Shown in pieces: positions 1 through 64,000 of a DNA stretch of 64,000 bases; the first letter of the stretch is position 1, and each line of letters begins with the position of its first letter. The position numbers were made by a program, and so were the translations under genes. The notes under the pieces are model-generated. The model was not told the DNA's origin and searched no databases. It saw only the letters and a list, made by a program, of their open reading frames with translations. The stretch comes from an uncultured Prochlorococcus sp. (GTDB lineage: Bacteria; Cyanobacteriota; Cyanobacteriia; PCC-6307; Cyanobiaceae): assembly GCA_902627335.1 (NCBI GenBank), contig CACOIV010000001.1:1-64000 (forward strand). Direction: 5' to 3'.

Positions 1-334
1 AGGCTAAACACCAATTCCCTATTAAGAAAAGATCTTATAGGCATAAATCTTACATACATATTTTCAGCTTCAATCTTTGAGTCTGGTATTTCAATATCTA
101 CAATCTTTGTATTCAAAACTGAAAATCCTAAAAACCTTAAACCAGAAAAGTCTCCAAGATTAAAATTTTTATTTAAATTACGTTTTAGTATTTTCTCTAA
201 ATTAGTTTTTTTAGATTCGTAAAAATTCTGTGATAATCGCGTTGATAAAGCTGTACAAAAAAATCCTACCGTAAATAATGACAAAACAGTGACAAAACTT
301 TTATTTATTTTCTGAAATTCATTATTTTTCAAAC
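1..334 (-). CDS. N-terminal part of a TamB/DUF490-like protein (truncated by window edge)
   Basis: Hand translation from a TTG start at 334: LKNNEFQKINKSFVTVLSLFTVGFFCTALSTRLSQNFYESKKTNLEKILKRNLNKNFNLGDFSGLRFLGFSVLNTKIVDIEIP...; N-terminal TM helix plus TamB-like N-terminus; open to window edge. Confidence 0.5.
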
Positions 335-396
335 TATGAACCGAAAATAGAGTAGTCTACCAAAATATAAGAAATTAAATCGACTAAAGCCAGTAA

Positions 397-855
397 ATGT
401 CTTTTTTTGAACTATTAGAGTCAACACCAAAAATATTTGGAATAATTGGTGGAATACTTTTTTTCATCACTTTAATAACCTTTTTCTTTAATTTCCCATT
501 AAAGTTTCGCTTAACGGGAGCGACAATTTTTTCTTTCCTCCTATCAATATTTAGCTGGGCTTTTTTACAAAGTTATAGTGAAAATATAAAAATAGAGGGG
601 GCAGTGTATTTACCAATAGTTTACGATAATGGGTCTGACTTAATAATAACTAAAGCTGATCAAGAATTTCCAATTGAATCAATTGATCCTACATTGGAAC
701 AAATATCATCTAACTTGAAAAAAGGGAGTCGATCTGGAAGAACAGTTAAAATTAGAATAAGACGTTTAGAAAAAATTTCAGAAGGAGTTAGCAAACCTAT
801 TGTTATTGGCGAGGTTGAGAAAAGTTTTATTACTGATGATTCTGTGAATGAATAA
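397..855 (+). CDS. Ycf51-like (DUF2518) membrane protein
   Basis: ORF 152 aa, two N-terminal TM helices followed by soluble domain, Ycf51-like layout. Confidence 0.55.
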   Translation: MSFFELLESTPKIFGIIGGILFFITLITFFFNFPLKFRLTGATIFSFLLSIFSWAFLQSYSENIKIEGAVYLPIVYDNGSDLIITKADQEFPIESIDPTLEQISSNLKKGSRSGRTVKIRIRRLEKISEGVSKPIVIGEVEKSFITDDSVNE

Positions 856-1249
856 TAAAAATAATCTTATAATTCTTCCAATTAACTTTCGACATGAGAA
901 AAAATTTCTAATAAAAAATAATTTCGACTCATGGCAGAAAATAAGAAATTTATCTGATTCTGAAATAAAAAAAATTATAAAAGCAGACTTATTATGCACT
1001 GAAAGTAGATTAATAAAAATCAGAGCCATAGCAATTTTTGTAATAGATCTCAATCTATTACCCCATGAAGCTTCTTTACTTCTTCATTGCGGTGTAGGAA
1101 ATATCAAAACCTTATCTAACTTAAATCCTGAAAGTCTTAAAAAAAAGATTGGAAGGTTGGAAAGAAATTTAAATATTAGAACACAATCAAAGCTTGATTT
1201 ATCCTCAATGAAGATCTGGATTTTAAGAGCAAAAAAATTATCTAAATAA
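848..1249 (+). CDS. conserved hypothetical, helix-hairpin-helix/DUF4332-like
   Basis: ORF 133 aa overlapping the previous gene by 8 bp; 'LLLHCGVGNIKTLSNLNPESLKKKI' HhH-like segment. Confidence 0.5.
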   Translation: MNNKNNLIILPINFRHEKKFLIKNNFDSWQKIRNLSDSEIKKIIKADLLCTESRLIKIRAIAIFVIDLNLLPHEASLLLHCGVGNIKTLSNLNPESLKKKIGRLERNLNIRTQSKLDLSSMKIWILRAKKLSK

Positions 1250-1305
1250 TTCTTTATTTTTAAAGCAATAACTTTATTGTAAAATTATAAAATATTGCTA
1301 AAAAG

Positions 1306-1581
1306 ATGTATAAGAACCTTTTTTATTCTTTTGTTTTATTATTAGCGCTTTCTGACCCGATTTATTCGCAAACTAATTTATTAGAAAGCGTTAAAAAAAA
1401 TCCTAAAAATGCAATAGAGTTATGTTCAAAGTTTAAGGCACTTAACTCAAAAGGAATTTCAGCTAATTCAGATTTAGCAATAACATATGTCTCTAAAAAA
1501 TGGAAAACTGAATTAAGTCCCTTAAATGCCGAAATATTATCTATTTATGTCATAGGTTTACATTGCCCAAAAGTTTTTTAG
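1306..1581 (+). CDS. small secreted hypothetical protein
   Basis: ORF 91 aa with signal peptide (MYKNLFYSFVLLLALSDPIYSQ). Confidence 0.5.
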   Translation: MYKNLFYSFVLLLALSDPIYSQTNLLESVKKNPKNAIELCSKFKALNSKGISANSDLAITYVSKKWKTELSPLNAEILSIYVIGLHCPKVF

Positions 1582-1588
1582 TAACTGA

Positions 1589-3157
1589 ATGATAAACAAA
1601 AAAGTTTTCGATGAATACATTAAATTAAAAGATGGTGTTAAATTAATATCTCGAATTTGGTTGCCATCAGGAAAAGGTCCTTGGCCTGCACTGTTAATGA
1701 GGCAACCTTACGGAAGAGAGATAGCTTCTACAATTACATATGCTCATCCATCTTGGTGGGCATCAAAGGGATATATGGTCGTAATACAAGATGTAAGAGG
1801 GCAGGGAGATTCTGAAGGAATTTTCAAAGGATTTTCACAAGAAGCCTCAGATACTTCCGAAACACATGAATGGGTAAGGTCCCTAGAAAATTGTAATGGG
1901 AAACTTGGCTTATACGGATTTTCCTACCAAGGATTAACTCAATTAACAGGAGAAGAATATTCTAAACCTCCGGATTGTCTTTCTCCAGCAATGACAGGAT
2001 TAAAGATTAAAGAGCATTGGTGTGCTCATGGAGATGCTTTTTTATGGCATAACAATATTTCATGGGCATTACAAATTGCAGCATTAAGAATGAAAAGAGA
2101 AAAAAATATTAAAGGATGGGAAAAGATTAGATCATCTTTTGAGACAAATACTCACTTAATAAATGGATTAGACATTTTAAAAGAATTTGATCCTGAAAAC
2201 TTTATTATTAAATGGCTTGATGAACTTAACAAAAATAATGCTTTTGAAGATATAAAACCTATTTCTGCATGGCTTAAAAAACCAATGTTGATTTTAGGCG
2301 GATTATGGGATCCGCACCTTAGAGGGGCTTTTGATCTATATAAAAGATCAAAAGATGTAGGGGGCGATCCTGAGATAGTAATAAGTGATTCAACTCATCT
2401 TGATTGGTGGGTAAACTCACAACATCTTTTACTAGATTTTTTCAATACCCACCTACAAAATAAAGGGGATTTAAAATCTAACTCGTTTAATCATAAAAAA
2501 ATATGGAATATATCATCAAATAGTTGGGATAATATTGAAAATAAATCACTTAATTATGAGTTTTCTTTAATCAGTGAAGGTCTTGCAAATGTTGAAGTTA
2601 TTGACGGTAGTTTATCTCGTGGCAATAATGGTTCTGGTTTTGTCTCGATAGTTCATGATCCGTGGAGACCCGTTCCATCAAATGGAGGACATTTAGGAAA
2701 AAATCCAGGTATGTTTAATAGAAAAAATATTGATAGAAGGCTTGATGTTGCTGTTTTTCAAACCCATTTTTTAAAAGAAAAAATACACTTATCAGGTATA
2801 CCAATCCTTTTTACCGCAATCAAAAGTGATCAAGAATCTTTTGATATTTGCTTAGCTTTATCTTTGATAGATAAAGATGAGGATATAATCAACCAATTCT
2901 CAACAGGCTTTTTGAGAGTAAAAGGTTTCAAAAATGATCAGAGCAAAATATATAGAATTGAATTTCAGCCTGTTAACATAAGTGTTTCAAAAGGATGCAA
3001 GCTTCGTTTGTCATTATCAGCATCTGCTTGGCCAGCAATAGGTGTAAATCCAGGATTTGATAGTAAACAATGTGGACAAGTCACAATAAACCATCAAATC
3101 ATAACTTTGAATTTTGATTTAAGTAAAACAATTATGAAAATCAACCCTTTTTTTTGA
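1589..3157 (+). CDS. CocE/NonD family hydrolase (X-Pro dipeptidyl-peptidase S15-like)
   Basis: ORF 522 aa; 'VVIQDVRGQGDSEG', 'GLYGFSYQGLTQL' nucleophile elbow. Confidence 0.85.
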   Translation: MINKKVFDEYIKLKDGVKLISRIWLPSGKGPWPALLMRQPYGREIASTITYAHPSWWASKGYMVVIQDVRGQGDSEGIFKGFSQEASDTSETHEWVRSLENCNGKLGLYGFSYQGLTQLTGEEYSKPPDCLSPAMTGLKIKEHWCAHGDAFLWHNNISWALQIAALRMKREKNIKGWEKIRSSFETNTHLINGLDILKEFDPENFIIKWLDELNKNNAFEDIKPISAWLKKPMLILGGLWDPHLRGAFDLYKRSKDVGGDPEIVISDSTHLDWWVNSQHLLLDFFNTHLQNKGDLKSNSFNHKKIWNISSNSWDNIENKSLNYEFSLISEGLANVEVIDGSLSRGNNGSGFVSIVHDPWRPVPSNGGHLGKNPGMFNRKNIDRRLDVAVFQTHFLKEKIHLSGIPILFTAIKSDQESFDICLALSLIDKDEDIINQFSTGFLRVKGFKNDQSKIYRIEFQPVNISVSKGCKLRLSLSASAWPAIGVNPGFDSKQCGQVTINHQIITLNFDLSKTIMKINPFF

Positions 3158-3217
3158 ATAATATTCATAAAAGAGCACAAAAATTTGATAAGCTTAACCC
3201 TTAAATAGAAACCAGTC

Positions 3218-5479
3218 ATGACTCAACAACTGCAATTAGACTGGATTAAATCAGAAGCTTCTAACCTTGAAAATTGTTGCAATGATAATCCTCTAAAACT
3301 ACTAGGACCACATTTTGTTGAAAATAATTGGGTAATAAGAGTTTGGATGCCCGAAGCAGAAGAAGTTTCAATTGTATTTAAAAATAAAATTCTTAAAACC
3401 AATACACCAAATCACAAATGGCTCTTTGAGGTTATAGTTGATGAAAATCCAGAAACCAACTATGAAGTAAATGTCCTAAGAGGAGGAATAAATCATTCAC
3501 AAAGAGATCCATGGGCTTTTAGAGAAGAATGGTTGGGAGAGGTTGATAGGCATCTTTTTGCAGAAGGCAATCATCATCATATATGGAAAAAATTAGGAGC
3601 TCATTTAACATCGATAAACGATATTGAAGGAGTAATGTTTGGTATTTGGGCACCAAATGCTAAAAGCATATCAGTTATAAGTGATATAAATTCTTGGGAT
3701 GGAAGGCATCATCCAATGCAAAAAAGATTAGGAGGTATCTGGGAGTTATTTATCCCTTTTATGAGAGAGGGCGATATATATAAATATGAGATCAGAACCC
3801 AGGAAGGTCATATTTATGAGAAATCAGATCCATATGGATTTTTACATGAAATTAGACCTCAAAATGGATCTGTAGTCTCAAAACTAAATAATTTCTCTTG
3901 GAGTGATAAAAAGTGGATGAAAGAAAGGGATTCTTCAAACCAGATTAACAAACCTATTTCAGTTTATGAAATGCATCTTGGGAGTTGGTTACATGCATCA
4001 GATCAAGATTTTTATACAGATAAAAATGGCAAAGATAGGACTCCTGTCCCAGCAGCTGACTTGAAGCCTGGAACAAGACTCTTAACTTATCCTGAATTCA
4101 CTGATAAGTTAATTCCATACGTTAAAGAAAGAGGTTTCACACATATAGAATTAATGCCGATATCTGAACATCCTTTTGATGGTTCATGGGGTTACCAAGT
4201 CACAGGTTGGTACGCGCCAACAAGTAGATATGGAACTCCCAATGAGTTCAAAGCATTTATCGACAAGTGTCATCAAGAGGGAATTGGGGTCATTCTAGAC
4301 TGGGTACCAGGACATTTCCCTAAGGATAAGCATGGATTAGCTTTCTTTGATGGATGTCATTTATATGAGCACGCAGATCCAAGAATAGGGGAGCATAAAG
4401 AATGGGGTACTTTAATTTTTAACTACAGTAGAAATGAGGTTAGAAATTTTTTAGTTGCTAATCTTGTTTATTGGTTTGAAGAATTTCATATAGATGGTAT
4501 TAGAGTTGATGCTGTGGCATCAATGCTATATAAAGATTACCTTCGTCCTGACGGAGAGTGGATACCAAATGAACATGGTGGCAATGAGAATATTGAGGCT
4601 GTAAAATTCCTTCAACAAGCTAATCATGTGTTATTTCAGCATTTCCCTGGAGCTCTCTCTATCGCGGAAGAATCTACCACTTGGCCAATGGTTACCAAAC
4701 CTACTGACATCGGTGGCTTAGGTTTTAATTTGAAGTGGAACATGGGTTGGATGCATGATATGCTCGATTATTTTGAGATAGATCCTTGGTTTAGACAATT
4801 CCATCAAAATAGCGTAACTTTCTCCATAACTTACAACTACACAGAAAATTTCATGCTTGCACTAAGCCATGACGAAGTTGTACATGGGAAGAGTCACTTA
4901 TTACACAAGATGCCAGGTGACGACTGGAAAAAATATGCCAACACAAGAGCTTTATTGACATATATGTGGACGCATCCAGGTAAAAAAACAATTTTCATGG
5001 GTATGGAATTTGGACAAAGACAGGAATGGAATGTTTGGGATGATTTACAATGGGATCTTTTACAATTCGAACCACATATAGGTATTAGAAATTTAATTGA
5101 TGATTTAAATAAACTTTATAAAAATGAGCCATCTCTATGGAAAAATGATTTTGATCCATATGGATTTCAATGGATAGATTGTAATGATAGAGAGAATTCT
5201 GTCATAAGCTTTATGAGGCGAGAAAATGAGACCAATGAATGGTTGATAATAGTCGCAAACTTTACCCCTAATACTCATGAATCCTATAAAATAGGGGTGC
5301 CTTTGAATGGTTTTTATAAAGAAATATTTAATTCTGATGCCTCGAAATATGGAGGCAGTAATAAAGGTAATTTCGGAGGTAAAAATTCAATAAATTACGA
5401 GATTCATAATTATAAAAATGCACTTGATCTATCTTTACCTCCCCTAAGCGTAAGCGTTTTTAAGTTTATTAATAATTAG
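3218..5479 (+). CDS. glgB: 1,4-alpha-glucan branching enzyme
   Basis: ORF 753 aa; GH13 motifs '[13 protein letters not shown]', '[11 protein letters not shown]', '[10 protein letters not shown]'. Confidence 0.97.
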
Positions 5480-5598
5480 AAAACTTTCTTTTCATACAAT
5501 ATTATTTCACAAAATAATTTTGATATGAATTTAATCATACTTACGTTGTATTATTTTTAAGTTAAAGATTTTAATTTAAACAATTTTTAAAATTTAAA

Positions 5599-6639
5599 AT
5601 GGGTGAAAATTTGCCATTACTCTTAAGTGCTGCCTTAGGAAACAAAATCAGTAGACCTCCTGTATGGATGATGAGACAAGCAGGAAGGTATATGAAGATT
5701 TATAGGGACTTGAGAGAAAAATATCCAAGTTTCAGAGAAAGATCTGAGAATCCTGAACTTTCATATGAAATTTCAATGCAACCCTATTATGCTTTTAAAC
5801 CTGACGGTGTTATTTTATTTTCTGATATACTTACTCCTCTCCCAGGGATGGGAATAAATTTTGAAATAATAGAAAGTAAAGGCCCTATTATTGAAGATCC
5901 AATTAGAAATATAGATCAGATATCTAAATTAAGAGAATTAAATCCATCTGAAAGTCTAGGATTTGTTGGGGAAGTCCTAAAATCACTTAGGAGAGATATT
6001 AATGAAGATTCAACATTATTAGGCTTTGTTGGTGCACCTTGGACTCTCGCTGCATATGTTGTTGAAGGTAAAAGCAGTAAGAATTATTCGATTATTAAAG
6101 CAATGGCTTTTCGTGAGGCGAAAATGTTACATAAGCTCTTAGATCACTTTGCCGTTTCAATTGGAGAATATTTAAAATTCCAAATAAAATCTGGAGCCCA
6201 GGTTGTACAGATTTTTGATTCATGGGCAGGTCAATTGAGTCCCCAAGATTATGATACTTTTGCAGGTCCTTATCAAAAGAAGGTAGTTGACATTGTGAAA
6301 AAAGAATTTCCTAATACTCCTATCATTCTTTACATATCTGGAAGCGCAGGCGTTATTGAGAGGATGGCGAAAACAGGCGTTGATATTATTTCCTTAGACT
6401 GGACTGTTGATATTGAAGAAGCATCTCAAAGAATTCCAAACAATATAGGAATTCAGGGAAATATTGACCCAGGTATTTTGTTTGGTGATGAAGATACTAT
6501 TAAAAGAAGAATTGATGAAACCTTTGAAAAAATAAAAGGCAGAAAATATATACTAAATTTAGGCCATGGTATTTTACCAGGCACGCCAGAATCAAACGCA
6601 AGAACCTTTTTTGAACATAGTAAAAACTTATCTTATTAA
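5599..6639 (+). CDS. hemE: uroporphyrinogen decarboxylase
   Basis: ORF 346 aa; '[13 protein letters not shown]', '[16 protein letters not shown]'. Confidence 0.97.
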
Positions 6640-6645
6640 AACATT

Positions 6646-7620
6646 TTGGCCACTAAAAAATTATTAATTACTGGTGCAAATGGCTGTGTAGGCCAATACC
6701 TTATTGATTGGTTTTTAAATAACAGTAATTTTTCGATTTTTTTGATGATTCGTGATCCCAATAAGTTATCGGATGAAATAAAAACCAATAAAAGAATTAA
6801 GCTTTTGACTTGTGACATAAGAGAATCTAAAAAATTTCATGATAAGATCAAAGGTATTAATTATATAGTGCACACTGCTACAGCATGGGGTGATCCCAAA
6901 AGAGCCTATGAAGTAAATGTAAAAGCATTTGAAGATTTAATATTAATGCTTAACAGAGATTGCATTGAGAGAATTATTTATTTCTCAACTGCAAGTATTT
7001 TGGATAAAAACACTAAATTAATGAAAGAAGCTTTGATTTATGGTACCGAATACATTCAAACAAAATATCTTTGCTATGAGAACCTCAAAAAAAGTGAATT
7101 TTCTGAAATAACTGATGTAGTTTTTCCCACCTTAGTATTTGGGGGAACTTTGGAAGATAAAAGTTATTTTCCTGTTAGTTATTTAACTTCTGGACTTTTA
7201 GAAGCAAGTAAGTGGCTTTGGATAGCAAGATTTTTTAAGCTGGATTCAAAATTTCATTTTATTCATGCAAAGGATATTGCCCAAATATGTGGTTATTTGA
7301 TAAGTGAGACCTATAGAGGCAAAAGCAGAGGTTTTAAAAAATTTGTCCTTGGTCAGAAATTCATAACTATTGATGAGGCTTTAGTTACTTTATTAAAAAA
7401 GAATCAATTAAAAAGGTATTTTTCTATCAGATTGAGTAAAAGAATTATAAAAATAATATTAAAAGTTTTACCAATACAAACAACTAATTGGGATAGTTTT
7501 AGCATAAAAAAATATGATTTCGACCATAAACCCATTACTAGACCTGAGACTTTTGGATTAACAAGTTATGCTAAAACTTTAAATAAAGTTATTAAAGTAT
7601 CAAAGTTACCAAAGATGTAA
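6646..7620 (+). CDS. NAD-dependent epimerase/dehydratase family protein
   Basis: ORF 324 aa, TTG start; Rossmann 'ITGANGCVGQYLIDWF'. Confidence 0.85.
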   Translation: MATKKLLITGANGCVGQYLIDWFLNNSNFSIFLMIRDPNKLSDEIKTNKRIKLLTCDIRESKKFHDKIKGINYIVHTATAWGDPKRAYEVNVKAFEDLILMLNRDCIERIIYFSTASILDKNTKLMKEALIYGTEYIQTKYLCYENLKKSEFSEITDVVFPTLVFGGTLEDKSYFPVSYLTSGLLEASKWLWIARFFKLDSKFHFIHAKDIAQICGYLISETYRGKSRGFKKFVLGQKFITIDEALVTLLKKNQLKRYFSIRLSKRIIKIILKVLPIQTTNWDSFSIKKYDFDHKPITRPETFGLTSYAKTLNKVIKVSKLPKM

Positions 7621-7688
7621 TATCCTTTAAAATTCTCACGATTTAGTAACCCATACCTTGTAAAATATAAGTAAAGTTAATTTTAATT

Positions 7689-8039
7689 ATGTTACGTTCA
7701 ATCTTTGCAAGTTTGTTTGCAATAATTTTAACTCTCGGTCTTGGTATTTCATCAGTTTCAGCTCAGACAGTGGAAGTTAAACTCGGTACCGACGCTGGTA
7801 TGCTTGCTTTTGAACCAAGCACTATAAATATAAGCGAAGGTGATACAGTTAAATTCATTAATAACAAGCTTGCTCCACATAATGCTGTTTTTGACGGCCA
7901 TGAAGAATACAGCCATGCAGACTTAGCTTTTGCACCAGGTGAATCATGGGAGGAGACCTTTACTGCAGCTGGTACTTATGAGTTCTATTGTGAACCACAT
8001 AGAGGTGCTGGCATGGTAGGCAAGGTTGTTGTTGAATAA
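7689..8039 (+). CDS. petE: plastocyanin
   Basis: ORF 116 aa; signal peptide; Cu ligands in 'APHNAVFD' and 'YEFYCEPHRGAGMVG'. Confidence 0.96.
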   Translation: MLRSIFASLFAIILTLGLGISSVSAQTVEVKLGTDAGMLAFEPSTINISEGDTVKFINNKLAPHNAVFDGHEEYSHADLAFAPGESWEETFTAAGTYEFYCEPHRGAGMVGKVVVE

Positions 8040-8060
8040 GAAAATTTAAAATAAAATAAA

Positions 8061-8090
8061 AAACTACCCAATTTGGGTAGTTTTTTTTTT
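8061..8090 (+). terminator. Rho-independent terminator of petE
   Basis: ACTACCCAATTTGGGTAGT hairpin followed by a T-run. Confidence 0.85.
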
Positions 8091-8123
8091 ATTTTTAGTA
8101 ACATCAAATTTTTAGAAGATTCA

Positions 8124-10706
8124 ATGAAGATTATTCCAAGTGAATTTACTAAAATTGCCTGGAAATGTTTTTTAATTGCCAAAAATAAAGCCTACATCGC
8201 TAAGCATCAAAACATTGATTCTGAGCATCTTTTACTTTCAATTTTAGAAAATGTTGAGTGGATTAATATTTTATTAGAAAAAAATAATATCATCCCAGAG
8301 CAGTTAGAAATTCAATTAAAAAATCTTATTAATAAAAAAGGGACTATGGGTTCCAAACAGGAAAAAATTTTTATAGGCAATAGTTTGGAAAAAACCTTTA
8401 TAAAAGCCCTACAAATTAAAAATGAATTATCTGAAGTAGTGATATCTACAGAACACATTATTTATGGAATAATTTATGATAAAAGTTGCGGAGGTTTAAT
8501 TTTAGGTAAAAAATCAGTTCAAGAATTTCTAGAATTTGCAAAAAAAATGAAGACTGAAAAAACAGTACAAAACGAAAAAGATGAAGAAAATAATGCTTTG
8601 GAAAAGTTTGGTATTGACTTAACCAAATTAGCAAGAGATGGACGTTTAGATCCTGTAATTGGTAGAGATGAAGAGATAAGACGAACAATCCAAATTTTAA
8701 GCAGAAGAACAAAAAACAATCCTGTTTTAATAGGTGAGCCTGGAGTTGGGAAAACTGCAATAGTTGAAGGTTTAGCTCAAAGAATCATTAATGGCGACGT
8801 TCCCACTTCTTTAAATAATCGTCAACTTATTTCACTTGATATGGGTTCTCTCCTTGCTGGCGCAAAGTATCGAGGAGAATTTGAAGAGAGAATTAAAGAT
8901 GTTTTAAAAAAAGTCAAAAAGTCGGAAGGGAAAATTATTTTATTTATTGATGAAATTCATACTGTTGTAGGAGCTGGAGCCACCGGTGGATCCATGGATG
9001 CCAGTAACCTTTTAAAGCCGATGCTAGCTAGGGGCGAATTAAGATGTATTGGAGCAACAACGATAATTGAACATAAACAAAATATAGAAAAGGATCCTGC
9101 CTTAGAAAGAAGGTTTCAAAAGATACAAATCAATTCTCCTTCAGTTGATGCAACCATTTCAATATTGAGAGGTTTAAGAGAAAAATATGAAGTTCATCAT
9201 GGCGTAAGGATTTCTGATAACGCTTTGGTGGCAGCTGCTAATTTAAGTGAAAGATATATAAATGATCGTTTTCTACCAGATAAAGCAATAGATTTAATAG
9301 ATGAAGCAGCCTCAAGGTTAAATATTATCATCACATCAAAACCTGAAGAAATAGATGAGATAGATAGAAAAGTTCTACAATTAGAAATGGAAAACTTATC
9401 TTTAAAAAGAGAATCAGACAACTCATCCCTCGAAAGACTAAAAAAAATAAACCAAGAATTAAAAATCTTAAAAGAAAAGCAAAGTGAACTAAATTTTCAA
9501 TGGAAAAAAGAAAAAGGAGAAATAAATGAAATTAGCAATATTAAAGAGGAAATTGAATCCACGCAATTAAAGATAGATCAAGCCAAGAGAAATTTTGATT
9601 TAAATAAAGCTGCAGAATTAGAGTATGGGACTCTTACATCATTACAAAATAAACTAAAAATCAAAAGTAATGATCTAAAAAATAATTATAAAGATAGTGA
9701 AAAAAGTCTTTTAAGACAAGAAGTTAATTTTAACGACATCGCTGAAGTTGTCTCAAAATGGACTTCTATACCTGTAAATGATTTAAGCCAATCAGAAAAA
9801 CAAAAACTACTAATACTCGAAAAGTCACTTAAGGAAAAAATAATAGGCCAGGATCATGCTATAAGCATAGTTGCAGATTCCATTAAAAGATCAAGAACTG
9901 GTCTTAATGACCCTCAACGACCAATCGCAAGTTTTTTATTTTTAGGCCCAACCGGGGTTGGCAAAACCGAACTAAGTAAAGTAACTTCAAATACTATTTT
10001 TGATAGCTCAACTTCAATTGTCAGACTAGATATGTCTGAATATATGGAAAAGCACTCTGTAAGTAAAATAATTGGAGCTCCCCCAGGTTATTTAGGCTTT
10101 GAGTCTGGAGGGCAATTAACTGAAGCAATTCGCAAAAATCCATACTCACTTATCCTTCTTGATGAGATAGAAAAAGCACATAAAGATATTTTGGATATCC
10201 TTTTACAAGTATTAGATGATGGAATTATTACTGATGGACAAGGTCGAATTATAAATTTTAAAAATTCAATCATTGTACTTACAAGTAATTTAGGTAGTCA
10301 ATCAATTAATGATTTATCAATAAGGAATGAAAATCAAATAGAAATTAAAAATATTGTCGATAAAGAATTAAAAAAATTTTTTAAACCAGAGTTTTTGAAT
10401 AGATTAGATGAAATTATAATCTTTAATAATTTAACTAAAGATGAATTAGCTCAAATTGCAAAGATTGAACTTAAAAATCTAGAAAAAAGACTGAAAAAAA
10501 AGGACTTATCACTTGAAATTACAGATGAAGCGATAAACTTCTTAATCAACAAAAGTTTTGATCATTTTTATGGGGCAAGGCCATTAAAAAGAATTATTAA
10601 AAAAGAAATAGAGTCAGATATTGCAAACAATATTTTAAGAAATCATTATGCAAATAAAAATGTGGTGGAAATATATGTTTCTGAAAATAAACTTGTAATT
10701 AATTGA
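8124..10706 (+). CDS. clpB: ClpB-type AAA+ chaperone/disaggregase
   Basis: Two Walker A motifs 'GEPGVGKTA' and 'GPTGVGKTE', ClpB middle domain; start moved to MKIIPSEF because upstream ORF extension overlaps the petE terminator. Confidence 0.92.
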
Positions 10707-10727
10707 AAGTAAAAATATTCATTAATC

Positions 10728-11192
10728 TTAATACCATTGAGGAATTTTTTTGAAATATGCTCCATTTGATTTATTTTCCCTGGATTCAGCCTTCCAGCAA
10801 CATGCCCTACCTCCTTCTGTTTTTTTCAAATATTCATTTGCCCAAATCCAAATCAATTTTGAGGAATATTCCATCCCTACATTTTCCATCACTCTTAAAT
10901 CTAAGGCGCCAAGACTATTTAGTTCATTCCAATGATTTAACAATGGGTCATCTTTATTAATCAAGAATGTATGATCAAAATGATCTCTTAATTTTCTTTC
11001 CAAAGGTTTTAAGCTTGAGAAATCAACTATAAATCCATTATGATCTAATTCTTTTGCCTTAAACCAAAAAGTAAATGCTCTTGAGTATCCATGTATATAT
11101 CTGCAATGACCCTTATGTTGCCATTGTCGGTGAGAGCATGGAAAGTCCTCATAACGTTTAGAACATGAAAAGTGTGAAGAATCATTGGACAT
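10728..11192 (-). CDS. 6-carboxytetrahydropterin synthase / PTPS family (QueD-like)
   Basis: ORF 154 aa; 'CSHRQWQHKGHCRYIHGYSRAFTF' and 'DHTFLINKDDP'. Confidence 0.85.
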   Translation of the reverse strand: MSNDSSHFSCSKRYEDFPCSHRQWQHKGHCRYIHGYSRAFTFWFKAKELDHNGFIVDFSSLKPLERKLRDHFDHTFLINKDDPLLNHWNELNSLGALDLRVMENVGMEYSSKLIWIWANEYLKKTEGGRACCWKAESRENKSNGAYFKKIPQWY

Positions 11193-11245
11193 TATTTTAT
11201 TATCAAGTGAAAGTTAAGAAGATAAATTAGCAAGAACCAAAAACA

Positions 11246-11911
11246 TTGAACGAAATGACAAATTCAACAGATTTTTCTATAAATGATCTTAGCTATAACA
11301 ATGATGGATTGATACCTGCAATCGCGCAAGATTGGTTAGATGGATCAATCCTAATGTTTGCATGGATGAATATGGATTCACTTAAAAAAACTCTTAAAAC
11401 AAAAGAGGTACATTATTGGAGTAGATCGAGATCTGAAATCTGGAGAAAAGGGGCAACAAGTGGTAATATTCAGATCCTTAAAGAAATAAGATTTGATTGC
11501 GATAATGATGCCCTACTTCTATTTATAGAGCAAAAAGGTTCAGGCGCATGCCATACAGGAGAGAGGAGCTGCTTTTTTAATAAAATAAGTGATTTTTCTA
11601 TGAACGAAATAGAGAAAAAAGAAGTTCCATTATCAAATGAATGCTCAGAGTTATTTAATAGACTTTACGACCGAGCAATCTCGCATAAAAAAGAAAGTTA
11701 CACGAATTATTTGTTAACAAAAGGTAGTAATACTATTCTAAAAAAAATTGGCGAAGAGTCTGCTGAATTTATAATGGCTTGTATGAAAAATGATAATTCT
11801 GAAATAGCAAAAGAGGCAGCAGATATTATTTATCATCTTCAAGTAGCTCTTCTTCACAAGGATGTGACGTGGAGAGAAGTGTTAGAAGTTCTCGCCAATA
11901 GAAGAAAATAG
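11246..11911 (+). CDS. hisI: bifunctional phosphoribosyl-AMP cyclohydrolase / phosphoribosyl-ATP pyrophosphatase
   Basis: ORF 221 aa; HisI 'HYWSRSRSEIWRKGATSGN' and HisE 'KIGEESAEFIMACMK'. Confidence 0.95.
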   Translation: MNEMTNSTDFSINDLSYNNDGLIPAIAQDWLDGSILMFAWMNMDSLKKTLKTKEVHYWSRSRSEIWRKGATSGNIQILKEIRFDCDNDALLLFIEQKGSGACHTGERSCFFNKISDFSMNEIEKKEVPLSNECSELFNRLYDRAISHKKESYTNYLLTKGSNTILKKIGEESAEFIMACMKNDNSEIAKEAADIIYHLQVALLHKDVTWREVLEVLANRRK

Positions 11912-12062
11912 TTTTGATTTTTGTAGTTTTAATTAAAGACTTTTAGTAAAAAATGAAAATAGACCTCGTTATTTTTATTAATTAAATATTAATTATTTAT
12001 TACATGTATAGCAAATTAACAAATAAACCTTAAGTTAAAAGTATTCAATTATGGTATAAATC

Positions 12063-12986
12063 GTGAGTTCATTAAGCGATTTTTTAGGAGAAATTGGACG
12101 TCATCAACTTTTGACTCCTGAAAAGGAACTCACCATGGGCAGAAAAGTCCAAGAGATGGTTGTTCTTATAAATCGATGTCAATCTGCAGGAGGTAAAGGA
12201 CCTGCATGTGAATATTCAGATCTTGAAAAAAAGACGATCCGAACTGGAGAGCAAGCAAAAAATGCTATGATAACTGCCAATTTAAGACTTGTAGTAAATT
12301 TAGCGAAGAGATACCAGGGGAAAGGTCTTGAATTATTAGATCTTATACAAGAGGGTACTTTAGGTTTAACAAGAGCTGTCGAAAAGTATGATCCTTCTAG
12401 AGGCCATAGATTCTCTACTTACGCATATTGGTGGATAAGGCAAGGTCTAAATAGGGCTTTATCAACCCAAAGCAGGACTATCAGAATTCCAGTAAATATA
12501 AATGAAAAACTAACCAAATTAAGATCAGCTAAATCCAAATTAATGCAGATTAAAGGTTTCCCTCCATCAACTCTTGAATTAGCTGATGAGTTGAATATCT
12601 CAAAAGAAGAAGTTGATGAATTACTTTCGTGTGAATTGAGAAGTATCACAGTAAGTCTTCAAGGAACAGTTAAATCGAAATCTGACCCTTCAGAATTAGT
12701 TGATATTCTTCCTAGTGAACAAACTCCTCCTATGGAATTAGCTGAACTTGCTGAAAGAACAGATTCAGCCTGGAAATTACTCGACAAAGCAAATCTTACA
12801 GAAAAAGAGAGAAAAATAGTTAGCCTCAGATTCGGACTAGATGGTTCAAATGAATGGAGAACACTTGCTGAAGTAGCTAGACACATGAGTTGTAGTAGAG
12901 AATATTGCAGACAAGTCGTGCAAAGGGCTCTTAGAAAACTGAGAAAGGCAGGAATTCAAAATGGTTTAGTTGACAGCATTAATTGA
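12063..12986 (+). CDS. RpoD/SigA-family RNA polymerase sigma factor
   Basis: ORF 307 aa, GTG start; regions 2-4 ('LIQEGTLGLTRAVEKYDPSRGHRFSTYAYWWIRQ', 'REYCRQVVQRALRKLR'). Confidence 0.95.
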   Translation: MSSLSDFLGEIGRHQLLTPEKELTMGRKVQEMVVLINRCQSAGGKGPACEYSDLEKKTIRTGEQAKNAMITANLRLVVNLAKRYQGKGLELLDLIQEGTLGLTRAVEKYDPSRGHRFSTYAYWWIRQGLNRALSTQSRTIRIPVNINEKLTKLRSAKSKLMQIKGFPPSTLELADELNISKEEVDELLSCELRSITVSLQGTVKSKSDPSELVDILPSEQTPPMELAELAERTDSAWKLLDKANLTEKERKIVSLRFGLDGSNEWRTLAEVARHMSCSREYCRQVVQRALRKLRKAGIQNGLVDSIN

Positions 12987-13023
12987 ATTTATAGCTTTAA
13001 TTAATTTTTAAATCTCAATTTTC

Positions 13024-13392
13024 ATGGATCATAATCATTACAAAAATGATAAAAAAGTATATGAAGCAGAGGTAATTGAAAGCTCAATATTAGATTCGAA
13101 TGTAATTTTAAAAATACTTTCTAAAGCAGGTAGAACTATTGCAAAGCCAGCATTAGAAGTATTAGAGATGGCTTTAGATCCTTTGACCCCTACTCAAGTA
13201 AGGATATCTTTAGTGGCCGCCTTAGCTTATCTTATTATGCCTTTCGACCTATTCCCTGACTTCATGCCCGTACTTGGATTTAGTGATGATTTTGTTGCAT
13301 TAACAGCTGTCTTAAGTATTTGGAGTAAACATATGACACCATCTATAAGAATGAGAGCCGCTAAAAAACTTGATAGACTATTCCCCTTTTAA
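13024..13392 (+). CDS. YkvA/DUF1232 family protein
   Basis: ORF 122 aa; 'ALAYLIMPFDLFPDFMPVLGFSDDFVAL'. Confidence 0.85.
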   Translation: MDHNHYKNDKKVYEAEVIESSILDSNVILKILSKAGRTIAKPALEVLEMALDPLTPTQVRISLVAALAYLIMPFDLFPDFMPVLGFSDDFVALTAVLSIWSKHMTPSIRMRAAKKLDRLFPF

Positions 13393-13394
13393 TT

Positions 13395-13754
13395 ATGAAA
13401 AAATTCTCTGAAGAAGATGAAAAAGCAATAATGATTTTTATCAAAGATTGGCTTAAAATTCACGGTTATAGTCAAAAAGACTTTGCCTTAAAACTAAATA
13501 TTACTTCTAGTAGATCTTCAGAGATTCTAAAAAAGATAAAAGACCTATATAAAAGAGGGGGCATATACAATATTGCTCATAAGCTAATTAAAATCGAACA
13601 ATCGTGGTTAGATAATGAAATTCATAATGAAAATCATAATGAAAATCATTGTGAAACTATTAAAGAAAATAAACCGTATAGCCAATTAGATATTGACTAT
13701 AAAGTTGATATAGATACTTTAGTTGAGAGGATGGAAAAAGATCATCAACTTTAG
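13395..13754 (+). CDS. helix-turn-helix hypothetical protein with His-rich repeat
   Basis: ORF 119 aa; HTH-like 'YSQKDFALKLNITSSRSSEILKKI'; 'NEIHNENHNENHCE' repeat. Confidence 0.6.
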   Translation: MKKFSEEDEKAIMIFIKDWLKIHGYSQKDFALKLNITSSRSSEILKKIKDLYKRGGIYNIAHKLIKIEQSWLDNEIHNENHNENHCETIKENKPYSQLDIDYKVDIDTLVERMEKDHQL

Positions 13755-13932
13755 AAAAATGATTTTGAGCTTACTCTTCAAAAGAATTATTTAAGTTAAA
13801 TAATTAATATTTAATAATTTAACTTAAGGATAATTTATTTATCAGAAAGATAATGAAAATTAAACTTTATAACGCAGAATTTAGTAAAATAATTTATTAA
13901 ATTAAATATTATATTTTTCTACAAAATATATA

Positions 13933-14202
13933 TTAAAATGCTTGAATCCAAGGATATATATCATATTTAATCCATATTCCTTTCTCCCAATATATATCTT
14001 TTTCAATTAAAATACCTACATCATTTTCACAATGAGCATTAAATATTCCAAAGAAATATTTTGTACATTTTGTTGGCCCCAAAGTAATTAATATATTCTT
14101 TTCTTTCAAAATTGAAAGTCTACTTAAATGTTTATTTCTAAATAATTCTCGTTTCTTAATTACATCATCGCAATATTTTCCAAACACTAAAAATTTTTCC
14201 AT
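13933..14202 (-). CDS. hypothetical protein
   Basis: ORF 89 aa in an otherwise empty interval. Confidence 0.4.
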   Translation of the reverse strand: MEKFLVFGKYCDDVIKKRELFRNKHLSRLSILKEKNILITLGPTKCTKYFFGIFNAHCENDVGILIEKDIYWEKGIWIKYDIYPWIQAF

Positions 14203-14299
14203 CTTTAAAGATAACTAATTGAATAAATACATATTTAATAATTGCATAATTTACATACTAATTGCTATGTTATTCAAGGAGATGTTTAAATTCTTTATT

Positions 14300-14662
14300 A
14301 TGCTGACTGGTAGTGAATTAATCGCAAAAACTAAGGAACTTAAGGATGTTACTGAAACGGAAAAAGTTCGTGCTTGTGGATATGTAACCACTTCAAAAAA
14401 TGGTAAGGAAAGATGTAATTTCAATGCTTATTACAAAGCTATTGCTATGGCGCAAGGTTATAAAAGTAGTGGAGATGGCGACAAAAATGCAATTGGCAAA
14501 GGAGGAAGGAAATTAAGTTATATAGCTACTGTTCAAGGGAATGGAAACCTTTTAATAGGCAAGGCATATACAGCCATTCTTGATTTAAAAGCTGGAGATG
14601 AATTTGAAATTAAGCTTGGAAGGAAGCAAATTAAATTATTACCAACTAGCGAATCAGAATAA
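14300..14662 (+). CDS. cyAbrB-type transcriptional regulator (AbrB family)
   Basis: 'MLTGSELIAKTKELKDVTETEKVRACGYVTTSKNGKERCNFNAYYKAIAMAQGY'; start moved inside ORF 14219. Confidence 0.85.
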   Translation: MLTGSELIAKTKELKDVTETEKVRACGYVTTSKNGKERCNFNAYYKAIAMAQGYKSSGDGDKNAIGKGGRKLSYIATVQGNGNLLIGKAYTAILDLKAGDEFEIKLGRKQIKLLPTSESE

Positions 14663-14790
14663 AAGTTTTTTAGTTTTAAAATGTTTAGAATATTAATTTT
14701 TTTATTTTTCAAAATTAATAATTAATAAATTAATCTACATTTTACTTTCTCTAAATCAGACAAAGAAAATGGATTTATAAATCAAATCAC

Positions 14791-15633
14791 TTATTCATCT
14801 GCTGCTAATCTCAATTCTTTGCAAAATCGTCCAATCTCTTTAACAATTAATTCCCTATCGCTTTCATAGATTCTTTTCACAAAGGCACTTCCTACGATAA
14901 CTCCATCTGCTCCCCATTTTTTTACTTTTTGTACATGCTTAGGTAATGATATCCCGAATCCAACTGCAATAGGATTGGTACTAATATTTTTCAATTTTGT
15001 AATAAGATTTTCAACCCGATTCTCTATATTATTTCTTTCTCCAGTAACCCCAGTCACACTTACTAAATAAATAAAACCCTTAGATTTTTCTGAGATGCTT
15101 TTCATCCTAGGGAATGGCGTTGTGGGTGCAACTAATAAAATTAAATCTAGATCATATTGTTTAGCGATCTCTGAAAATTCTGTTGCCTCCTCTAACGGTA
15201 GATCAGGTATTATTAAGCCTGAGACTCCAGCTTTAGCTGCTCTTTCACAGAAATCCCTAAATCCAAAATTTAATAAGGGATTAAAGTAAGTGAATAAGAT
15301 AATAGGTATCTTTAATTTATTTTTTAAATTTGTTAGCAAATTTAAAACTTTTGAGGGAGAAGTTCCTCCACTTAAAGAGCGTGAAGCGGCTAATTGGATT
15401 ATTGGCCCATCAGCTAAAGGATCGCTGTAAGGTATACCTAATTCAATTAAATCAGCTCCTTGATCTTGTAATGCTAATAAAATTTCCGAAGTCAATTCTA
15501 GACTAGGATCACCAGCCATCAAAAAAGGCATTAAAGCTAAGCGTTTTTTTGTTCTTAGTTCATCAAATTTATTATTTATTAGAGACAAATCTAAAAGAGA
15601 GTAATTATCATAACTATTCTGCCATAAAATCAA
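14791..15633 (-). CDS. trpA: tryptophan synthase alpha chain
   Basis: ORF 280 aa; '[19 protein letters not shown]', 'GVTGER', 'VGFGIS'; true start may be slightly internal. Confidence 0.96.
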
Positions 15634-15662
15634 ATATTAAAAATAAGTAACCTAAAATTTTA

Positions 15663-15980
15663 TTATTTTTCCTCTATCTCCTCAAGTAATTTTTCTTGCT
15701 CTTCAGAGGAAAGCAAATTAAATTTACTTTTTAATTTTTCATCAATAATTTTTTCATATTTAGCTCGATATCGTTTTCGCTGTTCCATAAAAGTCATATT
15801 GCCAGTTATGACCCTTAGGATATAAGACATTACCCATAAAAAAACTATTGATATTAATAATATGTTTGAGATTGAACTAGTTGTTAATTCGGTATAACCA
15901 ATTAATGGGAGCACCTTTAGGCTAAAAAAGCCAATTAAAGCAAATAAAAAACCAAACTGTATAACTTTTCCTTTAGTCAA
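15663..15980 (-). CDS. DUF3007 family membrane protein
   Basis: ORF 105 aa; adjacent to ndhL as in other cyanobacteria. Confidence 0.75.
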   Translation of the reverse strand: MTKGKVIQFGFLFALIGFFSLKVLPLIGYTELTTSSISNILLISIVFLWVMSYILRVITGNMTFMEQRKRYRAKYEKIIDEKLKSKFNLLSSEEQEKLLEEIEEK

Positions 15981-15985
15981 TTTAA

Positions 15986-16219
15986 TTACCTTTGCTTATC
16001 TCCATTTAATCGAAGATTTAAAAATGGTGAAAATAGAATTAAACCTGGAAAAAAGAGGAAAACTAAACCATATATTCCCAACCTTTCAAATTTACCCATA
16101 ATATTCCAACGGTTATTCATCCAATAAAATAAAGATAATGGAACGACAACTAAATAAAGAGTTAATATACTGGCATAAGCAGCAATAGTTAATATCGGAC
16201 TATTAAAAAAATTTTCCAT
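15986..16219 (-). CDS. ndhL: NAD(P)H-quinone oxidoreductase subunit L
   Basis: ORF 77 aa; two TM helices, '[38 protein letters not shown]'. Confidence 0.88.
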
Positions 16220-16306
16220 TTCAAGAGCTACTAAAGCCTATTCTTTACTAAATATAACTGCTTAGATAAAATATCGTCATTTCTCATAAAACAATCTTAA
16301 GAAATA

Positions 16307-16392
16307 TGGGAGTGGAGGGACTTGAACCCTCACGAGCTAAATCGCTCGACGGATTTTAAGTCCGGCGCGTCTACCAATTCCGCCACACTCCC
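16307..16392 (-). tRNA. tRNA-Leu (UAA anticodon), intronless, CCA not encoded
   Basis: Revcomp GGGAGTGTGGCGGAATTGGTAGACGCGCCGGACTTAAAATCCGTCGAGCGATTTAGCTCGTGAGGGTTCAAGTCCCTCCACTCCCA folds as a class II tRNA; anticodon at 16356..16358. Confidence 0.96.
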
Positions 16393-16468
16393 AACAGGAA
16401 TTTGCGCTCTTTAAGCGTAGCGAAAAGTATTAAATTTAACCATGAAAAATTTGAATATTTACACTTTT
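16354..16468. repeat. Direct repeat copy 1: tRNA-Leu 5' half plus upstream promoter flank
   Basis: Matches 19279..19393 with 2 substitutions in 115 bp. Confidence 0.95.
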
Positions 16469-16556
16469 CTGGAACCATTTAGACGCATTAGATAATTTTA
16501 TAAGAAATTTGCAAATTTTTAAATACTTAATAAGTTAGAAGAAATGCATTATTTTC

Positions 16557-17540
16557 ATGAAAAATTCTTTTTTCTCGATAACTATTTTAAGTTTTGGGAT
16601 TTTAAATTTATTCTGTGCCGCAAAAGCTGATTGGACTCACTGGGGATTCGAGGGTGGAGGAAATAAAGCTACTGAACTTTGGTTTATTAATAAAGAGACA
16701 AATCAGAGATCATTAATAACTACAGATTGCGATCTTGTAGCTGATGGTAATGGAGGCACTGAGTGCGCTGATTGGAATGGTCTTTCATTTGATGAGAGTA
16801 TTGGTAAACTAGTCATCGAAAAAAGAAATAAGTTTTTCTCTTACGATGTAACAAATGACTCTTGGGAAAATTATGATAATTCTTGGAAGTCTCCTTATGA
16901 TGCCGTTTTAAAAATCCCACTTATATATAGGGATGAGAATACTGGAATAACAAAACTTGGACAAAACTCTTTAAATTTCCAAGAGAAACAGAATGAACTT
17001 GACTTATGGGGTACAAATTTAACTGGTGATAAAGTCCCCATAAACGTAACAAGTGGATTACTAATTAAAGGAAGAGATGTAGAACAATCAATAAATAATG
17101 TAGGTGCTTTAAGTGCAGCATTGACTGGTTTGCCAACCATTCCCACAGAGACTAAGCTTGCGTGTGGTTTAGGTTCAGGAACTCACGGAGGAGATTTTGC
17201 ATTTTCAGGTGGTTGTGCTTCTAAAGTCAATGAAAAACTTTCCTTCAATTATGCGGCTGCAATTACTATGCCCGGACAAGAATATGCAGGCGATTTTGAA
17301 GATAAATTTTCTGCAAGAGCAGGGTTTGTATGGAAATTAGGAAAGTCCACAAAACCTTCGCAGATTAGTCTTAAAGAGAAAAAGGAATTAGAAGAAAGAA
17401 TCAAAATACTCGAAGTTAAAAATGAAAAAGTAATTTCTCAAAATCAATCACTTTTAGCAAGATTAGAAAAATTAGAAAATATTGCTTTTGATTTACAGAA
17501 AAACAAAGATTTTAGTTTATCAAAATCGACTTCAGAATAA
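16557..17540 (+). CDS. secreted/outer-membrane protein with YadA-like anchor segment and C-terminal coiled coil (element cargo)
   Basis: ORF 327 aa; signal peptide; 'INNVGALSAALTGLPTIPTETKLACGLGSGTHGGDFAFSGGCASKVNEKLSFNYAAAITMP...FSARAGFVWKLGK' YadA-anchor-like; heptad-rich C-terminus. Confidence 0.65.
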   Translation: MKNSFFSITILSFGILNLFCAAKADWTHWGFEGGGNKATELWFINKETNQRSLITTDCDLVADGNGGTECADWNGLSFDESIGKLVIEKRNKFFSYDVTNDSWENYDNSWKSPYDAVLKIPLIYRDENTGITKLGQNSLNFQEKQNELDLWGTNLTGDKVPINVTSGLLIKGRDVEQSINNVGALSAALTGLPTIPTETKLACGLGSGTHGGDFAFSGGCASKVNEKLSFNYAAAITMPGQEYAGDFEDKFSARAGFVWKLGKSTKPSQISLKEKKELEERIKILEVKNEKVISQNQSLLARLEKLENIAFDLQKNKDFSLSKSTSE

Positions 17541-17570
17541 AAATATTCCTTTATTTTGATTCTTAATTCC

Positions 17571-17730
17571 CGCTAGATATATGTTGGATATTTGTCCTTA
17601 AGTAGACAGGTTATAAATTAATAGAGCGACTGGCTTTTAACCATTGGCTATACAGTACTGTTCGCTAGTGTATAGATTATTTGTTGTCTTTTAAGTCCGG
17701 CGCGTCTACCAATTCCGCCACACTCCCAAC
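17571..17730. repeat. Cassette end, copy A: ~118-bp arm plus 42-bp tRNA-Leu 5'-half
   Basis: Aligns with 19160..19320; about 13 substitutions and 1 indel in the arm, 42/42 in the tRNA half. Confidence 0.93.
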
Positions 17731-17833
17731 GGATGTAGACCTATTGATTCTAACAAACGCGCTTAACATAACAATAAATACGTCATAAAATTCTAGTAAA
17801 TCAGTACCGTTGGACACGCTAGATAATTAAAAA

Positions 17834-18235
17834 TCAAAACTGATTTATTTCTTCTTCATTATCTTTAGTGTGGTTTGATAATAGATTTGAAAAGAAATCA
17901 AGCTGAAGGAAATTATCCTGAAACATTTTCTTTTGAGAAGCCAAGCACCCATCCCTATAAAGAATTGCTTCTGCAATAAAAGTATCACTCACAGGTGAAA
18001 TTATTTTTGAAATCACAGGCTTATAACCTGAAGCACTAGGATTTTTCAATAAGACTAAAGATTTGTCAGCACAGGCAGCTAAATCAGGGGGACACCAGAT
18101 ACTTGTTATTGTTGGATGAAGAGGAATGATAGAACTAAAAATTAATCCGCTACCTGCTTTGGCTAAAGGTGAAACAGTAATAGCTGAATGCCCATCGACG
18201 TCGTCGAATAAAGAGAGCTGCAAAAATTTGGTCAT
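17834..18235 (-). CDS. hypothetical protein (element cargo)
   Basis: ORF 133 aa, no recognisable family. Confidence 0.45.
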   Translation of the reverse strand: MTKFLQLSLFDDVDGHSAITVSPLAKAGSGLIFSSIIPLHPTITSIWCPPDLAACADKSLVLLKNPSASGYKPVISKIISPVSDTFIAEAILYRDGCLASQKKMFQDNFLQLDFFSNLLSNHTKDNEEEINQF

Positions 18236-18477
18236 AAGTTAGTTATGGTTAAAAGGATAATGCCTAGGTTCGAAATTTGAGCCCACACGTCATCCGTCTA
18301 TAAACAAGATAAAATGCATCAGATTAGAACTAACAAAATTTAATTTATTCTTAATATTTGTTATTATTTCTTTTATTCCATGAATTATAGACATTCATTT
18401 AAAATATTAATGTTCTACTATGTTGCTAATCAGAACAATTAAGGTTATATTTTTAATATGATCTCTTAGATTAATCT

Positions 18478-19134
18478 ATGCCTGCAGCAAATACACGCAT
18501 CACAATAACTCCCACCTCAGAAGCTCATTCTGTTTTACTAAATAATTGGGCAATTTTAGAGGGAAGAACCTTATCTAGTTTATGTTCAAGTCTTTTAGAG
18601 AATGCAATAAATGAAGCTATTTCAAAACGAACTGTTAATCCTCAGGCACTAGAAATGATGAATGAGTTAATAAATGTAAGAAGGAACCAACTTAAATTTG
18701 AATATGGAAAGACTCTTTCTCAGGAACAAGAAAAAGCAGAAAATTACTTAAATGAAATTTCAGAGCAAGCACAAGGAGATCCTGAGCATCTACAGAAATT
18801 TGATGCATGGACTGCTAGAGCGGAAGAAGTTTGGAGTAAAGAAACTACAAGTTCAAAAGAAGAAAAAAATAAAGTAGTTCAGGAGCCCGATGTTAAAAAC
18901 ATTACTAATTGCCTTAAAACCTTGAATCTTTATCAATATGAAATAGATGCTCTTAAGTTATTAACTCAGGCTTCAATGGAAGGTCTTGATATTGTAAAAA
19001 TTACTAATACTACAATAAGCCTTAATATCGAATACGAGAAAGATAGATTTGAAGCATTGAAAAACTTTTATAATTCATTCGCGGTCTCCAAAGGTTTTGC
19101 AAAAATGGAAGATTCAGAAATTGAATTGTTTTAA
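18478..19134 (+). CDS. hypothetical protein with ribbon-helix-helix-like N-terminus (element cargo)
   Basis: ORF 218 aa; 'TRITITPTSEAHSVLLNNWAILEGRTLSSLCSSLLENAINEA' RHH-like. Confidence 0.65.
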   Translation: MPAANTRITITPTSEAHSVLLNNWAILEGRTLSSLCSSLLENAINEAISKRTVNPQALEMMNELINVRRNQLKFEYGKTLSQEQEKAENYLNEISEQAQGDPEHLQKFDAWTARAEEVWSKETTSSKEEKNKVVQEPDVKNITNCLKTLNLYQYEIDALKLLTQASMEGLDIVKITNTTISLNIEYEKDRFEALKNFYNSFAVSKGFAKMEDSEIELF

Positions 19135-19159
19135 AATGATTATTTAGCGTAAAAATATA

Positions 19160-19320
19160 CGCTAGATATATGTTGGATATTTATCCTTAAGTGGATAGGT
19201 TATAAATTTAGAAAGCGACTGGCTTTTGACCAATCGCATAAAAGTACTGTTCGCTAGTGTATATGATTATTTGTTGTCTTTTAAGTCCGGCGCGTCTACC
19301 AATTCCGCCACACTCCCAAC
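19160..19320. repeat. Cassette end, copy B: ~119-bp arm plus 42-bp tRNA-Leu 5'-half
   Basis: Aligns with 17571..17730. Confidence 0.93.
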
Positions 19321-19393
19321 AGAAATTTGCGCTCTTTAAGCGTAGCGAAAAGTATTAAATTTAACCATGAAGAATTTGAATATTTACACTTTT
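19279..19393. repeat. Direct repeat copy 3: displaced tRNA-Leu 5' half plus original upstream flank
   Basis: Matches 16354..16468 with 2 substitutions. Confidence 0.95.
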
Positions 19394-19433
19394 TTTCTTA
19401 AATATTATAAATGCTTCATGGTTTATTGAAGAA

Positions 19434-20474
19434 TTAACTTTTAATTCTCCAATTTAAGTTTTGACCTGCATGAAAAGGTTTTATTGCTCCAATCTTTTTA
19501 TTTTTATCAAAAATATCAACAAATTCCTCAACTTTATATGGATCGCGAACTATCGTAATATATTCATTATTTAATGGTAAATTATGAAATTTAGGACCAT
19601 TAATACTTGCAAATTTCTCAAATTTTTCTAAAGCATTTTCTTCATCAAAAATCTGTAGATAGCTGCTTAATGCTACTGACGAATTAAATATCCCTGCACA
19701 ACCACAGAAAGCTTTCCACTCTCTTAAATGTGGGGCTGAATCAGTGCCTAAGAAGAAACATTCATTACCGCTAGTAGCAGCTTTGATTAAAGAAATTCTA
19801 TTGGATTCCCTTTTAGCTACTGGCAAACAATAAAAATCACTATTCAAACCTCCAAAAAACATTGCGTTTCTATTTATATGCAAGTGATGAGGGGTAATTG
19901 TTGCTGCTATGTTATTAGTCTCTACAAAATCAACTGCATAAGAAGTTGTAATATGTTCTAAAACAATTTTTAAATTTGGAAAATTCTTAATTATTGGATT
20001 TAATTCTGTATCAATAAAAACTTCCTCTCTATCAAAGATATCTACCTTTGGATCATTAACTTCTCCATGAATTAATAAAGGCATACCTATTTCTTGCATC
20101 AATTCAAATACCTTATAAATATTTTTAATATTCTTAACTCCATAAAGTGAGTTTGTTGTTGAATTAGCAGGATATAATTTTGCAGCAAAAAATATATCAT
20201 CTAAGAATCCTCTTCTAATCTCATCATTTGAAATACTGTCCGTAAGATATATTGTCATTAAGGGCTTAAATGTATGTGTTTTTGGTAAAAGAGAACAAAT
20301 TGTATTTTTGTATGAAACTCCCTTTTCAATATTAGTTATAGGATTCTTGGTATTTGGCATTATAATTGCCCTCCCAAAAAAATCTGATGAGAATTTTAAA
20401 ATATTTTTTAAAACGACTCCTTCTCTTAGATGCAAATGCCAATCATCAGGTTTTCTTATAATTAATTTTTCCAA
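19434..20474 (-). CDS. pyrC: dihydroorotase
   Basis: ORF 346 aa; 'PDDWHLHLREG', 'FLGTDSAPH'. Confidence 0.96.
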   Translation of the reverse strand: MEKLIIRKPDDWHLHLREGVVLKNILKFSSDFFGRAIIMPNTKNPITNIEKGVSYKNTICSLLPKTHTFKPLMTIYLTDSISNDEIRRGFLDDIFFAAKLYPANSTTNSLYGVKNIKNIYKVFELMQEIGMPLLIHGEVNDPKVDIFDREEVFIDTELNPIIKNFPNLKIVLEHITTSYAVDFVETNNIAATITPHHLHINRNAMFFGGLNSDFYCLPVAKRESNRISLIKAATSGNECFFLGTDSAPHLREWKAFCGCAGIFNSSVALSSYLQIFDEENALEKFEKFASINGPKFHNLPLNNEYITIVRDPYKVEEFVDIFDKNKKIGAIKPFHAGQNLNWRIKS

Positions 20475-20608
20475 TAATTTATTTCTTTTTTTAATATTAC
20501 CAATAATTATTTTTAGACAATATTTTGTAGCTATTTATAAATGAATTTACTTTTTTTTAATTTTAATTTAGGGATATAATTACTAATATAAAAAGCTCCC
20601 GACATAAT

Positions 20609-21685
20609 ATGAGCGAATACTTATTCTCTATTGTCGAAATAATAATAGGAATTTTTTTACTTTTTATGGGAGGAGAATTTTTTATCCAGGGATCAGTTGC
20701 TTTATCTTTGATTCTTGGAATTCCCCAAATAGTAATTGGTTTAACAGTAGTTGCTCTAGGTACAAGTTCTCCTGAATTATTAGTTAGCCTAAACTCAGTT
20801 TTTAAAGGGAGTGATTCTTTGGCTGCCAGTAATGTCGTCGGAAGTAATATTTTCAATATTTTGGTCGTATTAGGAATCAGCTCCTTAATAACTCCCTTAA
20901 AGGTTAAAAGTAGAATTGTCAGGAGGGATGTACCTTTATTAATAGCTATTTCTTGTTCTGTATGGGCCATGACTTCAACAGGTACCTTAACTTGGCAGGC
21001 AGGCATTTTCCTCTTATTTTGTTTATTATTAAATACTATTTGGGAAATTAATACTATAAATGAAAAAGACGATGATATAAAAACTGCAGAACCAGAAATA
21101 AATGATTTTCCCTTGAGTAATAATTTAGTAAGTACTATCACAAAATTAGTTTTTGGGATGATTCTGCTTAGTTTTGGTGCGAATGTTTTGGTGAGTGGAT
21201 CACAAGAATTAGCAAGAACATTAGGAATAAAAGAAACAATTATTGGTTTAACAATTGTCGCTACAGGCACATCTCTTCCAGAACTAGTGGCCTCTATAGT
21301 TGCTGCATTGAAAGGGAAAACAGACCTTGCTATTGGAAATGTTATTGGAAGCAATTTATTGAATCAACTATTAATACTTGGAAGCTGCACACTCTTTTCG
21401 GGTTTAGGAGGTTTATCAATAAATAGTGATCTTATAAGAACAGACATCCCAATAATGGTTTTAACAACTTTTGCTTGTATGCCAATATTTTGGACAAAAG
21501 GGAAAATAAATAGATTTGAAGGTTTTATTTTATTAAATATTTATATTTTTTATGTTCTAGATAAGATACTACTATTAACAAAATTTAATTTCATAATGGA
21601 ATTTAGAGTTTTTATTATTATTTACTTCTTATTAATTTTTATAAGCCTATTTCTTAAAAAAAGTGCAAGACTAATAAAGAATTAA
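20609..21685 (+). CDS. CaCA-family Ca2+/Na+ antiporter (YrbG-like)
   Basis: ORF 358 aa; two alpha repeats 'VVALGTSSPELLVSL' and 'IVATGTSLPELVASI'. Confidence 0.92.
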   Translation: MSEYLFSIVEIIIGIFLLFMGGEFFIQGSVALSLILGIPQIVIGLTVVALGTSSPELLVSLNSVFKGSDSLAASNVVGSNIFNILVVLGISSLITPLKVKSRIVRRDVPLLIAISCSVWAMTSTGTLTWQAGIFLLFCLLLNTIWEINTINEKDDDIKTAEPEINDFPLSNNLVSTITKLVFGMILLSFGANVLVSGSQELARTLGIKETIIGLTIVATGTSLPELVASIVAALKGKTDLAIGNVIGSNLLNQLLILGSCTLFSGLGGLSINSDLIRTDIPIMVLTTFACMPIFWTKGKINRFEGFILLNIYIFYVLDKILLLTKFNFIMEFRVFIIIYFLLIFISLFLKKSARLIKN

Positions 21686-21691
21686 TTCCAA

Positions 21692-23053
21692 TCAATACAT
21701 AGTTACAAATTCCTCTGAAATTGTTGGATGCAAAGCCATTGTTTCATCAAATTCTCTTTTAGTAATTCCTTTATTCATTGCAATTGAAGCCATTTGAATT
21801 ATCTCTGAAGCAGTTTCCCCAAACATATGACACCCTAAAACTTTATCATCTAATTTGTTTACAACTAATTTGAGCATACATTTTGTTTTAAGTTTTTTAA
21901 AAGTATTAGACATAGGAGTAAACCTACATTTGAAAACTTTAATATTTTCATTTGAGTAAATATTTCTCGCCTCCTCTTCACTTAAACCTACAGATGAAAT
22001 TTCTGGATTTGTAAATACTGCTTTTGGAATAAATTTATAACTAATGCTTCTTTTTTTATTACCAAAATAATTATCAGAAAAAATCCTCCCCTGTTCAATT
22101 GCAACAGGAGTTAAATTAGGTTTATCAATAACATCACCAATAGCAAAGATCGTAGATTGACTTGACTGATTACTTTCATTAACTTCTATAAAACCACCTT
22201 TCATATTTAAACTCACAATATCAAGATTTAAATTGTCAATATTAGGTTCTCTTCCAGAAGCAATAAGAATATTTTCTTCTTTTTTGCTTAAACCTGATTT
22301 AAAAATTAAATCAAAATTTTCATTGTTTTTACTAATAGAAACCAACTCATCTTTAAAAATTAAATTAATTCCAGAAGAAGTCATAGATTCCTGAATAGAC
22401 ATAGATAAATCAGCATCAAAACCATTTAGAAGTTTATGACTTCTTACGAGTTGAGTAACTTTTGTTCCCAAATTATTAAATATACAAGAAAATTCGCAAG
22501 CTATATATCCACCTCCAACTATAAGTAGAGACTTAGGGAAATTATTTAAATTAAATATTTCATTACTTGACCAAGCAAATTCTGCACCAACAATATCAAG
22601 TGATTTTGGTTTTCCCCCAACAGCAATTAAAATTTTTTTGCTTTTTAAAGTTTTTAAAAGTTTATTTGTTTTAGGGCAAATAACTTCTACTTGATTAGTA
22701 TCTTTAAATCTGCCCCAACCTCGAAATACTTTAATATCTAATTTATTTAGTGATTCATAATGTAAATTACTTAATCTTGTGACTTCTTGTTTTACATTTT
22801 TCAGGAGAATACTAGAGTTGAAGGAAAGATTATTAAAGTACAATCCATTCCTCTCTGAATTAATCATATTACTTCTTTCATTAGCCGCATAAACCATTAA
22901 TTTTTTGGGGACACAGCCGCGAACAACACAAGTCCCTCCTATTTGATCACCCTCTATAATTGCCACATTAGCTCCATAACCTGCTGCTCTTTTTGCTGCT
23001 GCTAAACCGCCCGAACCAGCTCCAATTACTATTAAATCAAAATTATGAATCAC
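21692..23053 (-). CDS. gor: glutathione-disulfide reductase
   Basis: ORF 453 aa; 'GAGSGGLAAAKRAA', redox 'GGTCVVRGCVPKK', C-terminal 'HPTISEEF'. Confidence 0.93.
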   Translation of the reverse strand: MIHNFDLIVIGAGSGGLAAAKRAAGYGANVAIIEGDQIGGTCVVRGCVPKKLMVYAANERSNMINSERNGLYFNNLSFNSSILLKNVKQEVTRLSNLHYESLNKLDIKVFRGWGRFKDTNQVEVICPKTNKLLKTLKSKKILIAVGGKPKSLDIVGAEFAWSSNEIFNLNNFPKSLLIVGGGYIACEFSCIFNNLGTKVTQLVRSHKLLNGFDADLSMSIQESMTSSGINLIFKDELVSISKNNENFDLIFKSGLSKKEENILIASGREPNIDNLNLDIVSLNMKGGFIEVNESNQSSQSTIFAIGDVIDKPNLTPVAIEQGRIFSDNYFGNKKRSISYKFIPKAVFTNPEISSVGLSEEEARNIYSNENIKVFKCRFTPMSNTFKKLKTKCMLKLVVNKLDDKVLGCHMFGETASEIIQMASIAMNKGITKREFDETMALHPTISEEFVTMY

Positions 23054-23100
23054 GAAATTTATTTATTTACTATTATATTTTAATTAAATATTGCAAGAAA

Positions 23101-24342
23101 ATGGCATTTAATAAAGTTTTAAGTTGGAAAGATTTAGAAAAATTAGCTATTGAAGAAGGGGATAGAGTAAATGGATTAAATAATTCATATACTAACTTGA
23201 GATTATTTAACAAAAATATAAATGATGCCAAATTAATTTTTTACAGGGATAGACACGCATGGTGCCCCTATTGCCAAAAAATATGGCTTTGGCTCGAATT
23301 CAAAAAAATACCTTATAAGATAGAAAAAATAAATATGTATTGTTATGGCGAAAAGGAGAAGTGGTATCTAAACAAAGTAATCTCAGGTAAATTACCCGCG
23401 ATTGAATTAAATGGTCAAATAATTACTGAAAGCGATAATATAATTGATTTTCTTGAGAAAGAGTACGGCTCTCTTGGTTCATCGATTTATTCAAATCAGC
23501 TTGCCAAAACAAGAAAGATCGAACGCAATATATTCCGCTCATGGTGCGATTGGCTTTGCAGAAGTAATTTCTTTAATTTTGATAATAAACTTAAAAAAAA
23601 TAATATGATTAAGAACTTAGAGGAACTAGAAAAGCTATTAAGACTCTCAAGTTCAGGATTGATTGACCCAGTTAATATAACTCCAAATAAACTACAACCT
23701 GGAACAGGAGATATTATATTTATTCCTTATATAGAGAGAATTAATGCATCTCTTTTTTATTATAAGGGTTACAAATTAAGAAAAGAATTTCCATTAATCA
23801 ATAAATGGATGACGTTATTAGAAAGTGAAAATACGTATACTGCTTCTCAAGGTGATTTTCATACTCACTCTCATGATTTACCTCCTCAAATGGGAGGATG
23901 TTTTAAAGATATAAATAAGACGCAAGAAAATTTTTCAAGACTTGTTGACTCTGGAGAGGGCGCAGGCAATTTAGAAATAAATAAAGAATTAGATAGTAAT
24001 TACTATAAGAAAATTGCTCTGGCTAGAGTAATTAAGCACAAAAATAATATTATTAATATAAATCCTTGCGAAAATAATTCATTCGATTTTGCATTAAGAT
24101 CTGCTCTTACTTATTTAATTAATAATGAATTAAATAAACCTGACAATAATTCTGGTATCGGGCTAAGGTATTTACGAGATAGGATTTCAGTCCCTAGAGA
24201 TATGCCGCTGATTTCAGCAAGATTACTTAGGAAATCACTAGAAAAAGTTGCATCTATTTGTAATCCTGGTGATATTTATAAAATTCCAATAAAACATAGA
24301 TATGATCAAAATCCCAATAATTTTATTTTAAGTGAAAATTAA
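23101..24342 (+). CDS. glutathione S-transferase family protein
   Basis: 'HAWCPYCQKIWLWLEFKKIPYKIEKINM' thioredoxin-like GST N-domain; start moved to MAFNKVL. Confidence 0.85.
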   Translation: MAFNKVLSWKDLEKLAIEEGDRVNGLNNSYTNLRLFNKNINDAKLIFYRDRHAWCPYCQKIWLWLEFKKIPYKIEKINMYCYGEKEKWYLNKVISGKLPAIELNGQIITESDNIIDFLEKEYGSLGSSIYSNQLAKTRKIERNIFRSWCDWLCRSNFFNFDNKLKKNNMIKNLEELEKLLRLSSSGLIDPVNITPNKLQPGTGDIIFIPYIERINASLFYYKGYKLRKEFPLINKWMTLLESENTYTASQGDFHTHSHDLPPQMGGCFKDINKTQENFSRLVDSGEGAGNLEINKELDSNYYKKIALARVIKHKNNIININPCENNSFDFALRSALTYLINNELNKPDNNSGIGLRYLRDRISVPRDMPLISARLLRKSLEKVASICNPGDIYKIPIKHRYDQNPNNFILSEN

Positions 24343-24347
24343 GATGA

Positions 24348-25730
24348 TCACATTTTTTTTCTTGAGTCAATTTGCAATAAATCCCTTACTTTTTGAACTT
24401 GACTAGCAACACTAGGATCACTTGATAATTTCTTCTCAACTTGATCAATTGCGTACATAACTGTTGTATGGTCTTTACCTCCAAATTCATCTCCAATTCT
24501 TGGCAAACTTAAATCTGTTCCATGCCTCATCAGATACATTCCAATTTGCCTCGCTTGGCTAACAGGCTTTCTTCTGCTGGAACTAATTAATTCATCTGCT
24601 GAAACTTCAAAAAACTCAGAAACTTTTTTAATAACCTGTTTTGGAGTAACAACCACACCAACACTATTTGGATCAAGCATTGGAGCAATGGACTGAACAG
24701 TCATGGGTAATCCAGTTATTGAGGCAAAAGCCACTGCTCTAGTAAAAGCACCTTCTAATTCTCTTATATTGGAAGTGAATCTCCCAGCTATAAATTGAAT
24801 AAGATCTCTTGGTAAACTCATCTTTTCATGTTCAGCCTTTTTTTGTAATATTGCCATTCTTGTTTCTATATCAGGTGGCTGTATATCTGCAATTAATCCC
24901 ATTGAAAATCTAGAAATCAATCTCTCCTGTAATCTTGGTATCTGGCTTGGTGGCCTATCACTAGCAATAACTATTTGCTTTCCGGCTTCATGTAGAGCAT
25001 TGAAAGTATGGAAAAATTCTTCTTGAGTATATTCTTTCCCTTCAAGGAATTGAATATCATCAATAAGAATTAAGTCAGCTGCCCTATATTTATTTCTAAA
25101 AGCCTGCATTCCATCTTTTCGAATTGATACTATTAGATCATTTGTAAAAGTTTCAGTTGACACGTATGAAACTTTTGCTTCTGGATCAATTTCTAAACGA
25201 TAATGACCTATTGCCTGCATTAAATGCGTTTTCCCAAGTCCTACTCCTCCACAAATAAATAAAGGATTAAACTCTCTCCCTGGAGATTCAGCAACTGCCA
25301 GAGCAGCAGCATGTGCCATCCTACTATTAGGACCTACAACAAACCTATTAAATACATAACGTAAATTAAGATATGGTGTTATTTTCGTTTTTTTAATTAA
25401 AGATTTAGTTTGATTTGTTGCCAGACCTGAAGAACTAGTATTGCTACTAGATTGATTTGAGGATTGAATATCTGGATTGTTTGAGTTTTCAGACTTAAAT
25501 ATTACTTTTACAGGCTCACCACAAACTTCTTCCGCAGCCTTTTCAATTGTTACGCAATAATTTTTTCTTAACCAATCGCTTGAAAATGAGTTAGGGGCAA
25601 TAAGCGTTAAAAGGCCATTCTCAAAACATCTAAATTTTGCTGGTCTAATCCAAGTCTCAAATGATGGTTTACTTAAATTTTTTTGAAGTGATTTTTGAAC
25701 TTCTGCCCAAATAAGATTTTTAGTTTTCAC
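24348..25730 (-). CDS. dnaA: chromosomal replication initiator protein
   Basis: ORF 460 aa; '[15 protein letters not shown]', '[13 protein letters not shown]', '[11 protein letters not shown]'. Confidence 0.98.
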
Positions 25731-25903
25731 AATATTTTCCTATAGGTTTTTAATCTAGTAGCATTTTCTAGATTGGCCATTAAGTCATTACAAGATGATG
25801 TGAAATTAAAACTTTCTTCACAAAAAAGTCCTTCTTTTACATAAATTTGTATATTTTTTTAACCCTATAAGATTTATCATATTAATAAATTCTTTAGATC
25901 CGA

Positions 25904-26548
25904 TTGAATAAACCTCTACTGATAATTATGACAAAATGGCCGAGATATGGTCATTGCAAAACCAGATTATCAAAAGATGTTGGGAAAAATAATGCCTTAC
26001 TTATTCAGATAATGATGCTTCAACATACAATTTCAGTTGCAAAATCTTTATTTGAAAAAAATATTTTAGATATATCTCTTGCGATCTCTGGGATTGGATT
26101 TAAAAGTAGCAAAAGATGGTGTCAACAGTTAGGTCTAAAAGATTTTTATTTGCAAGGCAAGGGTTCTCTAGGTGAGAGAATGAGAAGGCAAATTCTTAAA
26201 CATCAAAAAAATTCCTTTTTAAACAAAGAAAGACCTTTAATATTTATTGGAACTGATCTTCCAAATTTATGCCATATAGAACTTCTAGAAACTATATATA
26301 AACTTAAATCCAGCGAGGTTGTTATTGGCCCTTCAAGTGATGGAGGTTATTGGTTAATAGCTTTTTCTGAAACAATATTATCGAATAATTTATTTTATCC
26401 ATTTATAGATATAAAGTGGAGTACATCAAATGTTTTACAAAAAACAATTGATAATCTAAACAAAATAAATTTAAAAATTGATTATTTAAATAATAAAATA
26501 GACATCGATAACATTCAAGATCTTGTTAAAGTCTGTTATGGAAAATAA
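25904..26548 (+). CDS. DUF2064 / TIGR04282-like (arsenosugar biosynthesis-associated) glycosyltransferase-like protein
   Basis: ORF 214 aa, TTG start; 'MTKWPRYGHCKTRLSKDVG', 'IGTDLPNL', 'GPSSDGGYWLIAF'. Confidence 0.82.
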   Translation: MNKPLLIIMTKWPRYGHCKTRLSKDVGKNNALLIQIMMLQHTISVAKSLFEKNILDISLAISGIGFKSSKRWCQQLGLKDFYLQGKGSLGERMRRQILKHQKNSFLNKERPLIFIGTDLPNLCHIELLETIYKLKSSEVVIGPSSDGGYWLIAFSETILSNNLFYPFIDIKWSTSNVLQKTIDNLNKINLKIDYLNNKIDIDNIQDLVKVCYGK

Positions 26549-27230
26549 GATTCTTTCAATAATAATACCTACACTTAACGAATCAAAAAACTTACCTCTT
26601 CTTTTATCAGATTTATCGGAATTCAGGAACTCTGAAATACTCATAATAGATTCTTTCAGTAAAGACAAAACAAAAGAAATAGCCTCAATTTATGGGGCAA
26701 AATTTTATCAATTAAATCAGAAGAATAGGGGCTTACAGATGAATTTTGGAGCCAAAAAAGCCACAGGGAAATGGTTTCTTTTCATACATGCAGATTCAAG
26801 ATTAAAAGAAAATTGGTCAGAAGAAGTAAATTTAATAATGCAAAAAGAATCTCCATTAGTTTATTTTTTTAAATTTAAGATAAATAGCAAGAAAAAAACC
26901 TTTAGGATTTTGGAATTTCTAGTAAATATGAGATGTTTCTTTTTTAAAGATCCTTATGGAGACCAAGGTTTACTAATAGAAAAAAATAAATATTTAAAAA
27001 ATGAGGGTTTTAAAAAAATTCCTTTAATGGAGGATATTGAATTTATAAAAAGAATTAAAAAGAGAGAAGATCTTGTATGCTTGAAAAATTCAATTTATAC
27101 AAGTAGTAGAAAATGGGACAAATATAATTTTTTAATTCAATCTTTTAAAAATTGGAAATTAAGAAAAAGATGGTTAAGGGGTGATCCTATTGATTTGGTA
27201 TACAAGGATTACTATAATTCAAAAGATTAA
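26538..27230 (+). CDS. TIGR04283-like (arsenosugar biosynthesis-associated) family 2 glycosyltransferase
   Basis: 'LSIIIPTLNESKNLPLLL', 'NRGLQMNFGAKKATGKWFLFIHADSRL'; overlaps previous CDS by 11 bp. Confidence 0.85.
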   Translation: MENKILSIIIPTLNESKNLPLLLSDLSEFRNSEILIIDSFSKDKTKEIASIYGAKFYQLNQKNRGLQMNFGAKKATGKWFLFIHADSRLKENWSEEVNLIMQKESPLVYFFKFKINSKKKTFRILEFLVNMRCFFFKDPYGDQGLLIEKNKYLKNEGFKKIPLMEDIEFIKRIKKREDLVCLKNSIYTSSRKWDKYNFLIQSFKNWKLRKRWLRGDPIDLVYKDYYNSKD

Positions 27231-27757
27231 TTCGCGTACCAAAAAGCACATTTTGTACCTTTAGGCTCCAATGTCCAACCCTGATTTTTGTAAAACCTGA
27301 CAACACCTGCATCTGCAAATAAAGTTACTTTGCTAATACCGCTTATCTTTAATTCCCTCAAGATATATTTCATTATCTCTTTTCCAAGACCTAGTCCCTG
27401 ATAAACAGGATTAACTGCAACATCCCAAATAGTTGCTTCCAAGATCCCATCTCCAGTGCATCTTGCGAATCCTACTAATCTTGGAAATTTTTCATCATGC
27501 TTCCATAACCCAACAACAAGAATACTAAACTGAAGGGCTCTTTTAACTCTCCTAATGGGTCTTCTGCTCCAACCAACAGTTTGAAGTAATTGATCAAGTT
27601 CAATAAGATCTAACTCTTTTAATTTACTACAAACAAAAATAGAATTATCATTTTTAAGAGTGAAATCAAATGAGTCTGCACCATAAAATTTTTCTAAGAC
27701 GCTCTTATCTAAAACATTTGTCTTTTTTAATGCTGACCTTCTATTTCCTAAAATCAT
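27227..27757 (-). CDS. GNAT family N-acetyltransferase (Ycf52-like)
   Basis: ORF 176 aa; 'DVAVNPVYQGLGLGKEIMKYIL'. Confidence 0.88.
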   Translation of the reverse strand: MILGNRRSALKKTNVLDKSVLEKFYGADSFDFTLKNDNSIFVCSKLKELDLIELDQLLQTVGWSRRPIRRVKRALQFSILVVGLWKHDEKFPRLVGFARCTGDGILEATIWDVAVNPVYQGLGLGKEIMKYILRELKISGISKVTLFADAGVVRFYKNQGWTLEPKGTKCAFWYAN

Positions 27758-29550
27758 TACAAATTAGCAAATCCTTTTTCTTGAAGCTCAGAAAGCTGAA
27801 AATATAGACCTTTTTTTTCTCTAAGCTCCTCATGAGTACCCTCTTCAAAAAGAGTACCTGATTTAAGAACAAGAATTTTATCTGAGTTTTCAATAGTTGC
27901 TAATCTATGAGCAATAACTAAAGCTGTTCTTTTTTCCAATATTTTGTTTAGATCTTTTTGCAAGGTGGCTTCAGTTGATGGATCCATAAAAGCTGTAGCC
28001 TCATCCATAATTAAAATTTTAGGATTTCTTATTGCGACTCTTGCAACAGACAGTAATTGCCTTTCTCCGGAGGATAAATTACCTCCTCTTTCTCTTAAAT
28101 AAGTATTCAAACCATTAGGTAGTTTTTTTAGTAAATTATTTAATCCTAATTTTTTACAAATTTTTTCAAGCTCTTTATTATTAATTTTGCTACTTAGTTT
28201 CAAATTATCTGCAACATTACCACTAAAAATAAACGTATCTTGTAATACAACCCCCAACATATCTCTAAGATCTCTTATTGGAATTTGTTTAATATTTATA
28301 TCATCTATAAGTATTTCTCCTTTTTGAGGCTCATAAAGTCTACATAGTAATCTTATTAAAGTTGTTTTTCCTGACCCAGTAGGACCAACAAAGGCAATAT
28401 GTTCACCAGGTTTGACAGTAAAAGACAAATCTTTAAGTACATATTCATTTTTTTTATAATAAAAATAAACATTCCTAAACTCAATTTTCCCTTTAAAGTG
28501 AAATTTATTGAGTCGTTTATTTTGTATATTGTAATCCTTTTGTATATCTTTAATATCTATTTCCTCTTCTAACAATTCATTAATTCTTTCTATTGCTGTA
28601 AGTCCTCCTTGAATTTGAGTAAAACGCTCCGCCAATTGTCTCAAAGGTTCAAAAAGTCGTTGGGAGTAAAGAATAAAAGTTGTTAGAGTACCTAAACCTA
28701 TATTCCCCGAAGTAACAAAGTAACCTCCTATTGCGAGCACAAGAGAAACTGCAGCGAGAGAGATCCACTCTATGAATGCAGAGATACTACTATCATAAAA
28801 GATAGTTCCATCTACAGCTCTTCTGTATAATTGCCCGGTTTTGTTAAACTTATTGCTATTAAAGCTCTCCCTTCTAAACATTTGTACAACTTCTAAACCT
28901 TGCAAATTTTCTTGGAAATCAGAATTTAACTGAGATAATTCTTCTCTTACTTGATAATTTGCTTTTCGATATCGTTTTTGAAGCCAAATAATAAACCATG
29001 ACACTGGTATTTGAGTCAAAAGGAGAATAATAGCTAAACCTTTATCTATTGATAGCATAGTTAATGAAATCACTATTAAACTTACAAAATCTGCGATAAC
29101 ACCTACTGCTCCACTTCCAAATACTTCAGATAAAGCATCAACATCATTCGTTAATCTCGTTAACAATTTCCCAACGGGCATTTTATCGTGAAAGCGTAAT
29201 GATAGTGCCATTGAATGATCAAAAAGGTCTCTTCTTATTCTTGCTGTCAATTTTTGTCCAACAGCTTGGATATTGTAGGTTTGATAACCCTGCAATATTA
29301 AACGTAAAACGACAGAAATAAATAGACTTAATATTATTAAATTTATTGACTGACCTATAAAAATTTTACTTAACCAGACATCAGAACTCTCATTTTTTAA
29401 AACAGTAATCGCCTGCCCTACAAGCAATGGTTGTATTGCTCCCGCGAAAGCAACTGGGATCAAGACTATTACAACAAGGTATAACGATTTCTTATCTTTG
29501 GTTAAATATTTACCTAACCTTTTTATCCTTTTAAAATCTTTAAAAAACAT
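27757..29550 (-). CDS. ABC transporter, fused permease and ATPase (multidrug/lipid exporter type)
   Basis: ORF 597 aa; Walker A 'GPTGSGKTTLIRLL', signature 'LSSGERQLLSVAR', Walker B 'ILIMDEAT'. Confidence 0.95.
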   Translation of the reverse strand: MFFKDFKRIKRLGKYLTKDKKSLYLVVIVLIPVAFAGAIQPLLVGQAITVLKNESSDVWLSKIFIGQSINLIILSLFISVVLRLILQGYQTYNIQAVGQKLTARIRRDLFDHSMALSLRFHDKMPVGKLLTRLTNDVDALSEVFGSGAVGVIADFVSLIVISLTMLSIDKGLAIILLLTQIPVSWFIIWLQKRYRKANYQVREELSQLNSDFQENLQGLEVVQMFRRESFNSNKFNKTGQLYRRAVDGTIFYDSSISAFIEWISLAAVSLVLAIGGYFVTSGNIGLGTLTTFILYSQRLFEPLRQLAERFTQIQGGLTAIERINELLEEEIDIKDIQKDYNIQNKRLNKFHFKGKIEFRNVYFYYKKNEYVLKDLSFTVKPGEHIAFVGPTGSGKTTLIRLLCRLYEPQKGEILIDDINIKQIPIRDLRDMLGVVLQDTFIFSGNVADNLKLSSKINNKELEKICKKLGLNNLLKKLPNGLNTYLRERGGNLSSGERQLLSVARVAIRNPKILIMDEATAFMDPSTEATLQKDLNKILEKRTALVIAHRLATIENSDKILVLKSGTLFEEGTHEELREKKGLYFQLSELQEKGFANL

Positions 29551-30195
29551 CTAATTTTTTTTATCACTAAATGATTCTATTGATAAAATCAAATCTTGGA
29601 GAGGTTTATTATCTATTCTCATCGAAAGTGGATTAGCAACCAATCTTGCTGTTGAGTGATAAATATCATCAATTTTTATCAATCCATTATCTTTTAACGT
29701 TTTACCAGTTGCTACTAAATCTACTATGGCCTCAGCCATACCTGTAATTGGACCTAATTCAACAGAACCTGTTAAATGAACAATTTCTACTGGAATATTT
29801 AATTTTTCAAAATATAGTCGTGCAGTTTTTACAAATTTACTAGCAACATAACAATTAGGAGGAAGGTCAGTTGGTTTTAAATATCCGCTATCTTTTTTTA
29901 CAGCTAACGACATTGAGCAACCTCCGAATCCCAAATCTATCAATTTAGCAATTTCTGCATCTGACTCTTGCAAAACATCAAATCCAACTATTCCTAGGTC
30001 GGCTTGTCCATAACTTACATAAACAGGAACATCACCGTTTCTAACCAATAAAGCTTTGGCCTTTTTACACTTCGACTCTATAGTTAAGGATCTATTCTCT
30101 ACAAGTAAAGCCTCAGAGAAATCTAAACCTGCCTTTTTAAATATTGAAATTGAATCTTTTAACAGTGCACCCTTAGCTAAAGCTATAGTAATCAT
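29551..30195 (-). CDS. hisG: ATP phosphoribosyltransferase (short form)
   Basis: ORF 214 aa; '[15 protein letters not shown]', 'GLADLG'-like '[14 protein letters not shown]'. Confidence 0.95.
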
Positions 30196-30241
30196 AGTTT
30201 GGATATTTTCTATCTTAAATTTAGTTAATTCTAAGGTAATA

Positions 30242-30985
30242 ATGTCATTTAATAAAGATCAAAATATAACTGGTTTGCCAGTTTTGCAAGATAATATTAT
30301 TTGGCTTTTGGTTAAAAACAAATCAGTTGTTGTAGTTGATCCAGCTATTGCTGAGCCTGTTATTCATTGGATCAAGAAAAGAGATCTAGATTTATTTGCA
30401 ATTTTTCAAACTCATCACCATGAAGATCATATAGGAGGTACACAAAAATTAATAAATGAATGGCCTGATGTGAAGGTAATCGCTTCACATAAGGATAGAA
30501 AACGTATTCCTTTTCAAAACATTTCAGTAAAAGATGGAGATACAATAAACATTTTGAATAAAAAATTTAAGATAATTGAAGTTATTGGCCATACAAATTC
30601 ACACATTTCATTTTATTCGAAAGATTTTCATAATCCAATTCTTTTTATTGGAGATACATTATTTTCAGGAGGCTGCGGGAGAATATTTGAAGGAACCCAT
30701 GAACAAATGTTCAAATCATTAAAAAGAATTTCACTTTTGCCAATAGATACAATTATTTATTGTGCTCATGAGTATACGAAATCAAATCTTCAATGGGCAC
30801 TTGAAATATCTCCTAATGATTCCTTGATTAAAGAAAAACTATTAGAGGTTGAACAAAAAATTAATTCAAATAAATTAACAATACCCACCACCCTAAAGGA
30901 GGAAATGAATATAAATCTTTTCTTAAAAGCAAAAAACTTAAAAGAATTTAGTTATTTAAGAGCAAAAAAAGATAACTGGGCCTAA
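30242..30985 (+). CDS. gloB: hydroxyacylglutathione hydrolase (glyoxalase II)
   Basis: '[10 protein letters not shown]' metallo-beta-lactamase motif; start moved to MSFNKDQ. Confidence 0.93.
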
Positions 30986-31009
30986 ATTAAAAAAGTTAAT
31001 AATAAAAAA

Positions 31010-31402
31010 ATGTCTTCACCTATCCCAATCTGCACTAACTTGGCACCAGATCCTGTCGGACCATATAATCAAGCAATTAAAGCAGGTAACTTTATATTTT
31101 GTTCTGGACAAATAGCAATAAATCCAAAGTCTAATTCTATAGATTGTCTTGGTGATATAGAGCAAGAGACTATTCAAGTTATTGAAAATTTAAAAGAGGT
31201 ACTTAAAGCAGCTAATGCTGATTTAACAAGTGTGATAAAAACAACAATTTTTCTTACAGATTTAAAAAATTTTAATGTTGTAAATTCGATTTATGAAAAG
31301 TACTTTAATGGTAACGATGCTCCTGCGAGAGCTTGTGTTGAAGTATCTTCATTACCTAAAGGTGTATTAATTGAAATTGATTGTGTAGCATACATTCATT
31401 AA
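31010..31402 (+). CDS. ridA: RidA family reactive intermediate deaminase
   Basis: ORF 130 aa; 'PVGPYNQAIKAGNFIFCSGQ', 'PARACVEVSSLPKG'. Confidence 0.93.
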   Translation: MSSPIPICTNLAPDPVGPYNQAIKAGNFIFCSGQIAINPKSNSIDCLGDIEQETIQVIENLKEVLKAANADLTSVIKTTIFLTDLKNFNVVNSIYEKYFNGNDAPARACVEVSSLPKGVLIEIDCVAYIH

Positions 31403-31487
31403 TAAAAAATTTTATGTAGAAAATTAATGTTGATAACTTTTATGGGACAGTTTTGTTTTAAATTAATAATTAACCGTAAGCCTATCT

Positions 31488-31715
31488 ATGTCTACAGCAA
31501 ATCTAAATATAGATGAATTAGAAGCAGGTTACCCATTATTCTGTAAAGCCCTAAGATTATTAATTCTTAAAGGTAGAACCATCAAAGAAATTCAAAGAAC
31601 AGTCTGCTGGGGACATTTAGAGACACTTAATAGATGTCTTCCTGGGAGATATAAAGCACCCTCTTATTTAATGGCTTTAATTAAGAGAGATATAGAAAAG
31701 CCAAATAATTATTAG
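31488..31715 (+). CDS. conserved hypothetical protein
   Basis: ORF 75 aa, coding-like composition. Confidence 0.55.
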   Translation: MSTANLNIDELEAGYPLFCKALRLLILKGRTIKEIQRTVCWGHLETLNRCLPGRYKAPSYLMALIKRDIEKPNNY

Positions 31716-31724
31716 TTTTGATTT

Positions 31725-31967
31725 TCACTTTATCCTTGAGAATATATCATCAATTTCTTTTGAGAATTCTTTCTCCATATTTGAAAGATTTGCTTTTTCA
31801 AAAAAAATTGTAATTCCCACAAATTGACTTCCAAAACTAATATTAGGAAAAATATTTTTAGAATTGCAAAGATTATCTATATCTTTCATAAAGAGACTTG
31901 TTTTTGAGTAGTTTTCAAATTCAAAGCGTCTTTCAATCCTAGGTGGATTATCCTTTTCATTCCACAT
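31725..31967 (-). CDS. pterin-4a-carbinolamine dehydratase-like protein (acRAF-type Rubisco assembly factor)
   Basis: ORF 80 aa; PCD fold pattern but catalytic HHP replaced by 'IFP'; downstream of cso operon. Confidence 0.75.
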   Translation of the reverse strand: MWNEKDNPPRIERRFEFENYSKTSLFMKDIDNLCNSKNIFPNISFGSQFVGITIFFEKANLSNMEKEFSKEIDDIFSRIK

Positions 31968-32051
31968 AAAGCTAAACTCTCAAAAACAAATTAATCCTAA
32001 AACTATTAGGTAAATTCAACAAATCCCTTTAAGATTAATAAATTTTCAAAT

Positions 32052-32303
32052 TTAATTAGGATCCCAAAAATCAATTATTCCACCAATTGTCAAATCTGTA
32101 ATAGCCTCTGGATTATTTGTACAGGCATATCTTGCAGCGGTCCCAGTGGTGGTAAAAACCCAGTTACCTTCTCTTGCACCTACGGGATCAAGAGCTACTA
32201 ATTTTTTGCCTTTGTTATTTTGCAAAATTCGCAAATGCATATGTCCAAACCCTTCAACTCTTTGAGTACAGATCAATTTCCCTAAAACTTTCATGATTTC
32301 CAT
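32052..32303 (-). CDS. csoS4B: carboxysome vertex (pentameric shell) protein CsoS4B
   Basis: CcmL/EutN family; 'MEIMKVLGKLICTQRVEGFGHMHLRIL', 'DPVGAREGNWVFTTTGTAARYA'; start trimmed from ORF 32363. Confidence 0.92.
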   Translation of the reverse strand: MEIMKVLGKLICTQRVEGFGHMHLRILQNNKGKKLVALDPVGAREGNWVFTTTGTAARYACTNNPEAITDLTIGGIIDFWDPN

Positions 32304-32316
32304 TAGATTTATTTCC

Positions 32317-32574
32317 TTACTTTTGAATATTATCAGGATCCCAATGATCAATAATCCCAACAATTGTTAAATCACTTGGATATGCACTACTCCCTGCAGC
32401 AGATCTAGCAGCGGAACTACCTACACAAATTACCCAGTCACCAGGCTTACATCCAACTGCATCTACAGCGACTTTATTACTTGAGCCATCTAAAACGACC
32501 TGTAAATGTTTGTGTTCAAATCCTGGGATTCTATTTGTAGAAACAAGTGGTTTTATCACCTTGCAAATAAGCAT
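32317..32574 (-). CDS. csoS4A: carboxysome vertex (pentameric shell) protein CsoS4A
   Basis: 'MLICKVIKPLVSTNRIPGFEHKHLQVV', 'AVGCKPGDWVICVGSSAARSA'. Confidence 0.94.
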   Translation of the reverse strand: MLICKVIKPLVSTNRIPGFEHKHLQVVLDGSSNKVAVDAVGCKPGDWVICVGSSAARSAAGSSAYPSDLTIVGIIDHWDPDNIQK

Positions 32575-32576
32575 AA

Positions 32577-34106
32577 TTAATGGCCCTCCGCTGTTTTTTT
32601 ATCTAAAGACATACTAATGATTTGAGCAGAATCAGTTTTGTCTCTATCTCTTATAGTAAGACACGTATGTAACAAACCTTGATCCACTAAATTTTTATAT
32701 CTAATTGATATAGCATTATTAACCCTATCACAATCTTTAATAGCTCTCTCCTTTGCGCCTGGAACTCTTCCTGAATAATCAAATCTAATTACTACGGGGA
32801 TTGGTAAATCTTCTGAGACATTTAGACCAGAGAAAATCTTTATCCCAACATCTAAATCAGGAGCTCCCTCCTCAACAGTATCTAAATGTGAGAAATAAGT
32901 AAGATTTCTCAAATGTACTTCCTTAAATCCTATGCCCACCCCAATAAATCTTTCTGCATGGCCAATATCCTCATAAGATCCTTTATGAAATTCATTAACG
33001 TAATCAATTTGAGAAATATTATTTACTATTAATTTATAAATAAATTTTTCTACCCCTGTTAAATCTTTCTCAGAAGAATAATTGGAAATTAATTGACAAA
33101 TTTCTTGACTTGTTTCCTCAACAGTTTTATCAATCGTAGAATCATAAATATCTAGAGTTGAAATAGTATCATCTAAACTAATATTCCCATCTTTTGAATT
33201 CAAGTGAATTTTTAGTGCATCTGTATCAGTATCAAGACCAATGAGCATCAAATCGACAGAGGCTCCGCAACAAAAACTATTTTCAACAGACTCCCTAAAG
33301 GCATTTAATTTATTAAGTCCCTCCTCCGCTGCTAAAGCATCATCACTACCATGAGCAGCACAACCCTGGTGTAAAGGATCCACTGAACTAAAGTGGTAAG
33401 TCACTATTTTTAAATATCTTGTATCTTTATCAGCAGAGTTGGGCACTCCCTCTCTATATCTTTTATGTTCTGTCTTAATCCATCTATTAACAGTATTTTC
33501 AATATCAAATAGAGCACCAGCATGTGATCTTCTTCTTACAGCACTAAATGGAATTCTCATTACATAAGCAACAGTATGAGCAAGCCTTCCATCAGAACAA
33601 GGGGTTATATCTAATAAGTGAAAACCACAATCTAGGAGAAATTTTTCAAAATTCTTTGCTTCAATGCTTCCTGAAGACCCTTCCAAGGGATCATTTTTAA
33701 AGAAATAATCGCTAAATTTATCATGCTGCTTAAAAACACACCAAGCATATAAAGCTCTCATATCAAGGGGCTTTACCCAAGCCTTTTCCAGAATATGTGA
33801 TGGCAAGTCTATTCCTAAATTATTTTGAGATATTTGTTGAGCATTTTTGAGAAAATTTTCATTATGTTGAATATACGCAATTTCTTTTAAAGTAGAGACG
33901 ATATCATCAAAACTTTTTTTTGTTTTTAACTCATATTCATAAAGTTTTTTATTCTTCAATCGATCAGTAAAATGATGGCTTTCACCTGATCTATTTCTTA
34001 ACTTTCTTGTTTTAATTTTAGGATCTATGTGCTCTGAAAATGATTTCATTGGAGCGGTAGGGCCCAATGTAAAGTTCTTGGCTTTAGCCAATCCTCTTAA
34101 AACCAT
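32577..34106 (-). CDS. csoSCA: carboxysome shell carbonic anhydrase
   Basis: ORF 509 aa between csoS2 and csoS4A; 'CSDGRLAHTVAYVMRIPFSAVRRRSHAGALFD', 'HQGCAAHGSDD'. Confidence 0.96.
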   Translation of the reverse strand: MVLRGLAKAKNFTLGPTAPMKSFSEHIDPKIKTRKLRNRSGESHHFTDRLKNKKLYEYELKTKKSFDDIVSTLKEIAYIQHNENFLKNAQQISQNNLGIDLPSHILEKAWVKPLDMRALYAWCVFKQHDKFSDYFFKNDPLEGSSGSIEAKNFEKFLLDCGFHLLDITPCSDGRLAHTVAYVMRIPFSAVRRRSHAGALFDIENTVNRWIKTEHKRYREGVPNSADKDTRYLKIVTYHFSSVDPLHQGCAAHGSDDALAAEEGLNKLNAFRESVENSFCCGASVDLMLIGLDTDTDALKIHLNSKDGNISLDDTISTLDIYDSTIDKTVEETSQEICQLISNYSSEKDLTGVEKFIYKLIVNNISQIDYVNEFHKGSYEDIGHAERFIGVGIGFKEVHLRNLTYFSHLDTVEEGAPDLDVGIKIFSGLNVSEDLPIPVVIRFDYSGRVPGAKERAIKDCDRVNNAISIRYKNLVDQGLLHTCLTIRDRDKTDSAQIISMSLDKKTAEGH

Positions 34107-34113
34107 TTTTTAC

Positions 34114-36399
34114 TTATCCTCTTGCGCCACCTGAGAAGGTAACAAGTTGTCCTTCTTTAGTATTTCCGCTAGAACCAGTTATTAAGAAATCAGGTTCTTT
34201 CATTTTTTCATTTCTTTTTATTTCCATAGGTGGCATTGCACTTTTCATACTTGCTCTCGATGGATTTCTTCTTCGAGAAGATGCCCCTTCAGTTCCAGTT
34301 ACACGATCACCTCTGTCCCAGTCATCACCAGTGATATTTAGTCCAGCAGATTGACCTTCGCCAGTAATACGAGATTGAGCTCTTTCCTCCTCAAAATTTA
34401 TTTCTTTATTATCTTGTTTTGGCTGTAAATTATTTAATTTATTTTTATCAAATCTAAATTGTTCAGTTCCAGTTACCTTGTCTACGGCCATATCGAAAGG
34501 ACCAGTAATATTAGCTCCACTTTCATATTGATTACCTGTCACTGAATCACGCATTTTTTCAGAATATCTATCTCTAGAGGGTGAATTAACTGAAAAATCA
34601 TTCCATGTATTATGTTTTTCTTTTTCATTATTTGCATAAGATTGATTTGATCCGTGACTATTACAATTCGAACTTAGTTGATCTCCTCCAACATAAGGAG
34701 TCCCTGTTGGATTTAAACAAGCACCTTTTGTAGCACCAGTTAATTGACCACCAATTCCAGGTTGTTTTCCTGTCAATCTCGCATTGGAACTGCTTCCTAA
34801 ATAAACCTTTCCTTTTCCTCTTAACTCATTTTTAATATCTGGATCGCAATTATTCTCTAATTGCTCAACCCCTGCATATGGTGTACCTGTAACATTTTTA
34901 CAAGTTCCAGGTTCATCACCAGTCACATGATTTGAAGGTCCAGTCATAGTCCCACTTATAAAATTATTATTCTGAGATTTGCTAAGGCCAACTTTTCTTG
35001 CTTCTGGAGCTGGTTTATTTCCACAGAAAGTTTCATATTGTTGTGATCCTATATATTCATCACCAGTAATATTTTTGCAGCCACCACTTTCATTACCAGT
35101 CATTCGCTCAGATCTTCCAACTCCTGTTCCTGTAACAAGATTTCCATTAAGAGTATTATATGCACCAACTTTTTCAAATGATTTACCATCAGGTAATGGA
35201 TCAACACCAAGATATTGATCTCCTGTTAATTGATGCCCAGATCCACTTTCATCTCCAGTCACAAGGGATGATCTTCCTGGTAATGATCCGGACACATTTT
35301 GACCATCAAGAGTTTTACTATGTCTAATTTTTGATGGAGTTTTATTTATCTCACCACAATAATTTTGAGATAAATTAGCAGAAGTATATTCTGTTCCAGT
35401 CAGATTTTTGCAAGTTCCTGGTTCATTGCCAGTCACTAAAGATGATCTACCAACTTCATTTCCTGTAACTCTATTCCCAGAAGTAGTTGAGCTGACATTG
35501 ATTTTTGAAGGTTGCTTATAGCTTAAATCTGAACCACAAAACTCATTAATAACTTCTATACCTAAATATTGCGTGCCAGTAATATCTCTACAAGTACTAG
35601 ATTCATTTCCAGTTGTTTTTGATGACCTATTAGCTTGAGTACCTGTAACAGTTTGCCCCGAATTTGTTCCGCTTTCGCCAACTTTCCAATGAGCATCTAC
35701 CTTGAGTTTTGAACCATTTTTGTTTGGACCGCAAGGTCTACATTTACCATTACCCTTACTACTCGTAGCACCAGTTTTACTTCTTAGCTCCCTCACTCTC
35801 TGAGAAATTTCTCTACTGCTTAAATCTGGGTCTCCCCTTCTAGCTAAAGAAGCGGCACTAGTATTTTGTTTAGACGCTGATTTCCCATGTTTAGATTGAG
35901 CTTCTCTTCTCGCTAAGACAATATCTCTACTTGTATTAATAATAGGCTTCTTCTTCTGATTAATTCTTCTCTTAATATTAGTTTTTAATGGTTTAATTTC
36001 TGTATTTTGTAAAAGTTGAACTTCATCATTTTTTCTTACGGTTGATTTAACTTCATTAACAGAAATTTCTTTTTTAACATCTGTGCGAGTTCTATCAGAT
36101 GAAGTTATAGCTGATTTTCCATGAGTAGACATTGCTTTTCTTCTCTGTATAACTAACTCTTTACTAGATAAAATAGTTGAAGAAGACTTTCTCTTTACTT
36201 GCGTTTTTGGAATATGTTTTGTAACTGTTTTAGTAATATTTTGATTATTGGAAGAAGACTGAGTCCCAGAAATCTGTATATCTTGAGAAGATCGAACTCT
36301 ATCTTTAGTAGTTGAAGAATAAGCAGCAGCTTTTTTACCGCTATCACTCATTGCCTTTCTTCTTTCTAATGCAATCTCTCTACTGGTTTTTTTTGACAT
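34114..36399 (-). CDS. csoS2: carboxysome scaffold protein CsoS2
   Basis: ORF 761 aa; N-terminal repeats (ALERRKAMSDSGKKA etc.), middle VTG/ITG repeats ('GRSSLVTGNEPGTCKNLTGTEY'), C-terminal tail 'LVTFSGGARG'. Confidence 0.97.
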   Translation of the reverse strand: MSKKTSREIALERRKAMSDSGKKAAAYSSTTKDRVRSSQDIQISGTQSSSNNQNITKTVTKHIPKTQVKRKSSSTILSSKELVIQRRKAMSTHGKSAITSSDRTRTDVKKEISVNEVKSTVRKNDEVQLLQNTEIKPLKTNIKRRINQKKKPIINTSRDIVLARREAQSKHGKSASKQNTSAASLARRGDPDLSSREISQRVRELRSKTGATSSKGNGKCRPCGPNKNGSKLKVDAHWKVGESGTNSGQTVTGTQANRSSKTTGNESSTCRDITGTQYLGIEVINEFCGSDLSYKQPSKINVSSTTSGNRVTGNEVGRSSLVTGNEPGTCKNLTGTEYTSANLSQNYCGEINKTPSKIRHSKTLDGQNVSGSLPGRSSLVTGDESGSGHQLTGDQYLGVDPLPDGKSFEKVGAYNTLNGNLVTGTGVGRSERMTGNESGGCKNITGDEYIGSQQYETFCGNKPAPEARKVGLSKSQNNNFISGTMTGPSNHVTGDEPGTCKNVTGTPYAGVEQLENNCDPDIKNELRGKGKVYLGSSSNARLTGKQPGIGGQLTGATKGACLNPTGTPYVGGDQLSSNCNSHGSNQSYANNEKEKHNTWNDFSVNSPSRDRYSEKMRDSVTGNQYESGANITGPFDMAVDKVTGTEQFRFDKNKLNNLQPKQDNKEINFEEERAQSRITGEGQSAGLNITGDDWDRGDRVTGTEGASSRRRNPSRASMKSAMPPMEIKRNEKMKEPDFLITGSSGNTKEGQLVTFSGGARG

Positions 36400-36488
36400 A
36401 ATCTTCAGATTTGAAATTCTTTAAAAACTCTTTTTAAAATCTTTCTCCAAAGAATTTTGGAGAAAGATATTTACTACATTAAGTAGAT

Positions 36489-36830
36489 TTAACGTCCCTG
36501 GAAAACTACAAAAGCTGTCCCTTGGCTTTGAGTGTAAGCATCGTAACCGATAATTCTTACATGGTGATCAGGGTATGCTCTATGGCATGCCTCTAATTCA
36601 CTTACAACCAAGTTAAGGTCTTTTTCCCCAAAGAATGGGAGTTTCCAATAAGACCAATAAGTTTGCATACTTCCACTAGGATGTACATGCTCAATAACAG
36701 GACTCCAGCCTTGAGCAATTATGTATGCAATTTGGTCATATATTTCTTCCTGGGTCATCGGTGGTAAAAAACCGAATGTTTCCAGGGTTGCAACTGTTTG
36801 ATAGTCGCCTACTGTGCTCTGGAAAGGCAT
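36489..36830 (-). CDS. rbcS: Rubisco small subunit
   Basis: 'MPFQSTVGDYQTVATLETFGFLPPMTQEEIYDQIAYIIAQGW'; start trimmed from ORF 36908. Confidence 0.97.
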   Translation of the reverse strand: MPFQSTVGDYQTVATLETFGFLPPMTQEEIYDQIAYIIAQGWSPVIEHVHPSGSMQTYWSYWKLPFFGEKDLNLVVSELEACHRAYPDHHVRIIGYDAYTQSQGTAFVVFQGR

Positions 36831-36922
36831 AATTAATCTAAATGTGAATGAAATTACTCGTAATAGAACGAGATTTGTAGAAGTTTGAGGAGAAAATAAT
36901 CTCCTCAATTTTTAAATCTGCT

Positions 36923-38338
36923 TTAACCTTGAACGTCAAGCTTGTCGACAGTATCAAACTCAAACTTGATTTCCTTCCAAGTTTCAAGAGCAATAGCTAA
37001 TTCAGGACTATGCTTAGCAGCTTCCATAAGAATGTCTCTACTCTCTTTTTCGATTTCGCGACCAGCATTACGTGCTTTTACACAAGCTTCTAAAGCAACT
37101 CTGTTCGCTGCAGCTCCAGCAGCTGAACCCCATGGATGACCATGTGTTCCTCCACCGAACTGAAGACAAGAATCATCTCCAAAAATCGCAAGAAGTGCAG
37201 GCATATGCCAAACATGAATACCACCTGATGCAACTGCAAATACTCCAGGCATTGAACCCCAATCTTGATCAAAGAAGTTACCTCTTGATCTATCTTCAGG
37301 AACAAACGACTCTCTTAAGTTATCAATATAACCAAGAGTTGTTTGACGATCGCCTTCTAGTTTTCCAACAACCGTTCCAGTATGTAATTGATCTCCTCCT
37401 GAGAGTCTCAAACATTTTGCTAGAACTCTGAAATGAATACCATGCTTTGGATGTCTATCAATAACAGCATGCATAGCTCTGTGAATATGCAGAAGCATGC
37501 CATTTTTACGACACCAGTTTGCTAATCCAGTATTTGCTGTAAAACCACCAGTTATGTAATCATGCATGATGATTGGCATATCTAGTTCTTTTGCAAATTC
37601 AGCTCGTTCGTAGAGTTCTTCAGGAGTGTTAGCAGTACAGTTTAAATAGTGACCTTTAACTTCTCCAGTTTCTTGCTGGGCAAGCTTAACAGCCTCTGCA
37701 ACAAACTCAAATCTTTCTCTCCAACGTTGGAATGGTTGAGAGTTAATATTCTCATCATCCTTCGTTAAATCAAGACCGCCTCTAAGGCACTCATAAACAA
37801 CTCGACCGTAGTTTTTACCAGATAATCCTAATTTAGGTTTAATGGTACAACCCAGTAGAGGTCTTCCATATTTGTTTAAACGATCTCTCTCAACTACGAT
37901 TCCATTTGGTGGACCGCCGCAAGTTTTAATGAAAGCTATTGGGAATCTAATATCTTCTAGACGTAAGTGTCTTAGAGCTTTGAATCCAAAAACATTTCCA
38001 ACTAGAGATGTTAATACGTTTGTAATAGAACCTTCTTCAAAAAGATCTAAAGGGTATGCAATAAAAGCATAAAAAGCTTCAGGATCTCCAGGAACGTCTT
38101 CGATTCGATAGCAACGTCCTTTATAAAATTCTAAGTCTGTAAGTAACTCGGACCAAACTGTTGACCAAGTACCTGTTGAAGATTCAGCCGCAACAGCTGC
38201 TGCAACTTCTTCTCTGGGAACACCTTCTTGACCTGTGCATTTAAAACATGCAAGTAGGTCTGTGTCTAAGGGGACATATTCAGGAGTCCAGTAGGTGTCT
38301 CTGTACTCCTTAACCCCAGCGTCATACTTCTTACTCAT
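36923..38338 (-). CDS. rbcL: Rubisco large subunit (form IA)
   Basis: ORF 471 aa; '[17 protein letters not shown]', '[19 protein letters not shown]'. Confidence 0.99.
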
Positions 38339-38397
38339 AGATACTCCTTGGTTTGTGTAGGGAATTTATTCAAAAGCTATGCTATTGATTTACTAAT

Positions 38398-38709
38398 TCA
38401 GTCCTTTTGTCCAAGGAAATTTCCGTTACCTAGAGCAGGTTCAACTTCTCTGTGAGGACGTGCAATGATGTGTGCAGCAACTAAGCCATCACCAACTCTT
38501 TCACAAGCGTCAGCACCAGCTCTAACTGCAGCATTAACTGCACCAGTTTCGCCTCTAACTAAAACGGTTACATAACCGCCACCAACGAATTCACGACCAA
38601 TAAGGCGAACTTCTGCTGCCTTGGTCATTGCATCTGCTGCTTCAATTGCAGGTACAAGTCCGCGTGTCTCGATCATGCCGAGAGCGATACCCATTGTTTC
38701 TGTAGCCAT
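38398..38709 (-). CDS. csoS1: carboxysome shell protein CsoS1 (BMC domain)
   Basis: ORF 103 aa; 'ALGMIETRGLVPAIEAADAMTKAAEVRLIGREFVGGGYVTVLVRGETGAVNAAVRAG'. Confidence 0.98.
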   Translation of the reverse strand: MATETMGIALGMIETRGLVPAIEAADAMTKAAEVRLIGREFVGGGYVTVLVRGETGAVNAAVRAGADACERVGDGLVAAHIIARPHREVEPALGNGNFLGQKD

Positions 38710-38930
38710 TGCCTACTATGTATTAATGTGGAATGTTCATTTGGAAGAATGCTCTATCGAGACCTTAAAAGTCAAGTGTTTTTAGACCAAAAGCCATTAA
38801 TGTTTTTTCTATCATTGATAAGTTAAACTTATCACCCTTGCTATGATTGATATGTCTTAACTATTTAAAATTAGTCAGAGCATCAAAACATACAGTTGTG
38901 TTAATAAAAAATTTACATTAAGTTATCACC

Positions 38931-38970
38931 GTACGAGGCAGGCCCTGCCTACGCAGGTGTGGAATGTTCA
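38931..38970. other. GC-rich hairpin and csoS1-leader-like motif in intergenic region (possible ncRNA or regulatory element)
   Basis: AGGCAGGCCCTGCCT and CCTGCctacGCAGG inverted repeats in AT-rich surroundings; shares TGTGGAATGTTCA and TGCCTAC with the csoS1 leader. Confidence 0.35.
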
Positions 38971-39032
38971 ACCTATCCTGTCTCTGTATCAATTTTCGGT
39001 TAAGATAAAAAATTAATAATTTATTTAATTCA

Positions 39033-39617
39033 TTGGATAAATCTGTTTTAGTAATTGCTAGTGGTAATCCTAAAAAAGTAGCTGAGATTTCAGGCATGTT
39101 AAATGTATTGAATTTAATTGTTCAAAAACAACCAGAAACTTTAAACGTCGAGGAAACAGGGGACAGTTATTTAGAGAATGCATTCCTTAAAGCTAGAGCA
39201 GCAGCTACAAAAACAAATTCCTGGGCTTTGGCGGATGATTCTGGACTGGAAGTAGATTATTTAGATGGTCGTCCTGGAATATATTCAGCGAGATATGCAA
39301 AAAGCAAAGATGAAAAACTAAATAAACTTATTAGAGAGATGGGCAATACTCCATATAGAACTGCAAGATTTATAAGCTGCATGGTCTTATGCGATCCTAA
39401 TGGTAAATTAGTTAAAGAAACTACCGGAATTTCCTGGGGAGAAATATTAAAAGAGCCCAAATACCCAAATGGTGAATTTGAATCAATATTTTGGGTTAAA
39501 GAAGCTAATTGTGTATATGGAGAACTTAGCCAATCTCAACTTACAAAATTGGGTAGTAGGGGAAAAGCGGCCAGGGAGTTATCACCTTTTTTAAAAGAAT
39601 CACTACATTTGAGCTAG
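39033..39617 (+). CDS. rdgB: RdgB/HAM1 non-canonical purine NTP pyrophosphatase
   Basis: ORF 194 aa, TTG start; 'VIASGNPKKVAEI', 'ALADDSGLEVDYLDGRPGIYSARYA'. Confidence 0.95.
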   Translation: MDKSVLVIASGNPKKVAEISGMLNVLNLIVQKQPETLNVEETGDSYLENAFLKARAAATKTNSWALADDSGLEVDYLDGRPGIYSARYAKSKDEKLNKLIREMGNTPYRTARFISCMVLCDPNGKLVKETTGISWGEILKEPKYPNGEFESIFWVKEANCVYGELSQSQLTKLGSRGKAARELSPFLKESLHLS

Positions 39618-39619
39618 AT

Positions 39620-40384
39620 TTAAAAATTAGTTATTTGTTCAATTGCATTTATTGAGGCAGCTGCAGCTTCTTCAACATCTCCTTCTTTGCCTGCAAGAGT
39701 GAGTCTTCCAAAAGCACCTACGGCTTTTACATCAACAACTGTTATGTTTGATGCCTTTTCAGCCTCATTAGCAGCTTTCAATACATATCCTGCTGGCTCT
39801 GTTTCAAGAATAAACATACTCATACCGGCCTGGATCATTGAACCGCTTCTATTTTGCCTATTAATTAAAACCGAGTGATCTGGTGTTATAGCCCTAATAA
39901 TCTCAGTCCAACTTGTAGCTGGTTTTGTTCTTTTTCTAATTTCACTACCAATAGCATCCAAGACTACATCTCCTGAATGCAAAACGGTACTTTGATCTTT
40001 ATGGTAAAGGGCGAAAGAACCAAACTCTCTTTCAACAATCATTTGGCCAAGTCTTACATTACTAGCTTTTAAAGCAATGTCAGTGACTCTATGAATAGCC
40101 ATTCCAGGAGATACTTCCATCCATAAACAAGCATCACCGGGTATTGGCAAAAAGCCTCTACTAACAGTTCCCATATATGCTGCCAATTGTGGTTGTAAAG
40201 AATCTAAAAAGACATATGTTCTAAGTTCAATTTGTTCAACTTGACTTGCTTGCCTGGAAACTAAAGATTTTTCTGAATCGGTTGTAATATAACTCCCACC
40301 ACCATGAGACTGAATCTCAGAGCCAGTAACTAGAGAACTTTTATTTCTGCGCTCTCCTCTATTTAAACTAGAAGTCGGTTCCAT
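39620..40384 (-). CDS. csoS1D: carboxysome tandem-BMC (trimeric) shell protein CsoS1D
   Basis: ORF 254 aa; tandem BMC domains with ~50 aa N-terminal extension; near csoS1. Confidence 0.93.
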
Positions 40385-40470
40385 TCTGGAGACTATAACT
40401 GATTATGGGTCAATATTTCTATCAAATTAACTTGCACTATGCTTATGAACCGATAACTTCAATTTAAATA

Positions 40471-40851
40471 GTGAATAAATTTATGACTTCACCTCTCAAA
40501 AATCCAATTAAATCATCATCTGAGAATAGAGAATTAAGCCCAGATCAAACTCTAGGTTTGGTTAGTTTAACTTTAATGCAAAAATTATCGCAAAAGGATC
40601 CCTCTTTCAGTTGGTTAATTGACGATAATAAGGACTTACAAAATATAAAAAACTTTAGAAATAGACTGGAGTTAATTGACTTAGCCATTAAAACTGGTGC
40701 TCCAATCAGTACCGCAGAAGTTTCATTTTTAATGGGCGCCAAGCCAGGGAAATCAAGAGTGGAAAGAGGAGGATTAATAGCTATTAAAGTTTCTAGAAAT
40801 GTTTGGAAAATTGCTAAAAATAGTAATGAAAATAATTACTGGAGAAATTGA
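40471..40851 (+). CDS. conserved cyanobacterial hypothetical protein
   Basis: ORF 126 aa; 'VSFLMGAKPGKSRVERGGLIAIKVSRNVWKI'. Confidence 0.6.
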   Translation: MNKFMTSPLKNPIKSSSENRELSPDQTLGLVSLTLMQKLSQKDPSFSWLIDDNKDLQNIKNFRNRLELIDLAIKTGAPISTAEVSFLMGAKPGKSRVERGGLIAIKVSRNVWKIAKNSNENNYWRN

Positions 40852-40994
40852 AATTTTTTATTTTTAAGACTTCAGAAATTTAATCATTTGAATATTTAAA
40901 CATTCATATAAGTTTTTGAAATGAATTCATTTTGTAAGAGAACTTAATCAATTACTTTCTTAAAATTGAAAATTTATGCAAGCTTTATAAATAA

Positions 40995-42269
<1,275 letters not shown>

Positions 42270-42275
42270 AACATT

Positions 42276-43850
42276 ATGGAATTGACTCTTTGGACATATG
42301 AAGGACCTCCCCATGTTGGTGCAATGAGAATCGCATCTTCAATGAGGGATTTACACTACCTATTGCATGCACCTCAAGGCGATACTTACGCTGATCTTCT
42401 CTTCACAATGATAGAAAGGAGAGGGAAAAGACCTCCTGTTACTTATACAACCTTCCAGGCCAGAGACTTAGGAGGAGATACTGCCGAATTGGTTAAAAAG
42501 AATATATCGGAAGCAGTAGAAAGATTTAAGCCTAAGACTCTTTTAGTCGGAGAAAGTTGTACTGCAGAATTAATACAAGATCAACCGGGAGCCTTAGCAA
42601 AAGGTATGGGATTTAATATCCCGATAGTTAACTTAGAGTTACCCGCATACAGTAAAAAGGAAAACTGGGGTGCCTCAGAAACTTTTTACCAAATAGTCCG
42701 CACTTTACTTAAAAAGGAAGTAAGTGAAGATTCTTCAATTTGCGCAAAAAGATGGAAGGATTTAGGAAGAAGACCAAAAGTTAACATATTAGGACCAACA
42801 TTACTCGGATTTAGATGCAGAGATGATGTTATCGAGATTCAAAGAATCCTCTCTGAGCAGGGTATTGATACAAATGTTGTTTCTCCTCTAAATTCAAGTC
42901 CAGATGATATTAAAAGATTAATAGATGCTGAGATTAATATCTGCTTATATCATGAAATTGCAGAAACTACATGTGAATGGCTAAAAAGAAATTTTGGGAT
43001 GGAATATACCACTACTATTCCTATTGGAATTGAAAATACAATAAATTTCATTAAAGAGGTACATAAAAAATTAGATCTTCCACTAACAAATCAAGAAGAA
43101 TTAGAAAACAAGTCAAAACTTCCATGGTATTCAAAGTCAGTTGATTCAAATTATCTCACAGGTAAAAGAGTTTTTATATTTGGAGATGGAACTCACGCGA
43201 TCGCCGCAGCAAAAATAGCAAAGGAGGAACTGGGATTTGAAGTAGTAGGATTAGGAACTTATAGCAGAGAAATGGCTAGAAAAGTTAGGCTAGTGGCTAA
43301 AGACTTAAATTTAGAAGCACTTATATCCAATAATTATCTTGAAGTTGAAGATGCAATGAAGAAGACATCACCTGAATTAGTTTTAGGAACTCAAATGGAA
43401 AGACATAGTGCCAAAAGACTCGGTATTCCTTGCGCAGTTATCAGCACTCCAATGCATGTACAAGATGTTCCAGCAAGATATAGTCCTCAAATGGGTTGGG
43501 AGGGTGCAAATGTAATTTTTGATGACTGGGTTCATCCATTAATGATGGGTCTCGAAGAGCACTTAATTGACATGTTTAAGCATGACTTTGAATTTGTTGA
43601 TGGACACCAAAGTCATTTAGGTCATACAGCTGTAAACACAAATGAAAGTGAACATGAAAATTTAATTAAAGAAGACAAATCAAATTTAAAAGAAGTTATT
43701 TGGACAGATTCAGGGAAAGCTGAATTAACAAAAGTTCCCTTTTTTGTGAGAGGAAAAGTTAAATCAAATACCGAGAAATATGCCCAATCAAAAGGTCTTT
43801 CTGAAATAGATGATGAAACCCTCTATGATGCAAAGGCATTTTTCAGTTAA
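42276..43850 (+). CDS. chlB: light-independent protochlorophyllide reductase subunit B
   Basis: ORF 524 aa; '[43 protein letters not shown]'. Confidence 0.98.
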
Positions 43851-44038
43851 TGCATATAAAATAAATATAAATAAGGCATGAGTATTAACACTTAAAGTAT
43901 AAATAATTACTTCAAATTGCTTTGTAATAGACTTACTTTTTGCTTTTTATTATTAATTAATAAATATTTGTTGATAAATATATCCAAGGTGTCGTTTTCC
44001 CTGCAAGAATAAATATAAATGTGATAATTAATCTCTAA

Positions 44039-44926
<888 letters not shown>

Positions 44927-44927
44927 A

Positions 44928-45932
44928 TCAAATTAGTCCTACTAGTTTCTTTGTCAGTTTCCACACTCTTGATGACGTGTATGGATCAATAATTCTTTGT
45001 GATAATTTTTGAGAGAATACCTTCTTTCCTGATTTTTGTCTATTTCCCCAACTCCAATGAACACCAGTATTAGCATATTCTTCATTAGTTGCTACTAAAG
45101 CCACCCTTCTACCAGCTAATCTTTCCGAAACATAGCCTCCTGTAATAAATTTCTGAAATAACGGGAATAATACTCTAAAGATCCAAGGGGTATTTCTAAA
45201 CAGTTTTGTCTTCGCAACACATCCTGGATAAAGAGAATTACTAATAAGCTTGTCAGGCATATATCTTTTTGATAGTTCCTGAGCTGTAATCATATTGCAC
45301 AGTTTACTATCTTTATATGCCTTACCAGGTTTGAATTTTTTACCATTAGCCATACTAATAGGAGAAAGAAAACCTTTTTCAAAACCTGATAAATCTCCTA
45401 GATTTGCTGGGGCGGGTATGGGTATTTTCCCTCCCAATTCAAGATTATTAGCCGTGACTGTGCCTAATATTGTAACTCTAGGAATAAATTTCAAAATTTC
45501 CCCATTTAAAATTATTTTTTCATCTGAATTCAAAATACTCTCTAAGAGAAGATTTATTAACAAAAAATGTCCAAAGTGATTAACCGCCATCGAATTCTCA
45601 AAGCCTTGAGAGGATCTCTCAGGTCTCTTTAGCCTTGGTTTATAAATTGCTGCATTACATATCAGGACTTTTAGAACATGTCCGAATCGAGTTGCTATTT
45701 CTTTAGCACCATCTCTTACTGAATTTAAATCACTTAAATCAATTTCTATAAAATTTATACTTTCAATTTCATTATTTTTAAAAATCTTATTTGCTTCATC
45801 AATCGCTCTTTTACTCGATCGATTAACCGCAATAATATCCCAACCAAATTCAATTAATGGTTTAAGAGTATTTAATCCGACTCCTGAAGTGGTTCCAGTA
45901 ATAAGAACTGCACCTTTGTTAAACTTTTCCAC
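44928..45932 (-). CDS. por: light-dependent protochlorophyllide reductase
   Basis: ORF 334 aa; SDR 'ITGTTSGVGLNTLKPL', 'YKDSKLCNMITAQELSKRY'. Confidence 0.95.
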   Translation of the reverse strand: MEKFNKGAVLITGTTSGVGLNTLKPLIEFGWDIIAVNRSSKRAIDEANKIFKNNEIESINFIEIDLSDLNSVRDGAKEIATRFGHVLKVLICNAAIYKPRLKRPERSSQGFENSMAVNHFGHFLLINLLLESILNSDEKIILNGEILKFIPRVTILGTVTANNLELGGKIPIPAPANLGDLSGFEKGFLSPISMANGKKFKPGKAYKDSKLCNMITAQELSKRYMPDKLISNSLYPGCVAKTKLFRNTPWIFRVLFPLFQKFITGGYVSERLAGRRVALVATNEEYANTGVHWSWGNRQKSGKKVFSQKLSQRIIDPYTSSRVWKLTKKLVGLI

Positions 45933-45984
45933 TTAAAAAACTCACTTACATTTTATAGTGCAAAAAATATTTTTAAATTTTGCA

Positions 45985-46359
45985 TCAACGCCATATTACT
46001 CTCAATATGTCCCTAGAAATCATTTGATACTGATCCTTCATAAATCTTTGCTCACCATTTAATGAGAATAGATCATCAAAACGATTTGTAAGATTTGTAA
46101 ATTTTTCTTTTTCAAAAAAATATGCATTCTTAATTTCCCGTAATCTATTAACCCTGATTTTTGAAATATAACTGACTTTTACCAAGCTAACTATCGCTAA
46201 TGCGAGAAGACATATCTTTAGTAAAAGTAATGAATTATTTACAAAAATTTTTTCTTTATAAAAATCTATTGTTTTATAAGTATTTACATCTCTAATGAGA
46301 AAATTATCATTTATATTTTCCTCACAATTTGTATCTTTATTGAATCCCATAAAAATCAA
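45985..46359 (-). CDS. hypothetical protein with one TM helix
   Basis: ORF 124 aa. Confidence 0.5.
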   Translation of the reverse strand: MIFMGFNKDTNCEENINDNFLIRDVNTYKTIDFYKEKIFVNNSLLLLKICLLALAIVSLVKVSYISKIRVNRLREIKNAYFFEKEKFTNLTNRFDDLFSLNGEQRFMKDQYQMISRDILRVIWR

Positions 46360-46530
46360 TAAAATAGTAATAATTTATTTTTAGCATATTAAAAACAATA
46401 TCCCTACTTTTAAAAAATAAATTACTGAAAAGTAAATATATTAATTATCAAGTAATATTTTCATAAGAAATAAAATTAAAAAAATTATTATGATCTTAAT
46501 TCTAAGAATTCAACTAATAACTAAATTAAA

Positions 46531-47238
46531 TTGAAAGGTAAAGAAAGTGCAATTATTATTTCTACTTTAAAGGCATCTGGTATTACTCAGATGTCTTTAG
46601 ATTTATATTTTTTAGATAGAACTATTTTAGATGAAAATATAATATTTACTTTAAGATTTTATTTATGGCAAGGAAATTGGATATCGGTTGGATATCATCA
46701 AAAGGATTTACCTAACCATTGGATTAGATTATCAGAGGAAGGAACTATAGGAATCATAAAAAGACCATCTGGTGGAGGGGCAGTTTTGCATTCCGGGGGC
46801 ATTACTTACGCTCTTACTTTTAAAAAACCTACATATCGGAAATTTAGTTATCAAGTTATAAATAACTGGCTAATCAACTATTTTTCTTCATTAGGCATTC
46901 AGTTGAAATATGGGACAATTAAAAAATCAATTATTCAAGAAAATTGCTTCAGTACATCTTATACTTCTGATTTAATTGATCAACATGGTATTAAGAGAGT
47001 GGGTAGTGCTCAATACTGGAAAAAAGGCTCTTTTTTGCAACATGGAGAAATCCAGCTAAATCCGCCAAAAGAATTGTGGTCGAAAATTTTTAATATGGAA
47101 GCGCCTCCTACTATTAAATTAAATTTAGAACGTAATGAACTAATTAATAATCTTAGAAATTCTTTTTTAAGAAATCATCCCGATTTAAACTTAAAAAATA
47201 TCCTATTGACTGAAGAATATATTAAAAAAATTTTATAG
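46531..47238 (+). CDS. lipoate/biotin protein ligase family protein
   Basis: ORF 235 aa, TTG start; 'IIKRPSGGGAVLHSGGITYAL'. Confidence 0.85.
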   Translation: MKGKESAIIISTLKASGITQMSLDLYFLDRTILDENIIFTLRFYLWQGNWISVGYHQKDLPNHWIRLSEEGTIGIIKRPSGGGAVLHSGGITYALTFKKPTYRKFSYQVINNWLINYFSSLGIQLKYGTIKKSIIQENCFSTSYTSDLIDQHGIKRVGSAQYWKKGSFLQHGEIQLNPPKELWSKIFNMEAPPTIKLNLERNELINNLRNSFLRNHPDLNLKNILLTEEYIKKIL

Positions 47239-47257
47239 CCTTATGTTGAAGTATTTA

Positions 47258-48481
47258 TTAAATATCTCCTTTATTTTTCATAAGTTCTATCATTTTTGGC
47301 AATTCTATTCCCAAAGGATATTTATTTTGTGATTTAATTTTTTCAAAAAGTTCTAAAGGAATTTTAAAACCTAATTTTTTCAGTATAAAACTACCTATTA
47401 CATTTCGATCAATTATTCCTTTAGGAATTCCTATAGGATTTAAAACCAATAAATTTCCATCATTAGTAGTTTCTATCATTTCAATAATTTGCCATAAAGG
47501 AACTCCCTCTATGACACTTGGAAATTCATTAAGAAGTCTTTTATATTCATCAACCGTAGTAAATTCCCATTTTTTAACTGAAACATCTTTAAGATTATTG
47601 ATCGTTAAAAATCCATCCCATCTACCTTTCTTTGTAATAAAGAAGTAATTATTAGATTGTTCCTTATAAGTTTTTGCAATTTTATTAAAGTCTTTAAAAG
47701 TTAAATCAAATTCTATCTTTCTTAATGATTTTAACTTTAAATCAGAAATGTCATTTTGCTTTAAAAGACTCTCGATTTTCAAAATTTGACTTTCTGATTT
47801 TGAACTATTTATTCCAAATAATGAAATAATCAGCAAGATAAGTCCATAATAAAAAATTGTATTTAAAAGCAAAAACAACGCAAAGATTAATCCAAATATT
47901 GATGCTGTTAAAGTAATTTTATTTAATGCCACTTTCCCTTTTTTCTTACTACCTGAATAATGCCAAATTAAACTTTTTAGTAAAATCCCACCATCTAAAG
48001 AACCAAAAGGGATCAGATTTAAAAAGCCCAAAAAAATATTTAAGACCGCTACCCTAGTGAATATGTTAATAAGCAAAGATTCATTCGTTTCTAAATAATT
48101 ACTCATTAAAAGTATTATAAAAGCTGTAAAAAAAGAAAAAGCCGGTCTAATTAATGAGATTTTTATATTTCCTATAGCAGTATGACAATCCTTCTCGGTA
48201 TCACAAATTGCACCGAGAAAAAAGAAAGTTATTTTTTTAAATTTCACTCCTTCTTGAAGGCTTACAAATGTATGAATAATTTGATGCAGTATTATTGAAG
48301 ATAAAAAAAATAATGATGTGAAAAACCCTATAATCCAAGATTCCTTATTGTTATAAATTTCACTAGAAGTTATATTTATTTGACTAGTAACACTCCATGA
48401 GAATAAAAAAAGGAGTATGAACCAATTTGTATGAATTTTAAAGGGAATACCCCAAAATTTAAAAACTTGCCAACTCCTCAA
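47258..48481 (-). CDS. site-2-protease-like (M50) membrane protein with degenerate HExxH
   Basis: ORF 407 aa; 'LHQIIHTFVSLQEGVKF' and 'NLIPFGSLDGGILLKSLIW'; multiple TM helices, CBS-like C-terminal region. Confidence 0.85.
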   Translation of the reverse strand: MRSWQVFKFWGIPFKIHTNWFILLFLFSWSVTSQINITSSEIYNNKESWIIGFFTSLFFLSSIILHQIIHTFVSLQEGVKFKKITFFFLGAICDTEKDCHTAIGNIKISLIRPAFSFFTAFIILLMSNYLETNESLLINIFTRVAVLNIFLGFLNLIPFGSLDGGILLKSLIWHYSGSKKKGKVALNKITLTASIFGLIFALFLLLNTIFYYGLILLIISLFGINSSKSESQILKIESLLKQNDISDLKLKSLRKIEFDLTFKDFNKIAKTYKEQSNNYFFITKKGRWDGFLTINNLKDVSVKKWEFTTVDEYKRLLNEFPSVIEGVPLWQIIEMIETTNDGNLLVLNPIGIPKGIIDRNVIGSFILKKLGFKIPLELFEKIKSQNKYPLGIELPKMIELMKNKGDI

Positions 48482-48512
48482 AAAAGTCTCCTAAATAACG
48501 CACTATTAATCT

Positions 48513-48550
48513 ATTCTACAGACTTAAAATCGATTCTACAGACTTAAAAT
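48513..48550. repeat. 20-bp-period tandem duplication in the divergent intergenic region upstream of trpF
   Basis: ATTCTACAGACTTAAAAT at 48513..48530 and 48533..48550. Confidence 0.9.
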
Positions 48551-48565
48551 AGTAAAATTATAAAC

Positions 48566-49228
48566 ATGACAGTTTCTAAAACACAAATAAAAATTTGCGG
48601 AATAACCTCAGTCACTCAAGCTTTAGAAATTGCAAGACTGGGCGTTAATGCCATCGGCATAATTTCAGTTGAGGAATCCCCAAGATATGTCTTACCATTA
48701 AAGAAAAAAGAAATTTTTGAAAATCTTAGTAAATATTTCCCAAAAGTAAAAAGGGTTTCAGTTATTAAGAATGTACCTATGAATAAAATTTTAGAGAGCT
48801 TGCAATCCAATAGAAATGAAAATGTTCTTCAGTTGCATGGTGATGAAAATATTAACTACTGCAAAAAGATTAAAGAGGATTTTCAACAGATTGAATTATG
48901 GAAAGCTTTTAGAATTAAAAGAGCTCAAGATTTAAAAAATATATCACCGTATTCAAATTTTATTGATGCTGTACTTTTAGATTCATGGAATAAGGAAACT
49001 TATGGAGGTTCGGGTATTAGAATTAAACAAAAATATTTAGATGATTTGAAATTTGAAAATAATTGGTGGTTAGCGGGGGGTATTTCAATAGAATGGGTTA
49101 AAAATATTATTGAAGATATAAAACCTTATGGTATTGACATTTCAAGTAGTATCGAAATAACACCAGGAGTTAAAGATATATCTAAAACTAAGGAGTTAAT
49201 AGATGCAATAAGATCACTAGATCTTTAA
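48566..49228 (+). CDS. trpF: phosphoribosylanthranilate isomerase
   Basis: ORF 220 aa; 'KICGITSVTQALEIARLGVNAIGII', 'WLAGGIS', 'GIDISSSIE'. Confidence 0.95.
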   Translation: MTVSKTQIKICGITSVTQALEIARLGVNAIGIISVEESPRYVLPLKKKEIFENLSKYFPKVKRVSVIKNVPMNKILESLQSNRNENVLQLHGDENINYCKKIKEDFQQIELWKAFRIKRAQDLKNISPYSNFIDAVLLDSWNKETYGGSGIRIKQKYLDDLKFENNWWLAGGISIEWVKNIIEDIKPYGIDISSSIEITPGVKDISKTKELIDAIRSLDL

Positions 49229-49272
49229 GAGTTTAAATTTATATAAATTTAAAACTCTAATTAGTCTCATTC

Positions 49273-50016
49273 TTAATTACAAGACATTGCATTAGGTTGC
49301 TGCTTTACAAGCTCAAAGAATTCTTGTTTAAGGCTAGCATCATGCCTAAAATCTCCTCTTACGATTGAATTAATCATACTTGTATTAGGCTCTTTCACTC
49401 CACGCCAACACATGCAGTAATGTTTGGCTTTAACAAGAATTGCTAAACCTTTTGGTTCACATCTACTTTCAATTTCATCAGCAAGAATCATCACTGCTTC
49501 TTCTTGTATATGTGGTCTAGAAAAAACCCAGTCAGCCACCCGAGCAAACTTTGATATACCAATTACTTTATCACCAGGCTTAATTCCAATCCAGCAATCA
49601 CCAATAATGGGAACCATATGATGAGAACATGCTGATCTAACACTTATTGGTCCAAGTGTATATATTTCATCTAGTTTTCCGGCATTAGGAAAATCTGTAA
49701 CATTAGGTTGTTTATGGTATCTTCCTTTGAATACTTCATGTAAATACATTTTTGCAACTCTTTCAGCAGTTTCTTGAGTATTATGATCATTTTCAATATC
49801 AATAACTAAAGATTTTAATAATTCTCGAACTCTAGAAGCAACCTCTTTCTGCAGAGTATTTAATTCTCCTGGATTTATATAATCGGAAATATTATCATTA
49901 GCATGAAACCTGCCTTTTTGGTTTTGGATTCTTTCCCTAATAACCTCTGAGATTAATTTGTTTGTTAATTTTGTATCCAAATTTTTTTCGATGTTGTCAC
50001 TAGGAATGGTAGACAT
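49273..50016 (-). CDS. folE: GTP cyclohydrolase I
   Basis: ORF 247 aa; 'SACSHHMVPIIGDCWIGI', 'CMCWRGVKEP'. Confidence 0.96.
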   Translation of the reverse strand: MSTIPSDNIEKNLDTKLTNKLISEVIRERIQNQKGRFHANDNISDYINPGELNTLQKEVASRVRELLKSLVIDIENDHNTQETAERVAKMYLHEVFKGRYHKQPNVTDFPNAGKLDEIYTLGPISVRSACSHHMVPIIGDCWIGIKPGDKVIGISKFARVADWVFSRPHIQEEAVMILADEIESRCEPKGLAILVKAKHYCMCWRGVKEPNTSMINSIVRGDFRHDASLKQEFFELVKQQPNAMSCN

Positions 50017-50156
50017 AAAATATTTAAAAGTTCTGTAAAAGCTATTTCTACTTTATATATTAAAGTAACTAATAGATAAAATTATATCACATTAAAGTGT
50101 TCGAGGATGTCTAAAATATGGATATTCTATTTCTATAAAGTTAATTTGATATCCAT

Positions 50157-50873
50157 TTAAAAAGCCCCTGTTGAGGGCATTAATGTTAAATCTTCAATTA
50201 CTTGTAATTCAGGTTGTTCCGCCATATAAAGAATTGTTTGTGAGACATTGTCAGGAGATAACATTGCCTCTCTATTAAAATCTGAATTTACGAATTCAGA
50301 GTCCCAAAGAGGAGTGTTAACAGATCCCAAGGTAAGAGTGCAAGCCTTTATAGAATTATTTCTCTCCTCTTCCCTCAAACATTTTGTAAAGCTAGCAAGA
50401 GCAGCTTTAGTAATACAGTAAGCTCCCCATTGAGGAAATGCATTAGATGCGGCATGACTACTAACGTTAATAATTAGACCTCCTTTGACTCTCATTGAAG
50501 GAACAATCTCTGAACAAATCTGGAAAATGCTTGTAAGGTTAACTTGAATGATTTTTTGCCATTGTTCTAAAGGCATTGTTATAAGTTCACCATTATAGGC
50601 AAATCCAGCATTATTTAGAACTACTGAAGGACAGCCAAAATCTTTAAGGAGTTTTGAAATTGATGATTCTATAATTTGATCATCTGATAAATCGCAATTA
50701 CAAATATTAACCCTAACATCATATCCTGTTAATTCATATTTCAATTTTTCTAATGCTTTAAAATTTCTGGCGAGTAAAATCAAATCCCATCCAGCTTTTG
50801 CAAAAGTGAATGCAGTTGCTCTTCCAATTCCTTTAGTAGCACCTGTTATAAATATAAGTTTTGATTTACTCAT
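50157..50873 (-). CDS. short-chain dehydrogenase/reductase
   Basis: SDR '[20 protein letters not shown]', 'YCITKAAL'; start at MSKSKL inside the ORF. Confidence 0.92.
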
Positions 50874-51873
50874 GGGATTGTGCAATTTGACTTTGAATTT
50901 CTTCCTGATTTAAAGATTCAATAAACTTTCCTAATACTCTAAATTTAGAATACCTTTTTTCAATCAGATCATTTTTATCCATTTTTAAAAGTTCATTAAT
51001 ATGTTTTTCAATTGATGACTTTAATGTTTCTCCTGCCTGAAGGGGTGCCCAATTATTCCCACCAGCAGGTTCAGGCAAAACCTCATCAATTACTCCAAGT
51101 TTCAAGAGATCTTTTCCAGTGATTTTTAGCGCAGATGCAGCCTCAGAAGCTTTACCTGCATCTCGCCAGAGTATTGACGCACAGGCCTCCGGACTTGCAA
51201 CTGTATAAACACTATGCTCAAACATTAATAACTTATCTGCAACTCCAATACCAAGAGCCCCTCCAGAACCTCCTTCACCAATAACAGTTGCGACTATAGG
51301 AACTTTAAAACCAAACATTTCTCTAAGATTTCTAGCAATTGCTTCACCTTGACCTTGTTCCTCTGCAGTAAGACCAGCATAGGCTCCTGGAGTATCAATA
51401 AAGGTAAGAATAGGAAGACTGAATCTATCAGCATGTTTCATTAGTCTTAAAGCCTTACGGTACCCTCCAGGCTTGGCCATACCAAAGTTTCTAATTACAT
51501 TTTCTTTTGTATCTCTGCCTTTTTGATGGCCTAATATTAAAACTGATCTGCCATTTACAGATCCAATACCTCCGATAAGTGCCATATCATCTCCCCCATT
51601 CCTATCGCCATGTAATTCAATCCAATCATCACAAAACATTTGAACAAAGTCTAAGGTGCTAGGTCTTTGAGGATGTCTTGCTACTTGTATCTTTTGTGAA
51701 GGAGTCAAGGATTTAAATATTTCTTCTCTTCTTCTTGTTGCTAAAGTTTCAAGTTGCAGAAGTTGTTGGCTAACATCAACCTCTGAGTCTCTTGCTAATT
51801 CTCTTATTTGTTCAATTTGCTTCTCCAGCTCGACTAAAGGTTTTTCAAAATCAAGAAGATAACGTCTCGGCAT
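50866..51873 (-). CDS. accA: acetyl-CoA carboxylase carboxyltransferase subunit alpha
   Basis: ORF 335 aa; '[27 protein letters not shown]', '[10 protein letters not shown]', '[15 protein letters not shown]'. Confidence 0.97.
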
Positions 51874-51879
51874 AATAAA

Positions 51880-52920
51880 TTAAACAGGTAATGGTTTTAT
51901 CTTTTTATCAAGACCTATTGCAGAAAATCCATGCCTTTCAGAAGCAGCTCCAATAAATTCCATTTTTTCAAGAGTAATATTATTTCTTCCCCAACTAAAA
52001 TTTGTATGACATTTTTCAAATTCCAAAATCATTGCTTCAGCGAAACAAGCAAACATTTCCCTTTGAGGCTTTTCCATTTCTGCTAATTCCATCATATTCC
52101 ATCCTATATCTTTAAAAAATTGGACTATACCCCCCTTTAAAACATGAATATCATCACCATTAAATTTTTCATCAAGATTTTTAGGATATCCACCATCAAT
52201 CATAAGGCATGGCCTTTTAAGTTTATCAATATCAATTACCATAGTTTTTGGCATACTTGCGACCCATACAACTATATCTGCAAGAGGTAATGCTTCATCC
52301 AAAGTTTTTATCAACCCTCCATTAAGTTCTTTTTGTAGAGAGATTAAAGGTTCTTGTTGACGCGCAACCATTAAAAGTTCCCCGATCCCTGTTTTATTTG
52401 TTAGCCATCTGCATACCGCACTTCCAATATCACCAGTCGCTCCAACAACTGCGACTTTCGCATTTTTAATATCGATCCCGACTTTTGATGCATTCTGTTC
52501 AAGCTGACGACAGATAACCCATGCTGTATGTGTATTTCCAGTCGTAAACCTTTCCCATTCAAGAGATGTATTCCTTATTTGCTTATGTTGAAGAAGATTA
52601 AAATTCTCAAAAATGATTGAAGTGAATCCTCCTAAAGCTGTAATATCAATCCCTTTTTTTTGGGCTAGTTCCATCGCATTTAAAACTTTTCTTCTAGCAG
52701 TTTTAAATCTAGAAAGCATTTCAGGGACAAAGCAAGAATCTATATATGAACCCTCGATTGTAATTCCTACTGCACTTTTAACTTCTACATTCTCAACAAG
52801 TTGGGGAGGGGCAGTACACCAAACATCTAAATCTCCATCAGCAATATGATCAAAGCCTAATATTGAAGCTTTTCTTTTAGCATCTTCAAAACTTGTGGAG
52901 TGACCGATTAGCCCAAACAT
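51880..52920 (-). CDS. aar: long-chain acyl-[acyl-carrier-protein] reductase
   Basis: ORF 346 aa; '[18 protein letters not shown]', '[17 protein letters not shown]'; next to ado. Confidence 0.96.
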
Positions 52921-53023
52921 CTAGACTTTGTAAAACATCGTATAGGTATGAACAATAGCACAAAGGTATTTATCTAGTGAATAAAAAAATATACAAATAT
53001 TATATTATCAATATTAAATTTGA

Positions 53024-53776
53024 CTAAACAATTGCAGCCATCGCCATTCTTGCAATTTCTCGATTATCTAAACCCATTTCTAACAAAGCATCTTGATAAG
53101 CAATCATGAATTCTTCCATTAATTCTTCTTTGTCCATACAAAGAATCGCTGCGTCCTCAGCAACTTGATCAAGCATCTTTTTGATTAAAGGAAGATTAGC
53201 TTTGTTGGCAGCAATTAATTCTTCTTTACACGTATGTAAATTTTCTTTTAACCATTTTTCTCCATAATTTAGATGAAGATATTCATCATTAACTACACCT
53301 TGAGTAATTTTCTTTGCAAAAGGATCAGCTACTCTTATGTAGACATGATAAGCGGATATGGCAAATGCTTCAATTAAGATAGCTTGAATTAAAAGGCAAG
53401 TAGTTAAATTCTCGTTTACAAGAGCTGTTTGGAAATTTCCATGTAGTTTTGAGAAAAATTCCTTAGCAAATGGCATATCAGCTGTTACTCCCAAATTCTT
53501 ACCGCAGGCAGTAAAGCCTCTTTTGTGCTTAAGCTCCATTTTAGCGAGTTTTGTTAGCTCCTCAGAATCTTTTGGAAGTAACGTTGCTATTGAGATGTAA
53601 TTATCATAAGCTTCTTGCTCACCTTCAATGACAATTGCATTAATTCGGCTATAAGCATCTTTGTAAGACTCTGTAGTGAAGTCAGGTAAGCCTGATGTAC
53701 TTTCATCTGGTGAAGCATCAACTTTGAGATTTTTATTTGATTCTAGAGTTTGCATGTCAATAGAGCTTTTGTTCAT
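53024..53776 (-). CDS. ado: aldehyde-deformylating oxygenase (alkane biosynthesis)
   Basis: ORF 250 aa; diiron helices 'EGEQEAYDNYISIATLLP', 'NDEYLHLNYGEKWL'. Confidence 0.96.
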   Translation of the reverse strand: MNKSSIDMQTLESNKNLKVDASPDESTSGLPDFTTESYKDAYSRINAIVIEGEQEAYDNYISIATLLPKDSEELTKLAKMELKHKRGFTACGKNLGVTADMPFAKEFFSKLHGNFQTALVNENLTTCLLIQAILIEAFAISAYHVYIRVADPFAKKITQGVVNDEYLHLNYGEKWLKENLHTCKEELIAANKANLPLIKKMLDQVAEDAAILCMDKEELMEEFMIAYQDALLEMGLDNREIARMAMAAIV

Positions 53777-53883
53777 TATGCAATGAGTTTACACAATTAT
53801 AGTGAGATTATATACACATCATGAAAATAGTTTCAATTGTTAAACCACTTCTTAAAACGCACAATATACAATTTTATACAAAA

Positions 53884-54675
53884 TTAATTGTTTGGCCAAT
53901 CAGAAGACATTAATGAAAGTAACATTTTAAGCCAATGATTAATTAATAATTTTTTTAAATCTTCCCCTAATTTTTTGTTTGCTCCCCTACTATCTCCTAT
54001 TACTCCTGAATTACTAATTTCCTTAGTTGCCCATGCCAATGGAGCATCACCCTCAAGACTCCATCCTTCAGGAATCTTTGAAGAAATATCCTCATATGGT
54101 CTATCATCGCCAACTAAATCTGGCCTGATTTCCATCATTAAACTTGTTTCGGATAAGGAGGCATGTAATCCATTTTCAAGTTCACTTTTTGAGACTAAAT
54201 TATCTAAGCCCACAACGCCACTCCATAGAAAACATGGAAATATAGAAAGATTTGGCGCTATTTTCTTTAATTCTCTAGCTGCTGTGTTTAAAAGAGATAT
54301 TTGACCTCCATGGGCATTAAGTAATATTAATCTTTTAAAACCCACATCTGAAAGTTGCTTCCCAACTTCAGAAATAATTGATATTAATAGTTGCGAAGAT
54401 AATGACAATGTACCATCAAAACCAATATGTTCTGGTGAAAAACCAATATATTGAGTAGGAATTTTTTTTAAAGGGATTTCATCTGGTAATAGTTTTAAAA
54501 CTTCATTCGTAATATCATCAACAAATATGCCATCAGTTGCTAAAGGCAAATGAGGACCGTGTTGTTCAATTGCTCCAAAGGGCCAAATAATCGTTGATCT
54601 TTTATTTTCAGCAATATTTTTTACTTCGGGCCAAGACAAATATTCGTACTCATTAGGTATTGATTTAAAATTCAT
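53884..54675 (-). CDS. creatininase family protein
   Basis: ORF 263 aa; 'IWPFGAIEQHGPHLPLATD', 'LLNAHGGQ'. Confidence 0.92.
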   Translation of the reverse strand: MNFKSIPNEYEYLSWPEVKNIAENKRSTIIWPFGAIEQHGPHLPLATDGIFVDDITNEVLKLLPDEIPLKKIPTQYIGFSPEHIGFDGTLSLSSQLLISIISEVGKQLSDVGFKRLILLNAHGGQISLLNTAARELKKIAPNLSIFPCFLWSGVVGLDNLVSKSELENGLHASLSETSLMMEIRPDLVGDDRPYEDISSKIPEGWSLEGDAPLAWATKEISNSGVIGDSRGANKKLGEDLKKLLINHWLKMLLSLMSSDWPNN

Positions 54676-54684
54676 TATTTAAAT

Positions 54685-55971
54685 TTGAGAGAAATTACCT
54701 TTAGAATGATTAATATTCAATTAACCTCATTATTACCTATGAAGGGAATAAGTGATAATAGCGCCTCAAAAAAAGGGCAACATAATAGCAATAAGAAATT
54801 GCTAAAAAAGCCAATTCAGGTTCTTCAACTTAATAAAAAAGAAGCTTTAGAAAAGGCTGAAAAAATTAATTCTAATAATACTGAAAAATCACAAGAAGTT
54901 CAAAATCTTGAATTTAGTAATGATAATAAGCAATTATTAGAGCCTAACAAAAAATTAAAAGTTCCTGAATCACAGGAAACAATTGAAGATAAACCTTTTG
55001 ATTTCGATACAAAAAATGACTATAAAAGTCTTTTAAAACCAAAAAACGTTGAAAATGATATTGAAAACTTTACATTTGAAAGAACAGTTGATGATTTTGA
55101 TTTTGATGAAGATGAATTTTTAAATGCTTTAAATGAAAATGAACCGATAGGTCTAGAAGGAGAAACTATTAAAGGTAAAGTGATAGCTCTGGAAAGTGAT
55201 GGACTTTACGTAGATATTGGAGGTAAAGCACCAGGTTATCTTCCCAAAAAAGAGTCAGGGATTGGAGTGATTTTAAATTTCAAAGAAAAATTTCCTATTG
55301 GCTTAGAAATTGAAGTATTAGTAATTAAAGAACAAAATGCTGACGGAATGGTCACGGTAAGTTCGAGAGCTTTAATCCTCAGAAAAAGCTGGGAGAATGT
55401 TAGAAAGATTTCTAAAGAAGGTAAAATCATTGAAGTTCTAATCAATGGTTTTAATAGGGGAGGTCTTACTTGTGATGTTGAGGGCTTGAGAGGGTTCATT
55501 CCTAGATCACAATTAGAGAATGGTTCCGAATATCAATCCCTTTTAAAAAAAATCATAAAAGTTGCCTTCATAGAAGTAAATCCAGAGACAAGGAAATTAG
55601 TTTTATCTGAAAAAAAAGCAACTTTAATAACTAAATTCAAAGATCTTAATCTTGGACAATTAATTGAAGGCAAAGTTTTGGCAGTTAAACCCTATGGATT
55701 TTTTGTTGATTTAGGTGGCTTTAGTGGCCTTTTGCATCAATCATCTATTACTAATGGAAGTATAAGAAATCTTAGAGAAGTTTTCAGAGAAGGGGAGATC
55801 GTTAAAGCATTGGTCAATGAGATCGATCTTGAAAAAGGGAGAATAGGATTGGATACAGCATTATTAGAAAATTCTCCAGGAGAATTACTTATTGATAAGG
55901 ATAAAGTATTCCAAGAAGCTAGTGAAAGAGCATTAAAAGCACAATCACTTTTTGAAAATAAAAATACATAA
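54685..55971 (+). CDS. S1-domain RNA-binding protein (ribosomal protein S1-like)
   Basis: ORF 428 aa with S1 domains ('GETIKGKVIALESDGLYVDIGGKAPGYLP', 'GQLIEGKVLAVKPYGFFVDLGGFSGLLHQS'); start uncertain, may be near 54739. Confidence 0.9.
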   Translation: MREITFRMINIQLTSLLPMKGISDNSASKKGQHNSNKKLLKKPIQVLQLNKKEALEKAEKINSNNTEKSQEVQNLEFSNDNKQLLEPNKKLKVPESQETIEDKPFDFDTKNDYKSLLKPKNVENDIENFTFERTVDDFDFDEDEFLNALNENEPIGLEGETIKGKVIALESDGLYVDIGGKAPGYLPKKESGIGVILNFKEKFPIGLEIEVLVIKEQNADGMVTVSSRALILRKSWENVRKISKEGKIIEVLINGFNRGGLTCDVEGLRGFIPRSQLENGSEYQSLLKKIIKVAFIEVNPETRKLVLSEKKATLITKFKDLNLGQLIEGKVLAVKPYGFFVDLGGFSGLLHQSSITNGSIRNLREVFREGEIVKALVNEIDLEKGRIGLDTALLENSPGELLIDKDKVFQEASERALKAQSLFENKNT

Positions 55972-55973
55972 AT

Positions 55974-56882
55974 TTGATGTCCAACACTAAATTAAATAAC
56001 TCACAAATTGAACTTGTTTGCTCTGATTGGGAATTAGACTTCTATTCCAGGCCGATATTAGAAAAAGATGGGAAGAAAAGGTGGGAACTAATCATAGCTT
56101 CATCTAAAAATTTTTATACTCAAAAAGATTTCTATTGGACTAAAACATGTCCTGCAAACACAGTAAATTCTATATGGCTTACAGAAGCCTTAAAAGAAGC
56201 GTTAATCGAAGCTGCAAATAAGGGTTGGGAAAAACCGGCAAGGATTAGGTTTTGGAGATCATCAATGAAATCAATTATAAAAAAATCGTTGGAGAATCTA
56301 GAAATTGATGCTTTAGTAAGTAGAAGAACATACTCTTTATTTGAAAAAATAAAATTTCTAGAGGAAGAAGTTTATCCGAAGGAAAAAGGATACGTAAATG
56401 GTATTTTGGCACCAAATTTCACCTCAACCATATCTAACGAGCCCACCCCTTTGCCCGAAGCTGTTAGAGGCGATTCTTTGACAATTTCTGCAATAAGTAT
56501 TGGAGAATTAAAAAAAGCTCAAAATTGGCCTATTGAATTTGGTGACATTTTTCCGATTGAAAATTCAATTAATGATAATTATTTAATTCCTGGCTTACGT
56601 CTATTTAGTGAGAATAGAGCTATGGCCTTAGCAGCATGGTTTAGTAGTCTAGAACCAGTAAAACTTCTAATTGATAATGATCGCCTAATACTTGAAGCCT
56701 TAGAAGACGATAAATGGTTAGTAACTGATTTACCCAAGAATGAGGCTGACGAATTACTTAAGAAATTTGAAGAAGCAAGAAAAACATCTTATGGATATCA
56801 GTTTATCTCTATTCAATCAAATCCATTTGTTGAAAAATTTTCAGGATTCTGGATACTTCAAGATATTGAATTGCAAATATGA
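55974..56882 (+). CDS. Tab2/Atab2-like RNA-binding protein (DUF1092)
   Basis: ORF 302 aa; 'WELDFYSRPILEKDGKKRWELIIA', 'PARIRFWRSSM'. Confidence 0.88.
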   Translation: MMSNTKLNNSQIELVCSDWELDFYSRPILEKDGKKRWELIIASSKNFYTQKDFYWTKTCPANTVNSIWLTEALKEALIEAANKGWEKPARIRFWRSSMKSIIKKSLENLEIDALVSRRTYSLFEKIKFLEEEVYPKEKGYVNGILAPNFTSTISNEPTPLPEAVRGDSLTISAISIGELKKAQNWPIEFGDIFPIENSINDNYLIPGLRLFSENRAMALAAWFSSLEPVKLLIDNDRLILEALEDDKWLVTDLPKNEADELLKKFEEARKTSYGYQFISIQSNPFVEKFSGFWILQDIELQI

Positions 56883-56889
56883 TTCAATT

Positions 56890-57654
56890 ATGAAATATTC
56901 TGAAAAAGATTTTTTTAAAAAGGATTTGCATATCAAAGATAAAAAAGCGCCTTACTACATTTCGCCAATTCTCAATAATTATGGATTTACCCATGCTTTC
57001 TTTACAAAAAATAGCTCTGATATAGAAATAAAATACATATCAAAACATTTTCAAAAGAATTATAAAAATTGCCATATCAAACAAATACATAGTAATAATA
57101 TAGTTTTTGGATCAGAGACCAATGTAAATAATCTTGTATTCGCAGATGGGTTAATAAGTGATAAAGAGAATCAAAACTTATGGATTTATACAGCTGATTG
57201 CATGCCAATATTAGTTGCAGATTTAAGGAATAAAATAGTTGCTTCTTTACATTGCGGAAGAAAAGGCTTAGAAAAAAAAATAATCAAAAAGTTAATAAGA
57301 ACATTAGAAAATCTAGGCTGCAATAAGAGAGATTTACTCATAGCAATTGGACCCACCATATCATCAAAAAAATATTTTGTAGATAAAGATACATATTATA
57401 AATTTAATAAAAAGATTAATTCTTCTTATATAAATTTTGATGATTTTCCAAAAAAAAATTTCTACCTTTTTAAAAGTGAAAATAAAATTGAACTAGATTT
57501 AAAAAAATATGCATATTATCAATTAATTAATGAAAATATTGATTCCAAAAATATAGATATTTCAAACAAATGTACTTATATTGCAAACAATGAGTTTCAT
57601 TCCTATAGAAAAACAAAAACAGATAAAAGGCAATGGAGTTTTATTTCCAATTAA
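56890..57654 (+). CDS. pgeF: PgeF/YfiH-like multicopper polyphenol oxidoreductase (laccase-domain) protein
   Basis: 'NNYGFTHAFFTKN', 'YTADCMPILVADLRNKIVASLHCGRKG'; start moved to MKYSEKDF. Confidence 0.88.
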   Translation: MKYSEKDFFKKDLHIKDKKAPYYISPILNNYGFTHAFFTKNSSDIEIKYISKHFQKNYKNCHIKQIHSNNIVFGSETNVNNLVFADGLISDKENQNLWIYTADCMPILVADLRNKIVASLHCGRKGLEKKIIKKLIRTLENLGCNKRDLLIAIGPTISSKKYFVDKDTYYKFNKKINSSYINFDDFPKKNFYLFKSENKIELDLKKYAYYQLINENIDSKNIDISNKCTYIANNEFHSYRKTKTDKRQWSFISN

Positions 57655-57655
57655 A

Positions 57656-58006
57656 TCAGTTATCGCAAACTTGCTCTGATAAATTATTAATATATAGAAG
57701 CTGATTCATTTCAATATTTTCATTTAACTTATAAATTTTTGCAAGCAAATTATTATCTTTAAATCCCAGAGGTTTTATCTTAACTTTTGTTCCCCTTGGG
57801 AATTTTATTCTTAAAAGTTCTAATGCATCAATTTCATCTTCTAAATCAACATTTGAACAACCTAAAATAATCGATAAATTTCTATTTTGGTCTCCTATTA
57901 TGACTGTTTTAGAGTCATTGATTTGTAGAATTTCAGCTGAATTTAGATAAACAGGCTTTCCACAAATCAATATTAAGAAAATTATCAAGCTGAAAATTTT
58001 TTTCAA
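57656..58006 (-). CDS. secreted hypothetical protein, possibly nuclease-like (SNase) fold
   Basis: ORF 116 aa with signal peptide; weak resemblance. Confidence 0.45.
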   Translation of the reverse strand: MKKIFSLIIFLILICGKPVYLNSAEILQINDSKTVIIGDQNRNLSIILGCSNVDLEDEIDALELLRIKFPRGTKVKIKPLGFKDNNLLAKIYKLNENIEMNQLLYINNLSEQVCDN

Positions 58007-58069
58007 ATTATTGGTTGATAGATATTTCTAAGCTTATTTAAATGAAAAATTAGCACAATAAAAACTTTA

Positions 58070-59836
58070 TTAAGTACTGATATTATTAACATAACCAATC
58101 ATTTGAGAGTTACTTTTTCCTGGGGGTACCATCGGATAGCAATTTTCCCCTCTCTTAACACGGACATTGATAAGAACTGGACCTTCAAATTTCAAAGCTG
58201 CTTTAAAGTCATTTTCAAGATCTTCTCTTCCATTAATTAAAAAACCTTTTACGCCAAAGGCTGCAGCAAGTTTAATAAAATCTGGCTCTCCATTACTCAT
58301 ATCTGATGCGGAATATCTTTCTTCGTAAAAACTTTCTTGCCATTGTCTAACCATACCTTGCCATCTATTATTAACTATTACAATTTTCACATCTAATCCA
58401 TATTGAGATAAAGTTCCTAATTCTTGGATATTCATCAAAATACTTGCATCACCAGCTATACAAATAACTTCAGAATTTGGAAATGCACTTTTCACTCCCA
58501 TAGCAGCAGGTAAACCAAAACCCATAGTTCCTAACCCAGCACTACTTATCCACTTTCTAGGACCATTCCTTAAATATTGCGCTGCCCACATTTGATGCTG
58601 GCCAACATCAGTTGTAATGAAAGCATCTGGAGAATGTTCTCTAACTTTTATTAAAACTTCCTGAGGGTAAATTTCTCCATCTTTTGGGGGAATAAATAGA
58701 GGATGTTTATCTTTCCAATATTCAATTTTTTTGATCCAATTATTTGTTTCATCATTTTTTTGACTTTCATCAAAACAAGAATTGATCTTAGCTAAAGCAG
58801 AAGTAACATCAGATACAATGGCAATTTCTACTTGTCTGTTTTTATTGACTTCAGCTGGATCTATATCAATATGAATAACTTTTGCATTAGGTGCAAATGT
58901 ATCCAATTTACCTGTAACCCTATCATCAAATCTTGCTCCAACCGCAATTAATAAATCACATTCAGTAACTGCAAAGTTTGCGTAAGCCGTCCCATGCATT
59001 CCTAACATCCCGACAGATAAAGAGTCCTTTTCATCAAATATCCCTTTGCCCATTAAAGTTGTTGTTACTGGTATTTGATAATTTCTAGCTAAAGTTTGCA
59101 ATTCTGAATGAGCACCTGAAGCTATAGCCCCTCCCCCTACGTAAAGCAAAGGTTTTTGAGAATTTTTAATTAATTCAATAGCTAGCTCAATATTTTTTTC
59201 ATCAATATCTCCGTTCCTTTTAAACCCTTTAGGAATACTTTCACCTGGCAAGACCCTATGGTAATTAAAAAACTCTTGCCCAACATCCTTTGGTATATCA
59301 ATTAATACTGGGCCAGGCCTACCTGAGGATGCTATAAAAAACGCTTGAGAAACAATATTAGCAATATCTCCAGGATCTCTTATTACCCAGGAATGCTTAA
59401 CTATTGGCAAGGTAATTCCAAATATATCAGTTTCTTGAAATGCATCAGTACCTATAGCCGGGCGCGGCACTTGTCCAGTTACAACAACCAATGGGACTGA
59501 ATCCATCTGAGCTGTAGCTATTCCTGTGACCAAATTAGTTGCACCTGGTCCAGATGTACCAAAACATACCCCTACTTCTCCGGTAGACCTTGCATAACCA
59601 TCTGCTGCATGTGACCCCCCCTGTTCATGTCTAACCATAAGGTGCTTTAGCCATCCCTCTTTTTCAGCTTTATGTACAGCATCATAAATTGGCAAAATAG
59701 CTCCGCCTGGATAGCCAAAGATAATTTTGACTCCATGAACTCTTAAGGAATCCATGAGTGCTTCTGCACCAGTAATCCACATTGAATCTTTTTTATCTGA
59801 ATCACCCTTTTGTAATGGGTTTGAAGCAAGAGTCAC
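58070..59836 (-). CDS. ilvB: acetolactate synthase large subunit
   Basis: ORF 588 aa; '[18 protein letters not shown]', '[17 protein letters not shown]', TPP motif '[29 protein letters not shown]'. Confidence 0.97.
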
Positions 59837-59943
59837 TTAAGAAGATAAATCTATATAAATAGTAAACTCAAATATATTATTTTGCCTAGTTTATAACCTA
59901 ATATCAAAAAATGATTCTTAAAAAAAGTATTAAATTTTAATTT

Positions 59944-61119
59944 TTATAAAATCCCTAGCTTATGTAGAGGTCCTGAACCAGAAATTAGTTCTATCAATAG
60001 AATCAGAAAAACAATCATTGCTACCCTACCATTCCATACTTCAGAACTATTATTCCATCCCCATTGCCACTTTTCTTGGGGATATAATTTAACCTTCAAA
60101 GGAAGTTGAGAGGCTTGATCTAAGTCAACGATGGGATCTTCAAGAGATGACATTACCAAATCATTAAGACCCTTAATAAATGTTGGATTTGTATCTAAGG
60201 CTTTAACGCGCCTAAAATTTTTAATACCTGCTTTCTCCGCAATCTCTTTATATTCAATATCTATTTCTTGCAAAGTTTCAATATGTTCGCCAACAAAACT
60301 AATAGGAACAACAACTAATTCTTCAATATTTGATTTTCCAAGTTCTTCAAGAATATCTTCAGTATATGGTTTAAGCCACTCCTCAGGGCCAACTCTACTT
60401 TGATATGAAAGGGTATAGGGATTTGAGAATTTCAAATTACTCTTAAGCTCTTCAACTATTAATAATGAACATTTCTCTATTTGTTCTTTATATGGATCTC
60501 CCGCTTCATCAACATAACTTCTGGGTACCCCATGAGCTGTGAAGCATACATGCGCTTTAGTAGGGTTATTACAAAGTAATATTTGCTCAGAAATAAGTTC
60601 TACCATTGCCTTTAGATATCCTGGTTGATCAAACCAATTTCTAATACACCGTATAGGTATTTTTTTAAAATTAGAATCTGAATCTCTTAACTTTTTTAAT
60701 TCTCTAAAACTTGAACCACTAGTACTAATTGAGAAATGAGGATAAAGAGGAAGAACTACAACTTCATCTATTCCATCAGATTTCATATCAGCAATTGCAG
60801 ATTCAGTAAATGGATGCCAGTAACGCATAGCTATGTAAGTAGTGGCATTCAAGCCACTATCTCTTAACTTGCTTTGTAATTCCCTTGCCTGTTGTTCCGT
60901 GATTCGTCTTATAGGAGAGCCTCCCCCAATAGAAAGGTAAGCTTTTTGAGATTTAGTACTCCTTAAAGTACTAATTAACCAAGCTAGAGGTTTCTGAAAT
61001 ATTGGTATTGGCAATCTTATGATTTCTGGATCAGAGAATAAATTATATAAAAATGGACCAACATCTTTTATCCTCTCAGGGCCTCCTAGATTTAATAATA
61101 GGACACCAATTTTTTGCAT
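59944..61119 (-). CDS. hemH: ferrochelatase with C-terminal chlorophyll-binding-like helix
   Basis: ORF 391 aa; '[10 protein letters not shown]', '[18 protein letters not shown]'; C-term '[22 protein letters not shown]'. Confidence 0.96.
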
Positions 61120-61186
61120 TAAGATAAGAGATGGATATTGAAAAAAGACATTAAAAACGTCATTATTAAGATAATTATAGAAGTAA

Positions 61187-62356
61187 ATGAATATAATTCA
61201 CGAAATAAGTTCTATCAACGAAAAATTTTCTACTAAAGGGAGTAAATTAAGGATTGAAAAGAGGGGAGGAAAATTAAACATTAGAGGAAGACTTCCTTCT
61301 AAAGATAATGAAAACATGTCAAGAATTCAAAGAATCTCATTAGGACTTAATGCTGACTTATTAGGACTAAAAGAAGCTGAAAAAAAACTTCAACTTATAA
61401 CTTTACAATTAGAATTAAATCAATTTGATTGGAAGAATTGGACTCAAGTTTCAAAAGTTGAAAACAATAAAAACATTAAAGATGATTTTTTAAAGAAAAT
61501 AGATGAATTTGAAAAAGTTTTTTTCAAAGAAATTAAGAGTGAATTTCTAAACAGTACAAGGAAAACTACTTGGCAAAGTTCATATAAACCTTATATGAAA
61601 AGAATGATTTCTGTTTATAGCAATAATGAAGAACTTGATATAAATAAATTATTTATAAATACATTAAAATCTTATGAGAAGGGAAGTCGAAGTAGAAAAC
61701 AATGCGGAACATCTCTTAATGTATTTGCATCTTTTATGAAACATAAATTGCCTTCCAATTGGAATTTAATGTCTCAAGGTTATGGTATAAAACGAGCAAG
61801 CTTTAGAGAACTGCCAAATGATGACTTCATTCAAGAACTATGGAGCAAAATTCCTAATAAATCTTGGAAGTATGTTTTTGCTCTTATGGCTACTTATGGT
61901 TTAAGAAACCATGAAGTATTCTTTGCGGATTTAAGTTCGTTAAAAAAAGGTGGCGATAATATTATTAGAGTATTGGATACAACAAAAACTGGTGAGCATC
62001 AGGTTTGGCCTTTTCATCCAAAATGGGTAGAGATTTTTGAATTAAATAACCTAGGAGAAGATTATTCACTATTACCTAAGATTAATTTAAATCTAAAATC
62101 AACAACCCTTCAGAATATAGGGAAAAGGGTAACTGAACAATTTAAAAGATATCAATTAAATATAAAACCTTATGATCTGAGACATGCATATGCAGTTCGA
62201 ACAATTTTATATGATTTACCAGATACGGTAGCAGCAAGAATGATGGGACATTCAGTAAACTTACATACAAAAACTTATCACCATTGGATTACTAAACGTG
62301 ATCAACAAAAAGCTGTAAATAATGCAATATTAAAATTTAATGATAGATATTCTTAA
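61187..62356 (+). CDS. tyrosine recombinase (phage integrase family)
   Basis: ORF 389 aa; full catalytic set: 'TYGLRNHEV' (R), 'TTKTGEHQV' (K), '[10 protein letters not shown]' (HxxR), 'MMGHS' (H), 'HTKTYHHW' (Y). Confidence 0.9.
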
Positions 62357-62384
62357 AATTGATTATCTATGTTTTTATAAATTT

Positions 62385-63080
62385 ATGGAAAGTGAATCTG
62401 AAAAAAGAAAAAACATTAATAAGAATTTAGATCATGATGCCCTTGCGGCAGGCATTGGAGGCAAAATTTCCCCTGAAAAGGATGAACATCAATATAAACT
62501 AAGAATGCAAAAAAGAAAGGAGATACAGGTTGAAAGGTTAAAAATCAGAAAAAATAAAAAAGGCTTGATTATTGTTTTTACTGGAAATGGCAAAGGGAAA
62601 ACTACGGCTGCCTTAGGTATGGCAATAAGAACGTTGGGTCACATGGAAAAAGCTGTTATTATTCAATTCATAAAAGGTTCCTGGGAAACAGGGGAAGAAA
62701 AAGCATTTAAGAATTTTCCGAATATAAAATGGTATTCACTTGGTGAGGGATTTACATGGGAAACTCAAGATCGAATCAAAGATGAGAAACTTGTTAAAGA
62801 AGCATGGAGATTAGCAAAAGAACATATTAAAAATAACTCATTCAAATTAGTAATTCTCGACGAAATAAATATAGCAATTAAGTTAGGTTATATTAACTCA
62901 GATGAAATTATAGATTTCATTAGAGGATTAGAAAATAAAAATAATAATCATATCGTATTAACAGGAAGAGGTGCTCCAGATTCAATTATTAAATTCGCAG
63001 ACTTAGTCACTGAAATGAATTTAGTAAAACACCCTTTTAAGGATCAAGGAATAAAAGCTCAAAAATGTATTGAATTTTAA
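62385..63080 (+). CDS. cobO: cob(I)yrinic acid a,c-diamide adenosyltransferase
   Basis: '[24 protein letters not shown]', '[12 protein letters not shown]'; start moved to MESESEK. Confidence 0.94.
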
Positions 63081-63163
63081 ATTGTTTAAAACCACAATCA
63101 AATATTTTAAAAATAAGAAAAATTGCTTATTACTTGCTACTGTCATACAAGAATGATCTTAGA

Positions 63164-63868
63164 ATGACCTACAAAAGAATTCTTTTAAAACTAAGTGGCG
63201 AAGCCCTAATGGGTAAAAAGCCGTATGGCATTGACCCGGCAATAGTTCAGTCAATTGCAGAAGACGTTTCAAAAGTTATATCAAATAATGTCCAACTTGC
63301 AATTGTTGTTGGAGGAGGTAACATTTTTAGAGGTCTTAAAGGTTCTGCAGACGGTATGGATAGAGCCACCGCTGATTATGTGGGAATGTTAGCGACAGTA
63401 ATGAATGCAATTTCCTTACAAGATGGTCTTGAAAGAGTTGGTGTTGAAACAAGAGTTCAAACTGCTATTGAAATGCAAGAAATTGCAGAACCTTATATTA
63501 GAAGAAGAGCGATAAGACATCTCGAGAAAGGGAGAGTAGTAGTTTTTGGCGGTGGTTGCGGTAATCCATTCTTCACTACTGATACAACTGCAGCTCTTAG
63601 AGCTGCAGAAATTAATGCGGAAGCAGTTATGAAAGCAACAAAGGTCGATGGAGTTTATGATAAGGATCCCAACGTATATAATAATGCTAAAAAGTTTACT
63701 AGATTAACTTACCAACAAGTTTTAAGTGATGAAATAGCTGTTATGGATAGTACAGCTATTGCCCTTTGCAAAGACAATAATATTCCAATTTTGGTCTTTG
63801 ATATTTTTAAAAAAGGAAACATTTCAAAAGCCGCTGCTGGAGATTCTATAGGATCACTTATAAGTTAA
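63164..63868 (+). CDS. pyrH: UMP kinase
   Basis: '[13 protein letters not shown]', '[11 protein letters not shown]', '[12 protein letters not shown]'; start moved to MTYKR. Confidence 0.97.
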
Positions 63869-63888
63869 TTTTCACAAATCACAAAATC

Positions 63889-64000
63889 ATGAATGAACAA
63901 GACATCAAAACAAATATGAACAAAAGTATTGAGGCCACCCAAAGAAACTTTAATACCATTAGAACTGGAAGAGCTAATGCATCACTTCTTGATAGGATAT
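63889..64000 (+). CDS. frr: ribosome recycling factor, N-terminal part (truncated by window edge)
   Basis: [37 protein letters not shown]; directly after pyrH. Confidence 0.92.

Follow-up and report, generated by a model that had tools for sequence, protein, structure and literature searches.

The interval between the tRNA-Leu(UAA) gene and pyrC in an uncultured Prochlorococcus sp. holds two tandem cassettes without an integrase gene, and the ends of these cassettes correspond to the attachment site of T7-like cyanopodoviruses. The locus is part of a stretch of 64,000 nucleotides (contig CACOIV010000001.1), here called the window. The cassettes are likely to be non-autonomous, CIME-like elements for whose mobilisation an infecting cyanopodovirus supplies the integrase in trans. 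The computed results are the anatomy of the att sites, the absence of phage genes, the existence of empty sites and the turnover at the locus. The features of the locus are as follows.

16306..16393, minus strand: tRNA-Leu(UAA), intact, the integration target (ARAGORN)
16354..16395, plus strand: att core copy a (5' half of the tRNA), within the functional tRNA (exact 42-nt repeat)
16396..16468, plus strand: native-type region upstream of the tRNA (promoter), left end of cassette 1 (98% identical to the distal host copy, 19321-19393)
16480..16493, plus strand: left arm site of cassette 1, TAGACGCATTAGAT (126 nt from the core start; 11/14 matches to the phage site)
16557..17540, plus strand: cargo of cassette 1, an exported protein of 327 aa (ORF list, family searches, family alignment)
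17571..17688, plus strand: right arm of cassette 1, first letters CGCTAGAT (homologous to the attP arm of P-SSP7)
17689..17730, plus strand: att core copy b (exact 42-nt repeat)
17731..17810, plus strand: phage-type spacer, left end of cassette 2, like the cyanopodovirus attP (comparison with phages)
17811..17824, plus strand: left arm site of cassette 2, TGGACACGCTAGAT (no mismatch to the phage site; 122 nt from the core, as in the phages)
17834..18235, minus strand: ORF of cassette 2, 133 aa, without family match (ORF list, profile searches)
18478..19134, plus strand: ORF of cassette 2, 218 aa (ORF list, profile searches)
19160..19278, plus strand: right arm of cassette 2 (95% identity to the corresponding arm of the integrated phage of Prochlorococcus W8)
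19279..19320, plus strand: att core copy c, host side (exact 42-nt repeat)
19321..19393, plus strand: original region upstream of the tRNA, displaced (repeat and empty-site comparison)
19434..20474, minus strand: pyrC, host flank (in empty sites, separated from the tRNA by about 110 bp)

An earlier note on this DNA had reported the 42-nt 5' half of tRNA-Leu three times, and exact copies were confirmed at 16354-16395, 17689-17730 and 19279-19320. Their spacings are 1335 and 1590 bp, and chance cannot explain three exact copies so placed. In addition, 16354-16468 is repeated at 19279-19393 (115 nt, 98%), a repeat that comprises the half-tRNA and about 73 nt of the region upstream of the tRNA, and the arm region 17551-17674 recurs at 19140-19263 with 82% identity ungapped and 89% gapped. 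Three ORFs occupy the interval (327 aa on the plus strand, 133 aa on the minus strand and 218 aa on the plus strand). No integrase or PF00589 gene was found among them, as the note had stated, and elsewhere in the window genome only chance matches to the arms were obtained. The note's reading of two cassettes inserted serially in the anticodon loop is supported by these repeats together with the empty and alternative-cargo sites described below. Its suggestion that they might be relics may apply to cassettes of other genomes whose distal cores have decayed, but in the window all three cores and both arms are intact.

The junction between the cassettes (17571-17825) gave an unbroken alignment with positions 5762-6017 of P-SSP7 in the phage collection, with 84.5% identity over 255 nt. 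The matched region of P-SSP7 lies between int and gene 1, which encodes the RNA polymerase. A search of virus data, as proposed in the note, also led to related arms: a long exact pattern of the arm had no match in IMG/VR, whereas a shorter degenerate pattern retrieved ten contigs from IMG/VR and two from genomes, one of Prochlorococcus MIT 9302, an isolate with its cassette in L037, and one of Prochlorococcus sp. W8. One of the ten IMG/VR contigs is the W8 sequence and the rest are T7-like podoviruses, in which the arm, the core and the left flank are located between the RNA polymerase gene and int. Arm and core are common to all cyanopodovirus contigs examined. The att core of the cassettes is thus the 5' half of tRNA-Leu with phage arm sequences on both sides, as in the int/attP system of these viruses. 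The note had linked the cassettes to tycheposons; the arms belong instead to P-SSP7 and its relatives, for which integration at this tRNA has been shown experimentally. P-SSP7 and S-TIP37 integrate into the host tRNA-Leu during infection, and deletions in S-TIP37 showed that both int and attP are needed (PMC8776855).

The arms are of two types. These pair with two lineages of phages, between which the integrases share only 33% identity. Cassette and phage arms interleave, cassette 2 of the window being nested among the W8-type phages at 95% identity; in the arm comparison the arm of L095 adjoins those of phages L114 and L116. The type-2 phage is L111 (IMGVR_UViG_3300029318_001381), a cyanopodovirus fragment with a type-2 attP at the same tRNA half. 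Its integrase is divergent, sharing 33% identity with the Int of P-SSP7, while the RNA polymerases of the two are 62% identical. W8 is closely related to the window genome (91% DNA identity of pyrC), and on its contig ALPF01000041.1 (L086 / L054) the order is phage RNA polymerase, arm, core and then pyrC. A deposited genome thus includes the junction of a T7-like cyanophage with its host, even though intact prophages are said not to occur; the int end of the phage was not found in the W8 genome, which is 55% complete. Each arm of the window (17571-17688 and 19160-19278) also contains a short hairpin (such as GCGACTGG..CCAATCGC). It seems to be conserved among phages and cassettes by paired changes, and on the phage coding strand it resembles a putative intrinsic terminator after int.

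The cassettes retain only a minimal attP, consisting of the core, the right arm and the left arm site; in the window the right arm is 118 nt long. In nine phages TGGACACGCTAGAT is situated at the end of int, at a distance of 122 nt from the core start. When a stretch of 355 nt was scanned in the type-1 cassettes adjoining the tRNA, the best match lay 124-126 nt from the core in all of them (24/24), with scores of 9-14 of 14. The site is absent from the 23 empty sites (score at most 8 at that position), and shuffles scored 11 or more in only 2 of 12,000 draws. The spacing is kept while the intervening DNA differs: the phage spacer is present in the phages and at core b of the window, whereas most type-1 cassettes that adjoin the tRNA have native tRNA upstream DNA in its place. 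Homology to the phages mostly begins 117-130 nt before the distal core, at CGCTAGAT, which both att ends of the phage bear. A T7-like prophage would have int and RNA polymerase between its att sites, but no sequence of either was found in the window or in other cassettes, and among the 43 arm-bearing genomes only W8 has the RNA polymerase. The smallest cassette, L090 (G507), has 250 bp, no cargo, and its left and right CGCTAGAT sites fused.

The tRNA stays intact in cassette-bearing loci. Most proximal promoter copies are closer to those of other cassettes (up to 99%) than to the distal copy of their own host, which indicates that they travel with the cassettes; in the window and in L104 the nearest relative of the proximal copy is the distal copy of the same locus. 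The distal copies have decayed, being 80% identical to empty sites as against 88% among the empty sites themselves. The cassettes would therefore seem to carry a repair promoter for a tRNA which the host presumably needs.

The trpA-ndhL-tRNA-Leu-pyrC interval is conserved in relatives, and 23 Prochlorococcus genomes have there the empty site predicted by the note, in which a gap of about 110 bp separates the pyrC stop from the tRNA. Other genomes have different genes in the same gap, bounded by the same half-tRNA repeat; these are the alternative-cargo sites which the note had proposed to look for. The type-1 arm profile was detected in 28/267 Prochlorococcus genomes at E<=1e-6 and the type-2 profile in 18 of the 267. 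As three genomes are in both lists, 43 genomes (16%) carry an arm, always in the tRNA-Leu/pyrC interval, and one of them, W8, has the phage itself at the site. In a sample of the family (301 genomes, 59 genera), the type-1 arm was found in Prochlorococcus alone. The cassettes range from 0.25 to 2.7 kb. In many other genomes the distal core has decayed, with up to 10 mismatches, and many copies may therefore be unable to move.

Occupied sites are dispersed over the host tree. When arm type and occupancy are mapped together on a pyrC tree of 66 rows, 30 changes are required, compared with 31.4 for shuffled labels, and the well-supported branches alone force at least 12 changes for type 1; taken by themselves, the empty sites show some clustering (15 changes against 19.4). 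As the empty sites are a sample and pyrC may itself recombine, the tree shows turnover and not mechanism. The TPR cargo gene of L107 is 96.7% identical to that of L122 while their pyrC genes are 79.3% identical, and the two loci are 93-99% identical across the cargo but only close to 80% on either side of it. Their arms are about 70% alike, less than the cargo, as would be expected if one att site had decayed or if cargo had moved from one att frame to another. One PspC cargo family occurs with both arm types, although those pairs are no closer than their hosts.

Each cassette has from zero to four small ORFs, and the cargo is mostly of envelope or exported type: OMP beta-barrels, YadA-anchor-like proteins, rhomboid, PspC, DUF805, lipoproteins and exported TPR proteins. 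The 327-aa protein of cassette 1 has a variable N-terminal half, a nearly constant YadA-anchor-like half and a C-terminal coiled coil. Elsewhere its family is patchy and often multicopy, with arrays outside tRNA-Leu (G447:C4:74726-80099 and G506:C3:72574-78702) that also combine variable N-terminal with constant C-terminal halves. The 218-aa protein showed only a weak ribbon-helix-helix resemblance (RHH_5, E 0.023, below the cut-off) and had no match in PDB or NCBIfam. In the profile searches none of the three window ORFs was an integrase or could be confidently assigned to a family. No integrase, replication or packaging-interference gene was recognised in the window cargo with PHROGs, Pfam and NCBIfam, and neither the 327-aa nor the 218-aa protein has a relative in IMG/VR. 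A search against known defence systems gave only one marginal hit, PDC-M09B (E 8e-4), over the coiled-coil end of the 327-aa protein, and this was not taken as evidence. The cargo is probably what the host gains, and any effect of it on phage infection is speculation.

Since the cassettes have the attachment site of a common lytic virus and no integrase gene, they probably borrow the integrase of that virus. The Int of an infecting phage would recognise the cassette att sites in trans, cut the cassettes out as small circles and join them, singly or in tandem, to tRNA-Leu; excision may depend on a directionality factor. Between cells they might travel in phage particles, in vesicles or as free DNA. 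The native promoter copy probably keeps the tRNA expressed, and for this reason the cassettes could reside where the phage does not persist. The note was right in counting on a helper in trans, insofar as a recombinase is lacking and the arms are a phage attachment site; the mobilisation itself is what we infer. Both movement and circles are proposed from sequence comparison, and no cassette was present on any virus contig examined, which counts against this explanation. So do the lack of IMG/VR relatives of the 327-aa and 218-aa proteins, the decayed distal cores of other genomes and the lower likeness of arms than of cargo in L107/L122. Collapse of prophages is possible as the origin of the cassettes, and allelic exchange as the cause of part of the scatter.

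Taken further, collapse would make all cassettes prophage remnants: a T7-like phage integrated, recombination between its terminal CGCTAGAT repeats deleted the phage body, and genes later entered the scar of about 250 bp, leaving fossils that cannot move and are passed on with the locus. A cargo-less scar of exactly this kind is seen in L090, CGCTAGAT is present at both phage att ends, distal cores are decayed in many genomes, and W8 shows that whole phages can occur at the site. Nevertheless, we regard this as unlikely, because occupancy, arm type and cargo differ among close relatives, the geometry of the arm sites is kept in all type-1 cassettes despite replacement of the spacer by native promoter DNA, the proximal promoter copies travel with cassettes, and cargo has passed between distant hosts (L107/L122). 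Still less probable is that cassettes of phage-Int origin pass between strains today chiefly by homologous recombination of the entire locus, with Int no longer involved. The homology would come from the conserved neighbouring genes and from repeats that reach 115 nt, and the scatter on the pyrC tree alone is silent on mechanism; however, the high identity of L107 and L122 is limited to the interval and stops before either flank, and arms and spacing have stayed intact in many cassettes, as if selection for recognition by Int were still acting.

Recombinases of other sources have very little in their favour as the moving enzyme. A complete 389-aa tyrosine recombinase is encoded at 61187-62356 (plus strand), between hemH and a cobalamin adenosyltransferase-like gene, and many Prochlorococcus genomes have a frame of this or a similar length at about 43-45 kb from tRNA-Leu(UAA). 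That this resident enzyme moves the cassettes in the fashion of an integron integrase could be argued from its presence in most genomes of the genus and from its being the only tyrosine recombinase, and sole PF00589 hit, in the window genome (86% complete), about 45 kb from the locus. It is hardly credible given that the arms match phage lineages, with two types parallel to two phage integrases, and that integration of S-TIP37 required the phage's own int (PMC8776855). Equally improbable are cargo-bearing tycheposons that have no recombinase and are moved by a tycheposon recombinase. Tycheposons occur in the same organism, bear cargo and use tRNA genes (PMC10872708), but the arms here are those of cyanopodoviruses, 0.25-2.7 kb is far below the 4-200 kb of tycheposons (PMC10872708), and no mobile recombinase was found near tRNA-Leu(UAA) where gene listings were comparable.

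Borrowing of the cyanopodovirus integrase can be set beside several known systems. The cassettes share with the int/attP of T7-like cyanophages (P-SSP7, S-TIP37; PMC8776855) the tRNA-Leu 5'-half core, the right arm, the left arm site and the target; they differ in having no int or other phage gene, zero to four other ORFs and stable residence, and in mostly replacing the phage spacer by the native tRNA upstream region. Their working principle is CIME-like, as they have att sites without a recombinase and need a helper. Like CIMEs and microCIMEs (PMC7563491), the window cassettes have attL and attR without recombination genes and occur in tandem, a structure compatible with CIME accretion; gene-free microCIMEs of 130-220 bp are known (PMC7563491) and can be compared with the 250 bp of L090. 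However, CIMEs have their origin in ICEs or IMEs and spread through accretion and conjugation, whereas the cassette att site comes from a lytic podovirus without stable lysogens, which places the cassettes outside the CIME definition. Tycheposons of Prochlorococcus are likewise tRNA-linked and cargo-carrying in the same genus, and the cassettes (1335 and 1590 bp in the window) do sit at a tRNA, but no tyrosine recombinase gene was found in any of them, they are far smaller and their arms are unrelated. Phage satellites (PICI, PLE, PICMI; PMC11389934) also depend on a helper phage, as the cassettes would, but they are larger and redirect capsids or packaging (PMC11389934); no such gene was recognised in the cassettes, for which the borrowed function would be integration. 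Integron cassettes and CALINs (PMC11389934) resemble them in being single-gene cassettes in tandem with a recombinase in trans. The present cassettes differ in having a tRNA target and no attC-like folded site that we could find (apart from the short hairpin in each arm, whole arms fold as single strands no better than shuffles), and the enzyme would be an arm-binding phage integrase. We found no description in the literature searched of integrase-less cargo cassettes with cyanopodovirus att sites, a novelty which is provisional as key subscription papers were not covered.

These results also bear on read-based estimates of phage integration, for which 1.6% was given for group I sites (PMC8776855). 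Reads over the distal junction of a cassette resemble 'phage-att-host' reads, and such estimates may therefore be inflated. T7-like cyanophages have working integrases yet no stable lysogens, and the benefit has been called uncertain (PMC8776855); as the cassettes show, the att system of these phages has a stable use inside host genomes. A wider proposal, which we put forward tentatively, is that the integrase of a lytic virus serves as the shared cassette integrase of the host population, so that a pool of envelope-gene cassettes at tRNA-Leu(UAA) is shuffled on infection by T7-like cyanophages, in two parallel sets that follow two phage integrase lineages and with cargo that may alter infection. 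If the cargo does so, this would be a phage-triggered system of gene exchange or defence. Already if the cassettes do borrow the viral integrase, the puzzling integration system of the virus would have a lasting role in the evolution of its host, and the cassettes provide a testable route by which lytic phages could shape the flexible genome of a highly abundant phototroph.
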